From: Calditrichales bacterium MX18-03
Lineage (GTDB): Bacteria; Bacillota; Clostridia; Lutisporales; Lutisporaceae
Direction: 5' to 3'
Assembly: GCA_021083345.1 (NCBI GenBank)
Contig: JAJGRE010000002.1
Coordinates: 558,001-622,000, forward strand
DNA length: 64,000 nucleotides
Shown: positions 1-64,000 of the stretch, piece by piece
Position numbering within the stretch: position 1 is the stretch's first letter
Layout: the number at the start of each line of letters is the position of its first letter
Translations under genes and position numbers: made by a program
Notes under the pieces: generated by a model
The model's database searches: none
The model's input: the letters and a program-made list of their open reading frames with translations, nothing else
Told to the model about the DNA's origin: nothing

Positions 1-1440
1 ATTTTTCTCAGTGATCAGTCATTGGTATACCGGGAATTCGGAAAAACCGCCGAAGCAGGCAAAGCTTTCTGTGTCATCTACATCGACGGCATGGTGGACA
101 AAAACTATATCAATGACAATGTCATATCACCCATCATGAGCATGCTGCCCAGGTCCGGCCAACGCCCCACTGATTTTGCAGGATATATCATGAATGAAGT
201 GATTACCTCCATCCGCATCCATGCCGCCTCCGAAATCGACGCACTGACCCAGGCGCTGGCTGGTGGAAATGCGGTTCTGCTCATAGATGACACCTTCGAA
301 GCTTTGATAATACAGGCTCACGGTTGGGAGAACCGCTCCATCACTGAGCCCACCACAGAGAAAACCGTTAGAGGTCCCAAGGAGAGCTTTAACGAATCCC
401 TGATCACCAATTTGGCTTTGATACGAAAAAGGCTCAGGACGCCTCAATTGAAATGCAAATTCCGGACAATTGGTACGCTTACCCGTACCAATGTCTGTAT
501 TTGCTATATCGAAGGTGTTGCGTCTCATGACATCCTAAGGGAACTGGAAGTAAGACTCAACCAGATCGAGATCGACGGCATCCTGGACTCGGGATATCTG
601 GAGGAGATGGTCAAAGACTCCCCCTTTACGCCCTTTCCCCTTGCCGGTGCGACGGAAAGGCCCGATATCGCCTGCGCAAAGCTCCTGGAAGGCCGTTTTG
701 TCCTTCTGTGCGACGGTACGCCATTTTGCGTCTCGCTGCCGTATTTATTCATGGAAACCTTCCAGGCCGACGAGGACTATTATTTCAATTATACCTTTGC
801 ATCCGTCAACCGGTTCATTCGGTGGATCGGATTTTTCCTGACCACCAGCGTGCCGGCCATCTATGTGGCGTTAACTACCTTTCACCAGGAAATGATCCCC
901 ACCCAGCTGCTTCTGAGCATCTCAGCTTCACGTCAGGGGGTTCCCTTTCCGACCATTGTGGAAGCATTGCTGATGCTGTTTGTCTTTGAAGTGCTCAGGG
1001 AAGCCGGTGTGCGCATCCCAACGGTCATCGGCCAGGCCATCAGCATCGTAGGCGCATTGGTAATCGGTCAGGCAGCGGTGGAAGCCAAGCTGGTCAGTGC
1101 ACCTATCATCATCGTGGCCGGCCTGGCCGGCATCACAGGCTTCCTGGTTCCCAGGCTAGATGGCGCTATCATCATCCTCCGGTTTACCTTTCTGATCCTG
1201 TCAGCATTCATCGGGTTATATGGGTATTTATTCGGTGTCGTAGGCCTTTTTCTGCACATCGCATCCCTAAGGTCCTTCGGTATTCCCTATATGCTGAATA
1301 CCGGCTCACTGAAGTTCCAAGATCAGAAGGATATGCTTATACGTGCGCCGTGGCAGACCATGACGCAAAGACCGCAGCTGATCGGAAAAAAGAACATGAA
1401 GCGCAAAGCCGATATAGAACCCAACGGAGGCAAGCAGTAA
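1..1440 (+). CDS. gerA: GerA-family spore germination receptor subunit A (5' end outside window)
   Basis: Membrane subunit of a nutrient germinant receptor in the inner spore membrane. The frame is open to base 1, so the TTG at 22 is not the real start; 479 residues are visible, against roughly 480-550 for whole family members. The soluble N-terminal domain covers about the first 260 residues. The rest holds four or five hydrophobic segments, including the family-typical stretch around 'GVPFPTIVEALLM' and 'VFEVLREAGVRIP'. The basic C-terminal tail is usual. The stop codon overlaps the start of gerC (TAATG), so translation is probably coupled. Family assignment is clear; the germinant cannot be inferred. 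Confidence 0.93.
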   Translation: MFLSDQSLVYREFGKTAEAGKAFCVIYIDGMVDKNYINDNVISPIMSMLPRSGQRPTDFAGYIMNEVITSIRIHAASEIDALTQALAGGNAVLLIDDTFEALIIQAHGWENRSITEPTTEKTVRGPKESFNESLITNLALIRKRLRTPQLKCKFRTIGTLTRTNVCICYIEGVASHDILRELEVRLNQIEIDGILDSGYLEEMVKDSPFTPFPLAGATERPDIACAKLLEGRFVLLCDGTPFCVSLPYLFMETFQADEDYYFNYTFASVNRFIRWIGFFLTTSVPAIYVALTTFHQEMIPTQLLLSISASRQGVPFPTIVEALLMLFVFEVLREAGVRIPTVIGQAISIVGALVIGQAAVEAKLVSAPIIIVAGLAGITGFLVPRLDGAIIILRFTFLILSAFIGLYGYLFGVVGLFLHIASLRSFGIPYMLNTGSLKFQDQKDMLIRAPWQTMTQRPQLIGKKNMKRKADIEPNGGKQ

Positions 1441-2588
1441 TGAAAAGTGTCAAGCTCCTGTATCTCGTATTTTTGTTGTCAGTAATATGCCTGCTGTGCG
1501 GCTGCTGGAACTATAGGGAGATTGAAAGGCTTGCCATAGCCTCAGGCCTGTCATTAGACTCGCTGGAAGACAAGATTGTACTGAATATAGAAATTGCCAA
1601 TCCCGCATCGGGTCAGGGTGAAGGTACGGTAAAGCCGGTGCTGCTTAAATCCGAAGGAAAGACTGTCTTCGATGCAGTCAGGGAAATCATCGCCAAGTCC
1701 GGAATGAAGGTATACTGGAGTCATGCCAAGGTATTGTTGCTGGGGGAGGAAATGTTTAACGGGAAGCTGATAGGTGCGCTGGATTGGGCATTCAGAGATG
1801 CAGAAACCCGGGAGGATATGTGGGTCCTGGTGGCAAAGGGCCGCAAAGCCAGTGAAATACTAGGAAGCAAGCCTGAGCTGGAAGAACTGGTATCCTTTCA
1901 GCTGGACGCTACCCTAAGGTCCCAGAGATTCATTTCCAGGTTTCCCAGCGTTGAGCTTTGGAAATTGATAGATGATATGACCAGCAGGGAAAATACTGCC
2001 ATATTGCCAGCCGTAAGGCTCATCGATGAAAAAGGTAAAACGGTTCCCCTGATAGAAGGCTGCGCTGTCATTAAAAAGCAGAAGCTGCTTGGCTGGCTGA
2101 CGGCTGAGGAGACGAAAGCCCTGCTGTGGATCCGCGATGAGCTGAAAGGCGGCCTGACGATTATTGAAAAGGTCGGAAGCCCTGATACCAATGTCACATT
2201 GGAAATCTTCGAAAGCAAAACCACTGTCAAGCCGGTTTTTGAGGAAGGCCGCCTCTCCATGGCTGTCACTATCAAGCTCTCGGTAGAAATTGCAGAAATC
2301 AGCAGCAGTATGGATGTCATCAAACCGGATGGTATGAAGCTGCTGACTGCCGAAGGGAAGAAGCAAATCAAGAGAGATATTGAAAAGGTTGTTAAAAAGG
2401 CGCAGAAGGAGTTTAAATGTGATATTCTGGGCTTCGGAAGCAAGGTAAAAGCCGAAATGCCTGATATTTGGCGGGAAGTGGAGCCGGACTGGGACGAATA
2501 CCTCCAGGATATGGAGGTAGAGGTCTCTGTTGATCTTGAGATCAGAGGCAGTGCCACAACTTCAAAGCCAATTATGATAGAGGATTAG
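1440..2588 (+). CDS. gerC: GerC-family germination lipoprotein (Ger(x)C)
   Basis: Lipoprotein subunit of the germinant receptor, 382 aa. The start is the ATG overlapping the gerA stop (TAATG). It gives a clean signal peptide with a lipobox ending CLLCGC before 'WNYREIERLA', the usual GerC N-terminus; a longer frame from 1350 would place 30 charged residues before the signal and is rejected. The rest is a soluble domain with the C-terminal part typical of the family, ending in a charged region with 'EVEPDWDEYL'. It lies between gerA and gerB, as in clostridial ger operons. Expression in the forespore is expected from the family, but no sigma-G promoter is within view. Confidence 0.93.
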   Translation: MKSVKLLYLVFLLSVICLLCGCWNYREIERLAIASGLSLDSLEDKIVLNIEIANPASGQGEGTVKPVLLKSEGKTVFDAVREIIAKSGMKVYWSHAKVLLLGEEMFNGKLIGALDWAFRDAETREDMWVLVAKGRKASEILGSKPELEELVSFQLDATLRSQRFISRFPSVELWKLIDDMTSRENTAILPAVRLIDEKGKTVPLIEGCAVIKKQKLLGWLTAEETKALLWIRDELKGGLTIIEKVGSPDTNVTLEIFESKTTVKPVFEEGRLSMAVTIKLSVEIAEISSSMDVIKPDGMKLLTAEGKKQIKRDIEKVVKKAQKEFKCDILGFGSKVKAEMPDIWREVEPDWDEYLQDMEVEVSVDLEIRGSATTSKPIMIED

Positions 2589-2591
2589 AAT

Positions 2592-2804
2592 ATGATTCTA
2601 CTGACTATTGCAGCATTCATGATAATCGCAATACTGGAGCTTGTTCCGCTCTACAAGGAGCGAGGAAAAGAAAAGCGCACCTATCTGGTGTACCTGACCC
2701 TTTTTCTGTTCTCCTTCGGGCTAGCGGTTCTCTTAAGCCTGGGGATCCGAATACCAAGCCCGGCAAAAGCCATTGAAGTGTTTATCGATGCTATTGTCAA
2801 ATAA
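2592..2804 (+). CDS. Small two-helix membrane protein in ger operon
   Basis: A 70-residue protein with two hydrophobic segments (about residues 2-18 and 32-51) separated by a basic loop 'YKERGKEKR'. It starts three bases after the gerC stop behind a short GAGG, and its stop lies within the translation-initiation region of gerB. Short membrane proteins at this place are seen in some germination operons and may modulate receptor assembly or signalling; that role is inference. No motif allows a firmer call. Confidence 0.7.
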   Translation: MILLTIAAFMIIAILELVPLYKERGKEKRTYLVYLTLFLFSFGLAVLLSLGIRIPSPAKAIEVFIDAIVK

Positions 2805-2811
2805 GGGATGC

Positions 2812-3930
2812 GTGGTTGAAGTGAGCAAAGAGACTATAAACGATAAGCAAGCACTGATCATGGTCACCATTTTTATTATGGGCAGTACGCTTATTATGGG
2901 CGTCGGCGGCGTGGCCAAGCAGGATATGTGGCTTGCCATCATTGCGGCGATTGCAAGTGCCATACCGGTTGTCTTGATGTATGCCAGAATCCTGTCCACT
3001 TACCCAGGCAAGGATTTATATGATATTTTGCAAATTGTGTTCGGAAAGGTGGTTGGGAAGATTGTCTGCATCCTCTATGCCTGGTTTGCTTTCCATCTCG
3101 GCGCCCTGGTCCTCCGCAATTACGGCGAATTCATAAAAACAGCCGCTCTGCCGGAAACACCGATGCTGGTATCCATGCTTTTTCTTGGGGGGCTTGCACT
3201 CTGGGCAGTTAAAGCAGGCATAGAGGTTATCGGCCGGTGGAGTGAGTTTTTCATTTTTATCCTAATCGGATTCATCTTAATCATCGGATTTTTGTCGATT
3301 CCTCTTATGAAGCCTCAGAATCTATTGCCGGTCCTATACGAGGGAGTCGTTCCTGTCCTACACGGCACTCTTGCAGCACTTAGCTTTCCTTTTGCCGAGA
3401 CAGTTGTTTTCACCCTGGTTTTCTCTTCCCTGCAAACCAGGGAATCACCCAATAAGGTTCTCGTTTACGGCATCCTTTTAGGGGGACTCATTGTTGTCTA
3501 TGCTGCTCTTAGAAACGTTATGGTTTTAGGAGCGAATTACATTTCCATGCTGTATTTTCCTTCATACCATGCCGTAAGCCGGATCAATGTAGGCAACTTT
3601 CTTCAGCGTCTGGAGATTTCTGTGGTAGTGGTATTCACCATTGCAGGGTTTGTCAAAATCAGTGTCTGCTTATTGGCTGCCTGTACCGGTATTGCAAAGG
3701 TTTTTAGCTTGGAAAATCATCGGCAGATTGCCACACCCATAGCATTATTGATGGTTACCCTGGCCTACATCGTATACAAAAACATCATGGAAATGATGGA
3801 ATGGGCTTTCAAATACTGGTCATCCTATGCCCTTCCCTTTCAGGTCTTCCTGCCCGCCATTATACTTCTGGCAGTTGAAATCAAGTCAAGAAGACAGAAA
3901 ACATCCGGCAAGCCGCCGGCAAAGCAGTAG
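2812..3930 (+). CDS. gerB: GerB-family spore germination permease
   Basis: Integral membrane subunit of the germinant receptor, 372 aa from GTG 2812. About ten hydrophobic segments are visible, the layout of the GerB/spore permease family, which belongs to the amino acid-polyamine-organocation superfamily. The sequence begins 'VVEVSKETINDKQALIMV', a typical GerB entry into the first helix. AAGGG at 2803-2807 lies just before GTG 2812; GTG 2821 is a second in-frame candidate, and an ATG at 2788 without a ribosome site is rejected. It is the last gene of the ger operon. The tail is basic. Confidence 0.92.
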   Translation: MVEVSKETINDKQALIMVTIFIMGSTLIMGVGGVAKQDMWLAIIAAIASAIPVVLMYARILSTYPGKDLYDILQIVFGKVVGKIVCILYAWFAFHLGALVLRNYGEFIKTAALPETPMLVSMLFLGGLALWAVKAGIEVIGRWSEFFIFILIGFILIIGFLSIPLMKPQNLLPVLYEGVVPVLHGTLAALSFPFAETVVFTLVFSSLQTRESPNKVLVYGILLGGLIVVYAALRNVMVLGANYISMLYFPSYHAVSRINVGNFLQRLEISVVVVFTIAGFVKISVCLLAACTGIAKVFSLENHRQIATPIALLMVTLAYIVYKNIMEMMEWAFKYWSSYALPFQVFLPAIILLAVEIKSRRQKTSGKPPAKQ

Positions 3931-3948
3931 CAGCGGCATATAGGCTTC

Positions 3949-4137
3949 TTAACCCTGCTCCTTCAACCAGGTTTTGAAAATGATGAAGGACTCATTATCG
4001 CAGTCCAGACATTTCCGCTGGATTCCCTCGCCTATCTTTGCACAGTCCCCCACCCAATCCAGCGTGTTTTTGCCGCTTTTCTCCAGAATCTTATCTGATC
4101 CGCATTTCACGCAGATGACCTTGAATCCATCCACCAT
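3949..4137 (-). CDS. Small zinc-ribbon protein
   Basis: A 62-residue protein with two CxxC knuckles ('CVKCGSDKI' near residue 10 and 'CLDCDN' near residue 45), a classic zinc ribbon. ATG 4137 shares one base with the stop of the upstream flavoprotein gene (TGATG) and has AGGAGG six bases upstream; GTG 4140 is also possible. It is thus translationally coupled to that oxidoreductase. Function unknown; such ribbons bind nucleic acid or a protein partner. Confidence 0.75.
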   Translation of the reverse strand: MVDGFKVICVKCGSDKILEKSGKNTLDWVGDCAKIGEGIQRKCLDCDNESFIIFKTWLKEQG

Positions 4138-5240
4138 CACTTACCTCCTTTGTTTTCAGGAGTCTGCGCCTGGCTCTGATCTTTGATCAGCTTTAACCCG
4201 CTGGAAAGCAGCTTGATAACGTCTATATCCGTTCTATATACCAGGCTTCTGAGGCCGGGGGCCTTCATCATGGTCATAAGCCGGTCGAAATCCTGATTGG
4301 TAGCTGCATTCAGCAATGGCCGGAGGATGCTGAGCTCTTGGCTTTTCTTTCTCAAATCACTGAGCAGCAGGTCGATATCGCTCCCTTCTGCTATGCTTCT
4401 CGCAACCATCACGCCGCTAACCACTGCATTGAACTGCCCGAAGCCCAGGAATGGCTCTACGCCACCGCCGGCAGCACCGACGAAGTAAATCTTGCCGACT
4501 TTGTTGGTTGTAACCGTACCGGCATGATGGGGCAATGTCCATGAGTCCATCAGGTCATATTGCTTAAGGATATTGCGTGATTCCAGAAAACGGTGCCAGT
4601 AATCATTCATTTCTTCCTGTTGTATCCCTTGCACTACATGGGCAATGACTGCTTTATTCTTACTGTAAGGTGCCATGTAAATGTAGACCCCCTTGGTCAG
4701 CTCGTTATCCAGCCACATGTGCAGGGTATCCTCTTCAAAATTTCCTGCAAAAACACCGCCTCTGAGCCATGTCCTCATGACCTCCTGCCAGATGCCGTAT
4801 CTTGTGGGAATCGTCCAATGCCCATCGGCTACCACAACATAATCAAAGTCTTTTTCCAACTCTTCCGGTTGCACGTAGCGGTTAAAATGGACCTGTGATT
4901 TGATCTTTTGATGGAGCTGATTCTTCACGGAGTTTTCTTCTTTTCCCCGGATCATAAAATACCCTAGAGGTCCGGTCACAGTAACTTCATTATTAGGAGA
5001 GTGGTGGACGACCTTTTTAAAGGCATGTAGGGGCTGCAGCTTGATTCCCAATACCTGGTCCATATATAAGATGGGATCTGCCGCAGGCCGGGTGATGAGC
5101 CCCAGAAATGCCGATACATGGGGGTGGTATTCCCCGATAAAATCATTGCGTTCAAATATAGTCGGATAGATGCCGTGCCTTTCCAGTTCAATGGCACATG
5201 CCAACCCGGAGGTACCTGCTCCAATAATGGCCACCTTCAT
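4137..5240 (-). CDS. FAD-dependent oxidoreductase (geranylgeranyl-reductase-like)
   Basis: A 367-residue flavoprotein with an N-terminal Rossmann dinucleotide motif 'VAIIGAGTSGLACAIELE' followed by the acidic end of the second strand ('IFERND'). A second FAD-contact region is 'GKIYFVGAAGGGVEPFLGFG' near residue 265, as in the geranylgeranyl reductase/PHBH superfamily. ATG 5240 puts the Rossmann motif at the N-terminus and has GAGGTGGG upstream; the longer frame from 5300 adds 20 unlikely residues. No membrane segment. It overlaps the zinc-ribbon gene. The substrate is not evident; lipid or isoprenoid reduction is possible by family only. Confidence 0.75.
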   Translation of the reverse strand: MKVAIIGAGTSGLACAIELERHGIYPTIFERNDFIGEYHPHVSAFLGLITRPAADPILYMDQVLGIKLQPLHAFKKVVHHSPNNEVTVTGPLGYFMIRGKEENSVKNQLHQKIKSQVHFNRYVQPEELEKDFDYVVVADGHWTIPTRYGIWQEVMRTWLRGGVFAGNFEEDTLHMWLDNELTKGVYIYMAPYSKNKAVIAHVVQGIQQEEMNDYWHRFLESRNILKQYDLMDSWTLPHHAGTVTTNKVGKIYFVGAAGGGVEPFLGFGQFNAVVSGVMVARSIAEGSDIDLLLSDLRKKSQELSILRPLLNAATNQDFDRLMTMMKAPGLRSLVYRTDIDVIKLLSSGLKLIKDQSQAQTPENKGGK

Positions 5241-5391
5241 ATAGCTGCCCACCTCGTTCCCTTTGAGTTTCATCGTGTTAGTTTTTGCAGTGCGGTCCAA
5301 ATTATACTTTGTTCAAAGCACCGCTAGCATGATTCAACCTATACTGGTAAAATATATACTGTAGTAAAGGAAAATGTGAGGGGGCAGAGCT

Positions 5392-6855
5392 TTGGATATT
5401 TCATTCTTCACACTGGCAATCGAAACCATTACCCTTGTTAACTTCATTTTCATCATTACAGCCGTCTTCTTTGAAAGGAAAAAGCCTGCTTCCGCCGCAG
5501 TATGGATCATGGTCCTGACTTTCCTTCCCCTGGTGGGGTTCTTTCTTTACTTGGTTTTCGGCAGAACCCTGCGGTTGAATAAAAACAGGATCTTCCGGCT
5601 GAAAAAAGATTATGACGACATGTACTACGAACGACTGGTTGAGCAACGACACCTTCTGGACGACAGGCTATTTGATTTTACAGATCAAAGCATGAAGCAA
5701 TACTCAGACATCATAGAAATGCTGCTGAACACCAGCAGAAGCATCTATTCCCAGGATAATGACATCACTATTTTTACGGATGCCAAATATAAATACGACA
5801 GGCTCTTGAAGGATATCAGAAAGGCAACTTCCTCCATTCACTTGTTGTACTATATTATCAATAATGACAGAATCGGCAGGCGCGTTGTCGATGCACTTAC
5901 CGAAAAAGCAAAAGAAGGCGTAGAAGTGCGGGTGCTGTATGATCAGATCGGCAGCCTGCTGACACCGCCAAGCATGTTCAAGGAGCTGAGAAAGGCAGGA
6001 GGGAAAGTTACACGGTTCTTTCCCCTTCGTTTTGGGACTTACCTCCGGCTTAACTTCAGGAACCACCGCAAGATCGTCGTCATTGACGGTAAAATCGGTT
6101 ATATAGGCGGTATGAATATTGGGGACGAATACATGGGGCTGGATAAACGCAAGACACCCTGGCGGGATACGCACCTCCGCATGACCGGTACGTCCGTCCG
6201 CTTCCTTCAGGAGCGGTTCCTCAAGGACTGGTATTATGCTTCCAGCGAGGAAGGGATCAACGAAGCGGGAGCCCTGCAGCGTTATTTCCCTGCTGCCGAA
6301 GCCTGCGGCAAGACCGGCGTTCAGGTTGTTTCCAGCGGTCCCGATACTTGTGGAGAACAGAACAAGCGGGGCTTGATGAAGGTCATTTATTCCGCAAGGG
6401 AAACGCTCTATATACAGTCCCCCTACTTTGTACCGGATGACTCTTTTCTGGAATCCTTGCAGATTGCTGCAATGTCAGGCGTGGATGTGCGGGTCATGCT
6501 GCCTTCTGTTCCGGATAAAAAATTTGTCTACCGTGTCACCACTTCTTATATAAGGGATCTGATGGACTATGGCGTCAAGGTTTATCTGTACCCCGGCTTT
6601 CTCCATGCCAAAATGGCTGTCATGGATGGGCGGATCTCGGTAATGGGCACCACCAATATTGATATTCGAAGCTTTCTGCTGGATTTTGAGATCAACACCT
6701 TCGTCTACGACACGGATTTTTCTCAAAAATGCCTGGACATATTCAAGGAAGATATGTCCAAAAGCCGATTGGTCACAAAAGAATGGTACGACGACAGAGG
6801 GTTATGGGTGAAGATACAGGAGCGCATCTTCAGGCTCTTTTCCCCTATATTGTAA
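5392..6855 (+). CDS. cls: Cardiolipin synthase (phospholipase D family)
   Basis: Membrane enzyme joining two phosphatidylglycerols into cardiolipin and glycerol, 487 aa. Two N-terminal membrane helices (residues about 5-55) form the PLDc_N domain, ending 'FLYLVFGRTLRLNKN'. Two complete HKD motifs follow: 'NHRKIVVIDGKIGYIGGMN' near residue 225 and 'LHAKMAVMDGRISVMGTTN' near residue 405. The ending 'RIFRLFSPIL' is typical of the family. The start is a TTG at 5392 behind GAGGGGG. Length matches bacterial Cls (480-510). It stands alone on this strand, followed 12 bases later by a PHP gene. Confidence 0.94.
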   Translation: MDISFFTLAIETITLVNFIFIITAVFFERKKPASAAVWIMVLTFLPLVGFFLYLVFGRTLRLNKNRIFRLKKDYDDMYYERLVEQRHLLDDRLFDFTDQSMKQYSDIIEMLLNTSRSIYSQDNDITIFTDAKYKYDRLLKDIRKATSSIHLLYYIINNDRIGRRVVDALTEKAKEGVEVRVLYDQIGSLLTPPSMFKELRKAGGKVTRFFPLRFGTYLRLNFRNHRKIVVIDGKIGYIGGMNIGDEYMGLDKRKTPWRDTHLRMTGTSVRFLQERFLKDWYYASSEEGINEAGALQRYFPAAEACGKTGVQVVSSGPDTCGEQNKRGLMKVIYSARETLYIQSPYFVPDDSFLESLQIAAMSGVDVRVMLPSVPDKKFVYRVTTSYIRDLMDYGVKVYLYPGFLHAKMAVMDGRISVMGTTNIDIRSFLLDFEINTFVYDTDFSQKCLDIFKEDMSKSRLVTKEWYDDRGLWVKIQERIFRLFSPIL

Positions 6856-6867
6856 GGAGGAGCACAA

Positions 6868-7755
6868 ATGAACAGGATCGATTTGCATATGCATTCAAAC
6901 CATAGTGCAGACGGAGAATTCACAGTACACGATATACTGAACCGATGCCGTGAACTGGAAATGCGGACCATAGCGATAACAGACCATAACAGCGTTGCAG
7001 GCGTGGCGGAAGCCGTCTCCTTTGGTAATCAACTGGGCATTGAAGTCATCCCGGGAATAGAAATTGATTGTGTTTTTCAATCCCTAAATCTTCACCTGCT
7101 GGGTTATTATGTTGACTATCATACAAAGGGATTTAAAGTACTGGAAGAAGATCTTTACACGCAAGAAATGGATGCCTTTCCGACGATGATCCGTAATCTG
7201 GGAGAAATCGGCATCAAAGCAGATGCTCATGAAATTTTGAATAAAGCCGAAGGCAAAGCTCCCTGTGGTGAGTTGATTGCCGAAGTGCTTCTCAATAAAG
7301 CTGACAGCTGGGAAAACCGATTGCTGAGACCTTATCTTAAGGGCGGACCGCGGTCTGATATGCCATATCTCAACTTTTACCTGGATTTTTTTGCACAGGG
7401 CAAAATCGCTTATGTACCTATGCAGTATATGTCTCTGAAGTCTGCAATCCAGTTAGTAAAAAACAGCGGGGGCGTACCTGTTATAGCACACCCCGGCAAT
7501 AATTTGAAACATTCCCCGGAGCTGATTGACAGCATCCTTGCAGAAGGGGTTATGGGAATCGAAGTATTCAGCAACTATCATATGCCCCATACTTCCGACT
7601 ATTTCCTGCAGAAAGCCAAAGAACATCGTGTCCTTATAACTTGCGGCAGTGATTTCCATGGAAAAAACAAACCCCTCATCCAGATCGGCGACTGTAACTG
7701 CAGCCTTGATGAAGCAGATTTGATTGATGTGCTGCGCCATTTAAATACCCGGTAA
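6868..7755 (+). CDS. PHP-domain metal-dependent phosphoesterase
   Basis: A 295-residue single-domain protein. PHP motifs are plain: 'DLHMHSNHSADGEF' at the N-terminus, 'AITDHNSVAGV' near residue 38, 'GIEIDC' near 62, 'VIAHPGN' near 208 and 'GSDFHG' near 268. This pattern matches the YciV/TrpH-like group, whose members hydrolyse 3',5'-nucleoside bisphosphates or 5' ends of RNA. It starts at ATG behind AAGGAGG, 12 bases after cls, so the two are probably one operon. Exact substrate not determined. Confidence 0.85.
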   Translation: MNRIDLHMHSNHSADGEFTVHDILNRCRELEMRTIAITDHNSVAGVAEAVSFGNQLGIEVIPGIEIDCVFQSLNLHLLGYYVDYHTKGFKVLEEDLYTQEMDAFPTMIRNLGEIGIKADAHEILNKAEGKAPCGELIAEVLLNKADSWENRLLRPYLKGGPRSDMPYLNFYLDFFAQGKIAYVPMQYMSLKSAIQLVKNSGGVPVIAHPGNNLKHSPELIDSILAEGVMGIEVFSNYHMPHTSDYFLQKAKEHRVLITCGSDFHGKNKPLIQIGDCNCSLDEADLIDVLRHLNTR

Positions 7756-7768
7756 GCCGTACAAGCCT

Positions 7769-9400
7769 CTATTCCAACAACTGCGGCTCACTGCCTATGA
7801 TTTTATATCGGTATTCCTTTATAAGCGAACCGTCTTCCGTTGTCTTTCTGAATACAATGAGGTCATACCCATCCTCTGTTTTGCTTTGGGAGGTTTCATA
7901 AATATATCGAATGCCGTCTTCGATCTGTTCCTTTGTGCCAAGCCAATAGGGAAAGGTGTTCAACTCGGCATTATATTTTGTGTACTCGGAAAACAGCTTG
8001 TTAGACGCCTCCACATTAATGTCAGCCAACTTCCTTTCAATATGGGAAGGGCCGATGGGTGCTTCTCTGCCAATGCTCTGAAGATATAATGCGGCTTGCT
8101 TCTCCTGCTGATCCCTGATTGAGGGATATTTACCGGAATCCAGTACTGTCTCCCACAAATGCTTGGGGAACATTTCCTTTATAGACCCGATATACCCTCC
8201 CCCATCCGTGGGCTCTTTATATTCAAGCAGTGCATATTCCCCCTGTTCATTTCTCGAAAAGGTCATCACCGTTGGAATGGCACCGCTTCCGCTGACAAAA
8301 GTGAAAATGCCGTTTTCGAACCCATAAGCCCCATAGCTGGATACAGTGTAGGCCTTGATGATGCCATCCTTTTCCACTTTCTCCAGCAGTATATGTCCTT
8401 CGGTAGCCAGTTCTCCCGGCGCATAGCCGATTGCCCGGGATTTGACAGCCTTGCTTATTGCATCTTCAAGGCTTTGGGGCTTTTGAGGCTGCTGCTGCTT
8501 TTCTGTTCCCACCGTTATCCCTGATGAAGGCTGAACCGAAAAGAACAAAGAGCCGTCGTAAAGGATCCTTACCTGCTTTTCAGTAATAACCTTATCTTTT
8601 TCGTCCAGAAGCGCAACGGTTATGGCAGTTTCCTTATCTTTAACGACCTGCCCGCTATGGTTGGCCAACGGCGACCAATACGCCTGAAGGCCGTATGGGA
8701 CTTCGATTTCAGGGGCACCATCAGAAATCTTGCCTGTTGCTGCGTCCCATGTAAACATCTTTCCTTGCTGCGCAGTGTAGCGTACCTTTCCCGCAGTGCC
8801 TATATACGCCGCATGGATCCGGATTCCGGGCGTCGAAGACATTGCCGGTGTATATTTCCCGGGGAAAACATACAGCCTGAAGGCGATATCCTTTAAGAAG
8901 GCATCAAACGTCACAAGGTCTTTTGCGTATTCCCGCAGATCCTTGTCAAATTCCCTTTGCAGTTCTGATCTGACATAACGGAATTTTTTCTGTCCCGTCG
9001 TTCCCTCAACATAAAAGGCAATCATATCCACATTGTCAATCAATGCAAAAAGGACTGCCGCATTAAGGTGAAAGGTAGATCCCACCTGCCATAGATCGAT
9101 TTTTGCGCCGCTGAAGTCATATTGCACATCGATACCGTATGGCGCTGCTTTAGTCTTTAGGGTTACAGCCTTTCGCAGATCTGCGAAAGGCAGTTTGCTG
9201 ATGAGGTTCACTACCTTGCTATTGTCACCAACATAGGCAGTTTTGTACTTGAACAATGAGCCTGCATATTGCAATTCTGAGGAAGTGCTGCCCAGCTTTA
9301 CAGTATTAGTAACCATTCGCAATATCAAACCTGCAGCCAACATACAAAGTGCTATCAGTATCAACATATACTTCCATCTGCTATTGAAAAAGCCCATCAT
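7769..9400 (-). CDS. Membrane-anchored protein with DUF4825-type domain
   Basis: A 543-residue protein with one N-terminal transmembrane helix (residues about 12-30) and a long extracytoplasmic part. Just after the helix, 'LFKYKTAYVGDNSKVVNLIS' matches DUF4825, a domain of unknown function in Firmicutes. The remainder has no motif I recognise. I place the start at ATG 9400 (or 9397): AGGAGG lies nine bases upstream, and a TTGACA-N17-TAATAT promoter at 9453-9481 overlaps the upstream ATG 9454, so the longer form would not be on the transcript. It stands alone between the PHP gene (convergent) and a terminator hairpin. Confidence 0.75.
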   Translation of the reverse strand: MMGFFNSRWKYMLILIALCMLAAGLILRMVTNTVKLGSTSSELQYAGSLFKYKTAYVGDNSKVVNLISKLPFADLRKAVTLKTKAAPYGIDVQYDFSGAKIDLWQVGSTFHLNAAVLFALIDNVDMIAFYVEGTTGQKKFRYVRSELQREFDKDLREYAKDLVTFDAFLKDIAFRLYVFPGKYTPAMSSTPGIRIHAAYIGTAGKVRYTAQQGKMFTWDAATGKISDGAPEIEVPYGLQAYWSPLANHSGQVVKDKETAITVALLDEKDKVITEKQVRILYDGSLFFSVQPSSGITVGTEKQQQPQKPQSLEDAISKAVKSRAIGYAPGELATEGHILLEKVEKDGIIKAYTVSSYGAYGFENGIFTFVSGSGAIPTVMTFSRNEQGEYALLEYKEPTDGGGYIGSIKEMFPKHLWETVLDSGKYPSIRDQQEKQAALYLQSIGREAPIGPSHIERKLADINVEASNKLFSEYTKYNAELNTFPYWLGTKEQIEDGIRYIYETSQSKTEDGYDLIVFRKTTEDGSLIKEYRYKIIGSEPQLLE

Positions 9401-9452
9401 CCTTAAAGTCCTCCTGATGCTTTGAAAATGTTTTATTGCCTTATCCGTATCC

Positions 9453-9481
9453 ATATTATCATTACTTACATATTATGTCAA
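9453..9481 (-). promoter_or_regulatory. Sigma-A-type promoter of the DUF4825 gene
   Basis: Minus strand reads TTGACA (9481-9476), 17-base spacer, TAATAT (9458-9453). Near-consensus vegetative promoter. Transcription would begin near 9446, which excludes ATG 9454 as start of the gene and supports ATG 9400. Confidence 0.7.
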
Positions 9482-9492
9482 AATTTCGCTCT

Positions 9493-9582
9493 ATGAGCAA
9501 CAAAGAATCCCGGACTCATGAGCATGAGCTCAAGGCGCTTCACGGATATGACTCTGGCACACTCGCTGCCAATAATCTATAA
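9493..9582 (+). CDS. Possible small ORF (29 codons) before a strong terminator
   Basis: An open frame from ATG 9493 (or ATG 9475, 35 codons) to TAA 9582 encodes a charged peptide rich in His and Glu near 'SRTHEHELKALHGYDSG'. A long perfect hairpin starts 12 bases after the stop. There is no good ribosome binding site, and the upstream ATG overlaps the -35 box of the divergent promoter. It may be chance; it is listed because position and composition are suggestive. Confidence 0.22.
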   Translation: MSNKESRTHEHELKALHGYDSGTLAANNL

Positions 9583-9594
9583 GAGACAAAGAAA

Positions 9595-9640
9595 GTATAT
9601 GAAAAAGGCAAGCACTTTTAGGCTTGCCTTTTTCATATAC
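9595..9640. terminator. Long symmetric hairpin terminator
   Basis: Perfect 19-bp inverted repeat (9595-9613 and 9622-9640) with an 8-base loop; each arm contains AAAAA/TTTTT, so it can act in both directions. It lies downstream of the minus-strand monooxygenase-like gene. Confidence 0.75.
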
Positions 9641-9671
9641 GCTGTGAATGTGTTACAGCAGGAGAGAATTT

Positions 9672-9989
9672 TTATTTTTTCCACGTCTTAACCTGTTCAA
9701 GAAGCAGCATCTTCACGCTTGTTGAATCAACTGCCTGACGGAAGCTTTCGGTAACGGGGTCCTCAAACATCCTTTTAGCGGCTTCTCTTACGTTATCCAT
9801 GGACTCCCAGTGCTGAATCATGAACCACTGCCGATCTTCTTTTCCCTTGACTAATTCTGTGTCAATAAAACCGCATTGCAAGGAATGGAAGTTCGTCTCC
9901 AGTGAGTCCACTGTTTTTACGAATTCTTCGCTTACAATTCCGGTATGCACCTTGAACTCTACAATCTCAGTTATCAGGTTTCTGTCCAT
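9672..9989 (-). CDS. Antibiotic-biosynthesis-monooxygenase-like (ABM fold) protein
   Basis: A 105-residue protein with the pattern of the dimeric alpha-beta barrel ABM family: 'EIVEFKVHTGIVSEEFVKT' at the N-terminus and 'WFMIQHWESMDNVREAAKRM' in the middle. Such proteins are small monooxygenases, haem-degrading enzymes or of unknown role. ATG 9989 has GGAGGT six bases upstream; the longer frame to 10073 is rejected. It is 86 bases downstream of an AraC-type gene on the same strand, and the two may be co-transcribed. Confidence 0.65.
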   Translation of the reverse strand: MDRNLITEIVEFKVHTGIVSEEFVKTVDSLETNFHSLQCGFIDTELVKGKEDRQWFMIQHWESMDNVREAAKRMFEDPVTESFRQAVDSTSVKMLLLEQVKTWKK

Positions 9990-10075
9990 TTTTTTACCTC
10001 CATTAAATTTTCCAGCATCATCGTAATTGTATTCTGAGTACGCTTTCATGAATAGTAAAAAAGCGACATTCAACG

Positions 10076-10891
10076 CTACTTTAACATTTGTTTTACAGAT
10101 CTTTTTTCATAGAGGAATTGTGTCGGCGAACAACCCGTAAATGTTCTGAACTCTTTTATAAAATGTGTCTGATCGTAATATGCATTGTCATGAGCTAATA
10201 ATGTCAAATTGACATATCTCCTGTCCATTATTTGGTTCAGTATACATTGGAATCGATTAAGGCGATAAAAAGCACCGGGGCTGGTACCGATATATAAGTT
10301 AAACAGACGCTCCAGCTTGCGCTGATTGATTCCGTATTTCTCACAAAACCCATAAACATTCATCGGATTTTCCTCAGCAGCAAAAGCATTGAATATGCTG
10401 TTAAACGCATTCTCAGGAATAAGCTCGAAATCTATCAATTTCACAAGTTCTTTTTCCATTATCTCAATTTTTTCAGCAATTGAATCAGTGTCTCTTAGTT
10501 TTTCTTCTAATTCTGATATGAATCCATGTGAAAGCATATCCAGTTCAATCGACTTGTTTGAAAACTCACTTATCGGAGTTTTCAAAAAGGGATATAGCCC
10601 GACAGAAAAGAAAGAAATACCCAATACATTCAATTTCCCGGTTTGGTTTATCATACAGTATTGATTTCGCAAGCCGTTAAAATGAAAGCCCTTCTGAACT
10701 GTCTCTTTTTTATCGGCTGAAGTATACTTAATAGGAGTGGAAAAGTTGAGTACAAAATCAATGTTGCATACAGGTAAAAGCTTGTGATTGACCATTATGG
10801 TTTCATCGCTTTCAATTGCCCAATAATACTTGATAAATTGCTTTAATATTGGGTGCTTCACCTTGTATTTCGTCGTCTTCAAAAAATCCAC
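10076..10891 (-). CDS. AraC-family transcriptional regulator
   Basis: A 271-residue regulator. The C-terminal part has the double helix-turn-helix: 'YGINQRKLERLFNLYIGTSP' for the first unit and the AraC signature 'THFIKEFRTFTGCSPTQF' at the end. The N-terminal part looks like the DUF6597-type sensing domain found in many AraC proteins ('LKQFIKYYWAIESDE'). GTG 10891 is preferred: AAGGGAGAT lies seven bases upstream and would be inside the gene if TTG 10909 were used. The next gene downstream is the ABM-like protein, its likely target. Confidence 0.85.
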   Translation of the reverse strand: MDFLKTTKYKVKHPILKQFIKYYWAIESDETIMVNHKLLPVCNIDFVLNFSTPIKYTSADKKETVQKGFHFNGLRNQYCMINQTGKLNVLGISFFSVGLYPFLKTPISEFSNKSIELDMLSHGFISELEEKLRDTDSIAEKIEIMEKELVKLIDFELIPENAFNSIFNAFAAEENPMNVYGFCEKYGINQRKLERLFNLYIGTSPGAFYRLNRFQCILNQIMDRRYVNLTLLAHDNAYYDQTHFIKEFRTFTGCSPTQFLYEKRSVKQMLK

Positions 10892-10977
10892 TACACCATC
10901 TCCCTTCAAGGCAACGCATAATTATCAATAAAGCAGCTGTTCATCGGAATATTTATGCTTCAAACCTACCTGTACCA

Positions 10978-12396
10978 CTACTCCAGCAACCGGCTTTCAT
11001 AAATGCTCTTTTTCTTGAACAGGATACTGCAAACCACTGACCTGATAACGATGTCAACACACATGACGATCCAAATCCAAATGATGGTGCGGTCAAAAGC
11101 ATAGGTCATGAGCAGTGCCAAGGGCACACGCACGCCCCATAATCCGAAACCTGCAATCAGCATGGGTGCCCTGGTCAATCCTGCTCCTCTCATGGAACCG
11201 GACAGGACACCGGTCAAGTTCTGCGGAAATTGCACCAAGCCCATCAGCATGAGGTAAACTGCACTGAGCGCAATGATCTCCTTGTCGTCTGTCAAAGCCG
11301 ACATCATCGCTTTAGGAAAGCACAACATCATAATGGTGCACACTGCTGTGATGGCGAAGGTCCCCTTCAGTATCTGCTTCAGATATTGCCGGGCAAGATC
11401 CTGATTCCTTGCACCCAACGCCTGCCCGATCAGTGCGGTTGTGACAACACCGATGCCCATTGCCGGCATATAGGAGACGGCTTCTGCCTGAAGCCCCAAC
11501 TGATAGGCGGCAAATGCCGTTTCTCCGTAAGTCAGCATAGCCCGTGTCAGAATCACAGCTGCCAGCTGCCAGAAAACCGACTCCATGGCAGATGGCAGTC
11601 CAACCCGGTAGACGGCAGCAATCTGTTTCGTATCGATAGAGAAAAGCTTTCTATTGAAACACCCCTCCAGAATACCATTCCTTCTGAAGAGTATGAATAG
11701 CCCCATAACCGCTGCGGCACCTTGCGAAACCACCGAAGCAACAGCTGCGCCTCTGACGCCCAACGGTGAAAAACCAAGTTTGCCGAAAATAATACAGTAT
11801 CCCACAGCAATATTGATCAAATTCATGGTTAAAGTAATCAGCATCGGAATCCTGGAATTCCCCAATCCCTGCAAAACACCGCCGACGATCAGCATAACAG
11901 CCAGAAAAGGAAGCCCAAAGGAAACAATCCGGATAAACTCGGTTGCCAGGTTTAAAAGCTCCGCTTGCGGACCGAAAATCATAAGCAGGTTCGGTGCTTC
12001 TATGTAGATGATCAGTTGCAGCACCGCAACAAATATGATACTGGAAAGCAGTGTTTGCTTGATGACTGCCTTTACCTTTTCCAGATTACCGGCACCGTAG
12101 TATTGTGCCACAAATACGGTTGCACCAATGGCAACACCTCTGAAAAGCGCCCATATGATCTGTGTGATCCGTATACTGATCCCCACAGCGCTGATGGATA
12201 GTGCATCAATCCTTCCGATCATCCCCATGGTCACGATGCCTGCCGCCATTTGAAGCAGGTTTTCTATCGTAATCGGCACCAGCATCGAAACGATTTTGCT
12301 GTTGATTTCCTTTGGATTTATAACCGGACCGGCCTGTTTTTGAAGCAATGTCTCTTCCAAGCTGCCATCCTCCTCTGCCTGAGCAATTGGTTGCAT
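10978..12396 (-). CDS. MATE-family multidrug/cation antiporter
   Basis: A 472-residue membrane protein with twelve hydrophobic segments in two similar halves, the layout of MATE exporters (NorM/DinF type), which expel drugs or metabolites using a sodium or proton gradient. The first helix 'IVSMLVPITIENLLQMAAGI' and 'FVAQYYGAGNLEKVKAVIKQ' are typical, with the repeat 'ALIGQALGARNQDLARQYLK' in the second half. The start is uncertain: TTG 12426, ATG 12417 and ATG 12396 are in frame. A TATAAT sequence at 12431-12426 on the same strand favours 12396. It is divergent from an AraC/GyrI-type regulator that could control it. Confidence 0.9.
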   Translation of the reverse strand: MQPIAQAEEDGSLEETLLQKQAGPVINPKEINSKIVSMLVPITIENLLQMAAGIVTMGMIGRIDALSISAVGISIRITQIIWALFRGVAIGATVFVAQYYGAGNLEKVKAVIKQTLLSSIIFVAVLQLIIYIEAPNLLMIFGPQAELLNLATEFIRIVSFGLPFLAVMLIVGGVLQGLGNSRIPMLITLTMNLINIAVGYCIIFGKLGFSPLGVRGAAVASVVSQGAAAVMGLFILFRRNGILEGCFNRKLFSIDTKQIAAVYRVGLPSAMESVFWQLAAVILTRAMLTYGETAFAAYQLGLQAEAVSYMPAMGIGVVTTALIGQALGARNQDLARQYLKQILKGTFAITAVCTIMMLCFPKAMMSALTDDKEIIALSAVYLMLMGLVQFPQNLTGVLSGSMRGAGLTRAPMLIAGFGLWGVRVPLALLMTYAFDRTIIWIWIVMCVDIVIRSVVCSILFKKKSIYESRLLE

Positions 12397-12522
12397 CCTA
12401 TTATGAAAACCCGGCATATAATTCAATTATAGCAGGGAATAGCGTCAAAGTGCGTCACAGTTGAAATAATTCCTGGAAAATGCTAACGTTGAGATATAAC
12501 AAAGCACCGAAAGGAAGTCTTT

Positions 12523-13371
12523 ATGAATTATATAGAAATGATCAACGACTCGCTGGAGTATATTGAGGATAACCTCACCCGGGTGATAACGCTTGACGAG
12601 CTTTCTGAGCGGTGCTTTATCTCGAAATACTACTATCTCCGCATATTCAAAGCCGTAACCAATAAGACCCTCAGGGAGTACATCAACGAGCGCCGCCTAT
12701 CCTATGCTGCCATGCAGGTAAGCAAATCAAGCCGCAAGATTATCGACATCGCTTTTGATTATGGCTATGAATCACCTGAGGTTTTTTCACGAAGCTTCAA
12801 AAGATTTTTTTCGGTAACACCCCTGGAGTATAGAAGAAGTGCCTCAAACACAATACACTGCAATAAACTGCATATTATTGAAAGAGATTTTAAAAACTTC
12901 AACAGCGATTTTATTGTTGACTATAAAATTCAGTCCTTGCCTGCCTTTAATCTGGTTGGAAGCCGAAGCCTGTTCAACCCCGTGGAGGCTGGGGAGCTTG
13001 ATCAGCTGCAGTCCAAAGTCAAGGGTTTTGTGAAGCACCATATTGAAGGCAGCAATATCAATCGGCTTTACTGCGTTACGGACAGTGAAACAGGTCTCGC
13101 TGACAGGATCGGCTATTTCTATGGATATGAGAAGCACATGCTGCCGAAATCCGGACTGGAAGAGCAGGTGATACCGGCATTGGATTATGCCGTTTTTCGA
13201 TACGCCAGCAGTATGAAAGACATCCACCGCACTGTATTTGATGATATCTGCAAAGCTTTGGTGATTTCCGACCTACCGATTGATAAAAGCGGACCCGATC
13301 TTATTGAGATATATGACGAAAACTATTATGCTACAAATCAGTTCTGTGTTTATGTGCCCATATGCCCGTAA
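12523..13371 (+). CDS. AraC-family regulator with GyrI-like effector domain
   Basis: A 282-residue protein. The N-terminal 105 residues are an AraC DNA-binding domain ('ISKYYYLRIFKAVTNKTLRE', 'FSRSFKRFFSVTPLEYRR'). The C-terminal half resembles the GyrI/BmrR small-molecule-binding fold, as in the Rob/SoxS-like multidrug regulators. Start ATG with GAAAGGAAG upstream. It is divergent from the MATE gene across about 125 bases, so a drug-responsive regulator/pump pair is likely; this is inference from arrangement. Confidence 0.88.
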   Translation: MNYIEMINDSLEYIEDNLTRVITLDELSERCFISKYYYLRIFKAVTNKTLREYINERRLSYAAMQVSKSSRKIIDIAFDYGYESPEVFSRSFKRFFSVTPLEYRRSASNTIHCNKLHIIERDFKNFNSDFIVDYKIQSLPAFNLVGSRSLFNPVEAGELDQLQSKVKGFVKHHIEGSNINRLYCVTDSETGLADRIGYFYGYEKHMLPKSGLEEQVIPALDYAVFRYASSMKDIHRTVFDDICKALVISDLPIDKSGPDLIEIYDENYYATNQFCVYVPICP

Positions 13372-13455
13372 TGACTGCAAAAATAATCAAGAAAAACCCT
13401 AGGAATGCTGTTACCATTCTTATATGAACGAATATAAATGAATGGGAGTTTTTTT

Positions 13456-14454
13456 ATGTGCACGACAATTTGTTTAAGAAGTGAAAAGCGTATTGTCTTG
13501 GCGAATAATGAGGACATTTTTCTTGAGAACGGAATGGTCTTCACAAATCATGTGGGAATTAAAAAAACAGCGCTGATCATGCCGCCGGAAAAACCGCTCC
13601 AATGGGTATCACGGTACGGCAGCATGACTTTTTCACAATGCGGCAAGGAGTTCCCTTCAGCAGGAATGAATACCGCGGGCCTGGCTATAGAGCAAATGAC
13701 ACTGCTGGAAACGGTTTATCCGGCTTTGGATGAGAAACCTGCGGTAAAGGAGCTGCAGCTCATTCAGTTCCTGCTGGATACCTGCGGAACGGTAGACGAA
13801 GGATTGGAGGCAATGAAGCAGGTACGCGTCTCTCAAGCAGCTTGCCCGATTCATTATATGCTGTGCGACAGGCAAGGCAATTCTGCCGTTGCCGAGTACC
13901 TTAACGGAGAGCTGCAGATATACAGGAATGGTACTTTGGGGGTTAAAGCCTTGTCGAACAGTCCCTATGCGGAATCAATGCATTTCCACGAAAATCCTGC
14001 TTTAGCAGGAAATATTTCAGATCCATACAAGAAAAATTCCATAGACCGCTTCTTAAAAGCTGCTGATTTTCTCAGCCAAATGCCTGACACAGCGGACGAT
14101 CTGGTTGGGTGCGGTTTCGATGCCTTGGAGGCTGTAAAGAGAGATGATACCGTATGGCGCATTGTGTATGATGTGAATGATCTTCGCGTATACTTTTCCA
14201 CAAAGCGTTTTCAAATAGTGAAGTACTTTGATCTGCACGACTTTGATTTTTCCCGGGATGCTGCACCAAAGGTGCTGGATATGTCAGTTGACATATCAGG
14301 CAATACCATGAGGCAATTCAGAGACTACACCACAGACCTTAACAGGACGCTTGTATATGCTTTCTTTAAGAACCCCCTCATGATGCAGGTAATGAGATTT
14401 GACCTGTCCGATGACATACTCAATTATCTTGCAGCTTATCCGGATGAGCAATAG
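13456..14454 (+). CDS. Linear amide C-N hydrolase (choloylglycine hydrolase family)
   Basis: A 332-residue Ntn-hydrolase. ATG 13456 makes Cys the second residue ('MCTTICLRSEKRIVLANNED'), which after Met removal is the catalytic N-terminal nucleophile of this family; GGGAG lies seven bases upstream. The longer frame from 13438 would bury the cysteine. Other family features are 'NNEDI' near residue 20 and 'SAGMNTAGLAIEQM' near 70. Members hydrolyse bile-salt amides, penicillin V or N-acyl homoserine lactones; the substrate here is unknown. A terminator hairpin is shared with the convergent GNAT gene. Confidence 0.85.
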   Translation: MCTTICLRSEKRIVLANNEDIFLENGMVFTNHVGIKKTALIMPPEKPLQWVSRYGSMTFSQCGKEFPSAGMNTAGLAIEQMTLLETVYPALDEKPAVKELQLIQFLLDTCGTVDEGLEAMKQVRVSQAACPIHYMLCDRQGNSAVAEYLNGELQIYRNGTLGVKALSNSPYAESMHFHENPALAGNISDPYKKNSIDRFLKAADFLSQMPDTADDLVGCGFDALEAVKRDDTVWRIVYDVNDLRVYFSTKRFQIVKYFDLHDFDFSRDAAPKVLDMSVDISGNTMRQFRDYTTDLNRTLVYAFFKNPLMMQVMRFDLSDDILNYLAAYPDEQ

Positions 14455-14490
14455 AAAAAGACGCTTCTTTTCAAAGCGTCTTTTCTATTG
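14449..14490. terminator. Bidirectional terminator between convergent genes
   Basis: Inverted repeat of about 16 bp (CAATAGAAAA-AGACGCTT pairing with AAGCGTCTTTTCTATTG) between the amidase stop and the GNAT stop, with A/T-rich outer stems giving a U-run in either direction. Confidence 0.7.
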
Positions 14491-15351
14491 CTATTTCAGT
14501 ATTTGGTACATTTCGTACTGTGTGATGGGATCCTGCTTAAATCCCAAACGGGTCACAAAGCCGCGCAAAGATGCGTTATTTGGCATGCTGATATGTATTT
14601 TGGCCAACTCCAACTCCTTTACAGCAAATCTAATCAGGTTCGTCCCTAGCCCCTGATGCCTGCTATCTGCATCAACCCATAGGAATTTAACTCTACCTGT
14701 CTTTTGCAGGCACAGGAGACCTGACAAACGCTCCCCCTCATAGGCACCGAAAAAAACCGGTTCTTCCAGTTTTTCAATGTATTCCACATCATTCTGCCAG
14801 TTGATATGCACATCCCGGAGCTGCTGCCTGGCCTGGTATAGCTGGTGGAGTCCGGCAGGTCTTATCTCTGCCGTTTCCGGGCAAGATCTTTCCTGCAGCT
14901 CTGCTGCCTCCAGCGTAAAGTATTCCAGGTCATACACCTTTTCGTACCCCAGCTTTCTGTATAGATTTGCAGCTCTGTCGTTGCTGGAGATCACCTCAAG
15001 GAAAAGCCATCTGCACCCCTGCCTCACAGCCTCCTCTTTGTGCAGCGCCATCAGCTGCTCTCCAATCCTCTGCCGCCTATAATCCGGATGTACTGCCATT
15101 GTGCCGCAGCGCATGGTTTTCATGCCTTCATATACCTTTATGCCGCCTAGCACCAGGCCTACCGCCTTATTTTCATCCAACGCCACAAAAGAATGGTCCA
15201 GGCTGTTCCCTTCCGGACCGAAAAAGTTCTTTAGAAACATCTCCCGGCTGATTTCCGCCTTGATGATATAATCCGAGAACCCGATGTTGAATGCCTCATA
15301 AACCAGGCCAAAATCCACTTCCGATGCTTTTTTGAAGCTCAGCACAATCAC
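14491..15351 (-). CDS. GNAT-family N-acetyltransferase (two GNAT units)
   Basis: A 286-residue protein. The first acetyl-CoA site is 'VHPDYRRQRIGEQLMALHKE' near residue 90; a second GNAT-like unit at the C-terminus has 'VDADSRHQGLGTNLIRFA' near residue 228. Tandem GNAT proteins often use one half for structure. The start is GTG 15351, which overlaps the TGA of the upstream TetR gene (GAGTGATT), so the two are coupled. The TetR repressor probably controls it. Acceptor unknown. Confidence 0.85.
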   Translation of the reverse strand: MIVLSFKKASEVDFGLVYEAFNIGFSDYIIKAEISREMFLKNFFGPEGNSLDHSFVALDENKAVGLVLGGIKVYEGMKTMRCGTMAVHPDYRRQRIGEQLMALHKEEAVRQGCRWLFLEVISSNDRAANLYRKLGYEKVYDLEYFTLEAAELQERSCPETAEIRPAGLHQLYQARQQLRDVHINWQNDVEYIEKLEEPVFFGAYEGERLSGLLCLQKTGRVKFLWVDADSRHQGLGTNLIRFAVKELELAKIHISMPNNASLRGFVTRLGFKQDPITQYEMYQILK

Positions 15352-15956
15352 TCGCCCCCTATCATTTTTCTAAATATCATATCGATGTAGTTCTGTATCA
15401 CGCCCTGTGAAACAGGTATTCCCATGACCCCTGCCGTGAACGCAATGCCGTCGAGGCCTGAAAGGATGATGTAGACAATGGCGTCTATGTCCAGCTTGCT
15501 TTGGAACTCGCCTCTTTCAACCCCTTGCCGGATGATTCCTGCCAGGTCCTCATAGAACATGCCGTACCGCGTTCCGGCGGTATCCCTGATCGCTTTTTTT
15601 CTTGAAGCCACTGACCAGAACTCAAATGTAAACCTTACATTGGTCATGACATTATCATTCAAGAGTCCCCTGAAGACCCACTCCATGTACTTCGTCAGCT
15701 TTTCCTTGGCACTGCTGCTTTCCGGGAAGCAGGCTACCAGCTCGTGACGGGTTTTGAACCGTTCTGCGGCAATGGCCAGGAATATTTCCTCCTTACTATT
15801 GAAGTAGTTGTAGATTCCGCCCTTGCTAATGCCGGCAGCGTCTACAATATCATCAATGGAGGCTTCAGTATAACCTTTCTGCGAAAATACATCTGCCGCT
15901 TGCTCCAGAATATATTTCTTTTTGGAAGCCCTTGCTTCCTCGCTTATCTTGGGCAT
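15348..15956 (-). CDS. TetR-family transcriptional repressor
   Basis: A 202-residue regulator. The N-terminal helix-turn-helix is classic: 'ILEQAADVFSQKGYTEASID', 'DIVDAAGISKGGIYNYFNSK' (residues 16-55). The C-terminal ligand domain is of the kind common in Firmicutes ('YMEWVFRGLLNDNVMTNVRF'). Start ATG behind GGAGGTGG. Its own promoter (15995-16023) is followed at once by a palindrome (15972-15993) that is the probable autoregulatory operator. It is co-transcribed with the GNAT gene. Confidence 0.92.
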   Translation of the reverse strand: MPKISEEARASKKKYILEQAADVFSQKGYTEASIDDIVDAAGISKGGIYNYFNSKEEIFLAIAAERFKTRHELVACFPESSSAKEKLTKYMEWVFRGLLNDNVMTNVRFTFEFWSVASRKKAIRDTAGTRYGMFYEDLAGIIRQGVERGEFQSKLDIDAIVYIILSGLDGIAFTAGVMGIPVSQGVIQNYIDMIFRKMIGGE

Positions 15957-15971
15957 TTGCCACCTCCAACA

Positions 15972-15993
15972 AAACCGACTGACTAGTCGTTTT
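15972..15993. promoter_or_regulatory. Palindromic operator for the TetR repressor
   Basis: AAACCGACT-GACT-AGTCGTTTT: inverted CGACT half-sites with flanking A/T, spaced by four bases, one base downstream of the -10 box of the TetR gene promoter and 15 bases before its ATG. The position fits repression of its own operon; binding is inferred. Confidence 0.65.
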
Positions 15994-15994
15994 T

Positions 15995-16023
15995 ATTTTA
16001 GCATTATTTTCTGGCGAATGCAA
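15995..16023 (-). promoter_or_regulatory. Promoter of the TetR-GNAT operon
   Basis: Minus strand TTGCAT (16023-16018), exactly 17 bases, TAAAAT (16000-15995). The operator palindrome follows directly. Confidence 0.65.
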
Positions 16024-16223
16024 TATATGATGCCTCCGAAATTCCGATATTTATATATTTCGGTGCAAATACATCCTATCTGCCCCGTCTATCCCTTTTT
16101 CTGTTAAGATTGCACAATTTATGTATTGGTATATCGATTTTTCCTATCTGCACTTTAGTGCTATGATGAGACTGTAAAAGTACGGTTATCCGTTGTCAGT
16201 CTATGAAAGAAGGGTCTTGCATC

Positions 16224-16688
16224 ATGAGTGATATGAAACTCAATCAAAATCAAAGCCTTAGTGAAACCGTCCAAAAAACCGAGAAAGAGCTGCTGCAAAT
16301 GCTGAACGCCAACCCCATGGATGCCATAACAAATTACGAATGCGCATGGGTATATTATTCGCTGGGATTTATGGAAAAGGCTGCACAGCATTACGATAAG
16401 GCAGTACAGTTGGGATTGGACGATGGCCGGCTCTCTGAAGCTTTTCTGAAACTGGCTTGTGTTTACTTGCGACTGAGCATGCATGCCGAAGCAAAGGCAG
16501 TGATTGAAAAAGCCATCGGGCTATTCCCTGAGCAGCGCATTTTGAAGGTACTCCTGGCCATAGCACTGCACCTCATTGGAGACTATGCTTCATCCCTGGC
16601 CATAATGGTTACACTGGTCAAGACCGGCGACGAATCGGTCAGAGAATATGGAAAAGAACTGGATATGGTCATGGCATCCCAGGTATAA
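16224..16688 (+). CDS. TPR-repeat protein
   Basis: A 154-residue helical protein. Residues about 30-70 fit a tetratricopeptide repeat ('AWVYYSLGFMEKAAQHYDKA', 'VQLGLDDGRLSEAF'), and 75-105 a second ('LACVYLRLSMHAEAKAVIEK'). ATG 16224 has AAGAAGGG upstream; the in-frame ATG 16203 has none. A perfect palindrome GCACTTTAGTGC (16150-16161) lies just upstream. No enzyme motif; probably a protein-protein adaptor. It precedes a YhhN-like membrane gene by 54 bases. Confidence 0.7.
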   Translation: MSDMKLNQNQSLSETVQKTEKELLQMLNANPMDAITNYECAWVYYSLGFMEKAAQHYDKAVQLGLDDGRLSEAFLKLACVYLRLSMHAEAKAVIEKAIGLFPEQRILKVLLAIALHLIGDYASSLAIMVTLVKTGDESVREYGKELDMVMASQV

Positions 16689-16742
16689 ATCTCACCAGCT
16701 GCAATAAAATAGTGAAAGCATGATTGATAGGCTGGGATAAAA

Positions 16743-17477
16743 ATGACTAAAAGCAAGCGAGCGACAGTTGCATTCATCTTGATCTTTGCAGTGTCAGTGG
16801 GCTTATTCTGTACAGTGCTGGACTTCTCACGATTCTGGGGTGCATATGCACTTTATGATACTTTCCCGGTCCATTGGATCAAGAGAGTGAATGTCCTATT
16901 GGCAGCCTTATTGGTATGGGCTGCCGGCAGGGATAGCTATAACATCAAGGACATAACCCGGATGAAGCGGATTTTTCTGGTCATCTGCTTGGGTGAAGCC
17001 GCTTTTCTTCTTGGCAGGCCTGATATCGCTATTGGCATTTTTGCTGTTTGTCAATTGCTTCTGATCCTCAGAAACGGCAACGGGCTGCGATATGGGCTGA
17101 AAAATGCTGCGCCCGGTCAAAAAACCAAGCTGAGCCTTCTGGGACTCAGCTTATTGTTTATTCTCTATTCACTTGTTTCCATTCTCAAAGCCTTTGCCGG
17201 ATCTTGCAGCCTGCAGGCTATTGCGATGGCCTACGGCCTTCTTTTGAGCATTTCTTTATGGATAGCAGCAGCAAACTATACACTGGGACTATTCCCTGCT
17301 GAGAATTCCATCTTGATTGTGACCGGCATGGTCTGCTTTTACCTTTGTGATATCATGGTAGGTCTTGATGGAATTCTAAAGCCCGGCCTCCCCTGGCTTA
17401 TTGCCAGTAGTATGATCTGGGTATTCTACACACCGGCTGTAATCCTGCTGGCCTTAAGCTGCTACAGATATGACTAG
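16743..17477 (+). CDS. Multi-pass membrane protein, possibly YhhN/TMEM86-like
   Basis: A 244-residue protein with about eight hydrophobic segments. The last part 'LPWLIASSMIWVFYTPAVIL' and 'CFYLCDIMVGLDG' resemble the YhhN (lysoplasmalogenase-like) family, whose signature aspartates sit in such helices; the match is from memory and weak overall. The ribosome site is poor (GGGATAAAA). The stop overlaps the stop of the convergent MFS gene within the CTAG at 17474-17477, with no terminator between. Confidence 0.55.
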   Translation: MTKSKRATVAFILIFAVSVGLFCTVLDFSRFWGAYALYDTFPVHWIKRVNVLLAALLVWAAGRDSYNIKDITRMKRIFLVICLGEAAFLLGRPDIAIGIFAVCQLLLILRNGNGLRYGLKNAAPGQKTKLSLLGLSLLFILYSLVSILKAFAGSCSLQAIAMAYGLLLSISLWIAAANYTLGLFPAENSILIVTGMVCFYLCDIMVGLDGILKPGLPWLIASSMIWVFYTPAVILLALSCYRYD

Positions 17478-18685
17478 TATTCCTCGCATGGGCTTGATGG
17501 CATCGTGTGTATCCGCACCCGCTTTTCTGCTGCCAGATACCTGCTCAACACCCCGAGAAAAACAAGGATGAGCATTGCATAGGCCAATATGGCGGCAAAG
17601 CCTGCAAAAACACCCATGCTGTCGTTCAGCTTGCCGATCAGCGAATTTGTAAACATACAGATCAGCCCTGCGGAGGTCAATATGATGCCCATGACCGATC
17701 CGGCGCCTTGCCTGAACTCCTTTGCGATCAAAGCAATCATCGTAGGAAACATAACGGATATAAAGGGTCCCATAAGGGAAAACAGAATCTCCCAGCCTGC
17801 TCCAAGAAACAGCCCGCAGGCAAACAGGATGGCAACGATGGATACCGAAGCGGCCACAGTCCTGATATATCCCACTCTTTCGGCGATATGTCCGCCTAAG
17901 ACTCTGCCTATGACGTAAGCCAGGAAGAAATAAAACATATATTGCGCGCTGCTGCCGGCGTCCAGTCCCCTTTCCACTTGCAGAAAATTAATGAACCAGC
18001 TTGTAAAGCCGACCTCCGTCGCTTCACAAAATCCCAGAACACCAATTAAGAGCCACACCTTTTTATTGGCCAGCAGACTCGTAAGAGATGCCTTTTCAGC
18101 AGGTCGCACCGATGCGCTGCCCAGGTTCAGCGGACAAAACAGGAACAGAACAAAAGCCGCCGCAATCATGATCAAGGAAAAGGTATAAATAAGGTTCCAC
18201 GACACCTCTCCTGCCATTAGCCAGCTTGCTATTTTGGGACTGGCTGATGAGCCTACTCCGAAGAATAAATGCATGATGTTCATCATCACGGCGGTATTGG
18301 CAACAAACAATCGAGGAGCCAATGTGTTCACCGCTACGTCGAAGCTGCCCAGGCCCATGTATAAAAGCGTCATGGTCACCACAAGCACCGGAAAGCTTCC
18401 GGTATAGGCAATGCCGGCGATCCCCATGGTTACCAGCATAAACGCAAATATGAAAACCTTCCTGTGGCCCAGCTTGTCGCTGATGATCCCCCCTGCCATT
18501 ACGGCTATCATATAGCCGATGCCGGTAATAAAAATCAACAGACCGAAGCTGGTGTAGCTGATGCTCAGATTCTGCTTGATGGCAGGCAGCAAGACCCCTC
18601 TCAGGTTTCCTACGAAGCCGATCAGCATCATGATCAAGAATGTAAATACCACCACAGTAGTATTTTTATGTGTGCTTGCTTTCAT
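17474..18685 (-). CDS. MFS transporter
   Basis: A 403-residue permease with twelve hydrophobic segments and the conserved loop 2-3 motif 'GGIISDKLGHRKVFIFAF'; the equivalent in the second half is 'GGHIAERVGYIRTVAA'. It resembles the fucose/Bypass-of-Stop-type major facilitator group ('EVGFTSWFINFLQ'). ATG 18685 has GGAGGG seven bases upstream; TTG 18700 overlaps that site. It lies 62 bases after an AraC-cupin gene and, further up, a class V aminotransferase, all on the minus strand, suggesting one regulated uptake unit. Substrate unknown. Confidence 0.85.
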   Translation of the reverse strand: MKASTHKNTTVVVFTFLIMMLIGFVGNLRGVLLPAIKQNLSISYTSFGLLIFITGIGYMIAVMAGGIISDKLGHRKVFIFAFMLVTMGIAGIAYTGSFPVLVVTMTLLYMGLGSFDVAVNTLAPRLFVANTAVMMNIMHLFFGVGSSASPKIASWLMAGEVSWNLIYTFSLIMIAAAFVLFLFCPLNLGSASVRPAEKASLTSLLANKKVWLLIGVLGFCEATEVGFTSWFINFLQVERGLDAGSSAQYMFYFFLAYVIGRVLGGHIAERVGYIRTVAASVSIVAILFACGLFLGAGWEILFSLMGPFISVMFPTMIALIAKEFRQGAGSVMGIILTSAGLICMFTNSLIGKLNDSMGVFAGFAAILAYAMLILVFLGVLSRYLAAEKRVRIHTMPSSPCEEY

Positions 18686-18747
18686 TTTCTTTCCCTCCAA
18701 ATGTCATTCCAGTAACCATTCTAGCTTACGGAGGGGCGCAAGGCTAT

Positions 18748-19635
18748 CTAAATATTGCCGTGTTGTTGTACGATATTATCTTCTTTCCTTCTCCGGGATG
18801 GGCTGAAGCCTTTGTACTTCCTGTAAATCCTATTGAAATAACTGATGCTGCTGAACCCCGCGGCAAGTGCAATTTCCGTTATGGATCGGTCAGTTGTACA
18901 AATCAACGCTTCAGCCTTTGCGCACCGGTACATGTTCAGATACTCGACAAAGGTCTTTCCCATAAGCTTCTTAAAGAAACGGCAGAAATAATTGGGTGAC
19001 AGGCTGAGATACTTGGCTGCTTCCTCAATGGAAATGTCGTCATGATAGCACTCGTCAATGTATTGCAATAGCCGATCCAGCCGCTCAAGGTTCTGCCGCT
19101 GCTTTTGATATTCCACGGCCTCACAGCCTCTTTCCTGGGTATAGGCGAATAAGGCAGCCACAATCTTGTAAATGCTGCCTCTGATGCTGATTTCATACCC
19201 CGGCAGCTTTTCTTCGTGGATTTCCCTGATTTCCTGCATCTGCCTTGCTATCTCGCCTATAAACCGGCTTCCGGCTTCAGCGGAATCCAGCACCTTTTCC
19301 CTGTCCGGCAGCAGAAAGGCCTTCTTCAGGTCAATATAAAAATCCGTTGCCAGCTGCGGCCGGAACAAAAGCACCAGATACTCCGCGCTGCCTTGCATGG
19401 AATGGATATCCAAGGCATCAACCAGGACAATCTGACCGTTAGCCACCTGGATATACTCCTTGTTGATCTGGACGACGGCAGAACCCCGATAAAAATACAG
19501 GATCTCCATATAGTCGTGCCAATGGGGGAGGATGCTGCACTCGCATTTCAAGCCGGTAATCAGCACCTTAACAGGCAGGATCCTGTCCCCCATGCTTTCA
19601 AGCTCTTTGTATATTTCTTCTTTATATGCTTCCAT
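18748..19635 (-). CDS. AraC-family regulator with cupin sensor domain
   Basis: A 295-residue regulator. The N-terminal cupin shows 'LPHWHDYMEILYFYRGSAVV' near residue 36. The C-terminal AraC domain has 'AAKYLSLSPNYFCRFFKKLM' and 'IALAAGFSSISYFNRIYRKY'. Start ATG after AGGGG. It sits between the aminotransferase (26 bases upstream) and the MFS gene (downstream), so it probably controls them in response to a small ligand. Confidence 0.9.
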   Translation of the reverse strand: MEAYKEEIYKELESMGDRILPVKVLITGLKCECSILPHWHDYMEILYFYRGSAVVQINKEYIQVANGQIVLVDALDIHSMQGSAEYLVLLFRPQLATDFYIDLKKAFLLPDREKVLDSAEAGSRFIGEIARQMQEIREIHEEKLPGYEISIRGSIYKIVAALFAYTQERGCEAVEYQKQRQNLERLDRLLQYIDECYHDDISIEEAAKYLSLSPNYFCRFFKKLMGKTFVEYLNMYRCAKAEALICTTDRSITEIALAAGFSSISYFNRIYRKYKGFSPSRRRKEDNIVQQHGNI

Positions 19636-19661
19636 CAGTTAACCCCTTTGATTCGATGCAT

Positions 19662-20912
19662 TTATGCCAATTCCCGCAGTGCCTGAAGGGTCCTTTCAAG
19701 CTCATTCTTGGTATTGTATGGTGATAAACCGATCCGGATCAAGCCCCCGCTTTCCCGCAGGCCCAGAACATACACCAGCTTGGAAGCAAAAAAGTCTCCG
19801 TCCCATACGAAAATACCCTTTTCTGCAAGATACTCAGCAACCTCCCGCGGCGACCTCTGCTTCATGGTAAAGGATACTGTCGATGTCCTGGGATGCCCTT
19901 TCGGAGGACCGTACACCTTCACGCCCGGAATCTTTTCCAGCTCATCCAGCAAGAATTCGGTCAGCGGCTGCTCATAGGCCTCCAAGGCCAGCATGCCTGC
20001 AATGACCTTGCGCCGCCTTCCCGTCAAGCCCTTCAGCTCCTTTTCAAAATCCGCTTCATATTTCTCACCCACCGAAGCGATGAACTCTATAGCTTCAGCA
20101 GCTCCGGCAATTCCTTCATGGTTCAGGGTTCCCGTTTCAAACTTCAGCGGCGCCCAGTTTTCCTGCTCTTTGACCTTGATGGTCCTTAAGGCTTCCATCT
20201 TTTCTTTCTTTGCATACAGAATGCCTATATGGGGTCCGAACAGCTTATAGGCGGAGCAGATCAGAAAATCGGTATCAATCTTCTTTACATCTACCGGTCC
20301 GTGCAGCACGTAGTTGACTGCATCCACCACTGTCAGTGCGCCGGCTTCATGAGCCATAGCCACCATTTTTTCCACATCGCTGATGGTTCCTACTCCATTG
20401 GACGCATAATTGAAGGCAACAACACGGGTTCTTGCGTTCAGCTTGGCTTTATAATCCGCCATATCTATGATACAGTGGTCCAAATCCACCTTGACGTTTT
20501 GTACCGTGATGCCTCTTTCCTCCAACAGCTCCCACGGCCCCCGGTTTGCTTCATGGTCAATGTCCGTTATGAGTACTTCGTCACCCGGCTTCAGATCCCT
20601 GGCAATGGCATGAGCCAGGTTGAAATTGATGGATGTGGAGTTGCCGCCGAAGGATATCTCTTCCCAGGAACAGCCCAATAAATCCGCAAAAGCCTTTCTG
20701 CCTTCCAAAATGATGCTGTCGGTTTCGATGCTGGTTGCAAAGGCACCGTGAATGTTGCAATTATGCCATACCAGGTAATCGACCACCTTATCCACGACCC
20801 GCTGGGGAACCTGCGTACCCCCGGGGCAATCCAGGTATGCTGCCTGAAATCCGTTCACCTTCCGTTCCAATGCCGGAAATTGTTTTCTTATGGATTCAAC
20901 ATCAAAATTCAT
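19662..20912 (-). CDS. Cysteine desulfurase-like class V aminotransferase
   Basis: A 416-residue PLP enzyme. The PLP-lysine context 'FLICSAYKLFGPHIGILYAK' is near residue 220, with 'TVVDAVNYVLHGPVD' just before (Asp and His contacts) and 'FGGNSTSINFNLAHAI' for phosphate binding. The C-terminus 'VWDGDFFASKLVYVLGLRES' matches the cysteine-desulfurase-like subgroup without scaffold partners. It is not next to iscU or other sulfur genes but heads an AraC-MFS gene set, so a catabolic beta-lyase or deaminase role is as likely as sulfur transfer. Confidence 0.85.
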   Translation of the reverse strand: MNFDVESIRKQFPALERKVNGFQAAYLDCPGGTQVPQRVVDKVVDYLVWHNCNIHGAFATSIETDSIILEGRKAFADLLGCSWEEISFGGNSTSINFNLAHAIARDLKPGDEVLITDIDHEANRGPWELLEERGITVQNVKVDLDHCIIDMADYKAKLNARTRVVAFNYASNGVGTISDVEKMVAMAHEAGALTVVDAVNYVLHGPVDVKKIDTDFLICSAYKLFGPHIGILYAKKEKMEALRTIKVKEQENWAPLKFETGTLNHEGIAGAAEAIEFIASVGEKYEADFEKELKGLTGRRRKVIAGMLALEAYEQPLTEFLLDELEKIPGVKVYGPPKGHPRTSTVSFTMKQRSPREVAEYLAEKGIFVWDGDFFASKLVYVLGLRESGGLIRIGLSPYNTKNELERTLQALRELA

Positions 20913-21027
20913 TGCGTACCCTCCTTATCATCATCACCATATTATGACCGGTAGTATGACTATTCAATATTCTTCCATCTATTTCCTTTGTGAAAAAATA
21001 CAATCGAGGGCTGTAAGGTTGTAATTT

Positions 21028-22191
21028 TTACAAACCCTTTTGTCTGGCCAGATAGATTTTTACAGCTGCGGAAAGTTGCTCGTAAAAACCCCCCTCCAAG
21101 CCTTCCATACCCAGTATTTCCTTCATCTTGCCGACCCGGTACCGGATGGTATTGTCATGCTGGAAAAGTGCTTCTGAGGTCTTTTTTACATTGCCGTCGC
21201 ACGCAATATATTTAATGGCCGTACTCAAAAGCTCAGTATGGTTTTTTTCATCGTAGCTTTTCAGAGGCAGCAGTATTTCCCTGCAGAAATCCTGCGTGTG
21301 CTTACCGTCCAGATGCGGCATCAACACCTTATATATGCCGATATCCCTGTACTGCATGAAATCCTGCATAACGATCTCTGCTGCCCTTTCAGCATATAGA
21401 CACTCACTGATGGCACTGTCCAGCTCATCCAGATGAAAATGTGCATCACTCATTCCGATATGATACTCTACAGTAGTCATGCCCAGCTGCTTCACCAGTT
21501 CGATATTCTGCTGATGCGGCTTGATGTCTTCCTTATGCGCATAGCTATGGATAATAAGGATGCCGCTCCTGTACTTGAAAACGGCTGTATCGGGCTTCAT
21601 CAGCGCGGACCCTCTGATGCCTTCCAGAAGCCGGATCATGCTGCCGTCGTCAATATACCGTTTCTCTTTGCAATAGGCTGCAATCAGGTTCTCCTTGAAG
21701 GAGCTGTTGATCTCCAAAGCCAGCTCTTTGATCATGGCTTTGCTGATTTTTTTGTTGATGATCAGGTCTACTTTCGTTTCAAAAAGCTGATCACTGTCAC
21801 GGTTTCGGATGGCAGAGACCACATCGGTAATGATATCATCAAAAAATACCGAGTTATCGAAGATGAAGACAGGGAAGTCGTTCTCATTTGCAAATTTGAC
21901 GATTTCCTCGGGGATCTCGTTATAGTAGATGTTCTTGACGGCTAAACCGCATACCCCCCATTGATAAAGCCACTTTACCGCTTCTATGAATACAGCCACA
22001 TCTCCCTTGGCACAGAGAAAGCTGCTCAGAACAAACTCACCCTTGCCGAACTGGCCTTCAATTTTGAAGTCAAATTCCCAGTCCAATATGCCGACCCGTT
22101 CAATCCTGTTATCCAATCCGGATTTTCCCGCTATCAGCCGAAACCCCCTGAGCCGCTCCAGTTTAAGCGCTTCATAAACTGTTATGGACAT
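21028..22191 (-). CDS. PucR-family transcriptional regulator
   Basis: A 387-residue protein. The N-terminal part is the PucR/purine-catabolism sensor domain ('SITVYEALKLERLRGFRLIA', 'IERVGILDWEF', 'FPVFIFDNSVFFDDIITDV'). The C-terminal PucR helix-turn-helix is 'YIACDGNVKKTSEALFQHDN' with 'TIRYRVGKMKEILG'. ATG 22191 begins this domain and has AAGGGAGA upstream; the frame to 22290 is an artefact. It lies between the aminotransferase gene (downstream) and the zinc dehydrogenase (upstream, separated by a terminator). Its target is not clear. Confidence 0.9.
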   Translation of the reverse strand: MSITVYEALKLERLRGFRLIAGKSGLDNRIERVGILDWEFDFKIEGQFGKGEFVLSSFLCAKGDVAVFIEAVKWLYQWGVCGLAVKNIYYNEIPEEIVKFANENDFPVFIFDNSVFFDDIITDVVSAIRNRDSDQLFETKVDLIINKKISKAMIKELALEINSSFKENLIAAYCKEKRYIDDGSMIRLLEGIRGSALMKPDTAVFKYRSGILIIHSYAHKEDIKPHQQNIELVKQLGMTTVEYHIGMSDAHFHLDELDSAISECLYAERAAEIVMQDFMQYRDIGIYKVLMPHLDGKHTQDFCREILLPLKSYDEKNHTELLSTAIKYIACDGNVKKTSEALFQHDNTIRYRVGKMKEILGMEGLEGGFYEQLSAAVKIYLARQKGL

Positions 22192-22292
22192 AAGCACGTC
22201 TCCCTTGCAAAATAATCTACTCAAAAGTATGATAGCACAACCGGAAGCGGAATCCCATAGCCTCCTGATCCCTGCCCGGCTTGACAGCAAAA

Positions 22293-22317
22293 AGCACCGG
22301 CATCAAATACCGGTGCT
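22293..22317 (-). terminator. Intrinsic terminator of the zinc dehydrogenase gene
   Basis: Stem AGCACCGG/CCGGTGCT with a nine-base loop; on the minus strand it is followed by TTTT. It separates the dehydrogenase from the PucR gene. Confidence 0.75.
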
Positions 22318-22336
22318 GGGATAACGGATCGGCTGT

Positions 22337-23602
22337 TTATATGGCTTTTGCGTCGGCAAGAAGGACTTTTTCCGCTTCCGCACACCACAGTCCATTGTTT
22401 CTTTCGACGATTTCGGCAAGCTTGCCGAACAGCGGGTCGGTTTTTCCCTTTTCGGCAAAGTCCGAGATAGCAGTCAGCTCCATCTCAATATTGGTGTAGA
22501 TCAGCTTCTTGCCTCCGGGGATTTTGGGCAGGTTCAAGGTGGTCTCAACCACACAGTTGAGTCCCCCTACATGGGTCACCATTGAGGCCGGATCGATGAG
22601 CCCTTTAGCCATCATATCCAGGGATTCGATCATGTCGTCGGTATTCCCGCCGCTGGTGCCCACCACATGGGTTGCGTTGTAGTGGACATTGTAGAAATTG
22701 AACTCGGCGGAAAACGCCGTATTGCTGGGACCGGCAAAGAAGTTCAGACAGCCGTCCCTGGCCAGTATTTTATCACCCATCTCCACAACCTGCTTTACCG
22801 GTGCGAATACCAGGACATCGTCATAGCCCTTTCCCCCTGTCAGCGCCATCAGGTGCTCTACTGCAAAGTCATTGCCTGAGGTATTCATATAGATCAGCTC
22901 CACGCCGTTTTTCCTGGCTTCTTCCACCGAATAAATGGAAGCAGCCCTTTGGAGCCTTGTATCGTCAATATCGGTTACCACCAGCAGTTTGGGCCGCCTG
23001 TCGCAGTGGATGGCATAATCGATGGAACCAAGGCCCATGGGTCCGACGCCCGCCAATATTGCCATGCTCCCCCCTTCGACGATTCCCATGCTGTGCACAT
23101 AGCTTCCCTGGGTGGTGTGGTAGTTGGCATGGAAAGTACCCACAATACAGGACATGGGCTCTGCCAGTGAACCGTAGAAGAAAGCATCTCCTTCGTAAGG
23201 CAGAAGGCAGCCGAGCGCCATCACCTCATTGGGGATGATGATATAGGTCGCACTTCCGCCGATATACCTGAAGGTATATCCCGGTGCTGCATAGGGGTCA
23301 TGTTCCATATTCATGGCCGGCTGGATGGAGAATTTGCTTCCCGGCTTGAACTGGTCCTGCCACTTCTTCCCTACTTTTACGATCTCACCGCAGAATTCAT
23401 GGCCGATAATGACCGGGTTCCTGTCAATATCCTGAGGGACGCGTTTGTGGTCGCTGCCCTGAATGGCTGCTTTATAGGATGACATGCAAATGCTGTCCGA
23501 TATGATGTGCGCCAGTATCTCATCATCCTTTATTTCCGGCAGCTCGAATTCTTCCAGCCTCAAGTCGTTTTTTCCATAGAGTCTGACCGCTTTTGTCTTC
23601 AT
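22337..23602 (-). CDS. Zinc-type dehydrogenase, L-sorbose-1-phosphate-reductase-like
   Basis: A 421-residue medium-chain dehydrogenase. Catalytic-zinc residues are seen near 'DSICMSSYK' and 'IIGHEFCGEIVKVGKKW' (GHE motif); the Rossmann motif is 'AILAGVGPMGLGSIDYAI' near residue 183. The insertions and 'LAEPMSCIVGTFHANYH' fit the subgroup annotated as L-sorbose 1-phosphate reductase or related sugar-phosphate dehydrogenases. It is divergent from an SrlD-like dehydrogenase gene, sharing a regulated promoter region. The two probably interconvert a polyol or deoxy-sugar intermediate; the exact substrate is not known. Confidence 0.78.
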   Translation of the reverse strand: MKTKAVRLYGKNDLRLEEFELPEIKDDEILAHIISDSICMSSYKAAIQGSDHKRVPQDIDRNPVIIGHEFCGEIVKVGKKWQDQFKPGSKFSIQPAMNMEHDPYAAPGYTFRYIGGSATYIIIPNEVMALGCLLPYEGDAFFYGSLAEPMSCIVGTFHANYHTTQGSYVHSMGIVEGGSMAILAGVGPMGLGSIDYAIHCDRRPKLLVVTDIDDTRLQRAASIYSVEEARKNGVELIYMNTSGNDFAVEHLMALTGGKGYDDVLVFAPVKQVVEMGDKILARDGCLNFFAGPSNTAFSAEFNFYNVHYNATHVVGTSGGNTDDMIESLDMMAKGLIDPASMVTHVGGLNCVVETTLNLPKIPGGKKLIYTNIEMELTAISDFAEKGKTDPLFGKLAEIVERNNGLWCAEAEKVLLADAKAI

Positions 23603-23697
23603 CTTAAAATCCTCCCTCTATTTAAATGGTATTTTGCTTCTTGATTCGCTTCTCTATCTCCATATTAATATAAAACTCAAATTAAATCAACATATAT

Positions 23698-23714
23698 AAA
23701 CACAAATAAAAACA
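23698..23714. promoter_or_regulatory. Candidate DeoR operator between divergent dehydrogenases
   Basis: Read on the minus strand: TGTTTTTATTTGTGTTT. It resembles the TGTTC-WTTTG-TGTTC repeats at 37051-37065 and 34464-34478 and lies just upstream of the -35 box of the 23777 operon. DeoR proteins are encoded in both nearby operons. Confidence 0.45.
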
Positions 23715-23716
23715 TA

Positions 23717-23745
23717 TAGACATATTTAAACATTGGGATTATAAT
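23717..23745 (+). promoter_or_regulatory. Promoter of the SDR-PHP-DeoR-aldolase operon
   Basis: TAGACA (23717-23722), 17 bases, TATAAT (23740-23745); transcription start expected near 23752, before the GGGGGA ribosome site of the SDR gene. Confidence 0.65.
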
Positions 23746-23776
23746 GAAAGTATAGAAATAAAGGGGGACGTTACGT

Positions 23777-24568
23777 ATGATTCAAACCGGATGCATGGAA
23801 GGAAAGGTTGCTATCGTCACCGGTGCGGGACAGGGACTTGGAGAAGCACTGGCAAAGCGATTGGATAAGGAAGGCTGCAAAGTCGTCGTGGCCGATATCA
23901 ATGGTGAAGGCGCCAAAAGGGTGGCGGACAGTCTTAAGGATGCGCTTGCAGTAAAAGTAGACGTAACAGACGAGCTGCAGGTGGAGGCCATGGTCAACGC
24001 AGCCGTGGAGAAATACGGCACATTGGACCTGCTGGTTTCCAATGCAGCCATTCTGATTGCCAAGCCGGTAGTGGATTTCCCTATTGAGCAGTGGAGAAAA
24101 ATGATCGATATCAACCTCACCGGATACTTCCTCTGTGCCAAGCACGCGGCCAGGGTCATGATCCCCAATAGGAAAGGAAACATCGTTCACATCAACAGCA
24201 AGTCCGGGAAAAAGGGCTCTTTCAAGAATTCGGCCTATGCCTCTGCAAAATTCGCAGGCATCGGCTTCACCCAAAGCCTTGCTTTGGAAATGGCGGAGCA
24301 CGGCATCCGGGTCAATGCCATTTGCCCGGGAAATCTGTTGAACTCCCCCCTCTGGAATGAAGGGCCCAACAGCTTGTTCAAGCAGTACGCCGCCAATCAG
24401 GGCATAACCGAAGAACAGGTCCGGCAGAAGTACTTGAGCCAGGTACCCTTGGGCAGAAGCTGCGAGTATGAGGATATCGCCAATGTCATGGTATTCCTGG
24501 CATCAGACGCTTCCAGCTATATGACGGGCCAGGCCATCAACGTTACGGGCGGACAGGAAATGCGCTAG
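23777..24568 (+). CDS. SDR oxidoreductase, sorbitol-6-phosphate 2-dehydrogenase-like
   Basis: A 263-residue short-chain dehydrogenase. Cofactor motif 'VTGAGQGLGEALAKRL' near residue 14, 'NAA' near 94, catalytic Ser in 'INSKSGKKG' and the YxxxK pair in 'AYASAKFAG' near residue 155. The C-terminus ('PLWNEGPNSLFKQYA', 'VPLGRSCEYEDI', 'GQAINVTGGQEM') closely follows SrlD, which oxidises sorbitol 6-phosphate to fructose 6-phosphate. Start ATG at 23777 behind a GGGGGA site; it is first in an operon with PHP, DeoR and aldolase genes. In this rhamnose-rich context a different polyol is possible. Confidence 0.8.
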   Translation: MIQTGCMEGKVAIVTGAGQGLGEALAKRLDKEGCKVVVADINGEGAKRVADSLKDALAVKVDVTDELQVEAMVNAAVEKYGTLDLLVSNAAILIAKPVVDFPIEQWRKMIDINLTGYFLCAKHAARVMIPNRKGNIVHINSKSGKKGSFKNSAYASAKFAGIGFTQSLALEMAEHGIRVNAICPGNLLNSPLWNEGPNSLFKQYAANQGITEEQVRQKYLSQVPLGRSCEYEDIANVMVFLASDASSYMTGQAINVTGGQEMR

Positions 24569-24581
24569 GAGGAATCTCGGA

Positions 24582-25889
24582 ATGCATGAAACAATACAAA
24601 TACTTCTGGATAATCTGAACCATCCGGATGCAGGTATCCGGCTGGATAGTCTCCGCAAGCTGATGGGAAAAATTGCAGCGGCTGAGATTGCAAGACCACA
24701 GAGAGGCACGGATGTAAACAACCATATCCATACCACCTTTTCCTTTTCCCCTTATTCACCTGCCAAGGCGGTGTGGATGGCTTACAATGCCGGGCTGGCA
24801 ACAGCAGGCATCATGGACCATGACACCATCAGCGGTGCTGAGGAGTTCATCGAAGCCGGGAAGATTGCAGGTATCGCGACCACTATCGGCATTGAGTGCA
24901 GGGCGGATTTTTCTGCTACACCGCTTAAGGGCAGGCGGATCAACAACCCTGATCAGCGTTCCATTGCTTATGTCGCCATCCACGGGATTCCTCATACACA
25001 GATTGAAAACGTCAAAGCTTATTTGGCACCCTATACGCAGCAGAGGAATAAACGCAACAGGCAGATGACGGAGAAAATAAATGCCATCTTTCGCCCCTAT
25101 GGAATCGAATTGGACTTTTCCCGGGACATAGAGCCCTTATCCATGTGCGCAGCAGGAGGCAGCATGACCGAAAGGCATATCCTATACGGCTTATCTCTCA
25201 AGCTAATAGAGCATTTCGGCAAGGGTCCGGGACTGGTCGGTTTCCTGAAAAGCAGGCTGAAGCTTAGCATAAGCGCCAAACTGGAAGGCCTTTTATTGGA
25301 CGCTGAGAACCCCTATTATGCCTATGATTTGCTAGGGTTATTGAAGGGCGAGCTGGTTGCATCCGTTTATATTGAAGCAACAGACGAATGCCCGGATATC
25401 AGTGAATTGATTGCCTTTGCAAAGCGTATCGGTGCCGTTTCGGCTTATGCCTATCTGGGAGACGTAGGGGACTCTGTTACAGGAGATAAGAAAACCCAGA
25501 AGTTCGAGGATGATTATATCGAGCTGCTGTTCCAGGTTATCAAAGATTTGGGTTTTGATGCCGTTACCTACATGCCCTCAAGGAACAGCATGGCGCAGCT
25601 GGATCGGCTTCGCGCCTTGTGCAAAGCAAAAGGCTTCTTCCAAATCAGCGGTGAAGATATCAATTCTCCCCGGCAGGCCTTCGTCTGTGAGGCAATGCGG
25701 AATCCTGGCTTCCAGAACCTCAAGGACGCTGCCTGGGCGCTGATCGGACATGAATCGGAAGCAACCAAACAGATTCAGTCGGGCATGTTTTCTCCTGAAA
25801 CGCTGAAAAAACATCCCGATCTTGAAAGCAGGATAGCCCTTTACAAGGAAGCCGGACTGAAATGCATGGACAGTATGGAACGGAGGTAG
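24582..25889 (+). CDS. PHP-domain protein in sugar operon
   Basis: A 435-residue protein. PHP motifs begin near residue 46: 'DVNNHIHTTFSFSPYSP' (HxH), 'GIMDHDTISGAEEF' (DHD) and 'IGIECRADF' (metal Glu). The protein is longer than a bare PHP domain and has a short helical N-terminal extension. It sits between the SrlD-like dehydrogenase (13 bases) and DeoR (4 bases), so it is tightly tied to sugar metabolism. A sugar-phosphate phosphatase or lactonase-like role is possible; this is inference. A different PHP protein is encoded at 6868. Confidence 0.75.
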   Translation: MHETIQILLDNLNHPDAGIRLDSLRKLMGKIAAAEIARPQRGTDVNNHIHTTFSFSPYSPAKAVWMAYNAGLATAGIMDHDTISGAEEFIEAGKIAGIATTIGIECRADFSATPLKGRRINNPDQRSIAYVAIHGIPHTQIENVKAYLAPYTQQRNKRNRQMTEKINAIFRPYGIELDFSRDIEPLSMCAAGGSMTERHILYGLSLKLIEHFGKGPGLVGFLKSRLKLSISAKLEGLLLDAENPYYAYDLLGLLKGELVASVYIEATDECPDISELIAFAKRIGAVSAYAYLGDVGDSVTGDKKTQKFEDDYIELLFQVIKDLGFDAVTYMPSRNSMAQLDRLRALCKAKGFFQISGEDINSPRQAFVCEAMRNPGFQNLKDAAWALIGHESEATKQIQSGMFSPETLKKHPDLESRIALYKEAGLKCMDSMERR

Positions 25890-25893
25890 GACA

Positions 25894-26658
25894 ATGTTTG
25901 GTGTTGAAAGAAGAAGCAGAATACTCTTGCTGCTCCAGGAAAAGAAAAGCATGCTGGTTCATGAGATTGCCGTCATATTCGGCGTGACTGAAGAAACCAT
26001 AAGACGCGACCTGAAAGAGCTGGAAAAAGGCGGCCTAATACTGAGGACCCATGGCGGTGCCATCCTGGCCGACGAATCAAAAACAGAAGCAGCCCTCGAA
26101 GTAAGGGAAGGCATTAACAGTGCGGGTAAGGATGCCATCGGGAAAGAAGCCGCCAAGCTGATTCATGATGGTGATACCGTCATACTGGACGCAAGCACCT
26201 CCTCTCTATTTGTAGCAAAGCACATAAAAGATAAAAAGGGTCTGACAGTCATAACAAACGCAGAGCGGATCATTTTTGAGCTTTCGGATTGTGAAGATGT
26301 CACCTTGATATCCACCGGCGGCATTCTGAGGCAGAAAAGCCTTTCCTATGTCGGAAAAACAGCCGAGACTGCCCTTTCCAACTATCATGTGTCCAAGGCC
26401 TTTATCTCCTGCAAAGGATTTTCCCCCCAAAAAGGCCTCATGGATTCCAACGAACAGGAATCCGATATACGCAAAGCCATGCTGCAGCGTTCTGAAAAGG
26501 CTATCTTCCTGTGCGACCGTATGAAGTTTGACAAGGTCGGGTATGTGGTAACTGCACAACTTGGCGATTTTGATTATTTTATTACCGATGCGCCCATCCC
26601 GGCTGACTGGAACGAGGCGTTGAAGGAAAGCAATGTGGCGTTGGTTGTAGCTTTATAA
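25894..26658 (+). CDS. DeoR/GlpR-family transcriptional regulator (first copy)
   Basis: A 254-residue repressor. N-terminal DeoR winged helix 'RRSRILLLLQEKKSMLVHEI' and the family signature 'VTEETIRRDLKELEKGGLIL', then the sugar-phosphate-binding domain ('DTVILDASTSSLFVAKHI', 'GGILRQKSLSYVGKTAET', 'RMKFDKVGYVVTAQL'). Start ATG behind GGAGGTAG. It is the third gene of its operon and probably represses it from the promoter at 23717 in response to a sugar phosphate. Confidence 0.93.
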   Translation: MFGVERRSRILLLLQEKKSMLVHEIAVIFGVTEETIRRDLKELEKGGLILRTHGGAILADESKTEAALEVREGINSAGKDAIGKEAAKLIHDGDTVILDASTSSLFVAKHIKDKKGLTVITNAERIIFELSDCEDVTLISTGGILRQKSLSYVGKTAETALSNYHVSKAFISCKGFSPQKGLMDSNEQESDIRKAMLQRSEKAIFLCDRMKFDKVGYVVTAQLGDFDYFITDAPIPADWNEALKESNVALVVAL

Positions 26659-26684
26659 CCCGTCAAGCAGAAAGGAGACCTGCC

Positions 26685-27971
26685 ATGAATTTTGAAATGC
26701 TTCATCCCGCAGACCAGATCGTTATGATCATGGAGCGTGTCTACGGGTATGGTATGACCACCACCTCCGGCGGAAACATCTCCATTCTTGATGAGAACGG
26801 AGATATCTGGATCACCCCCGGCGGCATCGATAAAGGATCTCTGACCCGTAAAGACATCATACAGGCCAAGCCGGACGGTACCATCCTCGGCAATCATAAG
26901 CCTTCAGTGGAATTTCCCTTCCATCAGCTTGTTTATCAGAAGCGGCACGATGTCAGAGCGGTTTTGCATGCTCATCCGCCTGCTTTGGTCGCCTTCAGCA
27001 TTGTCAGAAGGATACCCGATACCAATCTGATTCCCAATGCGCATTTTGTTTGCGGGGATGTTGGGATGGCGCCTTACGGCCTTCCCGGCAGCACTGACCT
27101 GGGAGAAAAAATAGCGCTGATTTTCGAAAAAGGTTACGATACTGTAATTCTGGAAAATCACGGTGTCGTTGTTGCAGCCGAGAACCTCTTTAAAGCCTTC
27201 ATGGCTTTTGAAACTCTTGATTTCTGCGCACGGCTCGAAATAAACGCAAACCGCATCGGGAAGCCTGTCGCTTTACCGCCAAATCATATTGAGCTGTCAA
27301 AAAACAAGCAGTTTGTCCCGATGGAGGATTTTGTACCTCAGAGCCACAGCAGTAAAGAAAAAGAAGCCCGTCAGGAAATGTGCAAGCTGATCCATCGGGC
27401 ATATGATCAAAGACTGTTCACCAGTACCCAGGGAACCTTCTCACAAAGGCTCGGAAATGACTCCTTCCTTATCACTCCTTATGCCGTGGACAGGAAGTAT
27501 ATTGAGCCAAGTGATATAGTCCGGATAGACGGGGGCTTGAAAGAAAAAGACAAACAGCCAAGCCGGTCGGTAATGCTGCACAAGTACATCTACCAGCAGC
27601 ATCCCCACATTGACTCCGTCATTATTGCGCATCCCCCGAATATTATGTCCTTTGCCGTGACAGAAGAAGCTTTTGATTCGAGGACAATACCGGAAAGCTA
27701 TATCCTGCTCCGGCATGTCAACAGGCTGCCTTTCGGCTTAAGCTTTACTCAGCCGCAGCAGGTGGCGGGTATGTTTGCTCCCCATATACCGGTGATTATT
27801 GCCGAGAATGATTGTGTGATCGTAACCGGCAGCAGCCTTCTGAATGCTTTTGACCGCCTTGAGGTATTGGAATACAGCGCAAAGGCGATCATCGCATCCA
27901 AAGAGTTGGGGGAAATTGTGTCCATTGACGAAGAGAGCATCAGCGCTATTGAAGTTGCTTTCAAGCTCTAG
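26685..27971 (+). CDS. Double-domain class II aldolase/adducin protein
   Basis: A 428-residue protein made of two class II aldolase domains in tandem. Domain 1 (residues 1-205) has all active-site features: 'SGGNISILDENG', catalytic Glu in 'PSVEFPFHQL', zinc ligands 'LHAHPP' and 'ENHGVVV'. Domain 2 (residues 220-428) repeats the fold ('STQGTFSQRLGNDSF', 'IIAHPPN', 'AENDCVIV') but lacks the catalytic Glu and two of the three zinc histidines. Normal members are 210-280 residues. It probably cleaves a ketose 1-phosphate to dihydroxyacetone phosphate and an aldehyde. Good AGGAGA ribosome site; last gene of the DeoR operon. Confidence 0.88.
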   Translation: MNFEMLHPADQIVMIMERVYGYGMTTTSGGNISILDENGDIWITPGGIDKGSLTRKDIIQAKPDGTILGNHKPSVEFPFHQLVYQKRHDVRAVLHAHPPALVAFSIVRRIPDTNLIPNAHFVCGDVGMAPYGLPGSTDLGEKIALIFEKGYDTVILENHGVVVAAENLFKAFMAFETLDFCARLEINANRIGKPVALPPNHIELSKNKQFVPMEDFVPQSHSSKEKEARQEMCKLIHRAYDQRLFTSTQGTFSQRLGNDSFLITPYAVDRKYIEPSDIVRIDGGLKEKDKQPSRSVMLHKYIYQQHPHIDSVIIAHPPNIMSFAVTEEAFDSRTIPESYILLRHVNRLPFGLSFTQPQQVAGMFAPHIPVIIAENDCVIVTGSSLLNAFDRLEVLEYSAKAIIASKELGEIVSIDEESISAIEVAFKL

Positions 27972-27983
27972 ACCTTGCTTCAA

Positions 27984-29111
27984 TCAGCCGAAAATCTTGT
28001 GCATTCTGTCACAATAATATTGCACGTTTTCCCATTTTGCATCCGGTGCTATCCTGTGATCGGGGCAAGGTATGTAGCCGCCCAGTTCTACCAACGGCAT
28101 CAATCGCTGAATCTCTTTATCGATAGCAGCATAATCATAAGCAAATACCGTCTTGTTCATTCCGCCGACACCCCGGATCTCCTTCCCGTACTGCTGGCGC
28201 CAGGGCTTGATGCTGGCACTCCAGGTTCCGACCTCAATGGGAAACATTGTATTGACTCCATTCTTTATCCATGTAGGGATTAGTGAGTCGATCAGGCCGT
28301 CGCAGTCAAGGGAGGCAATATTGATCCCGTATGCTGCAGCCAGCTCCGTTATCCGCTTGTAATGGGGCCCTATTTTTTCGTCAAAGACGGCGGGTTTGAC
28401 CAGTGGTCCGTTCTTAAAGCAAATATCCTCCCAAAAGTGTATGAAGTCAAATTTCGCTCCCGAGGACAGCATACGTTCCGTCACCCGGTAGCAAAGCGTC
28501 CCTACCGTATCGATAATCTCATCGTATAATTCCTCATCATCAGCGTATAAATAGCTGATCCCTTCAACGCCCATCCAGTTCCTGATCTGTCCGAAAAGGC
28601 TCTTGCAGTATAGCCCCAACGGTTCATCCCTTGTCTCGGAATCGAGCACCGCTGTTTGGATCGCTGCACTGTCAAAACGCTCTTCAGAATATTGTAGGCG
28701 TGGAAGATAATGCTCCTCCCAAGACTTGCGGTCCGTCAGCAAATGTCCCACCTCAGCAGGGATGGAGCGTACCCCTTTCTTCTGAAGGACAATCGCGCCG
28801 TCTTCATTCAGATACTTGTATGTCCCGTTACTCAGCTCCTCAATTACTTTAGGCTCAAAGGCGGGGAAAAGCGAAGAAAACCCCGATCTGTCCTGAAAAG
28901 TCGTATAGTAGTTGAAATCAAAACCCAGCTTTTTTGACAAGGCTTTTTCGTTTGGACTTCCATCCGCCACGTCCGTGATCTCTTCGGGCTTCAAATGGCC
29001 TTCGTCACACCATTTCTGCAGGGTTTCCTCCCAGTAGCCGAAATGCACCACCGGTAAACGGTCATAATTTTCATAGTTCAGAATTGCTTTCACTCTCTGC
29101 CTGTTATTCAT
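27984..29111 (-). CDS. Uroporphyrinogen-decarboxylase-like (URO-D/MtaA) protein
   Basis: A 375-residue protein of the URO-D superfamily, whose non-haem members are cobalamin methyltransferases (MtaA, CmuA, MtbA). Typical are the N-terminal 'RQRVKAILNYENYDRLPVVH' and the C-terminal 'PCPDHRIAPDAKWENV' ('GGYIPxxDH' pattern). ATG 29111 has AAAGGGAGG upstream. It is the last gene of the rhamnose transport operon, 50 bases after rhaM. URO-D-like genes recur in sugar and glycoside loci, where their role is unknown; no corrinoid protein is seen here. Confidence 0.8.
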   Translation of the reverse strand: MNNRQRVKAILNYENYDRLPVVHFGYWEETLQKWCDEGHLKPEEITDVADGSPNEKALSKKLGFDFNYYTTFQDRSGFSSLFPAFEPKVIEELSNGTYKYLNEDGAIVLQKKGVRSIPAEVGHLLTDRKSWEEHYLPRLQYSEERFDSAAIQTAVLDSETRDEPLGLYCKSLFGQIRNWMGVEGISYLYADDEELYDEIIDTVGTLCYRVTERMLSSGAKFDFIHFWEDICFKNGPLVKPAVFDEKIGPHYKRITELAAAYGINIASLDCDGLIDSLIPTWIKNGVNTMFPIEVGTWSASIKPWRQQYGKEIRGVGGMNKTVFAYDYAAIDKEIQRLMPLVELGGYIPCPDHRIAPDAKWENVQYYCDRMHKIFG

Positions 29112-29161
29112 CCTGATGCCTCCCTTTACAAGTCTGCAGCCTGCCGCATTACGCATTGGGC

Positions 29162-29488
29162 TTATTTAAGATAAAACACTTCACGCATGGATTTTATCGG
29201 TTCTGTATCGTTAAAATCAAAGGATCCCTTCACCATTTTGGATGTAATGGCATTCCAACGGTTGCACACTTCGCTCCCTGCAATGTATGCGAAAGCAGCT
29301 TCAACATCATCACACTCGAAGCAGTAGAAAAATTGGTTCCCGTTTTGAAAAATGGAATAATTCCTTATTCCTGCTTTACTGTGCTCTTCAAGGATTTCCT
29401 GCCACGGCTCCAGATGCATCTTCACATACTCCTCGAGGCACTCGTCCTTTATCTGCCATGTCCATGCAAACTTATTGCTGTTTTCCAT
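29162..29488 (-). CDS. rhaM: L-rhamnose mutarotase
   Basis: A 108-residue protein of the RhaM/DUF718 family, which interconverts alpha and beta anomers of L-rhamnose. Family landmarks: 'FAWTWQIKDECLEEYVKMH' at the N-terminus, 'GIRNYSIFQNGNQFFYCFEC' in the middle, and 'WNAITSKM' near the end. ATG 29488 has AAGGAGGT upstream; the frame to 29512 starts before that site. It follows the binding-protein gene across a hairpin and precedes the URO-D-like gene. Its presence supports rhamnose as the transported sugar. Confidence 0.85.
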   Translation of the reverse strand: MENSNKFAWTWQIKDECLEEYVKMHLEPWQEILEEHSKAGIRNYSIFQNGNQFFYCFECDDVEAAFAYIAGSEVCNRWNAITSKMVKGSFDFNDTEPIKSMREVFYLK

Positions 29489-29539
29489 TCTGCCGCCACC
29501 TCCTTCAAGCAATTTTCACCTTTTCATGTTTTAAAGGAA

Positions 29540-29571
29540 CTCCTCCTGCGAACGGTCTGCCGCAGGAGGAG
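29540..29571 (-). terminator. Hairpin between binding-protein gene and rhaM
   Basis: Stem CTCCTCCTGCG/CGCAGGAGGAG (11 bp) with a ten-base loop, followed on the minus strand by a weak T-run. Likely a partial terminator or a 3' stabiliser of the binding-protein mRNA. Confidence 0.55.
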
Positions 29572-29601
29572 CTCTTTATCTTTCAAGTTTCCTGGCGCGT
29601 A

Positions 29602-30663
29602 TTAATAAACCGACTTCCACTCGCCTATGTTCTTTGCGTCAAATTTGAAGGGGTCGCCCAGCATGATCTGAGTTCCGTCGCCATCTGCAATGACTTCTTT
29701 GTCGCCAAGCTTGCCGGCATTGAACTTGTCTCCGACCTTCCCTGTGATCTTGCCTTCTACCAGCGCAAAGGCAGCATAACCGGTGAGGTAACCTACATCG
29801 ATGGGGTTCCAGAGGTACATCCACGGGCAAACGCCGCTTTCGATATATTCAGCCATTTCACTTGGGAGTCCGAGACCTGTCAGCTGGACCTTGCCCTTGA
29901 GGCCCTTGTCCGTAAGAACTTTGCCTGCTGCTGCAATACCAACTGTTGTAGGCGCGATGATGCCCTTAAGGTTCGGATAGGATTTCAGCAAGGCTTCGGT
30001 TTCAGAAACGCTCTTATCTCTGAGGTCGTCGCCGTAAGCGACTTTGACAAGCTTAACATCCTTGTATTTCGGATCTTCCAGTTCCTTCTTCATCCATTCA
30101 ATCCAGGTATTCTGGTTTGTTGCCTGTGAAGTTGCACTAAGAACAGCTATTTCACCGCTGCCGCCAATCATTTCCACAACAGCCTGAACTTCAACACGGC
30201 CTATTCTTTCAGGGTCTGCCTGATTGACATGGACCATACGGCTCTGTGCATTAACTGCCGAGTCTGCAGAAAGAACCTTTATGCCCGCATCCATTGCTTT
30301 CTTGAGAGCCGGCTGAAGTGCATCAGGATCATTCCCTGTAAGGGCTATGCAATCCACTTTCTGTGCTATGAGCTCTTCAATCATCTGAATCTGTGCTTCT
30401 GCTGTAGGCTGGTCCGGTGCCTTCAGGATCGCTTCGCCGCCAAGCTCTTCGATGGCTGTCTTAAATCCGTCCATTTGCTTTTCGCCATAGGGGTTTCCGG
30501 TATTCTTAAAGATAAACGCAAACTTCTTTTTTGCTTCCGGTTTTTGTTCCGTCGTCGTCGTCTGAGTCTCCGTGTTCGTTGATGCGGGCTGTGGTGCCGC
30601 ACATCCTGCCAATAAGGACACCATCATGATGACTGCCAGTATTAATGCCAATACCTTTTTCAT
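29602..30663 (-). CDS. Rhamnose-type ABC transporter substrate-binding lipoprotein
   Basis: A 353-residue periplasmic-binding-protein-like lipoprotein. The signal peptide ends in the lipobox 'SLLAGCAAPQP'; a Thr/Glu-rich linker follows. The mature part is a type I sugar-binding domain ('KFAFIFKNTGNPYGEKQMDG', 'CIALTGNDPDALQPALKKAM'), like the rhamnose/autoinducer-2 binding group. Good GGGAGG ribosome site. It is encoded after the two permeases, separated by 145 bases that contain a hairpin, a usual way to make more binding protein than permease. Confidence 0.9.
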   Translation of the reverse strand: MKKVLALILAVIMMVSLLAGCAAPQPASTNTETQTTTTEQKPEAKKKFAFIFKNTGNPYGEKQMDGFKTAIEELGGEAILKAPDQPTAEAQIQMIEELIAQKVDCIALTGNDPDALQPALKKAMDAGIKVLSADSAVNAQSRMVHVNQADPERIGRVEVQAVVEMIGGSGEIAVLSATSQATNQNTWIEWMKKELEDPKYKDVKLVKVAYGDDLRDKSVSETEALLKSYPNLKGIIAPTTVGIAAAGKVLTDKGLKGKVQLTGLGLPSEMAEYIESGVCPWMYLWNPIDVGYLTGYAAFALVEGKITGKVGDKFNAGKLGDKEVIADGDGTQIMLGDPFKFDAKNIGEWKSVY

Positions 30664-30756
30664 TTTTCTTCCTCCCTATTTTTGTTTTGTTATATACAAG
30701 ACAGCTTGCAGCTGCCGTATACCCGGTTAAGACCTGTTTTTGGCAATACGATACCA

Positions 30757-30786
30757 GACCCTCGCCTTTTTGAGCTAAACAGGGTC
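30757..30786 (-). promoter_or_regulatory. Stem-loop between permease and binding-protein genes
   Basis: Inverted GACCCT/AGGGTC with an 18-base loop in the 145-base gap. No strong U-run; may stabilise or limit the transcript end. Nothing else recognisable in the gap except the AACAAAACAAAAATAGGGAGG leader. Confidence 0.35.
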
Positions 30787-30808
30787 AATTTCGGGGCGGC
30801 AATACCTT

Positions 30809-31810
30809 TTAAGAGGTTTTTTGAACCTTGCCCCATTTTTTGAAATTGAACTTGAGATTGGGGATCATGACAGCAAATATTAGAAGTAGGCCGATGATGA
30901 TCAGCAAAGCCTGAGCAGGTACGTTTTTCAGTCCAAGTCCATAGCGCAGGAAGCCTATCAGGAAAATGGATATGATGGCACCTGTAAGCTTTCCTTTCCC
31001 GCCGGTGGAGCTGATGCCGCCAAGGACCACCATGGCAATGACATCCAGCTCATAACCGCTGGCAACGTTGGGTCTCGTGCTTCCCATCCTCGATGTCAGG
31101 AATAGAGCGGTCACAGCTGACATAAAACCGGTCAGTGTGAAAACAATGACTTTTATTTTATCGACCTGGATACCGGAAAATCTGCTGGCGGTGATATTGT
31201 TTCCCATCGCGTAGACCCGTCTTCCGAAGGTCGTTTTGTGTAGCAGCAATCCAAAGACCACCGCAAATACGGCAAATACGATGAGGATGAAAGGAATGCC
31301 GCCCACGTAGCCCCAGCCCAAAAACTTATACCATGCCGGGAACTTGCCGGACGCCTGATCCTCAAGAATAATATACGCAATACCGCGATAAATAATCATG
31401 GTGGAAAGGGTGACGATGACCGCCGACAGTTCTTTAAATTTAACAATCAGCAAGCCGTTAAGAAAACCGCATAATGTACCCACCAACAGACAGATGATTA
31501 TGGCCAGTGCCATCGGGACGCCCAAGTTGTAGGATACGGCCATCACGACTGCCGACAAGGCCACAGTGGAAGCTACTGAAATGTCAATATCAGCCAGGAT
31601 GATGACAAAAACCATAGGCAGAACGATGAAGGCTTTATCAAGAAAAGTCATCGTGGCATCCAAAAGCTTTTTGGGATCCAAATAATAAGGGGACAGGAAC
31701 GTATTGATAATATTGATGACGACAAATAACAGCACCAGCATCCATTCCCATTGGAAGAAAAAGCTTTTCAGGTTGAATTCCTTTTTTGCGATTATATTTT
31801 TCTCTTTCAT
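30809..31810 (-). CDS. Sugar ABC transporter permease 2
   Basis: A 333-residue permease of the ribose/rhamnose class (BPD_transp_2). About nine or ten helices are visible. The family cytoplasmic loop is 'FGRRVYAMGNNITASRFSGI' near residue 190, with 'IAMVVLGGISSTGGKGKLTG' near 258. Start ATG three bases after the stop of permease 1. The two permeases probably form a heterodimer in the membrane. Substrate taken from context: L-rhamnose. Confidence 0.9.
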   Translation of the reverse strand: MKEKNIIAKKEFNLKSFFFQWEWMLVLLFVVINIINTFLSPYYLDPKKLLDATMTFLDKAFIVLPMVFVIILADIDISVASTVALSAVVMAVSYNLGVPMALAIIICLLVGTLCGFLNGLLIVKFKELSAVIVTLSTMIIYRGIAYIILEDQASGKFPAWYKFLGWGYVGGIPFILIVFAVFAVVFGLLLHKTTFGRRVYAMGNNITASRFSGIQVDKIKVIVFTLTGFMSAVTALFLTSRMGSTRPNVASGYELDVIAMVVLGGISSTGGKGKLTGAIISIFLIGFLRYGLGLKNVPAQALLIIIGLLLIFAVMIPNLKFNFKKWGKVQKTS

Positions 31811-31813
31811 AGC

Positions 31814-32821
31814 TTATATCTTCCTCCATATGAGATTATTCCGGTCTACACTCCGCTTGACCAGCGCATTTGTGATGACGGCGATCAGAATGATGCCACC
31901 CTGTATAGCCATCTGCCAGAAGGGGGATACATTGATAAGCGGCAGTGCGTTATTCAGAATACCCAGAAGAAGGGCACCCAGTACGATTCCGGAAATCTTC
32001 CCTGAGCCGCCTGCAATGTTGACACCGCCCAGTACACAGGCTGCGATGACGTTCAGTTCAAAACCCATTGCCGTATCGCCCTGAGCCGAAGCAAACTTAG
32101 ATACCCAAAGGACACCGGCTAGCCCGGCCAGCGCACCCATGATGGTATAAACCAGGCACAGGATCTTTTCGTTATTGATACCGCTGATTTTTGCGGATTC
32201 AGGGTTGCTGCCCACCGCATAGATCTGTCTGCCGGTTCTGGTATGGTTGATGAAGTAGTAGAACACGACATAAATGACAATCGCTATAAAAATCAACGTA
32301 TTGATTCCGAAAATCGAGCTTGTGGCAATCCCTTTGAAGCTTACAGACATTTGATGGGCGCTGACCCATTTTCCCCCGCTGATCATGAAGGTCAGGCCTC
32401 TGAACACGTTCATCATGCCTAAGGTTGCAATGATCGGCGGGACACCGGTCTTGGCTATGACAAGGCCGATCAGTGCGCCGCAAGCCATACCGATCAATGT
32501 GCCGAGCAGTATGGCAAACAGCGGATGGAGATCGGGGTTTGCCTTTACCGTCAATGCGGAAATCATGCCGGATAAAGCCAGGGTTGCACCGATGGAAAGA
32601 TCGATGCCTCTCGTAACGATAACCAGCATCATTCCCACGGAAAGGATACTGAGTATGGCCGTATTGGTGATCATATCGTCGATATTTTCCAGTGTCATAA
32701 AGCTGGAATTCCGGAGCTGCACCATAATGGAAAGCAGCAGGATAAATCCCAGCAGTCCCAGCTCCCTGAATTTTGCTATATTGATGCTGTTGAAGCTTTT
32801 ATTCAGAACCTTTTCAGCCAT
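31814..32821 (-). CDS. Sugar ABC transporter permease 1
   Basis: A 335-residue permease of the same family. Conserved loop 'TGRQIYAVGSNPESAKISGI' near residue 192 and 'IAACVLGGVNIAGGSGKISG' near 258. N-terminal 'LIVTRGIDLSIGATLALSGM' region near residue 66 is typical of RbsC. It is 28 bases after the ATPase gene and directly upstream of permease 2. Confidence 0.92.
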   Translation of the reverse strand: MAEKVLNKSFNSINIAKFRELGLLGFILLLSIMVQLRNSSFMTLENIDDMITNTAILSILSVGMMLVIVTRGIDLSIGATLALSGMISALTVKANPDLHPLFAILLGTLIGMACGALIGLVIAKTGVPPIIATLGMMNVFRGLTFMISGGKWVSAHQMSVSFKGIATSSIFGINTLIFIAIVIYVVFYYFINHTRTGRQIYAVGSNPESAKISGINNEKILCLVYTIMGALAGLAGVLWVSKFASAQGDTAMGFELNVIAACVLGGVNIAGGSGKISGIVLGALLLGILNNALPLINVSPFWQMAIQGGIILIAVITNALVKRSVDRNNLIWRKI

Positions 32822-32849
32822 TGCAAACTCTCCTTCTCGTCTCTTATCG

Positions 32850-34370
32850 TCATATCGCTGCTCTTTCAGCTTCCGCGTGACCTCTCATCATTGCCGCTTC
32901 AAGTATTGCTTCCTGCGTCGCAGTACTTCTTTCAAAGGTCGCTGTGATTCTCCCCTCACGCATGACCGCTATCCTGTCGCACATCCCCAACACTTCCGGC
33001 ATCTCCGATGAGATCATGATCACGCCGTACCCCTGGCATGCCAGGTCGCTCATTATTTCGTGAATGGCTGATTTCGCACCGACATCCACACCCTTCGTCG
33101 GTTCATCCAGGATCATGACCTTCAGATCGGCTGTCAGCAGCTTTGCGACAACTACCTTCTGCTGGTTTCCGCCTGATAATAAGCTTGCATGGTCGAAAAT
33201 ACTGTTTGCCTTGACCTGCACTTTCTCCGACAGGTTTTTGGCCATTTCAGATTCCTTGCCATCATTCAACCATCCGTTGTTTGAAAGCTTCTCAATGACA
33301 GGCAGCGTAATATTCCTGCCGATTTCCCAGTTCAGCACCAGTCCCTGCTTTTGTCTGTCCTCCGGCAGATATCCGATGCCAAGTTTCATCGCTGTTTGAG
33401 GATGGTCTATTTCTACCTTTCTGCCTTCCAGGTGTACGCTGCCTCGTTCGTAGTCCAGTATACCGAAAATAGCCTGGCATACCTCCGTCCGGCCTGCGCC
33501 TACAAGGCCTGTAAGCCCCAGTATCTCTCCTTTTCTGAGCGTAAAGGATATATCTTCAAAATACCCTGTTTTGCCAAGGCCTTCCACTCTCAGCAGTTCT
33601 TCCCCGATGTCAGCCTTTTTCTTAGGGAACAGCTGGGTGATTTCACGGCCCACCATAGCAACGATCAGGTCGTCATTTGAAATCTCATTGACGCCCCAGG
33701 TGCCGATATACTTGGAATCCCTGAAAACCGTCACTCTGCCCGCCAAGCGGTACATATCCTCAAACCGATGGGATATGAAGATGATGGAAGCACCGTTATC
33801 CCTGAGCTGCTCGGTTATTCTGTAAAGCTCCTCGCTTTCACGTTTTGTAAGGGCGGCCGTCGGTTCATCCATAATGATGATTTTGGCATTTGTGGAAAGC
33901 GCCTTGGCGATTTCTACAATCTGCTGCTGCGCGACACTGAGAGCTCCCATCTGAACCTTGGGGTCAAAATTAGCTCCTAATTGATCCAATAGCTTTTTCG
34001 CTTCCTCGTGCATCTCTTTCCAGAGAATCCTGTTGGTTCCCTTTTGTACTTTTTCGTGCCCTATAAAGATATTTTCCGTAACACTTAAGTCGGGATAACA
34101 GGTCACATGCTGATATATTGCTGCAATGCCCAGCTTTTGGGCATCCTTCGGATTTCTGATCTCTATCCGGTGGCCGTTCAGGTACAGCTCCCCTTCATCC
34201 GGCTGGTAGACCCCTGTAATAATTTTGATGAATGTGGACTTGCCTGCACCGTTTTCTCCCATCAAAGCATGGATTTCTCCCTGCTCTAATTGAAAATGAA
34301 CATTGTCCAGGGCCTTGACTCCCGGAAATACTTTCGTGATACCCTTTAGCTCTAGAACAAAATCAGCCAT
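32850..34370 (-). CDS. Sugar ABC transporter ATP-binding protein (tandem, RbsA-type) A
   Basis: A 506-residue double ATPase. First half: Walker A 'GENGAGKST', signature 'LSVAQQQIVEIAKAL', Walker B 'IIIMDEPTAAL'. Second half: degenerate Walker A 'GLVGAGRTEV', good signature 'LSGGNQQKVVVAKLL', Walker B 'VMILDEPTKGVDVG'. This asymmetry is normal for RbsA/AraG. ATG 34370 has AGGAG seven bases upstream; GTG 34388 overlaps that site. It is first in the transporter operon, behind a 282-base gap carrying TGTTC repeats. Confidence 0.93.
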   Translation of the reverse strand: MADFVLELKGITKVFPGVKALDNVHFQLEQGEIHALMGENGAGKSTFIKIITGVYQPDEGELYLNGHRIEIRNPKDAQKLGIAAIYQHVTCYPDLSVTENIFIGHEKVQKGTNRILWKEMHEEAKKLLDQLGANFDPKVQMGALSVAQQQIVEIAKALSTNAKIIIMDEPTAALTKRESEELYRITEQLRDNGASIIFISHRFEDMYRLAGRVTVFRDSKYIGTWGVNEISNDDLIVAMVGREITQLFPKKKADIGEELLRVEGLGKTGYFEDISFTLRKGEILGLTGLVGAGRTEVCQAIFGILDYERGSVHLEGRKVEIDHPQTAMKLGIGYLPEDRQKQGLVLNWEIGRNITLPVIEKLSNNGWLNDGKESEMAKNLSEKVQVKANSIFDHASLLSGGNQQKVVVAKLLTADLKVMILDEPTKGVDVGAKSAIHEIMSDLACQGYGVIMISSEMPEVLGMCDRIAVMREGRITATFERSTATQEAILEAAMMRGHAEAERAAI

Positions 34371-34463
34371 ATCGATACTCCTGTTCACGCATATCTAAAT
34401 TTAAAAATGATTCCGGAGAAAATGTTAAGGTTCGTCCTAAGACTGTTTAGTTATTTTCTTTTA

Positions 34464-34500
34464 TGTTCATTTGTGTTCTATTTATATATATTCTATGTTC
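34464..34500. promoter_or_regulatory. TGTTC direct repeats, candidate DeoR operator of the transporter operon
   Basis: TGTTC at 34464, again at 34474 (ten bases apart, TGTTC-ATTTG-TGTTC) and a third at 34496. The same repeat lies upstream of the DeoR gene at 36981. Between the second and third copies, the minus strand has an AT-rich TATATATAAAT that could be the -10 box. The rest of the gap 34371-34652 shows nothing else. Confidence 0.5.
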
Positions 34501-34652
34501 TTTTGGAAAATCCTTCTTCCCAAAAATAAATTTTACAGAAAAAAAAGCATGGTTGCATTTTGGGATGAAACACTGATTTTTCAGTATGTCTTCAAGTCTG
34601 CAGCATGCTAAAGCTCTATTGCGAACAATGTTTATTTTTGTTTTTTTGTGTA

Positions 34653-36149
34653 TTATCCCCTGCCGCCTGATGCATAATACAGGATATCCTCCTGTGAGAC
34701 CTCTCCCTTATTGAAAATTCCACGCGCTTCCCCATTATACATCACCATGACCCGATCACACATGCCCACAATTTCCGAGAGGTCGGAGGAAATCATGACC
34801 ACTGAGGCGCCGGAGGTAACAAGCTCATTGATGATATTGTATATGTCCACCTTGGAGCCGATATCGATACCGGCGGTAGGTTCTTCAATAAAAAGAATTT
34901 TAGCGTTTGCAAACAGCCATTTGGCAAAAATGACCTTCTTTTGATTGCCGCCGCTCAGATTATTGACAATTTCATTTTCACTGGCCATGATTTCCAGCCT
35001 TTCAATCAGATCCTTGGCCGCTTCTGCCTCTGTCGTTCTCTCAATAAAGCCCAGCTTTGACACCCGCTCCATGTTGGTAATCGTTACATTTTCCTGTATG
35101 GGCGCATTGGTTATGAGTCCTTCCGACGTACCGATGCCGGTAACAAAACACAATCCGTTCAGCTTCGCCATATGGGGTGTTATGGATTTGAAAAGCTTGC
35201 CGTTGATATACAGGCTGCCTTCATAAGGGCCTTCAAACCCGCATAATACCTTTGTCAGGGTGCGTCTGCCAGATCCGCTCAAGCCGGTTATGCCCAAGAT
35301 CTCGCCTTTCTTTATACTGAAGCTGATGTCCTTTAGCTTCCCACCGTAACTCAGCCCCTCAACACGCAGCTGCTCCTTGCCGAGTTTGACCTTCAGCTTG
35401 GGGTACCGGTCCTCCAGTTCTTTGCCCGCCATTGCTTTAATGATCCCGTTAATATCGACCTCATCAATGCTGCAGCTCTGTATCACCTTGCCATCCCTGA
35501 TAACGGTGACCTGATCGGCGATCCGCTTGATTTCTTCAAGCCGGTGGGAAATATAGATGATGGTGACGCCCAGCTTTTTCAGGTCGCCGATGACCTTGAA
35601 AAGGATGTCAATTTCATGATCTGTCAACGCAGCAGTGGGCTCATCCATAATGATGATATTGGCATTCTGGGAAACAGCTTTGATGATTTCGACGAACTTT
35701 TGCTGCCCCATGCCCAGTGTATTGACAGGCCTGCGGGGGTTCAGCTTCAGCCCGAAATAATCCAGATACTTCTGCGTGTCCTCATAGGCTTTTTCCCAGT
35801 CGATGAGCTTGCACCACCTGGGATTCTTCATAGGCTCTCTCCGGATATAGACGTTTTCGGTAATGTTCAGATCGGGAAAAAGCCGGATCTCCTGGTATAT
35901 CATCGCGATGCCCAACTCCTGTGCCTGCTTGGGGCTGTTTATCGCAACCTTGCTGCCTTCAATAAGGATATCTCCGGAATCCGGCATATGCAAGCCCGCC
36001 AGGATCTTCATCAGCGTTGATTTCCCCGCTCCGTTTTCTCCGATGAGGGCATGCACCTGCCCCTTGCCCGCACAGAAATCCACCTGATCCAGGACAACAT
36101 TATCATTAAATTGTTTTGTTATCTTTCTCATCTCTAAGAAGTTATTCAA
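34653..36149 (-). CDS. Sugar ABC transporter ATP-binding protein (tandem, RbsA-type) B
   Basis: A 498-residue double ATPase. First half: Walker A 'GENGAGKST', 'LGMGQQKFVEIIKAV', 'IIIMDEPTAAL'. Second half: 'GLSGSGRRTL', 'LSGGNQKKVIFAKWL', 'ILFIEEPTAGIDIG'. TTG 36149 with AGAGGGAG just upstream gives the usual RbsA N-terminus 'LNNFLEMRKITKQFNDNVVL'; longer frames (ATG 36170, 36275) are less likely. It follows the DeoR gene by 61 bases and has no permease of its own; the next genes are ATPase A and two permeases. A second ATPase for the same permeases, or part of a lost transporter. Confidence 0.9.
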   Translation of the reverse strand: MNNFLEMRKITKQFNDNVVLDQVDFCAGKGQVHALIGENGAGKSTLMKILAGLHMPDSGDILIEGSKVAINSPKQAQELGIAMIYQEIRLFPDLNITENVYIRREPMKNPRWCKLIDWEKAYEDTQKYLDYFGLKLNPRRPVNTLGMGQQKFVEIIKAVSQNANIIIMDEPTAALTDHEIDILFKVIGDLKKLGVTIIYISHRLEEIKRIADQVTVIRDGKVIQSCSIDEVDINGIIKAMAGKELEDRYPKLKVKLGKEQLRVEGLSYGGKLKDISFSIKKGEILGITGLSGSGRRTLTKVLCGFEGPYEGSLYINGKLFKSITPHMAKLNGLCFVTGIGTSEGLITNAPIQENVTITNMERVSKLGFIERTTEAEAAKDLIERLEIMASENEIVNNLSGGNQKKVIFAKWLFANAKILFIEEPTAGIDIGSKVDIYNIINELVTSGASVVMISSDLSEIVGMCDRVMVMYNGEARGIFNKGEVSQEDILYYASGGRG

Positions 36150-36210
36150 GCGGCTCCCTCTTTTCATCATATAGCTGGGACACAGTCTCAAAGGCATCTG
36201 GAATAACGGT

Positions 36211-36981
36211 CTATTCAAACTCAAAGGTGGTATACAGCTTAATGGCATGCTCGAAGAAGTGCTTCTTGTACTCATTGGGTACCTGTTTGTTGGTAATCAC
36301 TTTTTTTGCCATATTCAAATCACCCAGTCTGGCGAAAGCAGTGCGGTTGAATTTGGTATAATCGGCAACGGCTATGATTTCGTTGGAAATCTTTTTGACC
36401 TCCTGGATCACCATGACCTCTTCATAGCTGTCCACCGTGTAGCCGGAATCAAAGTTGACGCCTTTTACGCCGACAAAGGCTTTATTGATATAAATACCGT
36501 TCAGCGCCTGAAGCGCGAAGCCGCCTACCAGCGTAGAAGAGGATTGGATCAGGTCTCCGCCGGTTACGATGACCTTGATGCCGACGCTGTCCTTCAGTTC
36601 GTAAGCAATCATCAGGTCGTTGGTCACCACGGTAACCCTTCTATCCTTTATATTCCGCGCTATTTCCAGACAGGTGGTGCCGGGACTCAGAAATATCGCT
36701 TCACCGGTTTCTATCATTTGGGATGCAATTTTGCCGATCATCTTTTTCTCGCCCTGCAAGCTGTCTTCTGACACCGGCAGAGAAGCTTTCTGAATGCTCT
36801 CCTCGTTCAGGACGGCACCCCCATAGGTCTTGATCAGGAAGCCTTCCTGCTCCAGCTTGTCAAGATCCCTGCGTATAGTGACTTCCGTGACGGAAAAAAG
36901 CTCGCTCAGCTCAAAAACATCCACCCGTTTTTCTTTATACAATATTTCTTTGATCCGATTCTGTCTTTCTATAGCAAACAT
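36211..36981 (-). CDS. DeoR/GlpR-family transcriptional regulator (second copy)
   Basis: A 256-residue repressor. Winged-helix 'ERQNRIKEILYKEKRVDVFE' and 'VTEVTIRRDLDKLEQEGFLI', then the effector domain ('EAIFLSPGTTCLEIARNIKD', 'GGDLIQSSSTLVGGFALQAL'). ATG 36981 has AAGGAG eight bases upstream; the frame to 37023 has none. Its promoter carries the TGTTC repeat, so it is likely self-regulated. It is the natural candidate for controlling the rhamnose transporter. Confidence 0.92.
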   Translation of the reverse strand: MFAIERQNRIKEILYKEKRVDVFELSELFSVTEVTIRRDLDKLEQEGFLIKTYGGAVLNEESIQKASLPVSEDSLQGEKKMIGKIASQMIETGEAIFLSPGTTCLEIARNIKDRRVTVVTNDLMIAYELKDSVGIKVIVTGGDLIQSSSTLVGGFALQALNGIYINKAFVGVKGVNFDSGYTVDSYEEVMVIQEVKKISNEIIAVADYTKFNRTAFARLGDLNMAKKVITNKQVPNEYKKHFFEHAIKLYTTFEFE

Positions 36982-37035
36982 CCTAAAACTCCTTATGATG
37001 ATAATTAATCCAAAATAACCCACGCAATTTATAAG

Positions 37036-37065
37036 ATTATAACATAATTTTGTTCTTTTGTGTTC
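37036..37065 (-). promoter_or_regulatory. Promoter and TGTTC operator of the second DeoR gene
   Basis: Minus strand has an extended -10 TGTTATAAT (TATAAT at 37041-37036). The TGTTC-TTTTG-TGTTC direct repeat (37051-37065, plus-strand reading) covers the spacer and -35 zone, a good place for a repressor. Confidence 0.55.
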
Positions 37066-37095
37066 ATTTTAGTCAAATTATGCACCCATCGGAAC

Positions 37096-37137
37096 AAAGA
37101 GGCAGACAGGTTAGATAACCAACCTATCTGCCTCTTT
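37096..37137 (-). terminator. Terminator of the rhaBA-aldolase operon
   Basis: Inverted repeat of 17-base arms (AAAGAGGCAGA..AGGTT and AACCT..TCTGCCTCTTT), loop of eight, ending in a short T-run on the minus strand, 12 bases after the aldolase stop. Confidence 0.7.
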
Positions 37138-37148
37138 ACAAGTTGCAC

Positions 37149-38207
37149 CTATCGAGTCAAATCCTTTACCAGACTCTTTCTGTAAGCTTCACTTTCCCAG
37201 TTCTTGATGAAGTCGATATCTCTTTCGGACATGGTCTTGATGCGAAGTCCGCATTTCTCCACGCTGTTGATGACGAAGGCATAGCCAAGCAGCGTCTCCT
37301 CAATTGTAAGCGCCTCGGAGTAATTTGTTTTGTATAACCGCTCTCCTGTATTGCTACTCACATTCAGCTTATTTCCTTGCCCGTCAACCGACAGGCTGCT
37401 GTTCAGGTAAACCAGCTGGTCCGGGTAGAGGGAATACTTCTCGAAGAAACCTGCATCTGCATGCCTCACGGCAAAGAACTCATTCAGGTACCCGGTTTTA
37501 CTAACAAATTCATTCTCTCCCAAAGCTTCAAGCTCAAGCTTCGGATATTCCCCGTACAATCCGAAATGCGCAATGATGGTATCATTGACTTCATCATGCA
37601 AGCCGATTGCTCTCTCATAGCTGTCAGCCGTGACGATAAGCCCATGATTCTCCATAAAGGCGACCTCGGGAAATTTGCCGGTCTCACTTATGAATTTTTC
37701 TATTTCTTCTTTGATCTTCAGCGTCAGGCAGAAGCCGGGATTGATATACGGAATCCAGATGCAGCCGTATGCCTTATCCTTGAAAATCCGCTCAGCCAAA
37801 TCCTTCCCCTCCGTACTGCAGCACAGAATATTGGCATATACCGGATGGGTATGGATAACGTACTTTTTCAAGATGGAATGAAAGCCTGCTTCAACGGAGG
37901 GCCTCAGTACAGGCAGGCCTTCCATTTCCACGACGCTGTCCCTGGCCAACGTTACGCTTTCTTTTTCAAAGTCCTTATCCTGGCTTAGATCGACATTTTC
38001 GTAGTAATGTCGGATCCTTTCATAGTCCACCACCACAAAACCTTGCTCCGGTGTGATCTGGCTCAACTTGAATCCGGATGCCTTGACTGCCATCAATCCG
38101 TCACCCAGCTTCACTGATGTATTGCCGCCGCCGCCTTGTACATAGTCTATGCGGCTTCCTGCTGCCGCGGATATGCGTTCCAGTTCTTTCAAACCTCTTT
38201 TATCCAT
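37149..38207 (-). CDS. Class II aldolase, probable L-rhamnulose-1-phosphate aldolase
   Basis: A 352-residue zinc aldolase. Motifs: 'GGGGNTSVKLGDGLMAVKAS' near residue 25, catalytic Glu in 'RPSVEAGFHSIL', zinc ligands 'VIHTHPVYANIL' and 'MENHGLIVTADSYERAIGLH'. A C-terminal extension of about 120 residues is not found in the 274-residue E. coli RhaD. It is the third gene of rhaB-rhaA-aldolase, which makes cleavage of L-rhamnulose 1-phosphate to dihydroxyacetone phosphate and L-lactaldehyde the likely job; assignment by context. It starts 14 bases after rhaA. Confidence 0.82.
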   Translation of the reverse strand: MDKRGLKELERISAAAGSRIDYVQGGGGNTSVKLGDGLMAVKASGFKLSQITPEQGFVVVDYERIRHYYENVDLSQDKDFEKESVTLARDSVVEMEGLPVLRPSVEAGFHSILKKYVIHTHPVYANILCCSTEGKDLAERIFKDKAYGCIWIPYINPGFCLTLKIKEEIEKFISETGKFPEVAFMENHGLIVTADSYERAIGLHDEVNDTIIAHFGLYGEYPKLELEALGENEFVSKTGYLNEFFAVRHADAGFFEKYSLYPDQLVYLNSSLSVDGQGNKLNVSSNTGERLYKTNYSEALTIEETLLGYAFVINSVEKCGLRIKTMSERDIDFIKNWESEAYRKSLVKDLTR

Positions 38208-38221
38208 GTCAATCCCCTTCC

Positions 38222-39496
38222 CTACCTGTTCTTGAGAACCTTCTCTTCATACGCCTTCACATCAACAAGCCAATCCGCACCTACCGGCACTTTCATATCC
38301 AGGCAATACTTATCCCAGACCGCTCCGAAGGGAAGTGATTTGAACTCTTCCATCAATGCGAGCCTGTTTCCGTAATTCCCGGCATTCTCTTCAGCAGCAA
38401 GCAAATCCGTAGGCTCAAGCAGTGCAATCAAAATTGATTTGAGTGCCGCCCGTGTACCCGTTACCCAGGCTGTGATCCTGTTGATGCTGCCGTCAAAGAA
38501 ATCCAATGCGTAGTACACTTTGTCAAAAGCATCGCAGCGCTTTACTTCCTGTGCCAGTGCAATCAGCTCATCGTTCAATATGACGACATGATCGCTGTCC
38601 CAGCGCACCGGCCTGCTAACATGCAGCAAAAGATTCTCCGAATAAAGGAGTGTCGCCGAAAGCTTGTCGGCCATATTCTCTGTAAGATGAAAATGACCCA
38701 TGTCATAGCATATGGTCACATTGTTCTTTAAGCCGTAGCCCATGACGAATTCATGGGAACCAACCGTATAGGACTCGACACCGATCCCAAACAACTTGCT
38801 TTCCAGCGCATCGATCAAATATTGCCTGTCGTACTTTACTTCCAGGATTTCATCCAGAGATTTCTTCAGCTGCCGGCGGTAACCCAGCCGGTCCGCCGGA
38901 ATATCCTTCATTCCATCGGGCACCCATATATTCATCACGCAGGGCGTTCCCAATTCCTTACCCATCGCTGCCGCTATTTCACGGCACACCTTGACGTGGC
39001 GGACCCAGAAGGCTCTGACCGCCTCATCCTTGCTGCCCAATGTAAAGCCGGAGGCAGCCATGGGATGCCCAAAGCAGGTGGGGTTAAAGTCGATTCCCAC
39101 CCCCCGCTTTTTCGCCCAATCCAGCCATTTTCTGAAATGCTTCAGCTCAAGCTGGTCCCGTTCTATAATTTCACCGTCTGTTTCCGCATAAATGGCGTGC
39201 AGATTGATGCGGTGCTTGCCGGGAATCAGGCTCAAGGCCTTCTCATAGTCAGCGCGCAGCTCCTCTCCAGACCTAGCCCGGCCGGGATAGTTTCCGGTAC
39301 TGAGGATCCCGCCGCTTGCACCGCCAGCCGTCACCTCAAAGCCGTTTACGTCATCACCCTGCCAGCAGTGCAGTGAGATCTGCCGCTCCTGCAGCTTCTC
39401 CAAAACCGCATCGGTATTAACCCCGAAAGCGGCATAAACTTCCTTAGCATAGAAATAACGCTCATTGATTGTTTTCTCTGTATTAAACTGACTCAT
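38222..39496 (-). CDS. rhaA: L-rhamnose isomerase
   Basis: Manganese/zinc isomerase converting L-rhamnose to L-rhamnulose, 424 aa, matching the family length (about 418). Conserved stretches: 'ISLHCWQGDDVNGFE' near residue 40, 'RINLHAIYAETDGE' near 90, 'GIDFNPTCFGHPMAASGFTL' near 130, 'CYDMGHFHLTENMADKL' near 250, 'ALDFFDGSINRITAWVTGTR' near 320. ATG 39496 has GGGAGGG upstream; the frame to 39517 begins before it. It starts 18 bases after the rhaB stop. Confidence 0.95.
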   Translation of the reverse strand: MSQFNTEKTINERYFYAKEVYAAFGVNTDAVLEKLQERQISLHCWQGDDVNGFEVTAGGASGGILSTGNYPGRARSGEELRADYEKALSLIPGKHRINLHAIYAETDGEIIERDQLELKHFRKWLDWAKKRGVGIDFNPTCFGHPMAASGFTLGSKDEAVRAFWVRHVKVCREIAAAMGKELGTPCVMNIWVPDGMKDIPADRLGYRRQLKKSLDEILEVKYDRQYLIDALESKLFGIGVESYTVGSHEFVMGYGLKNNVTICYDMGHFHLTENMADKLSATLLYSENLLLHVSRPVRWDSDHVVILNDELIALAQEVKRCDAFDKVYYALDFFDGSINRITAWVTGTRAALKSILIALLEPTDLLAAEENAGNYGNRLALMEEFKSLPFGAVWDKYCLDMKVPVGADWLVDVKAYEEKVLKNR

Positions 39497-39513
39497 ATAA
39501 CTCCCTCCCAAAA

Positions 39514-40989
39514 TCAATTGCCGGTAATGATTCTCAAAAAACGTTCATAGGCTGTATCCCAGCGACCTCTGTCAACAGGCAGGTATTCCCTTGTCGGGAA
39601 TGACCTTCTTATCAACGCTCTTGCTTCGCCGAGCCCAGATACCTCTCCCAGCGCAAGCAATTGAACTGCCAGATTGCCCACTGCCGTGGCCTCTACCGGA
39701 CCGGTTATGACCGGTTTTCCCGTTGCATTGGCAGTGAACTGGTTCAGCATGGTATTCAGGGTCCCGCCCCCAACGATATGGAGGACAGGTATTCCATAGC
39801 CCACTATTTTTTCAAGCCCGAGAAGCGCCATGCGGTATTTCAAAGCCAGACTCTCCAGAACGCACCGAACGACCTCGCCCTTGCTTTCCGGAGGCTCTTG
39901 ACCTGTGCTTCTGCAATATGCCCTTATCTTCTCTGGCATGTTTCCCGGACTGTAAAAGCTGTCATGATCCGGATCAATCAACGACGTGAACGGCGCCGCT
40001 GAAGCTGCTTGCGCCAGCAGTACCTCATGGCTGACTGCCTCTCCTGTCGAATCCCATACCCGCTTGCACTCCTGATAGATCCAAAGCCCCATGATATTCT
40101 TGAGCAGCCTTGTGCTCTTGTTGATTCCGCCTTCATTTGTGTAGTTCAGCCTGTAAGTCTCATCATTGATGATAGGTGCCGGAAGCTCCACCCCCAGCAA
40201 AGACCAGGTGCCGCTGCTCAGATAGGCATACTTTCCTTCTGCTGTCGGTACAGACACCACAGCGCTTCCGGTATCGTGCTCGGCAACTGCGATAACAGGC
40301 ACTGCCTTAATACTAAGCTCTTCACATACAGGTTTTGTTATCGGGCCTATAACGGAGCCCGTATCAATGATTTCCGCAAGAATCCCCTCCGGTATCCCCA
40401 GCTTTTCCAGCATGCCCCTTGCCCATTCCCCTTTAACCGGATCAACCATTTGAGAGGTGCTTGCAATGGTAAATTCGCTGGCTTTAACACCCGTCAGGAA
40501 ATAGTTCAGCAGATCCGGTATGAACAGCATGGTTTCCGCTTTTTCCAATATGGGCGAGCGGCTTCGTACCATGGACAGAAGCTGATACAGCGTATTGAAT
40601 TTCAAGAACTGGATCCCTGTGGCGTCATATATCTCCCTATTGGGAATGACCTCGCAGGCTGCCTCAATCATCCCGTCGTTACGGCTGTCCCTGTAATGAT
40701 GCGGTATTCCCAGAAGCTGACCGTCCTGTCCAAGCAGACCGAAATCCACACCCCAGGTGTCGATGCCAATACCGGCAAAGTCGCCGTCTCCGTTCTTCAC
40801 ACATTTAAGAATACCCTGCTTCATCTCATGATAAAGCCGTAAAATATCCCAGTAAAAGCTGCCGCCTGCTATGACAGGATCATTGGTAAAGCGATGCATC
40901 TCGTCCAGTTGAAGCTTATTTCCGTCAAAACGACCCAGAATGCCCCTGCCGCTGCCGGCACCATAATCAAAAGCCAATAGCTTGAGCAT
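39514..40989 (-). CDS. rhaB: L-rhamnulokinase
   Basis: FGGY-family kinase making L-rhamnulose 1-phosphate, 491 aa. N-terminal ATPase fold 'AFDYGAGSGRGILGRFDG', substrate region 'GIDTWGVDFGLLGQDGQLLG', and C-terminal 'HIVGGGTLNTMLNQFTANAT' with 'GPVEATAVGNLAVQLLALG'. The RhaB-specific 'PHHYRDSRNDGM' is present. Start ATG behind GGGAGGGGAG. First gene of the rhaBA-aldolase operon, divergent from an AraC activator. Confidence 0.95.
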   Translation of the reverse strand: MLKLLAFDYGAGSGRGILGRFDGNKLQLDEMHRFTNDPVIAGGSFYWDILRLYHEMKQGILKCVKNGDGDFAGIGIDTWGVDFGLLGQDGQLLGIPHHYRDSRNDGMIEAACEVIPNREIYDATGIQFLKFNTLYQLLSMVRSRSPILEKAETMLFIPDLLNYFLTGVKASEFTIASTSQMVDPVKGEWARGMLEKLGIPEGILAEIIDTGSVIGPITKPVCEELSIKAVPVIAVAEHDTGSAVVSVPTAEGKYAYLSSGTWSLLGVELPAPIINDETYRLNYTNEGGINKSTRLLKNIMGLWIYQECKRVWDSTGEAVSHEVLLAQAASAAPFTSLIDPDHDSFYSPGNMPEKIRAYCRSTGQEPPESKGEVVRCVLESLALKYRMALLGLEKIVGYGIPVLHIVGGGTLNTMLNQFTANATGKPVITGPVEATAVGNLAVQLLALGEVSGLGEARALIRRSFPTREYLPVDRGRWDTAYERFLRIITGN

Positions 40990-41099
40990 TGCTCTCCCCT
41001 CCCTAAGGTATTTGATTTAATTTTATTGCAGCGCATTCAATATTTCTTTGGGATATGTTATTCTGTTTTTGGGTGAAATTCTCGAATAAGGAGAAAAGT

Positions 41100-41990
41100 A
41101 TGAGCATGCAGCCATTTCCCGTACTGAAGGGTGACTCACTGTTCAGAAAAAACGAGTTGGTTTATATCAATCGGTCCAGCGAGCTTCAGGAATATATGAA
41201 CCTGATGCACAAGCACGATTTCATTGAAATCGTTTATGTTATCTCCGGCAGCGGAAAACACATTGTAGGCGATAATCAGTACGAAACCTCCAAAGGAGAC
41301 TTGTTCATCATCAATTATGACGTTCCCCACGGTTTTTTCCCCAGTACTGAAGGAGCGGAAGGCCCTGTGGTCTACAACTGCGTCTTCATGCCGCAATTTC
41401 TTGACGCCTCACTTTTCAGCAGCCTCCGTTTTCAGGATATAACCTCTTCTTTTCTTTTCAGATCCCTTTTTCCGGACAGCACGTCCCCTTTGCCGGATCT
41501 GAACCTGAGGGGTACTGATTTCAAGGAGATTGGTGTTCTGTTCAGCGATATGTACTCCGAATACAAAGAGATGAAAAAGGGCTATTGCGATATTATCCGG
41601 GCACGTCTCATTGAATTGATCATCAAGATATTCAGGTACATGGAGCTGGTCAGACCGAAGGTCATCCTTCCGAAAAATGTCGAGTTGGTAAATAAGGCCA
41701 TTGACTATCTGAAGCACCACTACAATACCGATATCCGGCTGGAGGACATTGCCATCAAGTCCTTCATCAGCAAGAATTATTTCTGCAAGCTGTTCAAAGA
41801 TGTGACAGGAACAAACTTCATCGATTATGTGCAAAAGCTCCGTATAGATGAGGCTTGCAGCCTGTTGAGGAATACAGACATGAAAATAACCGGCATTGCC
41901 ATGCAAACCGGCTTCAACGACATGAAATTTTTCTATGAGGTCTTCAAAAAAATCACCGGGAAGACACCCGGTGATTATCGAAGGGGATAG
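41100..41990 (+). CDS. AraC-family regulator, probable rhamnose activator
   Basis: A 296-residue regulator. The N-terminal cupin has 'MHKHDFIEIVYVISGSGKHI' near residue 35 and 'YDVPHGFFPS'. The C-terminal AraC domain: 'IAIKSFISKNYFCKLFKDVT' and 'GFNDMKFFYEVFKKITGKTP'. ATG 41100 has AAGGAGAAA upstream. It faces rhaB across 110 bases, as RhaR/RhaS-type regulators do, so rhamnose-dependent activation of rhaB is likely. A minus-strand terminator for the neighbouring gene is embedded in its last codons. Confidence 0.88.
   Translation: MSMQPFPVLKGDSLFRKNELVYINRSSELQEYMNLMHKHDFIEIVYVISGSGKHIVGDNQYETSKGDLFIINYDVPHGFFPSTEGAEGPVVYNCVFMPQFLDASLFSSLRFQDITSSFLFRSLFPDSTSPLPDLNLRGTDFKEIGVLFSDMYSEYKEMKKGYCDIIRARLIELIIKIFRYMELVRPKVILPKNVELVNKAIDYLKHHYNTDIRLEDIAIKSFISKNYFCKLFKDVTGTNFIDYVQKLRIDEACSLLRNTDMKITGIAMQTGFNDMKFFYEVFKKITGKTPGDYRRG
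41951..41976 (-). terminator. Terminator of the lipoprotein gene, inside the AraC coding sequence
   Basis: Perfect 10-bp stem AATCACCGGG/CCCGGTGATT, six-base loop; on the minus strand the stem is followed by TTTTTTT. It serves the 41997-43553 gene yet lies in the 3' coding part of the convergent AraC gene. Confidence 0.75.
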
Positions 41991-41996
41991 ACCTGT

Positions 41997-43553
41997 TTAT
42001 TTTTTCAGCACCAGCAATTTGTTGCCCGGTGTGATGGAAACCTTGATATCCAGATACTTTTCCGCCAATTGCTCAGGTACGAAGTAATGATTCTCCATAT
42101 AGATAACAGGCCAATCCAGTTGCTCAGCCTTCTGGTTGACAGTTATATCGGCACTGTTCTTTATCCCCAGTATTTTATAGCTGCCGGCGGTTATACTAAA
42201 GCCGCCTGTTTTCAGCGCTTTATAATCCGCTCCTGCAAGCTCGCATACCGGTTTGAGGGGAAGCATCACCGTGTCTCCTATCTTTACCGGGAACACCTCT
42301 GCTTTTATGAATGCCTCGCTGGACGAAAGGGCTTTGGGTAATTTTGCAGTACCCACATTCAGCATCGTATTCATGGCGCTGATTCCCAGCATATCATTTA
42401 CATCAAAGGAATTTTCTTCGGTCAGCTCCGGGTAATCGATGGCCACAGCACCGTTGATATTGCTTACTAGCGAATTAAAGATCACCTTTAATCCAAAGGT
42501 CATTTTCAAATACTCGCCGGGATCAGGCGTTTCACCCGACAGCCTTTCAAGGGCGTTTTCCACCTGTTGTGAATCCATATACAGGTCAAACACACCGTTT
42601 TGACCAACTATGTAACCTGCTTCATCGATTAGGAAGTTGATGACGATTCCCTGGCTGCCCAGCATCTTCACATTATCCATCAGTCCGGCGACCCTGTCTA
42701 CATCCTCTTCAAAGCCGCTGCTGCCGTCAACCAGCTTAAAGTAGGCCTGCTCCAGATCAAAACCGCCCTCATACCCCGCCGTCATCCCCATCGTTGTAAT
42801 GAAAAACTCCTTGATCAGCTCTTTGGCCTGTTCGTTATCCGAAATCTCTAGAAGCGCCGATTTTATGATCACCTTTAATGATGCGTCGTCAAGCTGCAGC
42901 TGATAGGCAGTGTGTTTTTTTCCATTTAACCATTGATCGTCCAACTGTCTCACGGCAATAATGCCAATGTCGTGCTCCAGAGCATACTCCTTCAGCTCGT
43001 TGATGATCTTTGACTGCATGTTATAGACCGATTCCACCACTTCATTGTATTCCGCCTGAGTCATCTGATCCGCTTCTACCAGATCCGACTGGTCCATGAC
43101 CATATAGGGTTTGCCGCTCAGCTCTTCGGGCAGAAAACCGGAAAACAGCGATGGAACCTTGACGATTTGCCTTATCACAGGCTTTGCCCCTGTGAAATCG
43201 GCATAGGACCAGACTGTGGTTTCCTCAGAAAATGCCTCAGAGTCCACCTTCATATATACTTCTGCCTGGGTAATTGTCTTTTCCTGATTCTGATATGATT
43301 TTTGATCTGCTATGACCGACATTCCATTAAGTATTGAAATTGTAGGCTCCATTACGGTAAATTCGTCAAGGTTGGTGTGCATTTCCACCTTCTCGAAGAT
43401 TACCTGGCTCTGACTTTCAAAAGTGCTGATCAATGCCGTTTTTTCAAGCGCATTCAAAAGCTCAAGCTTATCCTGGGCTGAGCATGCCGTGAGACCGGGT
43501 ACCGTCAGGGAAATGATCACCAACAATACTAACGCTTTCCTGAAAGCTCTCAT
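41997..43553 (-). CDS. Lipoprotein with copper-amine-oxidase-N-like C-terminal domain
   Basis: A 518-residue exported protein. Signal peptide with lipobox ending 'VPGLTACSAQ'. The long middle part has no motif I know. The C-terminal 110 residues ('GDTVMLPLKPVCELAGADYK', 'ITAGSYKILGIKNSADITVN', 'VIYMENHYFVPEQLAEKYLD') match the copper amine oxidase N-terminal-like module common as a cell-wall domain in Clostridia. ATG 43553 has AAGGAGGT upstream; the frame to 43574 is not needed. A perfect palindrome TTGACATGTCAA lies 23 bases upstream. Function unknown. Confidence 0.75.
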   Translation of the reverse strand: MRAFRKALVLLVIISLTVPGLTACSAQDKLELLNALEKTALISTFESQSQVIFEKVEMHTNLDEFTVMEPTISILNGMSVIADQKSYQNQEKTITQAEVYMKVDSEAFSEETTVWSYADFTGAKPVIRQIVKVPSLFSGFLPEELSGKPYMVMDQSDLVEADQMTQAEYNEVVESVYNMQSKIINELKEYALEHDIGIIAVRQLDDQWLNGKKHTAYQLQLDDASLKVIIKSALLEISDNEQAKELIKEFFITTMGMTAGYEGGFDLEQAYFKLVDGSSGFEEDVDRVAGLMDNVKMLGSQGIVINFLIDEAGYIVGQNGVFDLYMDSQQVENALERLSGETPDPGEYLKMTFGLKVIFNSLVSNINGAVAIDYPELTEENSFDVNDMLGISAMNTMLNVGTAKLPKALSSSEAFIKAEVFPVKIGDTVMLPLKPVCELAGADYKALKTGGFSITAGSYKILGIKNSADITVNQKAEQLDWPVIYMENHYFVPEQLAEKYLDIKVSITPGNKLLVLKK

Positions 43554-43575
43554 ATTGTACCTCCTTCTTCGCAAT

Positions 43576-43587
43576 TTGACATGTCAA
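43576..43587. promoter_or_regulatory. Perfect 12-bp palindrome upstream of the lipoprotein gene
   Basis: TTGACATGTCAA, just before the ribosome binding site of the 41997-43553 gene. A regulator site is possible; no partner can be named. Confidence 0.3.
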
Positions 43588-43641
43588 TAGTTTGCGGCAA
43601 GAGATGAAACGGCATGCAATTCATATTTTTCATCAGAAGTG

Positions 43642-43676
43642 AAAAAAACCAAGAGCTGCAAACTCCTGGTTTTTTT
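43642..43676 (-). terminator. Terminator of the M24 peptidase operon
   Basis: AACCAAGAG/CTCCTGGTT stem (one mismatch) with a seven-base loop; the minus strand ends in TTTTTTT, 20 bases after the first peptidase stop. Confidence 0.75.
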
Positions 43677-43695
43677 AAAGCTTATTATTGAATTG

Positions 43696-44793
43696 CTATA
43701 CAATGATGATATCTTTTGTGAATTTGTTCAGGACTTCTCTTCCATTATCAGTAACCAGCACAATGTCCTCCACCCGCATGCCGAACCGGCCTGCAATGTA
43801 GATTCCGGGCTCCACGCTGAAGGTCATCCCAGGTTCCAGCACCTCGCTGTTTCCTTCTTTGATATATGGGCCTTCATGGACCGCCAATCCGATGCCATGC
43901 CCTGTCCGGTTGAGGAAACAATGTCCATAGCCTGCATTCCGGATGATATCTCTGGCAGCAGTATCCACCTGTCCTGCCGTCACACCGGGCCCTGCAAGCA
44001 TTTCCGCTTCGGTATTGGCCCTGACGATGATATCGAACACCTTGCGCTGCTCTTCTGTGGGTTCTCCCACAAAGACGGTTCTGGATATATCGGAGCAGAA
44101 GCCGTTGTACCGGCATCCGAAATCCAGAATGATGACATCCTGCGCCTCAATCACCCTGCTGTCCTGGTTGTAATGGGGCCTTGAGGTATTGGCTCCTGAA
44201 GCCACAATGGATCCAAAGGCCAGCCCATAGCCGCCTGCTTCCATAAACAGCTCTTCTATCTTCTTGCTTATATCCCGTTCCTTGAGACCCGGCCGGATAA
44301 ACTTTATGGTCTCACCCATTACCCAATCTGCTATCTCAGCCGCTTTCCTCAGGCAGTCCGCTTCTTCCGAGCTTTTGATCAGCCGCATATGCTCCAATAT
44401 GCTGCTGCCATTGGAGAAGACCACATTGACCCGCTCCTTCATATCCAACAGGTCTACGGCTCTGACACCGTCATTCACGCCTATTGCCAATCCCTCAAGC
44501 CCATATTCGCTGTTGGCCTTATCGATGGCTGTCAGGAAGCCTTCCGAGTCGCTCCAGACAAAGATTCTTGCATCTGGCCCCAGTTTCTCCCGGGCTTCCT
44601 CGTAATACAGCTCCGGCATGACATGGAAAAAGCTGCCGTCTGCCAATGCAAGTAGTGCCTTGAACCTCTCATCGGGATGAAAATGCAGACCGGTCAGATA
44701 CTCCAGGTCAGACGAAGGACCTACCAGCATCGCATCCAGTCCGTTTTCTTGCAGCCGCAGGGACAAAGCCGATATTTTGCTTGGGTTAAACAT
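43696..44793 (-). CDS. Xaa-Pro aminopeptidase-like M24 metallopeptidase A
   Basis: A 365-residue cytoplasmic peptidase. N-terminal creatinase-like domain ('MLVGPSSDLEYLTGLHFHPD'), then the pita-bread domain with five metal ligands: 'IILDFGCRYNGFCSDISRT' (two Asp), 'NRTGHGIGLAVHEGPYI' (His), 'MTFSVEPGIYIAGRFGMRVE' (two Glu). Removes N-terminal residues before proline. It is 38 bases downstream of a second M24 gene; the two share a layout but differ widely in sequence. Good AGGAGGAG ribosome site. Confidence 0.9.
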   Translation of the reverse strand: MFNPSKISALSLRLQENGLDAMLVGPSSDLEYLTGLHFHPDERFKALLALADGSFFHVMPELYYEEAREKLGPDARIFVWSDSEGFLTAIDKANSEYGLEGLAIGVNDGVRAVDLLDMKERVNVVFSNGSSILEHMRLIKSSEEADCLRKAAEIADWVMGETIKFIRPGLKERDISKKIEELFMEAGGYGLAFGSIVASGANTSRPHYNQDSRVIEAQDVIILDFGCRYNGFCSDISRTVFVGEPTEEQRKVFDIIVRANTEAEMLAGPGVTAGQVDTAARDIIRNAGYGHCFLNRTGHGIGLAVHEGPYIKEGNSEVLEPGMTFSVEPGIYIAGRFGMRVEDIVLVTDNGREVLNKFTKDIIIV

Positions 44794-44831
44794 ATTCTCT
44801 CCTCCTCATTCCTCTTAGGTTATTTACAGAT

Positions 44832-45908
44832 TCAGCTTACGATGATCAGTTCTTTTGAAGCCTTTGTCAGGATCTCTATCCCTTCCGCAGTGACCAGTAC
44901 AGTGTCTTCAATTCTGACGCCGCCCCAATCAGGCAGGTAGATGCCTGGCTCTACGGTAATCACATTTCCCGCCTCCAGAATCCGTTCACAGCTGGGTGAC
45001 ATGAAGGGTTCCTCATGAATATCCAAACCTACCCCATGTCCCAGTCCATGACCGAAGTGTGCACCATAACCGGCTTCCGTAATATAACCCCGCGCACAAT
45101 CATCAGGCGTCTTGCCTGAGACCCCTGCCTTTATGGCGGCCTCAGCGGCTTCCTGCGCTGCTTTTACAATGCCGTAAATATTTTCTTGCTTATCAGTGGC
45201 TTGCCCTACGATGATGGTCCTGGTCATATCCGAGCGGTAGCCCCTATACATGGCGCCAAAATCCAAGGTTACAAAATCGCCGCTTTCAATCTGTTTGTCG
45301 GTAGGCGTGGCATGGGGCAGAGAACTCCTTTTCCCGGAAGCCACAATGATGGGAAAGCCGATATCGTCTGCACCCTGTTTCTTAATGGCATATTGAAGCT
45401 CCCTTTCAACCGCCTTCTCAGAAACCCCAGGCCTGATAAAGCCCAAAATCTCTGTAAACGCCTCGTCTGCCATAGCAGCAGCCTTGCGGATGCACGCCAC
45501 CTCATGGACATCCTTCACATACCGGATCCCTTCCACGAGACCTGAAACTGGTATCAGTTGGATCCCATTCAACCCCTTTGACAGCTTTTCGTACAGTTCA
45601 TAAGTGACACGGTCCTTCTCAAAGCCCAGTTTCTGGATCCCCAATCTGCTGCAGACAGCTTGTATGGTCTCCGGCAAGCCCGGAGCCGGCGCACGCCACC
45701 TGACGATTTCAAAACCGGGACACTCTGCTGCCGCCTGCTCGGTATACCTGGAATCGGTAATAAAAATGTTCTCCTGCGGTGCCATGATGACATAGGAATC
45801 CGATCCGGTAAAACCGCTGACATAGCGGATATTGGAATCCTTGAGCAGAAGGATGCCGTCCAGATTTTCTTTTTTGAGCCTCGCTCTGAGCTGTTCCACG
45901 CGTTTCAT
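44832..45908 (-). CDS. Xaa-Pro aminopeptidase-like M24 metallopeptidase B
   Basis: A 358-residue paralogue. N-terminal domain 'LLLKDSNIRYVSGFTGSDSY'; catalytic domain with 'VTLDFGAMYRGYRSDMTRT', 'FGHGLGHGVGLDIHEEPFM' and 'NVITVEPGIYLPDWGGVRIE', so all five metal ligands are present. Very like the widely distributed PepQ/YqhT aminopeptidases. First gene of the two-peptidase unit, 117 bases downstream of an XRE-cupin gene on the same strand, which may regulate both. Confidence 0.92.
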   Translation of the reverse strand: MKRVEQLRARLKKENLDGILLLKDSNIRYVSGFTGSDSYVIMAPQENIFITDSRYTEQAAAECPGFEIVRWRAPAPGLPETIQAVCSRLGIQKLGFEKDRVTYELYEKLSKGLNGIQLIPVSGLVEGIRYVKDVHEVACIRKAAAMADEAFTEILGFIRPGVSEKAVERELQYAIKKQGADDIGFPIIVASGKRSSLPHATPTDKQIESGDFVTLDFGAMYRGYRSDMTRTIIVGQATDKQENIYGIVKAAQEAAEAAIKAGVSGKTPDDCARGYITEAGYGAHFGHGLGHGVGLDIHEEPFMSPSCERILEAGNVITVEPGIYLPDWGGVRIEDTVLVTAEGIEILTKASKELIIVS

Positions 45909-46025
45909 TCTTCATTAACCCCCTTTATATATTCACCTTCATCCTAATGAGGCAATTGGTAAGTAATGTCCATTGCCCAAACAAAAGGATTACAGGCTCA
46001 CATTCGATTCTCAAAGCAAAAACCT

Positions 46026-46583
46026 TTACCCCAATACGCTGGGTGAGCTGACCACCAATATTTTGACCAGCTTGCCGGTCAGGTTTACCCAATCATGAGG
46101 AACGCTGGATGCCATATGGATGCTGTCCCCCGGGTACAGCTCATACTGCCTGTCATCCAGGATCAATGTCAGGATGCCTTCCAACACGTAGACAAACTCT
46201 TCCCCGGGATGCTCTGCCGCCATGACTTCCTCCGGCCGTTGTCCCGGAAGGATGGTGACCAGCAGCGGGTCCAACTGCCTGTTTGCGATATCGCTGCCAA
46301 GGCTGTAGTAAATGAACTTGGATTCATCGATCCGCAGGACTTCCTGCTCATAGCTGCGAACGATCATTGGCCGGTGGCTCCGGGGAGGAGAAAAAAAGTG
46401 ATTCAGGTCCACGTCCAATGCATCCGCAATCTTTTTCAAGGTATTGATGGTAATGGATGTCAATCCTCTTTCCGCCTGGGAAATGAAACTGGCCGAAAGG
46501 TTCACCTTCTCGCTCAGCTCCTTCAGGGTCATGCCTTGTGCATTTCTGAGCGTATTGATCTTTTCCCCGATTTCCTTGTGCAT
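46026..46583 (-). CDS. XRE-family regulator with cupin domain
   Basis: A 185-residue regulator. N-terminal Cro/C1 helix-turn-helix: 'LRNAQGMTLKELSEKVNLSA' and 'SFISQAERGLTSITINTLKK' (residues 12-50). C-terminal cupin_2: 'EHPGEEFVYVLEGILTLILD' and 'YELYPGDSIHMASSVPHDWV'. This fusion (PuuR-like) usually senses a small metabolite such as an amino acid or polyamine. Start ATG behind GGAGGAGT. Upstream of the M24 peptidases in the same direction, suggesting control of peptide use. Confidence 0.9.
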   Translation of the reverse strand: MHKEIGEKINTLRNAQGMTLKELSEKVNLSASFISQAERGLTSITINTLKKIADALDVDLNHFFSPPRSHRPMIVRSYEQEVLRIDESKFIYYSLGSDIANRQLDPLLVTILPGQRPEEVMAAEHPGEEFVYVLEGILTLILDDRQYELYPGDSIHMASSVPHDWVNLTGKLVKILVVSSPSVLG

Positions 46584-46923
46584 CGCTACTCCTCCACTAT
46601 GTAAACTTTATCACTACAGTTGATACATTTAAACATCGCTTAATTTTATAGTATATAATTCTAGTACTATTTAAATTTTCCTGCAATCATCCGCATTTAA
46701 TTTAAATTTTGCAATGAAATTTTTACTAAGTATCCTCACCCGTCGCATTTCCGGTCCGTCAGGGTATTTATTTGTATATTTTTACAATCATTCATGAATC
46801 TGGCTTCTCCTGGGCTATTTTACATAAAAAATTTCAAAGATACTGGAAAAACCTATAAACAATTGAGAAGAAATAGTCGAATTATGATATAGTAGTTTTT
46901 GTGCGTTTAAATATACGGATAAA
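46584..46923. other. Gene-free divergent region (340 bases)
   Basis: AT-rich spacer between the XRE gene and the HD-GYP gene. It holds two copies of TTTAAATTTT followed by TGCAAT or GCAATG (around 46669 and 46701), possible promoter parts for either side (TATACT-like boxes near 46650 on the minus strand; TTGAGA at 46863 and TATAGT at 46888 on the plus strand, spacer 19). No convincing gene, RNA or riboswitch seen. Confidence 0.5.
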
Positions 46924-48021
46924 ATGGTGAATGTCATGCAGAAAGTATTGGTCAACAATGTTATTCCGGGTTCAATCATCTCCAGGGACGTCTACAGCAA
47001 GGACGGCATCATACTGGTGTCTAGGGGCGTAGCCTTCAGGGAGCATTTTGTCAAGCACTTCAACGAAGCAGGGGTCAAGGAGATCTTCGTGGAAGAGAAC
47101 GGACAAATGACAAAAGACACGATGAATCATATCCGGAAGAGCTTACATATTAATGATATCGTTCACGAAAAAACCATATCGCAAGCCCAGACACAGATTA
47201 AGAAAACCATGATCAAGATCAGTGCTGCAGGCTCTGTAAACATTGCAAGAATCGGCAAGCTGGTAGAAGAAATCATCGATCAGCTGCTGGAGAAGCAGGA
47301 GTTTGTCTTTGCGTTGTCACAGCTGCGCTCTGTGGACGATTATACATACCGTCATTCGGTGAATGTCGGCGTGCTGTCGCTGGTCATTGGAATTGATATG
47401 AGCTTGGATCGGGATGCCCTCAGAAACCTGGGTATCGGCGCAATCCTGCATGATATCGGAAAAGCAGTGGTCCCGGAGGATATACTAAAAAAACCCTCTT
47501 CCCTCACAAAGGAAGAGTTCGCAGAGATCAAAAAGCATACGGATTACGGCTATGAAATCCTGAAGCGGACCGACGTAGCCGAGGAAGCGGCACAGATTGC
47601 GCTGAACCATCATGAGAAATATGACGGCACCGGCTACCAGAAAGGCCTCAAAGGCACCAACATTCCGCTGTTTTCCAGAATTGTCGCCATTGCGGATGCC
47701 TATGATGCCATGTCCAACGACAGGGTTTATCAGAAAAAATTATCCCCCGACAAGGTATTCAAAGAGATTACCCATTTGGGAGATAAGCATTTTGACTGTG
47801 AAATCATGGAGAAATTTGCCCGCCACCTGAGCATCTACCCTACCGGCACAGGTGTGATCCTCAATACCAACCATCGCGGCATCGTACTGCGCCAGAACAA
47901 GCTTTACCCCGAAAGCCCCGTTGTGCGGGTCTTCAGGGATGAACGGAAGGATATCCGGAATCTTTACGTGGATATCGATCTATCGATAACAAAGCATCTG
48001 TATATCGCGAATACCTTTTAG
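46924..48021 (+). CDS. HD-GYP domain phosphodiesterase (degenerate GYP)
   Basis: A 365-residue cytoplasmic protein of the cyclic-di-GMP phosphodiesterase type. N-terminal about 115 residues match the DUF3391-like region often before HD-GYP. Catalytic domain: 'YRHSVNVGVLSLVIGI', 'ILHDIGKAVVPEDIL' (HD) and 'NHHEKYDGTGYQKGLKG', where the canonical GYP reads GYQ. The metal ligands of the HD part remain. Start ATG 46924 or ATG 46936; neither has a good ribosome site. No sensor or receiver domain is attached. A terminator follows at once. Confidence 0.88.
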   Translation: MVNVMQKVLVNNVIPGSIISRDVYSKDGIILVSRGVAFREHFVKHFNEAGVKEIFVEENGQMTKDTMNHIRKSLHINDIVHEKTISQAQTQIKKTMIKISAAGSVNIARIGKLVEEIIDQLLEKQEFVFALSQLRSVDDYTYRHSVNVGVLSLVIGIDMSLDRDALRNLGIGAILHDIGKAVVPEDILKKPSSLTKEEFAEIKKHTDYGYEILKRTDVAEEAAQIALNHHEKYDGTGYQKGLKGTNIPLFSRIVAIADAYDAMSNDRVYQKKLSPDKVFKEITHLGDKHFDCEIMEKFARHLSIYPTGTGVILNTNHRGIVLRQNKLYPESPVVRVFRDERKDIRNLYVDIDLSITKHLYIANTF

Positions 48022-48078
48022 GTGCCAGGAAAGGCGATGGTGGCATAGGACCACCCGCTACCCGGCACCTATTTTTTA
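48020..48078 (+). terminator. Terminator of the HD-GYP gene
   Basis: AGGTGCC/GGCACCT outer stem with an inner GGTGG/CCACC stem, followed by ATTTTTT; the stem starts inside the stop codon. Confidence 0.75.
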
Positions 48079-48110
48079 ATCAGCATCAAATGACCGGATA
48101 ACCACACCGG

Positions 48111-48911
48111 TTAAACCTTTTGTCCGGCGATATCCTCCACTGTAGCATAAGGATGGGAATACCTTTCGTTGTTCTCTGTATAGGATTTGATCTGAGACGC
48201 CTGCATCGGGCAATAATTCAGGCAAGCGCTGCATTTGTAGCACTTGACGCTTTTCTGCCACACCGGCTTTCCGGCTTGCATGATAACTTTTCCTGCCGGA
48301 CAAACCCTGGCACAGGTTCCACATCCTGTGCATTTGGAGTCTGAATAGAGGTTGTAGTTGGCACTATCAGCCATGAGAGCCATGAGGGGGAGAAAGATGA
48401 CGGGAATGCGCGATGTAAAATGTGTATCCTTCTCCCAAGACTTAGCTTTATTTACAATATTGGCCTGTATGGAATCCAGCCGCTCATGAACAACCGATTC
48501 CAATACCGCTATTTCCTCTCGGGTCGGCGCCTTGTACTTGAACTTTGGGTCATTGCTGGCCATATTCAGCGTAAAGCAGGAATCCAGCCTTTTTCCTTTT
48601 TTTCTCAATATTTTATCGATGGTTCTGAATGCACTGTGCGTAATCCCGATACGTGTCGCTATCGCAAAAGTGTATTGGGTCGGCTTCAGCTCCAGCTTTT
48701 TTATAAAGTCCTTCACCGGCTTGGGAATGGCCGTCATGTAGATTGGGAATACGAAGCCCACTATCTCGCCTTGTGCCTCAACTGCATCCCTGTTCAATAG
48801 ACTTACTATCGGTACCAGCTCCGTACCGGGAATCCGCTTTTGCAATTCCCTGGCTGCGTGCAGTGAATTGCCTGTTCCGGAAAAATAATAGATTACCGTC
48901 TTGCTCATCAT
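48111..48911 (-). CDS. EFR1-type flavodoxin-ferredoxin fusion
   Basis: A 266-residue electron carrier. N-terminal flavodoxin-like domain with the FMN phosphate loop 'YYFSGTGNSLHAAREL' near residue 7; C-terminal two [4Fe-4S] clusters 'CTGCGTCARVCPAGKV' and 'CYKCSACLNYCPMQAS'. The tandem ATG ATG at 48911 is preferred to 48947, since AAAGGAG lies between. Downstream of the FMN-binding gene (16 bases), so the two may act together in membrane-linked electron transfer. Exact partner unknown. Confidence 0.85.
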   Translation of the reverse strand: MMSKTVIYYFSGTGNSLHAARELQKRIPGTELVPIVSLLNRDAVEAQGEIVGFVFPIYMTAIPKPVKDFIKKLELKPTQYTFAIATRIGITHSAFRTIDKILRKKGKRLDSCFTLNMASNDPKFKYKAPTREEIAVLESVVHERLDSIQANIVNKAKSWEKDTHFTSRIPVIFLPLMALMADSANYNLYSDSKCTGCGTCARVCPAGKVIMQAGKPVWQKSVKCYKCSACLNYCPMQASQIKSYTENNERYSHPYATVEDIAGQKV

Positions 48912-48927
48912 TATTACCCCTGCTCCT

Positions 48928-49329
48928 TTATTTGCCTGCACGCGCAAGCGCGTTCTCTATGGCTTTCAGTATGGCTTTGCTGCTGTAGGTTGCACCGGCT
49001 ACAATATCCACTTTCAGTGTCTGTGCCTCAGCGACTCGACTTGGAATGACTTCTGCAGCTGTCCCCTGGCCGTTCTCATGCTTCAGCAGCGCCACTTCCG
49101 TTATCAGATGATCCTTCACCGTCACCTTTACTTCAGCAGCCACTGGAAATGCTTTGAAGCTGCCGGTATAGCTCCCGTCCGCTATACTTGACAGACTTAT
49201 ATCCGCTATGGATGAGTCTGCCAGCTTTTCAAGGTTTTTCTCAAGGTACCACTTGAATCCGCTTGCACCGATAATGGCTAAGACGATCACCCCCACAACC
49301 GCCAGAATGATAGCTTTTCTCTTTTTCAT
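48928..49329 (-). CDS. Membrane-anchored FMN-binding domain protein
   Basis: A 133-residue protein with one N-terminal transmembrane helix (residues 6-25) and an FMN-binding domain outside the membrane. The flavinylation motif is 'VDIVAGATYSSKAI' near residue 110, where the Thr carries FMN covalently in the NqrC/RnfG group. 'DGSYTGSFKAFP' near 50 is also typical. First gene of a pair with the flavodoxin-ferredoxin protein. No ApbE gene, needed for flavinylation, lies in the window. Confidence 0.88.
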   Translation of the reverse strand: MKKRKAIILAVVGVIVLAIIGASGFKWYLEKNLEKLADSSIADISLSSIADGSYTGSFKAFPVAAEVKVTVKDHLITEVALLKHENGQGTAAEVIPSRVAEAQTLKVDIVAGATYSSKAILKAIENALARAGK

Positions 49330-49532
49330 TTATTGCTTCCTCCAACTCCATAAACCAATATCATCAATTCCATTTCCATATATTTGAATTGATCCACGTC
49401 AATTTTAGGGTTTTTCATGTTGAAGTTCAATAGGAATTTTATCCTAGAACCTGTTTTCTTCAGCAGACGTTTCAAATTTTTTATTTTGTCAATAATATAA
49501 GCGAAGTTTTACCATTTGAAGGAGGTTTGTTT

Positions 49533-50033
49533 ATGTTGAAAATCGATCATCCGGCGCCCCAATTCAAGCTGAAAAGCACAAAGGGAGAAATCGCTTTGCA
49601 GGACTACAAGGGAAAGTATGTGCTCATGTTCTTTTATCCTCTGGATTTTACGCCGGTCTGAAGTACGGAAGTACCTGAGTTCAACCGTCGGTTGAAGGAA
49701 TTTGAGAAGTTGAATGCAGTGGTCCTTGGTGTCAGCACTGACAGCGTGCCCAGCCATGCAGCCTGGGCTGATACACTGGGCGGTATCGATTATCCGCTGC
49801 TGTCCGACTATAACAAGGAAGTCTCAAAGGAATATGGCGTTCTGATGGAAAATGAGGGCATCGCCCTGCGCGGAACCTTCATCATTGATCCCGAGGGGAT
49901 TCTGAAGGCCATTTCAATTTATGATACCGCCACCGGCAGGAGTGTCAATGAGTTCCTCCGAACCCTGGCTGCGCTCCAAACCAAGAAAGCATGCCCAGTG
50001 AACTGGCAGCCGGGAGATGCAGCAATAGGCTAA
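49533..50033 (+). CDS. Peroxiredoxin with in-frame TGA at the catalytic cysteine (probable selenoprotein)
   Basis: A 166-residue AhpC/Prx-family thiol peroxidase if TGA 49659-49661 is read through. ATG 49533 has GAAGGAGGT upstream. The TGA is codon 43 and falls exactly on the peroxidatic residue in '[16 protein letters not shown]', where homologues have Cys (P-x3-T-x2-C). The frame is intact on both sides; the second half shows '[19 protein letters not shown]' and a resolving-Cys context '[12 protein letters not shown]'. A 7-bp hairpin UUCAACC-GUC-GGUUGAA begins 19 bases after the TGA with G first in the loop, as in bacterial SECIS elements. Selenoprotein peroxiredoxins are known in anaerobic Clostridia. 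A nonsense mutation is the alternative. The selenocysteine machinery is not in the window. Confidence 0.8.
49680..49696 (+). promoter_or_regulatory. Candidate bacterial SECIS hairpin
   Basis: TTCAACC (49680-49686), loop GTC, GGTTGAA (49690-49696). The loop starts 25 bases after the end of the TGA at 49659, within the usual distance, and has G at its first position. Confidence 0.6.
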
Positions 50034-50044
50034 GGTTTTATACC

Positions 50045-50085
50045 GGGGGAGTAGAGTGCTGATCCTGATCAGTTGTCTGCTCCCC
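50045..50085. terminator. Hairpin between peroxiredoxin and EamA genes
   Basis: GGGGGAGTAGA pairing with TCTGCTCCCC, with an inner CTGATC/GATCAG stem; sits between two convergent stops and can serve both. Confidence 0.6.
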
Positions 50086-50986
50086 TGTTTAATTCACTAC
50101 CTCTAGCTGCATTTACTGCGGCTGTGCTATCCTTTTTCTTGAAATCCACTTCTGCAATCAAAACACCAAATAAGAGGATCGCTGCACCGACATACCCTCT
50201 CGTTGTCAGAAGCTCTCCCAAAAAGGCATAGGCAAAAATCGCTGAAAAAACCGGCTCCAGCGACAGGATAAGACCTGTATGCGTGGCGCTTGTATATTGC
50301 TGCGCCGTTGTCTGTACAATATAGCCGACAGCGGTGCATAAAATGCTCAAGGAAAGTACAACAAACCAGGACAGACCGCTGTCCGGCAGCTTTATCGTCT
50401 CTGTAAGCAAGGAAAACCCCGTGCTGAACAAACCGACGAAGCCCAGCTGCAAAACACCCAGAGCAATTGAATCCACGTCCTGAGTATAAATTCCTGTCAT
50501 TACAACATGCAATGCAAACAACAAAGCACATAGAATGCAGAGAATGTCTCCGCCGCCGATACTGAGCTGCGAGTTCAGCGTCAGCAAAGCAATCCCGGCG
50601 ATGGCGACACAGACCCCTGCGACCACTTTTCTTTCTATCCTTTGTTTGAAGAATAGATAAGAAAGGATTGGGATCAAGACAACCGTAAGGCTGACCAGGA
50701 ACCCCGCATTAGAGGCGGTGGTATATTTCAATCCGAAGGTCATGGTGATGAAAACCCCGAACAATATGACAGCCAGGATAAAAGCATACAAGATCGTTTT
50801 CTGCTCCGCTTTGAAAATCTGCTTGTAGAACACTGCAGCCGAAACGATAAATGCAAGGATGAAACGCAGGGCCGTCAGGTTAAATGGCTGAAGTGTCTCC
50901 AATCCCACCTTTGTCAGAATATATGAAGCCCCCCAGAATATTGTGATGATGAGCAGCATCAAATCTGCTCTCGTCTGCTTGCTCAC
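50069..50986 (-). CDS. EamA/DMT-superfamily transporter
   Basis: A 305-residue permease with ten hydrophobic segments as two EamA repeats ('IITIFWGASYILTKVGLETL' in the first, 'ALGVLQLGFVGLFSTGF' to 'AYAFLGELLTTRGYVGAAIL' in the second). Such proteins export amino acids or metabolites. GTG 50986 ('MSKQTRAD') has GGAGGGG six bases upstream; TTG 51004 overlaps that site. Last 18 bases overlap the terminator hairpin. Substrate unknown. Confidence 0.88.
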   Translation of the reverse strand: MSKQTRADLMLLIITIFWGASYILTKVGLETLQPFNLTALRFILAFIVSAAVFYKQIFKAEQKTILYAFILAVILFGVFITMTFGLKYTTASNAGFLVSLTVVLIPILSYLFFKQRIERKVVAGVCVAIAGIALLTLNSQLSIGGGDILCILCALLFALHVVMTGIYTQDVDSIALGVLQLGFVGLFSTGFSLLTETIKLPDSGLSWFVVLSLSILCTAVGYIVQTTAQQYTSATHTGLILSLEPVFSAIFAYAFLGELLTTRGYVGAAILLFGVLIAEVDFKKKDSTAAVNAARGSELNRGADN

Positions 50987-51040
50987 AGCAACCCCTCCGC
51001 TCAATAAAAATTCAAGTAAGGTACTCCATGCTTTCGCTTA

Positions 51041-52009
51041 TCATAACGTTAGGTTGCCGCTCTCCGTAAAAATGACTTCTTTCTTATCGGCATCCATAAT
51101 GACCTTGGTTCCAAAAGCAATGGTTATCTGTGGGAATATATGTCCCGCCCGGAAGTTGGTGATGACCGGCTTATCAAAGGGCACGATAATATCACGGAAT
51201 ACCTGCTCAAGAGGCAGATCAGAGCCGCCCTCAGGCTCCCTTTGTTCGGGCTCACAGTCGATCCAGGGTCCCATCAGGATACCTGCGCAATCTCTGAACT
51301 TGCCTGCCAATGCCAAAGATGTCAGCATCCTGTCCACTTTAAAGACTGCTTCTCCAATATCTTCAATAAATAGGATTTTCCCCTTGGCATCCACTTCATA
51401 GGGCGAGCCTAAAGTTGCTGCCAGCAGGGAAAGGTTCCCTCCGATGATCTCGCCTTCCGCTTTGCCCTCTACAAGACTGCCCAGAATCTCCCCTTCCGGA
51501 TTCTCCACCCTTCCCGGTGCCTCATCGGTGAAGAGATTACGCCTCAGGCTGTCATAGGTATACGGCTCGAACTTGACCTTTCCCCCCTTGACCTTTCCAA
51601 AGGAGGACATGGCCATGGGGCCGTGGTATGTAACCATTCTGCATATCCGGTTAAAAGCTGCATGCAGCCCTGTAATATCACTGAATCCGACGAATACCTT
51701 GGGATTCTGCCTGATCATGCCGTAGTCCAGCAGATTGAGTATGCGCATGGTCCCGTAACCGCCCTTGAGGCAAAAGATCCCTCTGATGCCGTCATCCGCA
51801 AAAGCATGGTTGACATCCGCGGCTCTTTTCTCATCGGTATCCGCCAGATGCCCATACCGGGAGTAGCAGGTCGGGAACATGACCGGCACCAGTCCAAGAG
51901 CGCGGATACGCTGCTCTGCCTTTTCCACTGCATCCGTGGCTGCCGGTGTTGTGGGGGATATGACCGCCACCCTGTCTCCTTCTCTCAGTGCTCTTGGTTT
52001 GATTATCAT
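51041..52009 (-). CDS. LD-carboxypeptidase (S66 serine peptidase)
   Basis: A 322-residue cytoplasmic peptidase that trims muropeptides (LdcA) or, in the MccF branch, inactivates microcin C. N-terminal 'LREGDRVAVISPTTPAA'; catalytic Ser in 'KVFVGFSDITGLHAAF' near residue 105; Glu in 'ILFIEDIGEAVFKVDRML' near 215; His in 'NFRAGHIFPQ' near 285. ATG 52009 has GGAGG seven bases upstream; the frame to 52036 starts before it. Alone on its transcript as far as can be seen. Confidence 0.9.
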   Translation of the reverse strand: MIIKPRALREGDRVAVISPTTPAATDAVEKAEQRIRALGLVPVMFPTCYSRYGHLADTDEKRAADVNHAFADDGIRGIFCLKGGYGTMRILNLLDYGMIRQNPKVFVGFSDITGLHAAFNRICRMVTYHGPMAMSSFGKVKGGKVKFEPYTYDSLRRNLFTDEAPGRVENPEGEILGSLVEGKAEGEIIGGNLSLLAATLGSPYEVDAKGKILFIEDIGEAVFKVDRMLTSLALAGKFRDCAGILMGPWIDCEPEQREPEGGSDLPLEQVFRDIIVPFDKPVITNFRAGHIFPQITIAFGTKVIMDADKKEVIFTESGNLTL

Positions 52010-52214
52010 TGGTATTCCTCCATTTTCCAGGCTCATCTTTCACTCCTATGGTATCACCATTTCTGCCGTTTGTATACCCATATTCTTCCTGATCCGCCAT
52101 ATCAAAGCGCTTCTAAGTAAAAAAGCAGTCTCTTGGCCCCGGCGTCTTGCGCACATTGCCAACCTGACTGCTAAGCTTTCTATTCATCTGACCCCGCACC
52201 ATGAGCCTCCGGGC

Positions 52215-52925
52215 TTAATGACGCAAAGAATGAACCCCCTTTGATTCATTAAGTCCTCTGGATATATAAAGCTTCCCCTCAGCGTTCACTGCAGCAAAGA
52301 AAACCTCATCCAAAGCGTGAATCTGACTGCTTTCCAACTGATCCTTCAACCACTCTTCACTCAGCGCAAGCCTCTCCAGATTTTCAGAATAGATTTCGCC
52401 TTCCACAACGACAGGTAGGGATAGTCCTTTGTAACCGGTATCAACCTTTGCAACATTGGGCGTCATGGGAAGGTATTGGGTTTTTTTCAGCACGCTGAGC
52501 TGCCCGCTGGACTCAACAATGGCAAACTCCACCTCGCCAACGTCAAAAACATCCTTCTCCCTGAGCATGCTTAAAATATTGTCGATGCTGTATCGGAGCT
52601 TCTTCAGGTTTCCTTTCACAAACTGCCCGTTTTCTATGACCACTATGGGTTCAAAGGTAAGCAGATTTCCAACCCACCTGTTCTTGATAATGACAACGCT
52701 GTAAAGGTAATGCATGAGCATGATGATTACAACAGCGAAAGCCGTAGGCAAATGCTCGACTTTCGGCTCTGCAATATCAGCCCCCACCACTGCAGCCACG
52801 GTAATAAGCGAAAGGAAGTCAAACACGGGAAGCTCTCCGATTTTCCGCCTCCCGGTAAGCAAGGTAAGCGCAAGAAACATCGGCAATATCGTCATGATCC
52901 TGAAAAATATTATAAGGTACGCCAT
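52215..52925 (-). CDS. DUF421 (YetF-type) membrane protein
   Basis: A 236-residue protein with two or three N-terminal transmembrane helices ('IIFFRIMTILPMFLALTLLT', 'FDFLSLITVAAVVGADIAE', 'TAFAVVIIMLMHYLYSVVII') and a cytoplasmic domain with 'PIVVIENGQFVKGNLKKLRY' and 'LREKDVFDVGEVEFAIVESS', the DUF421/YetF pattern. Family role is poorly known; some members affect spore or envelope properties. No partner gene. The 178 bases between it and the peptidase gene hold nothing recognisable. Confidence 0.85.
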   Translation of the reverse strand: MAYLIIFFRIMTILPMFLALTLLTGRRKIGELPVFDFLSLITVAAVVGADIAEPKVEHLPTAFAVVIIMLMHYLYSVVIIKNRWVGNLLTFEPIVVIENGQFVKGNLKKLRYSIDNILSMLREKDVFDVGEVEFAIVESSGQLSVLKKTQYLPMTPNVAKVDTGYKGLSLPVVVEGEIYSENLERLALSEEWLKDQLESSQIHALDEVFFAAVNAEGKLYISRGLNESKGVHSLRH

Positions 52926-53028
52926 CTCATCGCCCCTCAGAAAGCATATTCCATAGTAGTATTGATCTTAAAAACAAAAATATGCTGTCTACGGCAAATT
53001 CACTGGATTCCAATCACATTACGCAGGA

Positions 53029-54057
53029 TCATTTCCCCGTACAATATGCACTGTACAGCTCCCTATATTCCGCCAGCATCCGTTTCAGCAGGACCGGAAT
53101 ATCCAATTCATAGGGGCAGCGCTGCTTGCACAGGCCACATTCCTTGCACTGGGTTATAAGCTCCATATTTTTTCTGTTTTCCTCATCAAACATGGCGCCT
53201 GACGGAAACCTGCCGATGACCTGTGTCATCCTGGCCGCCACATGGATCGGAATGCCTTCGGGGCATGGTCCGCAATACCCGCAGCCGCGGCAGAAATTCC
53301 CCGTCAACTGGGAACGGATGCCTTCTATTTGCGTCTTGAGAGCTTCATCGAGCTGCGGCGGGTTCTTTTCCAGGGAAATAAATTCCTCCAGCTCGCTTTC
53401 CTTTTGAATGCCCCAGATGGGAACCACGTTGTCAAATTGCCTGATGAAGGCAAAAGTAGCTCTTGCATCGGTTATGAGCCCGCCGGACATGGCTTTCATG
53501 GCTATAAAGCCGATATCGTACTGGCTGCAAAGCTGCACCAGCTGTATATCCGTTTCAGAAGACAGGCAGCTGAAAGGAAATTGCACCGTATCATAAAGCC
53601 CCGACCTGACTGCTGCCATTGCCGTATCCACCTTATGGTTTGTGACCCCGATGAATCGGACCAACCCCTTGGCCTTTGCTTCCGTCAGGGCAGCATAGCT
53701 ACTGTTTTCATCTTCCGGATCCGGCAGCTCCTTGGGATTGTGCAGCTGATAAAGATCGATATAATCCGTCTTCAGCTGCTTCAGGCTTTCCTCCAGCTCC
53801 TTCAGTACCACAGCCTTGGTCTGTCCCATACTTTTTGTTGCAAGAATGATTTCATGCCGGACCCCGGAAAGCGCACGGCCCAGCTTTTCCTCACTGTCCG
53901 TGTACATTCTGGCTGTGTCGTAAAAATTGATGCCGCTGTCAAAGGCTTTCCGGAGAAGCTTTATAGAGCCTTCCATATCCACTCTTTGAATGGGCAGCGC
54001 GCCAAAAGCGCTTCTTGTTACTTTCAGGTTCGTACGTCCCAGACTGATGGTATCCAT
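53029..54057 (-). CDS. Aldo/keto reductase with C-terminal [4Fe-4S] domain
   Basis: A 342-residue oxidoreductase. AKR barrel with the catalytic tetrad: Asp and Tyr in 'INFYDTARMYTDSEEKLGRA', Lys in 'ILATKSMGQ', His in 'YQLHNPKELPD'. The last 90 residues carry two cysteine clusters, 'FCRGCGYCGPCPEGIPIHV' and 'CKECGLCKQRCPYELDIPV', as in clostridial ferredoxin-linked AKRs. Start ATG behind TAGGAGGTTT. Next to the YitT gene, 11 bases upstream on the same strand. Substrate unknown; electrons may come from ferredoxin rather than NADPH. Confidence 0.9.
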   Translation of the reverse strand: MDTISLGRTNLKVTRSAFGALPIQRVDMEGSIKLLRKAFDSGINFYDTARMYTDSEEKLGRALSGVRHEIILATKSMGQTKAVVLKELEESLKQLKTDYIDLYQLHNPKELPDPEDENSSYAALTEAKAKGLVRFIGVTNHKVDTAMAAVRSGLYDTVQFPFSCLSSETDIQLVQLCSQYDIGFIAMKAMSGGLITDARATFAFIRQFDNVVPIWGIQKESELEEFISLEKNPPQLDEALKTQIEGIRSQLTGNFCRGCGYCGPCPEGIPIHVAARMTQVIGRFPSGAMFDEENRKNMELITQCKECGLCKQRCPYELDIPVLLKRMLAEYRELYSAYCTGK

Positions 54058-54068
54058 TCTTAAACCTC

Positions 54069-54902
54069 CTATCCCGCAAAGCCTTCACCGACAATCCCGA
54101 TACTTGGATTGATATAGATGAAGCATGCCGGGTCCAATTCTTTTGCATAGTCCTTCAGCGCAATCAGCTCCTGATTGCTGACTATGGTCTTGATCAGCAT
54201 GTGCTCCTGTTGATTATATGAGCCGATAGCTTTCATGAAAGTTGCACCCCTGCTCAGATCCTTATGGATGAACTCCGTAATCTCCATGTACTTACCGGAT
54301 ATAATCGTCACTTCGTAGTCCCGCCGGAAGCCCGTCACGATGAAATCCGTCACTTTACCGGAAATATAAATGGAAATCATGGAATATAGCAGGTTATTCA
54401 GCGTAATATTGGGAAGCAGCAAAGAGGAGGATACGATGATAAGGTTCTGTACAGTGAAAAACACACCCAGTGAAATCCCGTATTTCCGCTTCAGATACAA
54501 TCCCACCAATGCCTCCGGCCCGTTGGCTACCCCCAGTCGCAAAATGACTCCCCCGGATATCCCGAATAATATGCCTGAAACCAATGCTGCCAGCACCACA
54601 TCAATCTGCGGCACCGGAAATACTTTGACAATGCCCAGCAATACCGTGAAAAGGGCAAAGCTGGCAAAAGCATAAACAATTTGCTTGAAGCCATATGTCA
54701 CATAGGCCCAGACCAGTATGGGCAGACTCAACACAGCCAATACAAGCTGTATGTTGATGGAGTACCATTTGGTAATGACGGTGGCTATGCCGCCAAGACC
54801 TCCCGCTATCAGATTGCTGGGCAGCAAGACATTATTGAATGAATATGCGCCGATAAGTGCGCCCAAAACCAAAGACAATGCGATCTTAACCGCTTTTTTC
54901 AT
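54069..54902 (-). CDS. YitT-family membrane protein (DUF161-DUF2179)
   Basis: A 277-residue protein. Five or six N-terminal helices ('GALIGAYSFNNVLLPSNLIA', 'GISGGVILRLGVANGPEALV') form the YitT module; the C-terminal 80 residues are the soluble DUF2179 domain ('VTIISGKYMEITEFIHKDLS', 'RGATFMKAIGSYNQQEHMLI'). Family function is not established. Upstream of the Fe-S AKR gene in one probable operon. Confidence 0.9.
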   Translation of the reverse strand: MKKAVKIALSLVLGALIGAYSFNNVLLPSNLIAGGLGGIATVITKWYSINIQLVLAVLSLPILVWAYVTYGFKQIVYAFASFALFTVLLGIVKVFPVPQIDVVLAALVSGILFGISGGVILRLGVANGPEALVGLYLKRKYGISLGVFFTVQNLIIVSSSLLLPNITLNNLLYSMISIYISGKVTDFIVTGFRRDYEVTIISGKYMEITEFIHKDLSRGATFMKAIGSYNQQEHMLIKTIVSNQELIALKDYAKELDPACFIYINPSIGIVGEGFAG

Positions 54903-55087
54903 TGTATACCCCCTTGCAGACAGTCCTCGAACAAATCGAATACTCTATATTTAGTCATAATTATACATGAGATTAAAGGATAAGGGAATGGTGGTAATTA
55001 TTTCAAGCAAAAAAGCTGCCCCATCGGCTGTAAAACAGGGTGCTTTTGCGGTATAATGGTTCAGTAATCATAATGGCGGAGGGTATC

Positions 55088-55261
55088 ATGATAAAAGTTG
55101 ACAAGGATACAGTAAAATTTGAAGGCTATGAATTGGAGAACCTGATGGTACTCTTGGAGCAAGTGGTGGATAACGCGATTATCGATCCCAATAGCCGGGA
55201 GTTTGCCGTGGGCTTCCTGGAGGCTTTCAGAACGTGCTTTGGAAAAGATGAAAGCAAATAA
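55088..55261 (+). CDS. Small hypothetical protein
   Basis: A 57-residue acidic, helical protein ('GYELENLMVLLEQVVDNAII', 'FAVGFLEAFRTCFG'). ATG 55088 has GGAGGG five bases upstream; the longer frame from 55040 is unlikely. No motif recognised. It ends 11 bases before a long perfect palindrome. Probably real because of its ribosome site. Confidence 0.5.
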   Translation: MIKVDKDTVKFEGYELENLMVLLEQVVDNAIIDPNSREFAVGFLEAFRTCFGKDESK

Positions 55262-55272
55262 TAAGTAAATCA

Positions 55273-55328
55273 GGGACGGTTCTTGAATTGAATGACAAAT
55301 GCTTGTCATTCAATTCAAGAACCGTCCC
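55273..55328. repeat. Long perfect palindrome, REP/MITE-like
   Basis: Perfect 26-bp inverted repeat with a four-base loop, ends GGGACGGTTCT/AGAACCGTCCC, followed by CCTTTTT on the plus strand. Ends of this kind (GGGACGGTTCT) recur in scattered repeats of Clostridia. It can also end transcription for the small gene upstream and for the EIIC gene convergent to it. Confidence 0.75.
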
Positions 55329-55350
55329 CCTTTTTACCTTCAGCCTCTGA

Positions 55351-56388
55351 TTATCGGTTCAGCTTCATGTCGCCGAATTTGATCCAGCCTTTTTTCCGCA
55401 TGTATTCGGAAATAATCAGTGTCAGAACGGCCGGCAGGATGAAATGCAGTAAAGCGATTTTGCCTATGATCATCATTGCCGGCTCCTGCCCGCCCATGAC
55501 GGCCATGGTGGCAAACTGCCCCACCAGTCCGCTTGTGCCCATACCGGCACCGATGCTGTTGTTCTGCATTTTGAAAACAACAATCGCCAACGGTCCGACA
55601 AAAGCACTGGCCAAGGTCGGCGGCACCCAGATCCATGGGTTCTTGATGATGTTGGGCACCTGCAGCATGGAAGTACCCAAGCCCTGTGCAATGGCACCGC
55701 CTATACCGTTCTCCCTGTAGCTGGCAACGGCAAAGCCGATCATCTGTGTCGCACAGCCCGCTACCGATGCTCCTGCCGCCAGGCCGCTGAGGCCCAGAGA
55801 AATTGCCAAAGCAGCGCTGCTTATCGGCAGAGTCAGGATCATGCCCATCAATACCGATACAATGACTCCCATGGGAATGGGCTGCAGCTCCGTCGCCCGG
55901 TTGATGACCTCTCCCAGCCCCTTCATGATGGTAGTCATGACAGGACCCACAAAAACACCGGCCAAGCCGCCGATCAATATGGTTCCCGCTGGAACCAGCA
56001 CAATGTCCACCTTGGTCTTTCCCGAAATCAGCTTGGAGAATTCGGCGCCCAGCAGTGCTGCTACAAAAGCGCCTACCGGCTCGCCCACCTTTACCAGAAA
56101 AGCGCCTCCCTCTCCCGGTGCTATAGTGCCCGCTCCGATGGCGCCTGTAACGATTGATGCAAATACACCCAAAGGTGGCGCTTTCACACTGAAGGCAACC
56201 CCCGCGCCAATAGCCGGGCCCATCATGAACTGTGCCACTCTGCCGAACTTGCTCACCATCTCGATATGGGAATAATCGCCTATCTGTTTCAGGATCAGTC
56301 CGATGATCAAGGATGAGAAAAGCCCCAGTGCCATACCGTTCAAGGCCTGGGTGATGTAGTCCCTGAAAGAAACCTTTTTTGTCTCCAT
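55351..56388 (-). CDS. PTS EIIC-like membrane protein (PTS_EIIC_2)
   Basis: A 345-residue membrane protein with about nine helices rich in Gly and Ala ('MMGPAIGAGVAFSVKAPPLG', 'GTIAPGEGGAFLVKVGEPVG', 'PISSAALAISLGLSGLAAG'). It matches the family annotated as PTS sugar transporter subunit IIC in Firmicutes, but no EIIA, EIIB or HPr genes are near and it has no phosphorylation domain, so it may be an independent transporter. ATG 56388 has GGGAGGATAAGC upstream; the frame to 56502 is an artefact. Confidence 0.82.
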   Translation of the reverse strand: METKKVSFRDYITQALNGMALGLFSSLIIGLILKQIGDYSHIEMVSKFGRVAQFMMGPAIGAGVAFSVKAPPLGVFASIVTGAIGAGTIAPGEGGAFLVKVGEPVGAFVAALLGAEFSKLISGKTKVDIVLVPAGTILIGGLAGVFVGPVMTTIMKGLGEVINRATELQPIPMGVIVSVLMGMILTLPISSAALAISLGLSGLAAGASVAGCATQMIGFAVASYRENGIGGAIAQGLGTSMLQVPNIIKNPWIWVPPTLASAFVGPLAIVVFKMQNNSIGAGMGTSGLVGQFATMAVMGGQEPAMMIIGKIALLHFILPAVLTLIISEYMRKKGWIKFGDMKLNR

Positions 56389-56514
56389 GCTTATCCTCCC
56401 TCTTCTGCTGTAACCACGCCCTGTGACTCTATCACGAATTCTGGTTACTAATATTCTATATCGGAATAAAATCCCCTGCCTGTTTTTATATAGTTTATCC
56501 ATTATTAAGCAAAA

Positions 56515-56549
56515 AAGCCTCTACCCGGGCTTCACCCGGATACAGGCTT
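56515..56549 (-). terminator. Terminator of the hydrogenase operon
   Basis: AAGCCTCTACCCGGG pairing with CCCGGATACAGGCTT (two mismatches), three-to-five-base loop; minus strand continues TTTTTT. It lies 18 bases after the hydA stop. Confidence 0.8.
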
Positions 56550-56566
56550 GATCCGACAGTAACGCT

Positions 56567-58390
56567 TTAGAATTTGCTTCTCTTGGTATAAGTGGTATGA
56601 AGCAGCTCATGGGATTTATGCCCCAGCGGTTTGCCGAGGTACTCATCGTATATGCTCTTGATATCCGGATTCTCATGGGACTTTCTGAGACGCTTTCCCT
56701 CGTCCTCAGCATAGATGGCCTGAATCCGCTTCTTTCTAACCTCATCGTTGGTAGGCCTGGGCTGACCCCCGCCGCTGATGCAGCCGCCGGGGCAGCCCAT
56801 CACTTCAATAAAGTGGTAGGGGCTTTCTCCCTTCCGGATATCATCCATCAGGATGGAAGCGCCTCTAAACCCGCTTGTTGTTGCGACTTTCAGTGTGACG
56901 CCATTTAGAAACGCCCACTCTTTTTTGGCCTCCAGAATGGTCAATTCCGCTGTTTTTATCCTTTCCAGCCCCTGAATGGGCAAAACATGCAGCTTATCGA
57001 AGGGCAGCTCCCTCCCTGTAATGATTTCATATACCGTTCTCAGAGCTGCTTCCATGACACCGCCGGTTGCACCGAAAATATCTGCAGCACCGGAGGATAG
57101 ACCCAGAGGATGGTCGGTTTTACCCTCGGGAAGCGCCATGAAATGGATGCCGGCATCCTTGATCATCTTGGCCAGTTCCCTTGTGGTGATGACCGCATCC
57201 ACGTTGGGAACGCCGTTATTCACCATTTCCGGCCGCGTAATCTCAAATTTCTTGGCCGTACACGGCATGACCGAAACCACGAACATATCCTTTGGGGCTA
57301 CATTGATCCTCTCAGCAAAATAGCTTTTGCACAAAGCACCCAGCATCATATGCGGGGATTTACAGGTGGATAGGTGGCTGATCCCTTCAGGGTAATAATG
57401 CTCGATATATTTGATCCAGCCCGGGCTGCAGCTGGTGATCATCGGAAGCACCGGAACATTGTCCGACGGCTTGAAGCCGGTCTTCTCCAGCTGTTCATTG
57501 CTGATGACCTTCCCTGCGTGCAAAGATCCGACAATTCTGCCCAGCAGCTCGGTGCCTTCCTCCATGATGGTCAGGTCTGCTGTAAAATTGGTATCGAAAA
57601 CATAATCAAAGCCCATTTCCTTTAAGGCACTAACCATCTTGCCCGTCACGATGGTGCCCGGCTGGCAGCCGAACTCCTCTCCCAAGGCTACGCGGATAGC
57701 CGGCGCCGTCTGTACGATCACTGTTTTATCCGGATCCAGCAGCGCTTGCCAGATGGTCTTTGTCGAGTCCTTCTCTTTCAATGCGCCTACTGGACATACG
57801 GTGGTGCATTGGCCGCAGTAGGTACAGGATGCGGAGCCCAAGGGCAGCTCCGGCGACGGGCTGATCTCTGTTGCAAACCCTCTGAATTGGGAATTCAGAA
57901 TGCCCACACCCTGGACTTCATTGCATACCGTCACACACCTTCTGCAAAGAATGCATTTTGAATTGTCTCTGATGATGGAAGGAGAAGTTGCATCAGTGAA
58001 ATCTTTGGATTTTTCTCCTTCAAACCGTGATTCCTCTATCTGGATAAGCTCCCCAAGCTTCTGGAGCTCGCAGCTTTGGTTGCGGGAGCACTGCAGGCAA
58101 TCCCTGGGATGATCCGATAGCATCAGCTCATAAAGCACCTTCCGGGCTCTTCTGACTCTGTCGGAATTAGTCCGGATGACCATGCCCTCGCTGACGGGCG
58201 TGATGCAGGAAGCCTGCAGGTTCTTGGCCCCTTCTACCTCCACCACGCAAACCCTGCATGAGCCTAACTTGTGGACACCCTCCAGGTAGCACAGGCTGGG
58301 TATAAGTATGTTGTTCTGCTTTGCAGCCTCCAGAATGGTGGTTTCTTCTTTTACACATATCTTCTTATTGTTGATTGTCAGGTTTATCAT
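56567..58390 (-). CDS. hydA: [FeFe] hydrogenase catalytic subunit
   Basis: Catalytic subunit of a soluble NAD(P)-linked hydrogenase, 607 aa. N-terminal [2Fe-2S] ('CYLEGVHKLGSCRVCVVEVE'), His-ligated cluster ('HPRDCLQCSRNQSCELQKLG'), two [4Fe-4S] ('CILCRRCVTVC', 'CTYCGQCTTVCPVGAL'). H-cluster motifs are complete: 'TSCSPGWIKYIEHYYPE', 'VMPCTAKKFEITRPEM' and 'VMGCPGGCISGGGQP'. The small C-terminal domain ends 'LLHTTYTKR'. It is the last gene of hydC-hydB-hydA; start ATG 16 bases after hydB. The set matches bifurcating NADH/ferredoxin hydrogenases; bifurcation is inferred. Confidence 0.96.
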   Translation of the reverse strand: MINLTINNKKICVKEETTILEAAKQNNILIPSLCYLEGVHKLGSCRVCVVEVEGAKNLQASCITPVSEGMVIRTNSDRVRRARKVLYELMLSDHPRDCLQCSRNQSCELQKLGELIQIEESRFEGEKSKDFTDATSPSIIRDNSKCILCRRCVTVCNEVQGVGILNSQFRGFATEISPSPELPLGSASCTYCGQCTTVCPVGALKEKDSTKTIWQALLDPDKTVIVQTAPAIRVALGEEFGCQPGTIVTGKMVSALKEMGFDYVFDTNFTADLTIMEEGTELLGRIVGSLHAGKVISNEQLEKTGFKPSDNVPVLPMITSCSPGWIKYIEHYYPEGISHLSTCKSPHMMLGALCKSYFAERINVAPKDMFVVSVMPCTAKKFEITRPEMVNNGVPNVDAVITTRELAKMIKDAGIHFMALPEGKTDHPLGLSSGAADIFGATGGVMEAALRTVYEIITGRELPFDKLHVLPIQGLERIKTAELTILEAKKEWAFLNGVTLKVATTSGFRGASILMDDIRKGESPYHFIEVMGCPGGCISGGGQPRPTNDEVRKKRIQAIYAEDEGKRLRKSHENPDIKSIYDEYLGKPLGHKSHELLHTTYTKRSKF

Positions 58391-58405
58391 CTTTTCACCC
58401 CCCTT

Positions 58406-61400
58406 TTATTGCCTTCGGTCACATCGCAGGCATCTCATGGCTTCCGCAATAGCGTTCAAACGGTGAAAACCCCGTGATACTTCCTCAAAGCTGCGCTGCC
58501 GTGAGTCCATATCGATATAGTTCATCTTGAACCGCTCATGCTCAACCAGCTCGGAGTCGTCCACGGTATCCGGGATCTTGATGGGCTCGCCCTTATTCAG
58601 CTGCCCGTTGCCGCCAAGATACCTGTCAATGGCGCTTGCCGCCTTTTTCCCATCCGCAATGGCCGTGATGACCACATCGGAGCCTCTTACAACATCTCCT
58701 CCGGCAAATACGCCTGCCATGGAAGTCATCAGCGACGCATCCTCGACAACAAAAGTGCCCATCGGGGTTACTTCAACCTCATCCTTTCTGATGAAAGGAA
58801 GGTCGGAGTATTGGCTTACTGCGGGAATGACATAGTCTACATCCAGCGTAAATTCCGAGCCTGCAATCCTGACAGGCTTCTTCCTTCCATCGGAGTCAAA
58901 GCCTGAAAGCCCCATCCGTACACATTTTACCTGCCTTACTTTTTCATCACCCATAAACTCGATAGGTTCCACCAGTTCATGAATGATGATTCCCTCCTCG
59001 ACGGCATCTGAGATTTCACGTTTATCAGCGGGCATATCCTCCATCTTCCTCCGATAGAGGACATGGACTTCATTGACACCCATTCTGACGGCCACTCTGG
59101 CAGCATCTATCGCTGTATTGCCCCCGCCTATGACGGCGACAACGCCTTTGAGCTTGACTTCCTTGCCCAGGTTGACATCCCTGAGAAAATCCAGACCGTG
59201 ATAGACCCCCGGCAGGCCTTCTCCGGTAACCCCCACCTTGTGGGAGAACTGGGTCCCCGTTGCAATATAGATGGCATCATGTTTCCCTTTGATCTCATCA
59301 AAGGCCAGGTCCTTACCTATTTCAGTATGGGTCAGAATTTCGATGCCAACTTGTTTGATGGTGTCGATCTCTTTTTGGAGCACTTCCTTGGGCAGCCGGT
59401 ATTCCGGGATCCCGAATACCAGGACTCCGCCGGCAGCAGGCTGGGACTCATAAACCGTCACATCATAGCCCAGCCTTCCCAGATAATAGGCGCAGGTCAA
59501 GCCTGACGGGCCTGCCCCCACGACCCCTACCGACTTGAACTTCTTGGGAAATACCAGATCGGTGAAGGGCTCGTTATGCTTCATCACTTCATCAGCCGCA
59601 TACCGTTTCAGATCGGCAATGGCGATGGGATCATCCAACTGGCCTCTTCTGCATTTGCTTTCGCAGGGATGAGTGCATACCCTGCCGCATACCGATGGGA
59701 ATGGATTCTCCTGCCTGATAAGGTTGTAGGCATCCTTTACCCTGCCGGCTGCAATGAGCGCCACATAACCCGGTACATTGACATTTGCCGGGCATGCGTT
59801 TTCGCACGGTGAAATGAACAACTCGGAGCATACGCCGGCCCTGCAGTATTTCTTGTCGATATGCTCGTCATATTCGTCTCTGAAATATTTGATGGTGCTC
59901 AGTACAGGATTTGGCGCCGTCTGACCCAGACCGCACAGCGCCGTATCCTTGACCGCCTTTGCGATTTCCTCAAGCCGTTCCACATCCCCTGGCAGGCCTT
60001 TGCCGGCGGTGATCCTTTCAAGGATCTCCAGCATCCGCTTGGTGCCCAGCCTGCAAGCCACGCATTTGCCGCAGGATTCCTCCTGTACAAACTCCATGAA
60101 GTATCGGGCTACATCTACCATGCAGGTATCCTCATCCATGCAGATGAGCCCGCCGGACCCCATGATGGCGCCAAGCTCCACCAGGGAGTCATAATCCACG
60201 GGTGTATTCAGGTGGTCCTTCGTCAGGCAGCCGCCGGAGGGTCCTCCTGTCTGCGCCACCTTGAACTTCTTGCCCTTGGGGATGCCGCCGCCGATGCCGA
60301 AGATGATTTCCCCAAGTGTAACCCCCATGGGGACTTCAATGATCCCTGTGTTGTTGATATCCCCTGCCAAAGCAAAGACCTTCGTCCCTTTGCTCTTGGT
60401 CGTTCCCATCCCAGCAAACCAGCTTGAACCTTTTAAAATGACAATAGGGACATTTCCCAGGGTTTCAACGTTATTGATCACGGTGGGCTTACCAAACAAA
60501 CCGGACACAGATGGGAAGGGCGGCTTCTGCCTTGGTTCCCCGCGTTTTCCTTCAACCGAGCACATCAGCGCTGTTTCTTCACCGCATACGAAAGCCCCTG
60601 CTCCGATCCTAATCTCTATATCGAAATCAAACGTACTTCCGAAGATATTCCTGCCGAGCAGGTTTCTATCTCTTGCTTCCTGGATGGCATACTCCAACCC
60701 CTCTATGGCCAGTGGGTACTCCGCCCGGATATAGACATAGCCTTTATCCGCACCAATGGCATATCCCGCAATGGCCATGCCTTCCAGCACCAGATGCGGG
60801 TTGCCTTCCAGAAGGCTTCTATCCATAAAGGCACCCGGGTCCCCTTCATCGGCGTTGCAGATGACATATTTCTGATCCCCCTTGGACTTTGCCGCCAGCT
60901 GCCACTTCATGCCTGTAGGGAACCCCCCGCCGCCCCTTCCCCGGAGCCCGGATTTTCTGACCTCATCAATAACGTGCTCCGGACTTGATTCCCGGAGCAC
61001 CTTTTCCAGTGCATAATAACCTTCATTGAAAATATATTCGTCAATGGACCTGTAGTTGATCATCCCGCAGTCCCTTAATACAACCTTGTTCTGCCCTTTG
61101 AAAAAGTCAATATCCTTCATATAGGGAACCCTTTGCCCGCTGTTTCTGTTGGTATAGCAGCACTCTTCCACGATCTGCCCTGAAATCAGGTGTTTGCGGA
61201 CAATTTTCTTCATATCCTCAGGTTTCAGCTTGCAGTAAAAAACACCATCCGGCAGCACAGTCATTCTTGGCCCCACATCACAGATGCCGATGCATCCGGT
61301 AAGGCTCAGCTTTACACTTGAAGCAAGACCTGCATTTTCCAGTTCTCTGACCAGTGCATCCCTTACTTCCCCACAGCCGGAGGAAACACAGCCGGTGCCG

Positions 61401-61498
61401 GAGCAGAAAAGCAGCGTCTTCTGATACTTTGCGGACTCTTCTGTGAACTTCTTTTTTACCAATGCCAGGTCTTCCATGCTGTTTATTCTTTCAACCAT
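58406..61498 (-). CDS. hydB: HydB/NuoF-like diaphorase fused to GltD/NfnB-like flavoprotein
   Basis: A 1030-residue fusion. Residues 1-120: thioredoxin-like [2Fe-2S] ('CSGTGCVSSGCGEV', 'LTGCIGICDVGP'). 130-560: NuoF core with FMN/NADH loops ('GLRGRGGGGFPTGMKW', 'NADEGDPGAFMDRSLLEGNP') and a [4Fe-4S] ('ESCGKCVACRLGTKRM'). From about 575: 'CENACPANVNVPGYVALIAA' and 'VCGRVCTHPCESKCRRGQLD', then an FAD fold ('VGAGPSGLTCAYYLGRLGYD'), a second nucleotide site ('IGGGNTAIDAARVAVRMG') and 'GGDVVRGSDVVITAIADG'. This replaces the ferredoxin tail of standard HydB (about 600 aa). Possible extra pyridine-nucleotide entry, as in NfnL. Frame is continuous; no sign of assembly error. Confidence 0.94.
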   Translation of the reverse strand: MVERINSMEDLALVKKKFTEESAKYQKTLLFCSGTGCVSSGCGEVRDALVRELENAGLASSVKLSLTGCIGICDVGPRMTVLPDGVFYCKLKPEDMKKIVRKHLISGQIVEECCYTNRNSGQRVPYMKDIDFFKGQNKVVLRDCGMINYRSIDEYIFNEGYYALEKVLRESSPEHVIDEVRKSGLRGRGGGGFPTGMKWQLAAKSKGDQKYVICNADEGDPGAFMDRSLLEGNPHLVLEGMAIAGYAIGADKGYVYIRAEYPLAIEGLEYAIQEARDRNLLGRNIFGSTFDFDIEIRIGAGAFVCGEETALMCSVEGKRGEPRQKPPFPSVSGLFGKPTVINNVETLGNVPIVILKGSSWFAGMGTTKSKGTKVFALAGDINNTGIIEVPMGVTLGEIIFGIGGGIPKGKKFKVAQTGGPSGGCLTKDHLNTPVDYDSLVELGAIMGSGGLICMDEDTCMVDVARYFMEFVQEESCGKCVACRLGTKRMLEILERITAGKGLPGDVERLEEIAKAVKDTALCGLGQTAPNPVLSTIKYFRDEYDEHIDKKYCRAGVCSELFISPCENACPANVNVPGYVALIAAGRVKDAYNLIRQENPFPSVCGRVCTHPCESKCRRGQLDDPIAIADLKRYAADEVMKHNEPFTDLVFPKKFKSVGVVGAGPSGLTCAYYLGRLGYDVTVYESQPAAGGVLVFGIPEYRLPKEVLQKEIDTIKQVGIEILTHTEIGKDLAFDEIKGKHDAIYIATGTQFSHKVGVTGEGLPGVYHGLDFLRDVNLGKEVKLKGVVAVIGGGNTAIDAARVAVRMGVNEVHVLYRRKMEDMPADKREISDAVEEGIIIHELVEPIEFMGDEKVRQVKCVRMGLSGFDSDGRKKPVRIAGSEFTLDVDYVIPAVSQYSDLPFIRKDEVEVTPMGTFVVEDASLMTSMAGVFAGGDVVRGSDVVITAIADGKKAASAIDRYLGGNGQLNKGEPIKIPDTVDDSELVEHERFKMNYIDMDSRQRSFEEVSRGFHRLNAIAEAMRCLRCDRRQ

Positions 61499-61501
61499 TC
61501 C

Positions 61502-62014
61502 CTATACACCCCCTTTGTTGTACTTATCCAGGATGTGATGCACCTTGTTGGCATTGACTCTTTTATACACCTTGCCGTTAATGCTGATGACAGGCGCCAA
61601 GCCGCACGCACCCAGGCATCTCATCACCTCAAGGGTGAACTTGGAGTCCTTTGTGGTTTCCCCTACATCGATCCCCAGATGCTCCTTCAGCTTTTCCAGT
61701 ATTTTTTTGCCGCCTCTGACATAACAGGCCGTTCCCAGACAAACCCGTACGGTATACTCGCCTTTGGGCTTGGTTGAGAAAAACGAATAAAAGGTAACGA
61801 CGCCGCTGACCTTTGAAATGGGCAGATCCATTTTTTCGGCGATGAAGTTTTGGACCTCATGGGGCAAAAAACCGAAGATGGCCTGCGACATGTGAAGAAT
61901 CTGAATCAGGTTGCTTTCCTTGCCTTCATACTCTTCAATCACATCCTCCAGCAGAGCATACTTCTCCACTTCGCTTAGTTCCCGGCATCCGCATTTTTGA
62001 ATAACCTGCGACAT
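61502..62014 (-). CDS. hydC: HydC/NuoE-like [2Fe-2S] subunit
   Basis: A 170-residue thioredoxin-fold subunit. Cluster ligands in 'VRVCLGTACYVRGGKK' near residue 95 and 'VMRCLGACGLAPVISINGKV' near 135. Helical N-terminus with 'FLPHEVQNFIAEKMDLPISK' is typical of NuoE. ATG 62014 has GGAGGTG upstream; the ATG at 62035 lies before it. First gene of the hydrogenase operon, three bases from hydB; transcription probably starts from the sigma-54 promoter 54 bases upstream. Confidence 0.94.
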   Translation of the reverse strand: MSQVIQKCGCRELSEVEKYALLEDVIEEYEGKESNLIQILHMSQAIFGFLPHEVQNFIAEKMDLPISKVSGVVTFYSFFSTKPKGEYTVRVCLGTACYVRGGKKILEKLKEHLGIDVGETTKDSKFTLEVMRCLGACGLAPVISINGKVYKRVNANKVHHILDKYNKGGV

Positions 62015-62066
62015 TAAAACACCTCCACTATGCAAATACTATGTTTGTTATATAACGAACACATTT

Positions 62067-62082
62067 TGCAAGACTCATGCCG
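62067..62082 (-). promoter_or_regulatory. Sigma-54 (-24/-12) promoter of the hydrogenase operon
   Basis: Minus strand CGGCATGAGTCTTGCA: GG (62081-62080), ten bases, GC (62069-62068), against the consensus TGGCACG-N4-TTGCA (two mismatches). The gene just upstream encodes a sigma-54 activator. Confidence 0.75.
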
Positions 62083-62135
62083 ATTCACCAAAGTCCGCTG
62101 TTCAACGGTTCAGAGCGGGTTGTCCTTCTTTTCTC

Positions 62136-62224
62136 ATGCAGCAGTGCATTAAAGTTCCGCTGCAATGGGAGCAAAACGGCAAAAATAGGTAATGCAGCTG
62201 CGCATTATTAATGCACAGCTGCAT
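62136..62224. promoter_or_regulatory. Three dyad repeats, candidate enhancer sites for the sigma-54 activator
   Basis: ATGCA-GCAG-TGCAT (62136-62149), ATGCA-GCTG-CGCAT (62192-62205) and ATGCA-CAGC-TGCAT (62211-62224): 14-bp dyads of one pattern. They lie about 85 to 160 bases upstream of the expected start of hydrogenase transcription, the usual enhancer range. Sites 2 and 3 together form a 35-base near-palindrome that could also end the regulator transcript. Confidence 0.6.
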
Positions 62225-62237
62225 TGGAGGGGCACCT

Positions 62238-64000
62238 CTATTTCCTGTCTTGCAGGTTCTTCAGCTTCCTGACGATAGTGGACTGGTTGACGCCCAATAC
62301 TTCGGCTATCTTGTAGGTATTGCCGTAAGCCTTGTAAGCACGGGTAATGATCTGCTTCTCCAGCTCGGAAATGGCTTCTCTGAGCGGTACGATGCTGTTT
62401 ACGATGATCTGCCCGTGCTGCGTCTTTGAAAGCCGGTTCATATACGGCGGGATATCCTTTGCTGTGATCTCCTGATCAATAGATGTTACAACGATTCTCT
62501 CAATAATGTTCTCCAGCTCCCGCACATTGCCGGGCCAATAGTAACTGTCCAATATGGCCGGAACATCCGGGGCGAACTCCTTGCTGCAGCCATACTGCTT
62601 GTTGAATACATCCAGAAAATGATGGGCTAGCGGTATAATATCAGCTTTTCTCTCTCTCAACGGCGGGATGTGGATGGAGACCACATTCAACCGGTAATAC
62701 AGATCTTCCCTGAACCGGCCTTCATCCACCATTTTCTTCAGGTCATTATTAGTAGCCGCTATGATCCGGATATCGATCTGTTCATTTTTTGAAGAGCCGA
62801 TACGGCGCACGTTTTTATCCTGCAGGACCTGGAGCAGCTTCACCTGCAGCGGCGGAGGCAGATCCCCTATTTCATCCAGAAAGATGGTGCCGTTATGGGC
62901 CTGCTCAAAGTATCCGGTTTTACCTTCCTTTTTGGCACCTGTAAAGGCACCATACTCATATCCGAAAAACTCGGATTCCAGCAGGTTTTCCGGTATGGCC
63001 CCACAGTTCACCTTTACATAAGGTCCGTCTTTCACCGGACTCAGATTGTGTATCAGCCTGGCGATGACGTCCTTGCCTACACCCGTTTCGCCCAGCAGCA
63101 GAACCGTTGACTTGTACTTTGAAGCCTGTGCGGCCAGCTTCTGTACCTTCCCGAATTCCAGACTTTCTGCAACGATCCCTTCATAGGAGGATATTTCTTT
63201 TCCCTCCTTTTTCGGGATGTCACGCTTCAAACGGCTCAGCTCCTCAATATCACGGATATTGGTCACAACGCCGACAATTTCATCTTTCTCGTATATAGGG
63301 TTGCCGGTGGCGATAAACCGCTTTTGGTTTTTGCCTTCCTGCAAAAAAGTGACTCTTCTTTTTTCCTTCAGGGCCAGCAAGGCTGCAGCCGGTATGTCTT
63401 CCAGCCCCACCATGTTGTTCCAGGCAGAGTTGGCTTTGATGATTTTGCCAGCCGCATCGCATACCACCATCCCATCGTAGGATGACTCAAATATGGCATT
63501 CAACTGCTCATTCAGGCGATTCACGGTATCACAGGCTTCACTCAGCTTCAAGCAGCTTTGGCTTTTCTGGGAGAGCAAATAGGGGATGCACATTTCCACC
63601 TCCGCAATTCCCTGGTATACGGCAGTGGCCTTATCCCTGCAGGTCAAATAGCCGCAGGCGCCGCAGTTCAGCTCATCCTCCTCCGCAAATTTATCGATTT
63701 GGGCAAGTATGCTTCGAATACTGCCTTCATCAGGCTGGCTTAGGGGCACCATCCTATCATGAAAAGTTCTTCCCATATCGATGTCTTCAAACCTGCCGAT
63801 CGGAATCTCCCCCTGAACAACGGCCTTCCTGCCGATTAAATCCACGATAAGCTTTTGTCGTTCATGGATCAGCAGGTCATTTTCCATACCGGCGCCGTCT
63901 ATGCAGCCTCTGCAGCCCAAAACATCGTAAAACAGAAAGTCCGATGTGCCATACCTTTGAGCTTGCTCCAAATGCTTCACCAGCTCTATGCAATTGCTTA
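62238..64000 (-). CDS. Sigma-54 activator with hydrogenase-like N-terminal domain (start outside window)
   Basis: About 586 residues visible; the frame is open to base 64000, so GTG 63980 is not a convincing start. Visible part begins with 'LGCRGCIDGAG', like the last H-cluster motif of [FeFe] hydrogenases, then an Fe-S domain 'CGACGYLTCRDKATAV' (Cx2Cx4C plus a later Cys), a PAS domain ('FESSYDGMVVCDAAGKIIKA'), the AAA+ domain with 'GETGVGKDVIA', 'YGAFTGAKKEGK' and 'GTIFLDEIGDLP', and a TyrR-type helix-turn-helix ('YKIAEVLGVNQSTIVRKLKN'). It should activate the hyd promoter just downstream in response to hydrogen or redox state; the signal is inferred. Confidence 0.9.
   Translation of the reverse strand, partial: SNCIELVKHLEQAQRYGTSDFLFYDVLGCRGCIDGAGMENDLLIHERQKLIVDLIGRKAVVQGEIPIGRFEDIDMGRTFHDRMVPLSQPDEGSIRSILAQIDKFAEEDELNCGACGYLTCRDKATAVYQGIAEVEMCIPYLLSQKSQSCLKLSEACDTVNRLNEQLNAIFESSYDGMVVCDAAGKIIKANSAWNNMVGLEDIPAAALLALKEKRRVTFLQEGKNQKRFIATGNPIYEKDEIVGVVTNIRDIEELSRLKRDIPKKEGKEISSYEGIVAESLEFGKVQKLAAQASKYKSTVLLLGETGVGKDVIARLIHNLSPVKDGPYVKVNCGAIPENLLESEFFGYEYGAFTGAKKEGKTGYFEQAHNGTIFLDEIGDLPPPLQVKLLQVLQDKNVRRIGSSKNEQIDIRIIAATNNDLKKMVDEGRFREDLYYRLNVVSIHIPPLRERKADIIPLAHHFLDVFNKQYGCSKEFAPDVPAILDSYYWPGNVRELENIIERIVVTSIDQEITAKDIPPYMNRLSKTQHGQIIVNSIVPLREAISELEKQIITRAYKAYGNTYKIAEVLGVNQSTIVRKLKNLQDRK

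Follow-up and report, generated by a model that had tools for sequence, protein, structure and literature searches.

A predicted sigma-54 control region with repeated AATGCA-N4-TGCATT dyads upstream of the hydCBA hydrogenase operon

On the minus strand of the 64,000-nucleotide stretch of DNA analysed here (the window, part of contig C8 in a 4.69-Mb genome), the region between the stop codon of a sigma-54 activator (EBP) gene (ORF end 62238) and the hydC ATG (62014) is very probably a sigma-54 control region of the hydCBA operon, run by the adjacent EBP via AATGCA-N4-TGCATT dyads. As a prediction from sequence, this interpretation as a sigma-54 promoter plus enhancer is strongly supported. What can be read directly from the genomes is which parts the region has, in what order they stand and how well they are conserved, as well as the near-exclusive genome-wide position of the motif and its occurrence together with the EBP. 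In the proposed mechanism, the one-component EBP would bind the dyads through its TyrR-like HTH, as dimers or higher oligomers, and its hydrogenase-like Fe-S/PAS N-terminal part would control its AAA+ ATPase in response to a presumed signal, either H2 or cellular redox perceived via Fe-S clusters. The active EBP would then loop to RNA polymerase-sigma54 at the -24/-12 promoter, leading to promoter opening and making hydCBA expression sigma-54-dependent.

Layout of the control region and its target operon

The -24/-12 (sigma-54) promoter, CGGCATGAGTCTTGCA, lies on the minus strand at 62082-62067, with GG at 62081-62080, an N10 spacer and GC at 62069-62068, and has one mismatch to TGGCAY-N5-TTGCW. 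A GG-N10-GC promoter before hydC had been proposed in the first-pass annotation and is present; the distance given there, 54 bases, is corrected to 53 bases between the promoter GC and the hydC ATG. Three dyads (UAS) lie upstream on the same strand. Dyad 1, AATGCAGCTGTGCATT (62210..62225; core ATGCAGCTGTGCAT, 62224-62211), is exact and represents the sole exact AATGCAN4TGCATT in the source genome; dyad 2, AATGCGCAGCTGCATT (62191..62206; core ATGCGCAGCTGCAT, 62205-62192), carries one change from the palindrome; and the promoter-proximal dyad 3, AATGCACTGCTGCATG (62135..62150; core ATGCACTGCTGCAT, 62149-62136), is again exact, in agreement with the earlier description of three ATGCA-N4-TGCAT copies, one of them singly changed. 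Judged from the -12 element, transcription should start near 62056; the dyad centres are ~86, 142 and 161 bp upstream of this point, in line with the enhancer distance proposed earlier, and the UAS spacing agrees with that of sigma-54 enhancers (compared with PMC6615313). No sigma-70 promoter-like site was seen in the activator-hydC gap. Because a terminator-like hairpin also intervenes, hydCBA should depend on the -24/-12 promoter. The rpoN gene, whose absence had been listed as counting against a sigma-54 reading, is present in a single copy (PF04552 match, E 3.8e-61; C8:19103-19576).

The operon is encoded on the minus strand and begins with hydC (61502..62014), for a NuoE-like 2Fe-2S subunit, followed by hydB (58406..61498), whose product joins a NuoF-like flavin subunit to a GltD-like NAD(P)/flavin domain, and hydA (56567..58390), for the [FeFe]-hydrogenase catalytic subunit, which NCBIfam places in group A6 above cut-off. 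The window HydB contains the GGPSG signature (VAQTGGPSGGCLT) reported for bifurcating beta subunits (PMC7311640), and the earlier designation of HydABC as a bifurcating-type hydrogenase is thereby supported for the window. The domain fused to HydB in the window resembles GltD/GltA. GGPSG is found in HydB of 19 of the 22 loci screened; yet three relatives with the same control region (L059, L060 and L098) encode a short HydB without GGPSG, but have the same activator and dyads.

Several variations of the operon were observed. In L087 (G041) and L101 (G127), a ~120 aa [2Fe-2S] thioredoxin-like ORF is situated between the sigma-54 promoter and hydC, and in some other loci ORFs of similar size separate hydC from hydB. 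Both L059 (5201-5851) and L060 (8763-9413) have, directly after hydA, a gene for a Rex-like redox repressor; recognized by eye from its N-terminal sequence, it suggests a second control layer.

Motif frequency and conservation across genomes

Within the window, dyads with <=1 mismatch occur six times (5.0 expected) and promoter matches with <=2 mismatches 41 times (46.7 expected); neither motif alone is above chance, and the case therefore rests on clustering, context and conservation. The three dyads are packed within 89 bp, and CGGCATGAGTCTTGCA is the sole promoter match with <=1 mismatch in the window. Exact dyads (ATGCA-N4-TGCAT) number seven in the 4.69-Mb genome, two here and five inside ORFs, with no strict -24/-12 element within 5 kb of the latter five, and the combined dyad-plus-promoter pattern has one match in the whole source genome. 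A wider regulon in this genome was considered and rejected at the scanned spacing, as the other exact dyads lie in ORFs without a strict -24/-12 nearby. The dyad had been put forward as a motif that can be searched elsewhere in the genome; because the motif marks essentially one operon, hydCBA, such a search yields no wider regulon.

Activator orthologs were collected from close relatives, a class-wide sample and a phylum-wide sample, giving 23 activators including that of the window, with ortholog identities of 37-75% (75% in Sinanaerobacter chloroacetimidivorans, 73% in an uncultured Firmicutes). In 21 of the 23, the activator gene is succeeded by hydCBA, either immediately or across a gap. 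For G041, trkAH apparently lies between activator and operon (trkH is split over two contigs), and the dyads stay at the operon; in G127, the activator contig ends, and a second contig begins with the activator C-terminus and continues through the control region into hydC. The EBP-to-hydC gap ranges from 220 to 2361 bases across loci with the dyad/promoter set retained; for example, in L095 (G659), where it reaches 2.4 kb, the dyads adjoin hydC. Dyads are present upstream of hydCBA in 23/23 operons found (one to four each; consensus AATGCA-N4-TGCATT), so the conservation in related hyd loci that the first-pass annotation had called for holds wherever it was examined. A clear -24/-12 element accompanies them in 22 of the 23 loci and is poor in L099.

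When the regions upstream of hydC from the 23 loci were pooled, 56 sites with <=2 mismatches to AATGCA-N4-TGCATT were counted, compared with 1.55 expected from dinucleotide shuffles (maximum 6 in 200); this count is conservative, because the stretch taken from L087 did not include the three exact sites of that locus. Among the pooled sites, ATGC and GCAT cores are almost invariant, and the four spacer bases are free. Among three close loci, identity amounts to 31/36 in the dyad half-sites and 13/16 in the promoter, with 58/159 in the remaining gap.

Exact AATGCA-N4-TGCATT occurs at 21 places in 21 activator-bearing genomes, 20 of them before hydCBA and a single one outside hyd regions (G310:C42:33135), and a control pattern has zero occurrences in these genomes. 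The suggestion to look in relatives for dyads upstream of other -24/-12 promoters thus returned dyads, but with 20 of 21 exact places before hydCBA and no wider regulon. As most loci were gathered via the EBP, the dyad-EBP co-occurrence is partly by design; this does not apply to the G041 operon or to where the motif falls genome-wide. Scanning 391 Clostridia genomes for dyad and -24/-12 together, with no use of the EBP, produced 10 matches. Four precede hydCBA, one of these being the trkAH-separated G041 operon, which was first found in this way. The remaining six are G037 and G079, both of which proved on inspection to be inside ORFs, and G048, G250, G257 and G282. The reversed control pattern gave no matches in the same 391 genomes.

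The terminator-like hairpin and alternative readings

Dyads 1 and 2 also constitute the arms of a terminator-like hairpin of the activator gene (62181..62225, minus strand; stem-loop 62225-62191), which comprises a 16-bp stem and a 3-nt loop, followed by ACCTATTTTT. The arms match as reverse complements along 16 positions, one of the pairs being G-U, and RNA folding gives -29.3 kcal/mol (z -6.3). The element thus has the stable stem-loop and subsequent T-run of an intrinsic terminator, with an efficiency that is uncertain because the run begins 5 nt after the stem. Such a dyad-built hairpin occurs in five related loci (the window, L045, L046, L087 and L101), in which spacer and flanking letters vary in compensating ways. 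In other clades, adjacent dyads have non-complementary spacers, and the terminator-like hairpin is often elsewhere in the gap. Overlap between a dyad and the best terminator-like hairpin is seen in 13 of 21 loci, where sliding the hairpin predicts 5.2; as the loci are related, the P value is only indicative.

The 16-bp hairpin with its T-rich tract, the arm spacers that stay complementary through changes in five loci and the excess of hairpin-dyad overlap would all fit an alternative in which the dyads act at the RNA level only, as the intrinsic terminator of the activator gene plus chance copies, with no protein binding. However, dyad 3 of the source genome lies outside the terminator-like hairpin, as do dyads in L059, L060, L063, L094, L096 and L097, among others; the spacers of adjacent dyads are non-complementary in other clades; and each arm is itself palindromic, a property that a terminator does not need. 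Termination was rejected as the whole explanation, and an RNA-only role is extremely improbable. We take the hairpin to be a second use of this DNA within one clade rather than the purpose of the dyads. It is unlikely, moreover, that this double use is regulatory, with the enhancer pair serving also as the activator terminator and bound activator at dyads 1 and 2 blocking or altering polymerase reading the activator gene; if true, one DNA element would both set the activator level and fire the hydrogenase operon.

EBP genes need not control their neighbours, and redox regulators such as Rex have been linked to hydrogenase operons: the Rex-like gene of L059 and L060 stands beside hydA, and a Rex site is predicted for hnd (PMC10084766). 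The dyads might accordingly bind a different regulator, or an ordinary promoter might read the operon with the EBP acting elsewhere. Either variant is very unlikely in view of a motif nearly confined to hydCBA upstream regions in EBP-bearing genomes, a -24/-12 element conserved alongside it (22/23 loci), the retention of the set despite so variable a distance between EBP and hydC, and a gap in which no sigma-70 promoter-like site was seen. EBP autoregulation was rejected as well, as the 200 bases preceding each of the 12 EBP genes examined contain no dyads.

The activator, its sensor and related systems

The EBP to which control of hydCBA is attributed in the preferred reading is encoded on the minus strand, with the 3' part of its gene at 62238..64000 in the window and the remainder extending to ~64808 (GTG start), for a total of 857 aa. 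Its domain order is 2x[4Fe-4S], Fe_hyd_lg_C (H-domain), FeS (Cx2Cx4Cx16C), PAS, AAA+ and HTH_50, the hydrogenase-like N-terminus being encoded outside the window. The neighbouring gene had been assigned to the sigma-54 activator class from the window alone, an assignment confirmed by a Sigma54_activat match (231 bits), a GAFTGA motif (GSFTGA or GAFSGA in five orthologs) and a C-terminal HTH_50 (TyrR-like HTH; PF18024, 41 bits). All 23 orthologs share the recognition helix (N/D)QST(I/V)V, paralleling one near-invariant DNA motif. The activators FhlA, NifA and TyrR are alike in their AAA+ sigma-54 activator type and C-terminal HTH of the HTH_50 family, but have other sensor domains and another binding motif. 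FhlA controls formate hydrogenlyase, not HydABC.

All 23 activators retain eight N-terminal, four H-domain and four FeS-domain cysteines. The proton-transfer cysteine (C299-equivalent) is absent from them, with P, A, S, T or M at that position, and the third H-cluster motif is CxxC in 23/23 orthologs, a shared one-residue deletion relative to the Cx3C of the window HydA and 12 other homologs with a readable motif. The predicted EBP structure (mean pLDDT 88), in which residues 1-356 match [FeFe]-hydrogenases with Z ~30-34, confirms the hydrogenase fold and says nothing on the cofactor. A Cx2Cx4Cx16C motif together with PAS is the layout of group C putative sensory hydrogenases (PMC8163306), and the EBP displays this HydS-type arrangement of two N-terminal [4Fe-4S], H-domain, Cx2Cx4Cx16C and PAS; because its third motif is CxxC and not Cx3C, the sensor is called HydS-like here rather than a group C member.

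Both H2 sensing and redox sensing are possible, as the proton-transfer cysteine is missing and the third H-cluster motif is shortened. With regard to the signal alone, it is conceivable, and somewhat doubtful, that the EBP, like HydS, has a complete H-cluster and truly senses H2. The full HydS-type layout, the four H-domain cysteines in 23/23 activators and the alignment of the predicted model with solved [FeFe]-hydrogenases (Z ~30 to 34) would be in keeping with such a sensor, whereas the invariant CxxC may misplace the bridging cysteine for the [2Fe] subsite, and there are known cases of H-domains that carry a [4Fe-4S] cluster alone (PMC9304861).

Clostridial sigma-54 EBP regulons (Nie et al. 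2019, PMC6615313) similarly feature a one-component PAS-containing EBP beside a single target operon and several UAS sites upstream of a TTGGCAT-N5-TTGCT-type promoter, and Fe_hyd_lg_C and FeS are listed there among EBP domains. Unlike the present case, no hydrogenase operon is among the Table 1 targets, the commonest UAS type is TGT-N10-12-ACA, and AATGCA-N4-TGCATT is absent from the main text. HydS-type putative sensory [FeFe]-hydrogenases (group C/D; TmHydS, TamHydS, R. albus HydS; PMC8163306, PMC13104023, PMC5707799) share with the EBP sensor two N-terminal [4Fe-4S], the H-domain, the C-terminal Cx2Cx4Cx16C, PAS as in group C and the lack of a C299-equivalent, and are often encoded beside group A hydrogenases. 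The sensor described here differs in its CxxC third motif and in being joined directly to a sigma-54 activator with its DNA-binding domain. The output of HydS proteins is a topic of PMC5707799, PMC8924675, PMC10084766 and PMC13104023, the available portions of which describe no sigma-54 activator fused to a HydS-type sensor. Sigma-54 control has been reported for NiFe hydrogenases in Proteobacteria (PMC12316311). Neither the present target nor the motif turned up in the open literature searched, an earlier description being possible.

HydS sensors have long been proposed as H2 reporters to the cell, with an output that is either indirect or unknown. In the present case, a HydS-like sensor forms one protein with an activator that has a predictable motif and essentially one target, the HydABC operon, which makes it directly testable whether a hydrogenase-like protein senses H2 or redox and sets hydrogenase expression.

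The source genome encodes five further H-domain proteins (L017-L021; E below 1e-20 to the sensor part), including L017, which is HydS-like with Cx3C intact. In addition, a gene for a methyl-accepting chemotaxis protein with a Cache domain (L009 10990-12561, minus strand) is located just outside the window, directly upstream of the activator gene.
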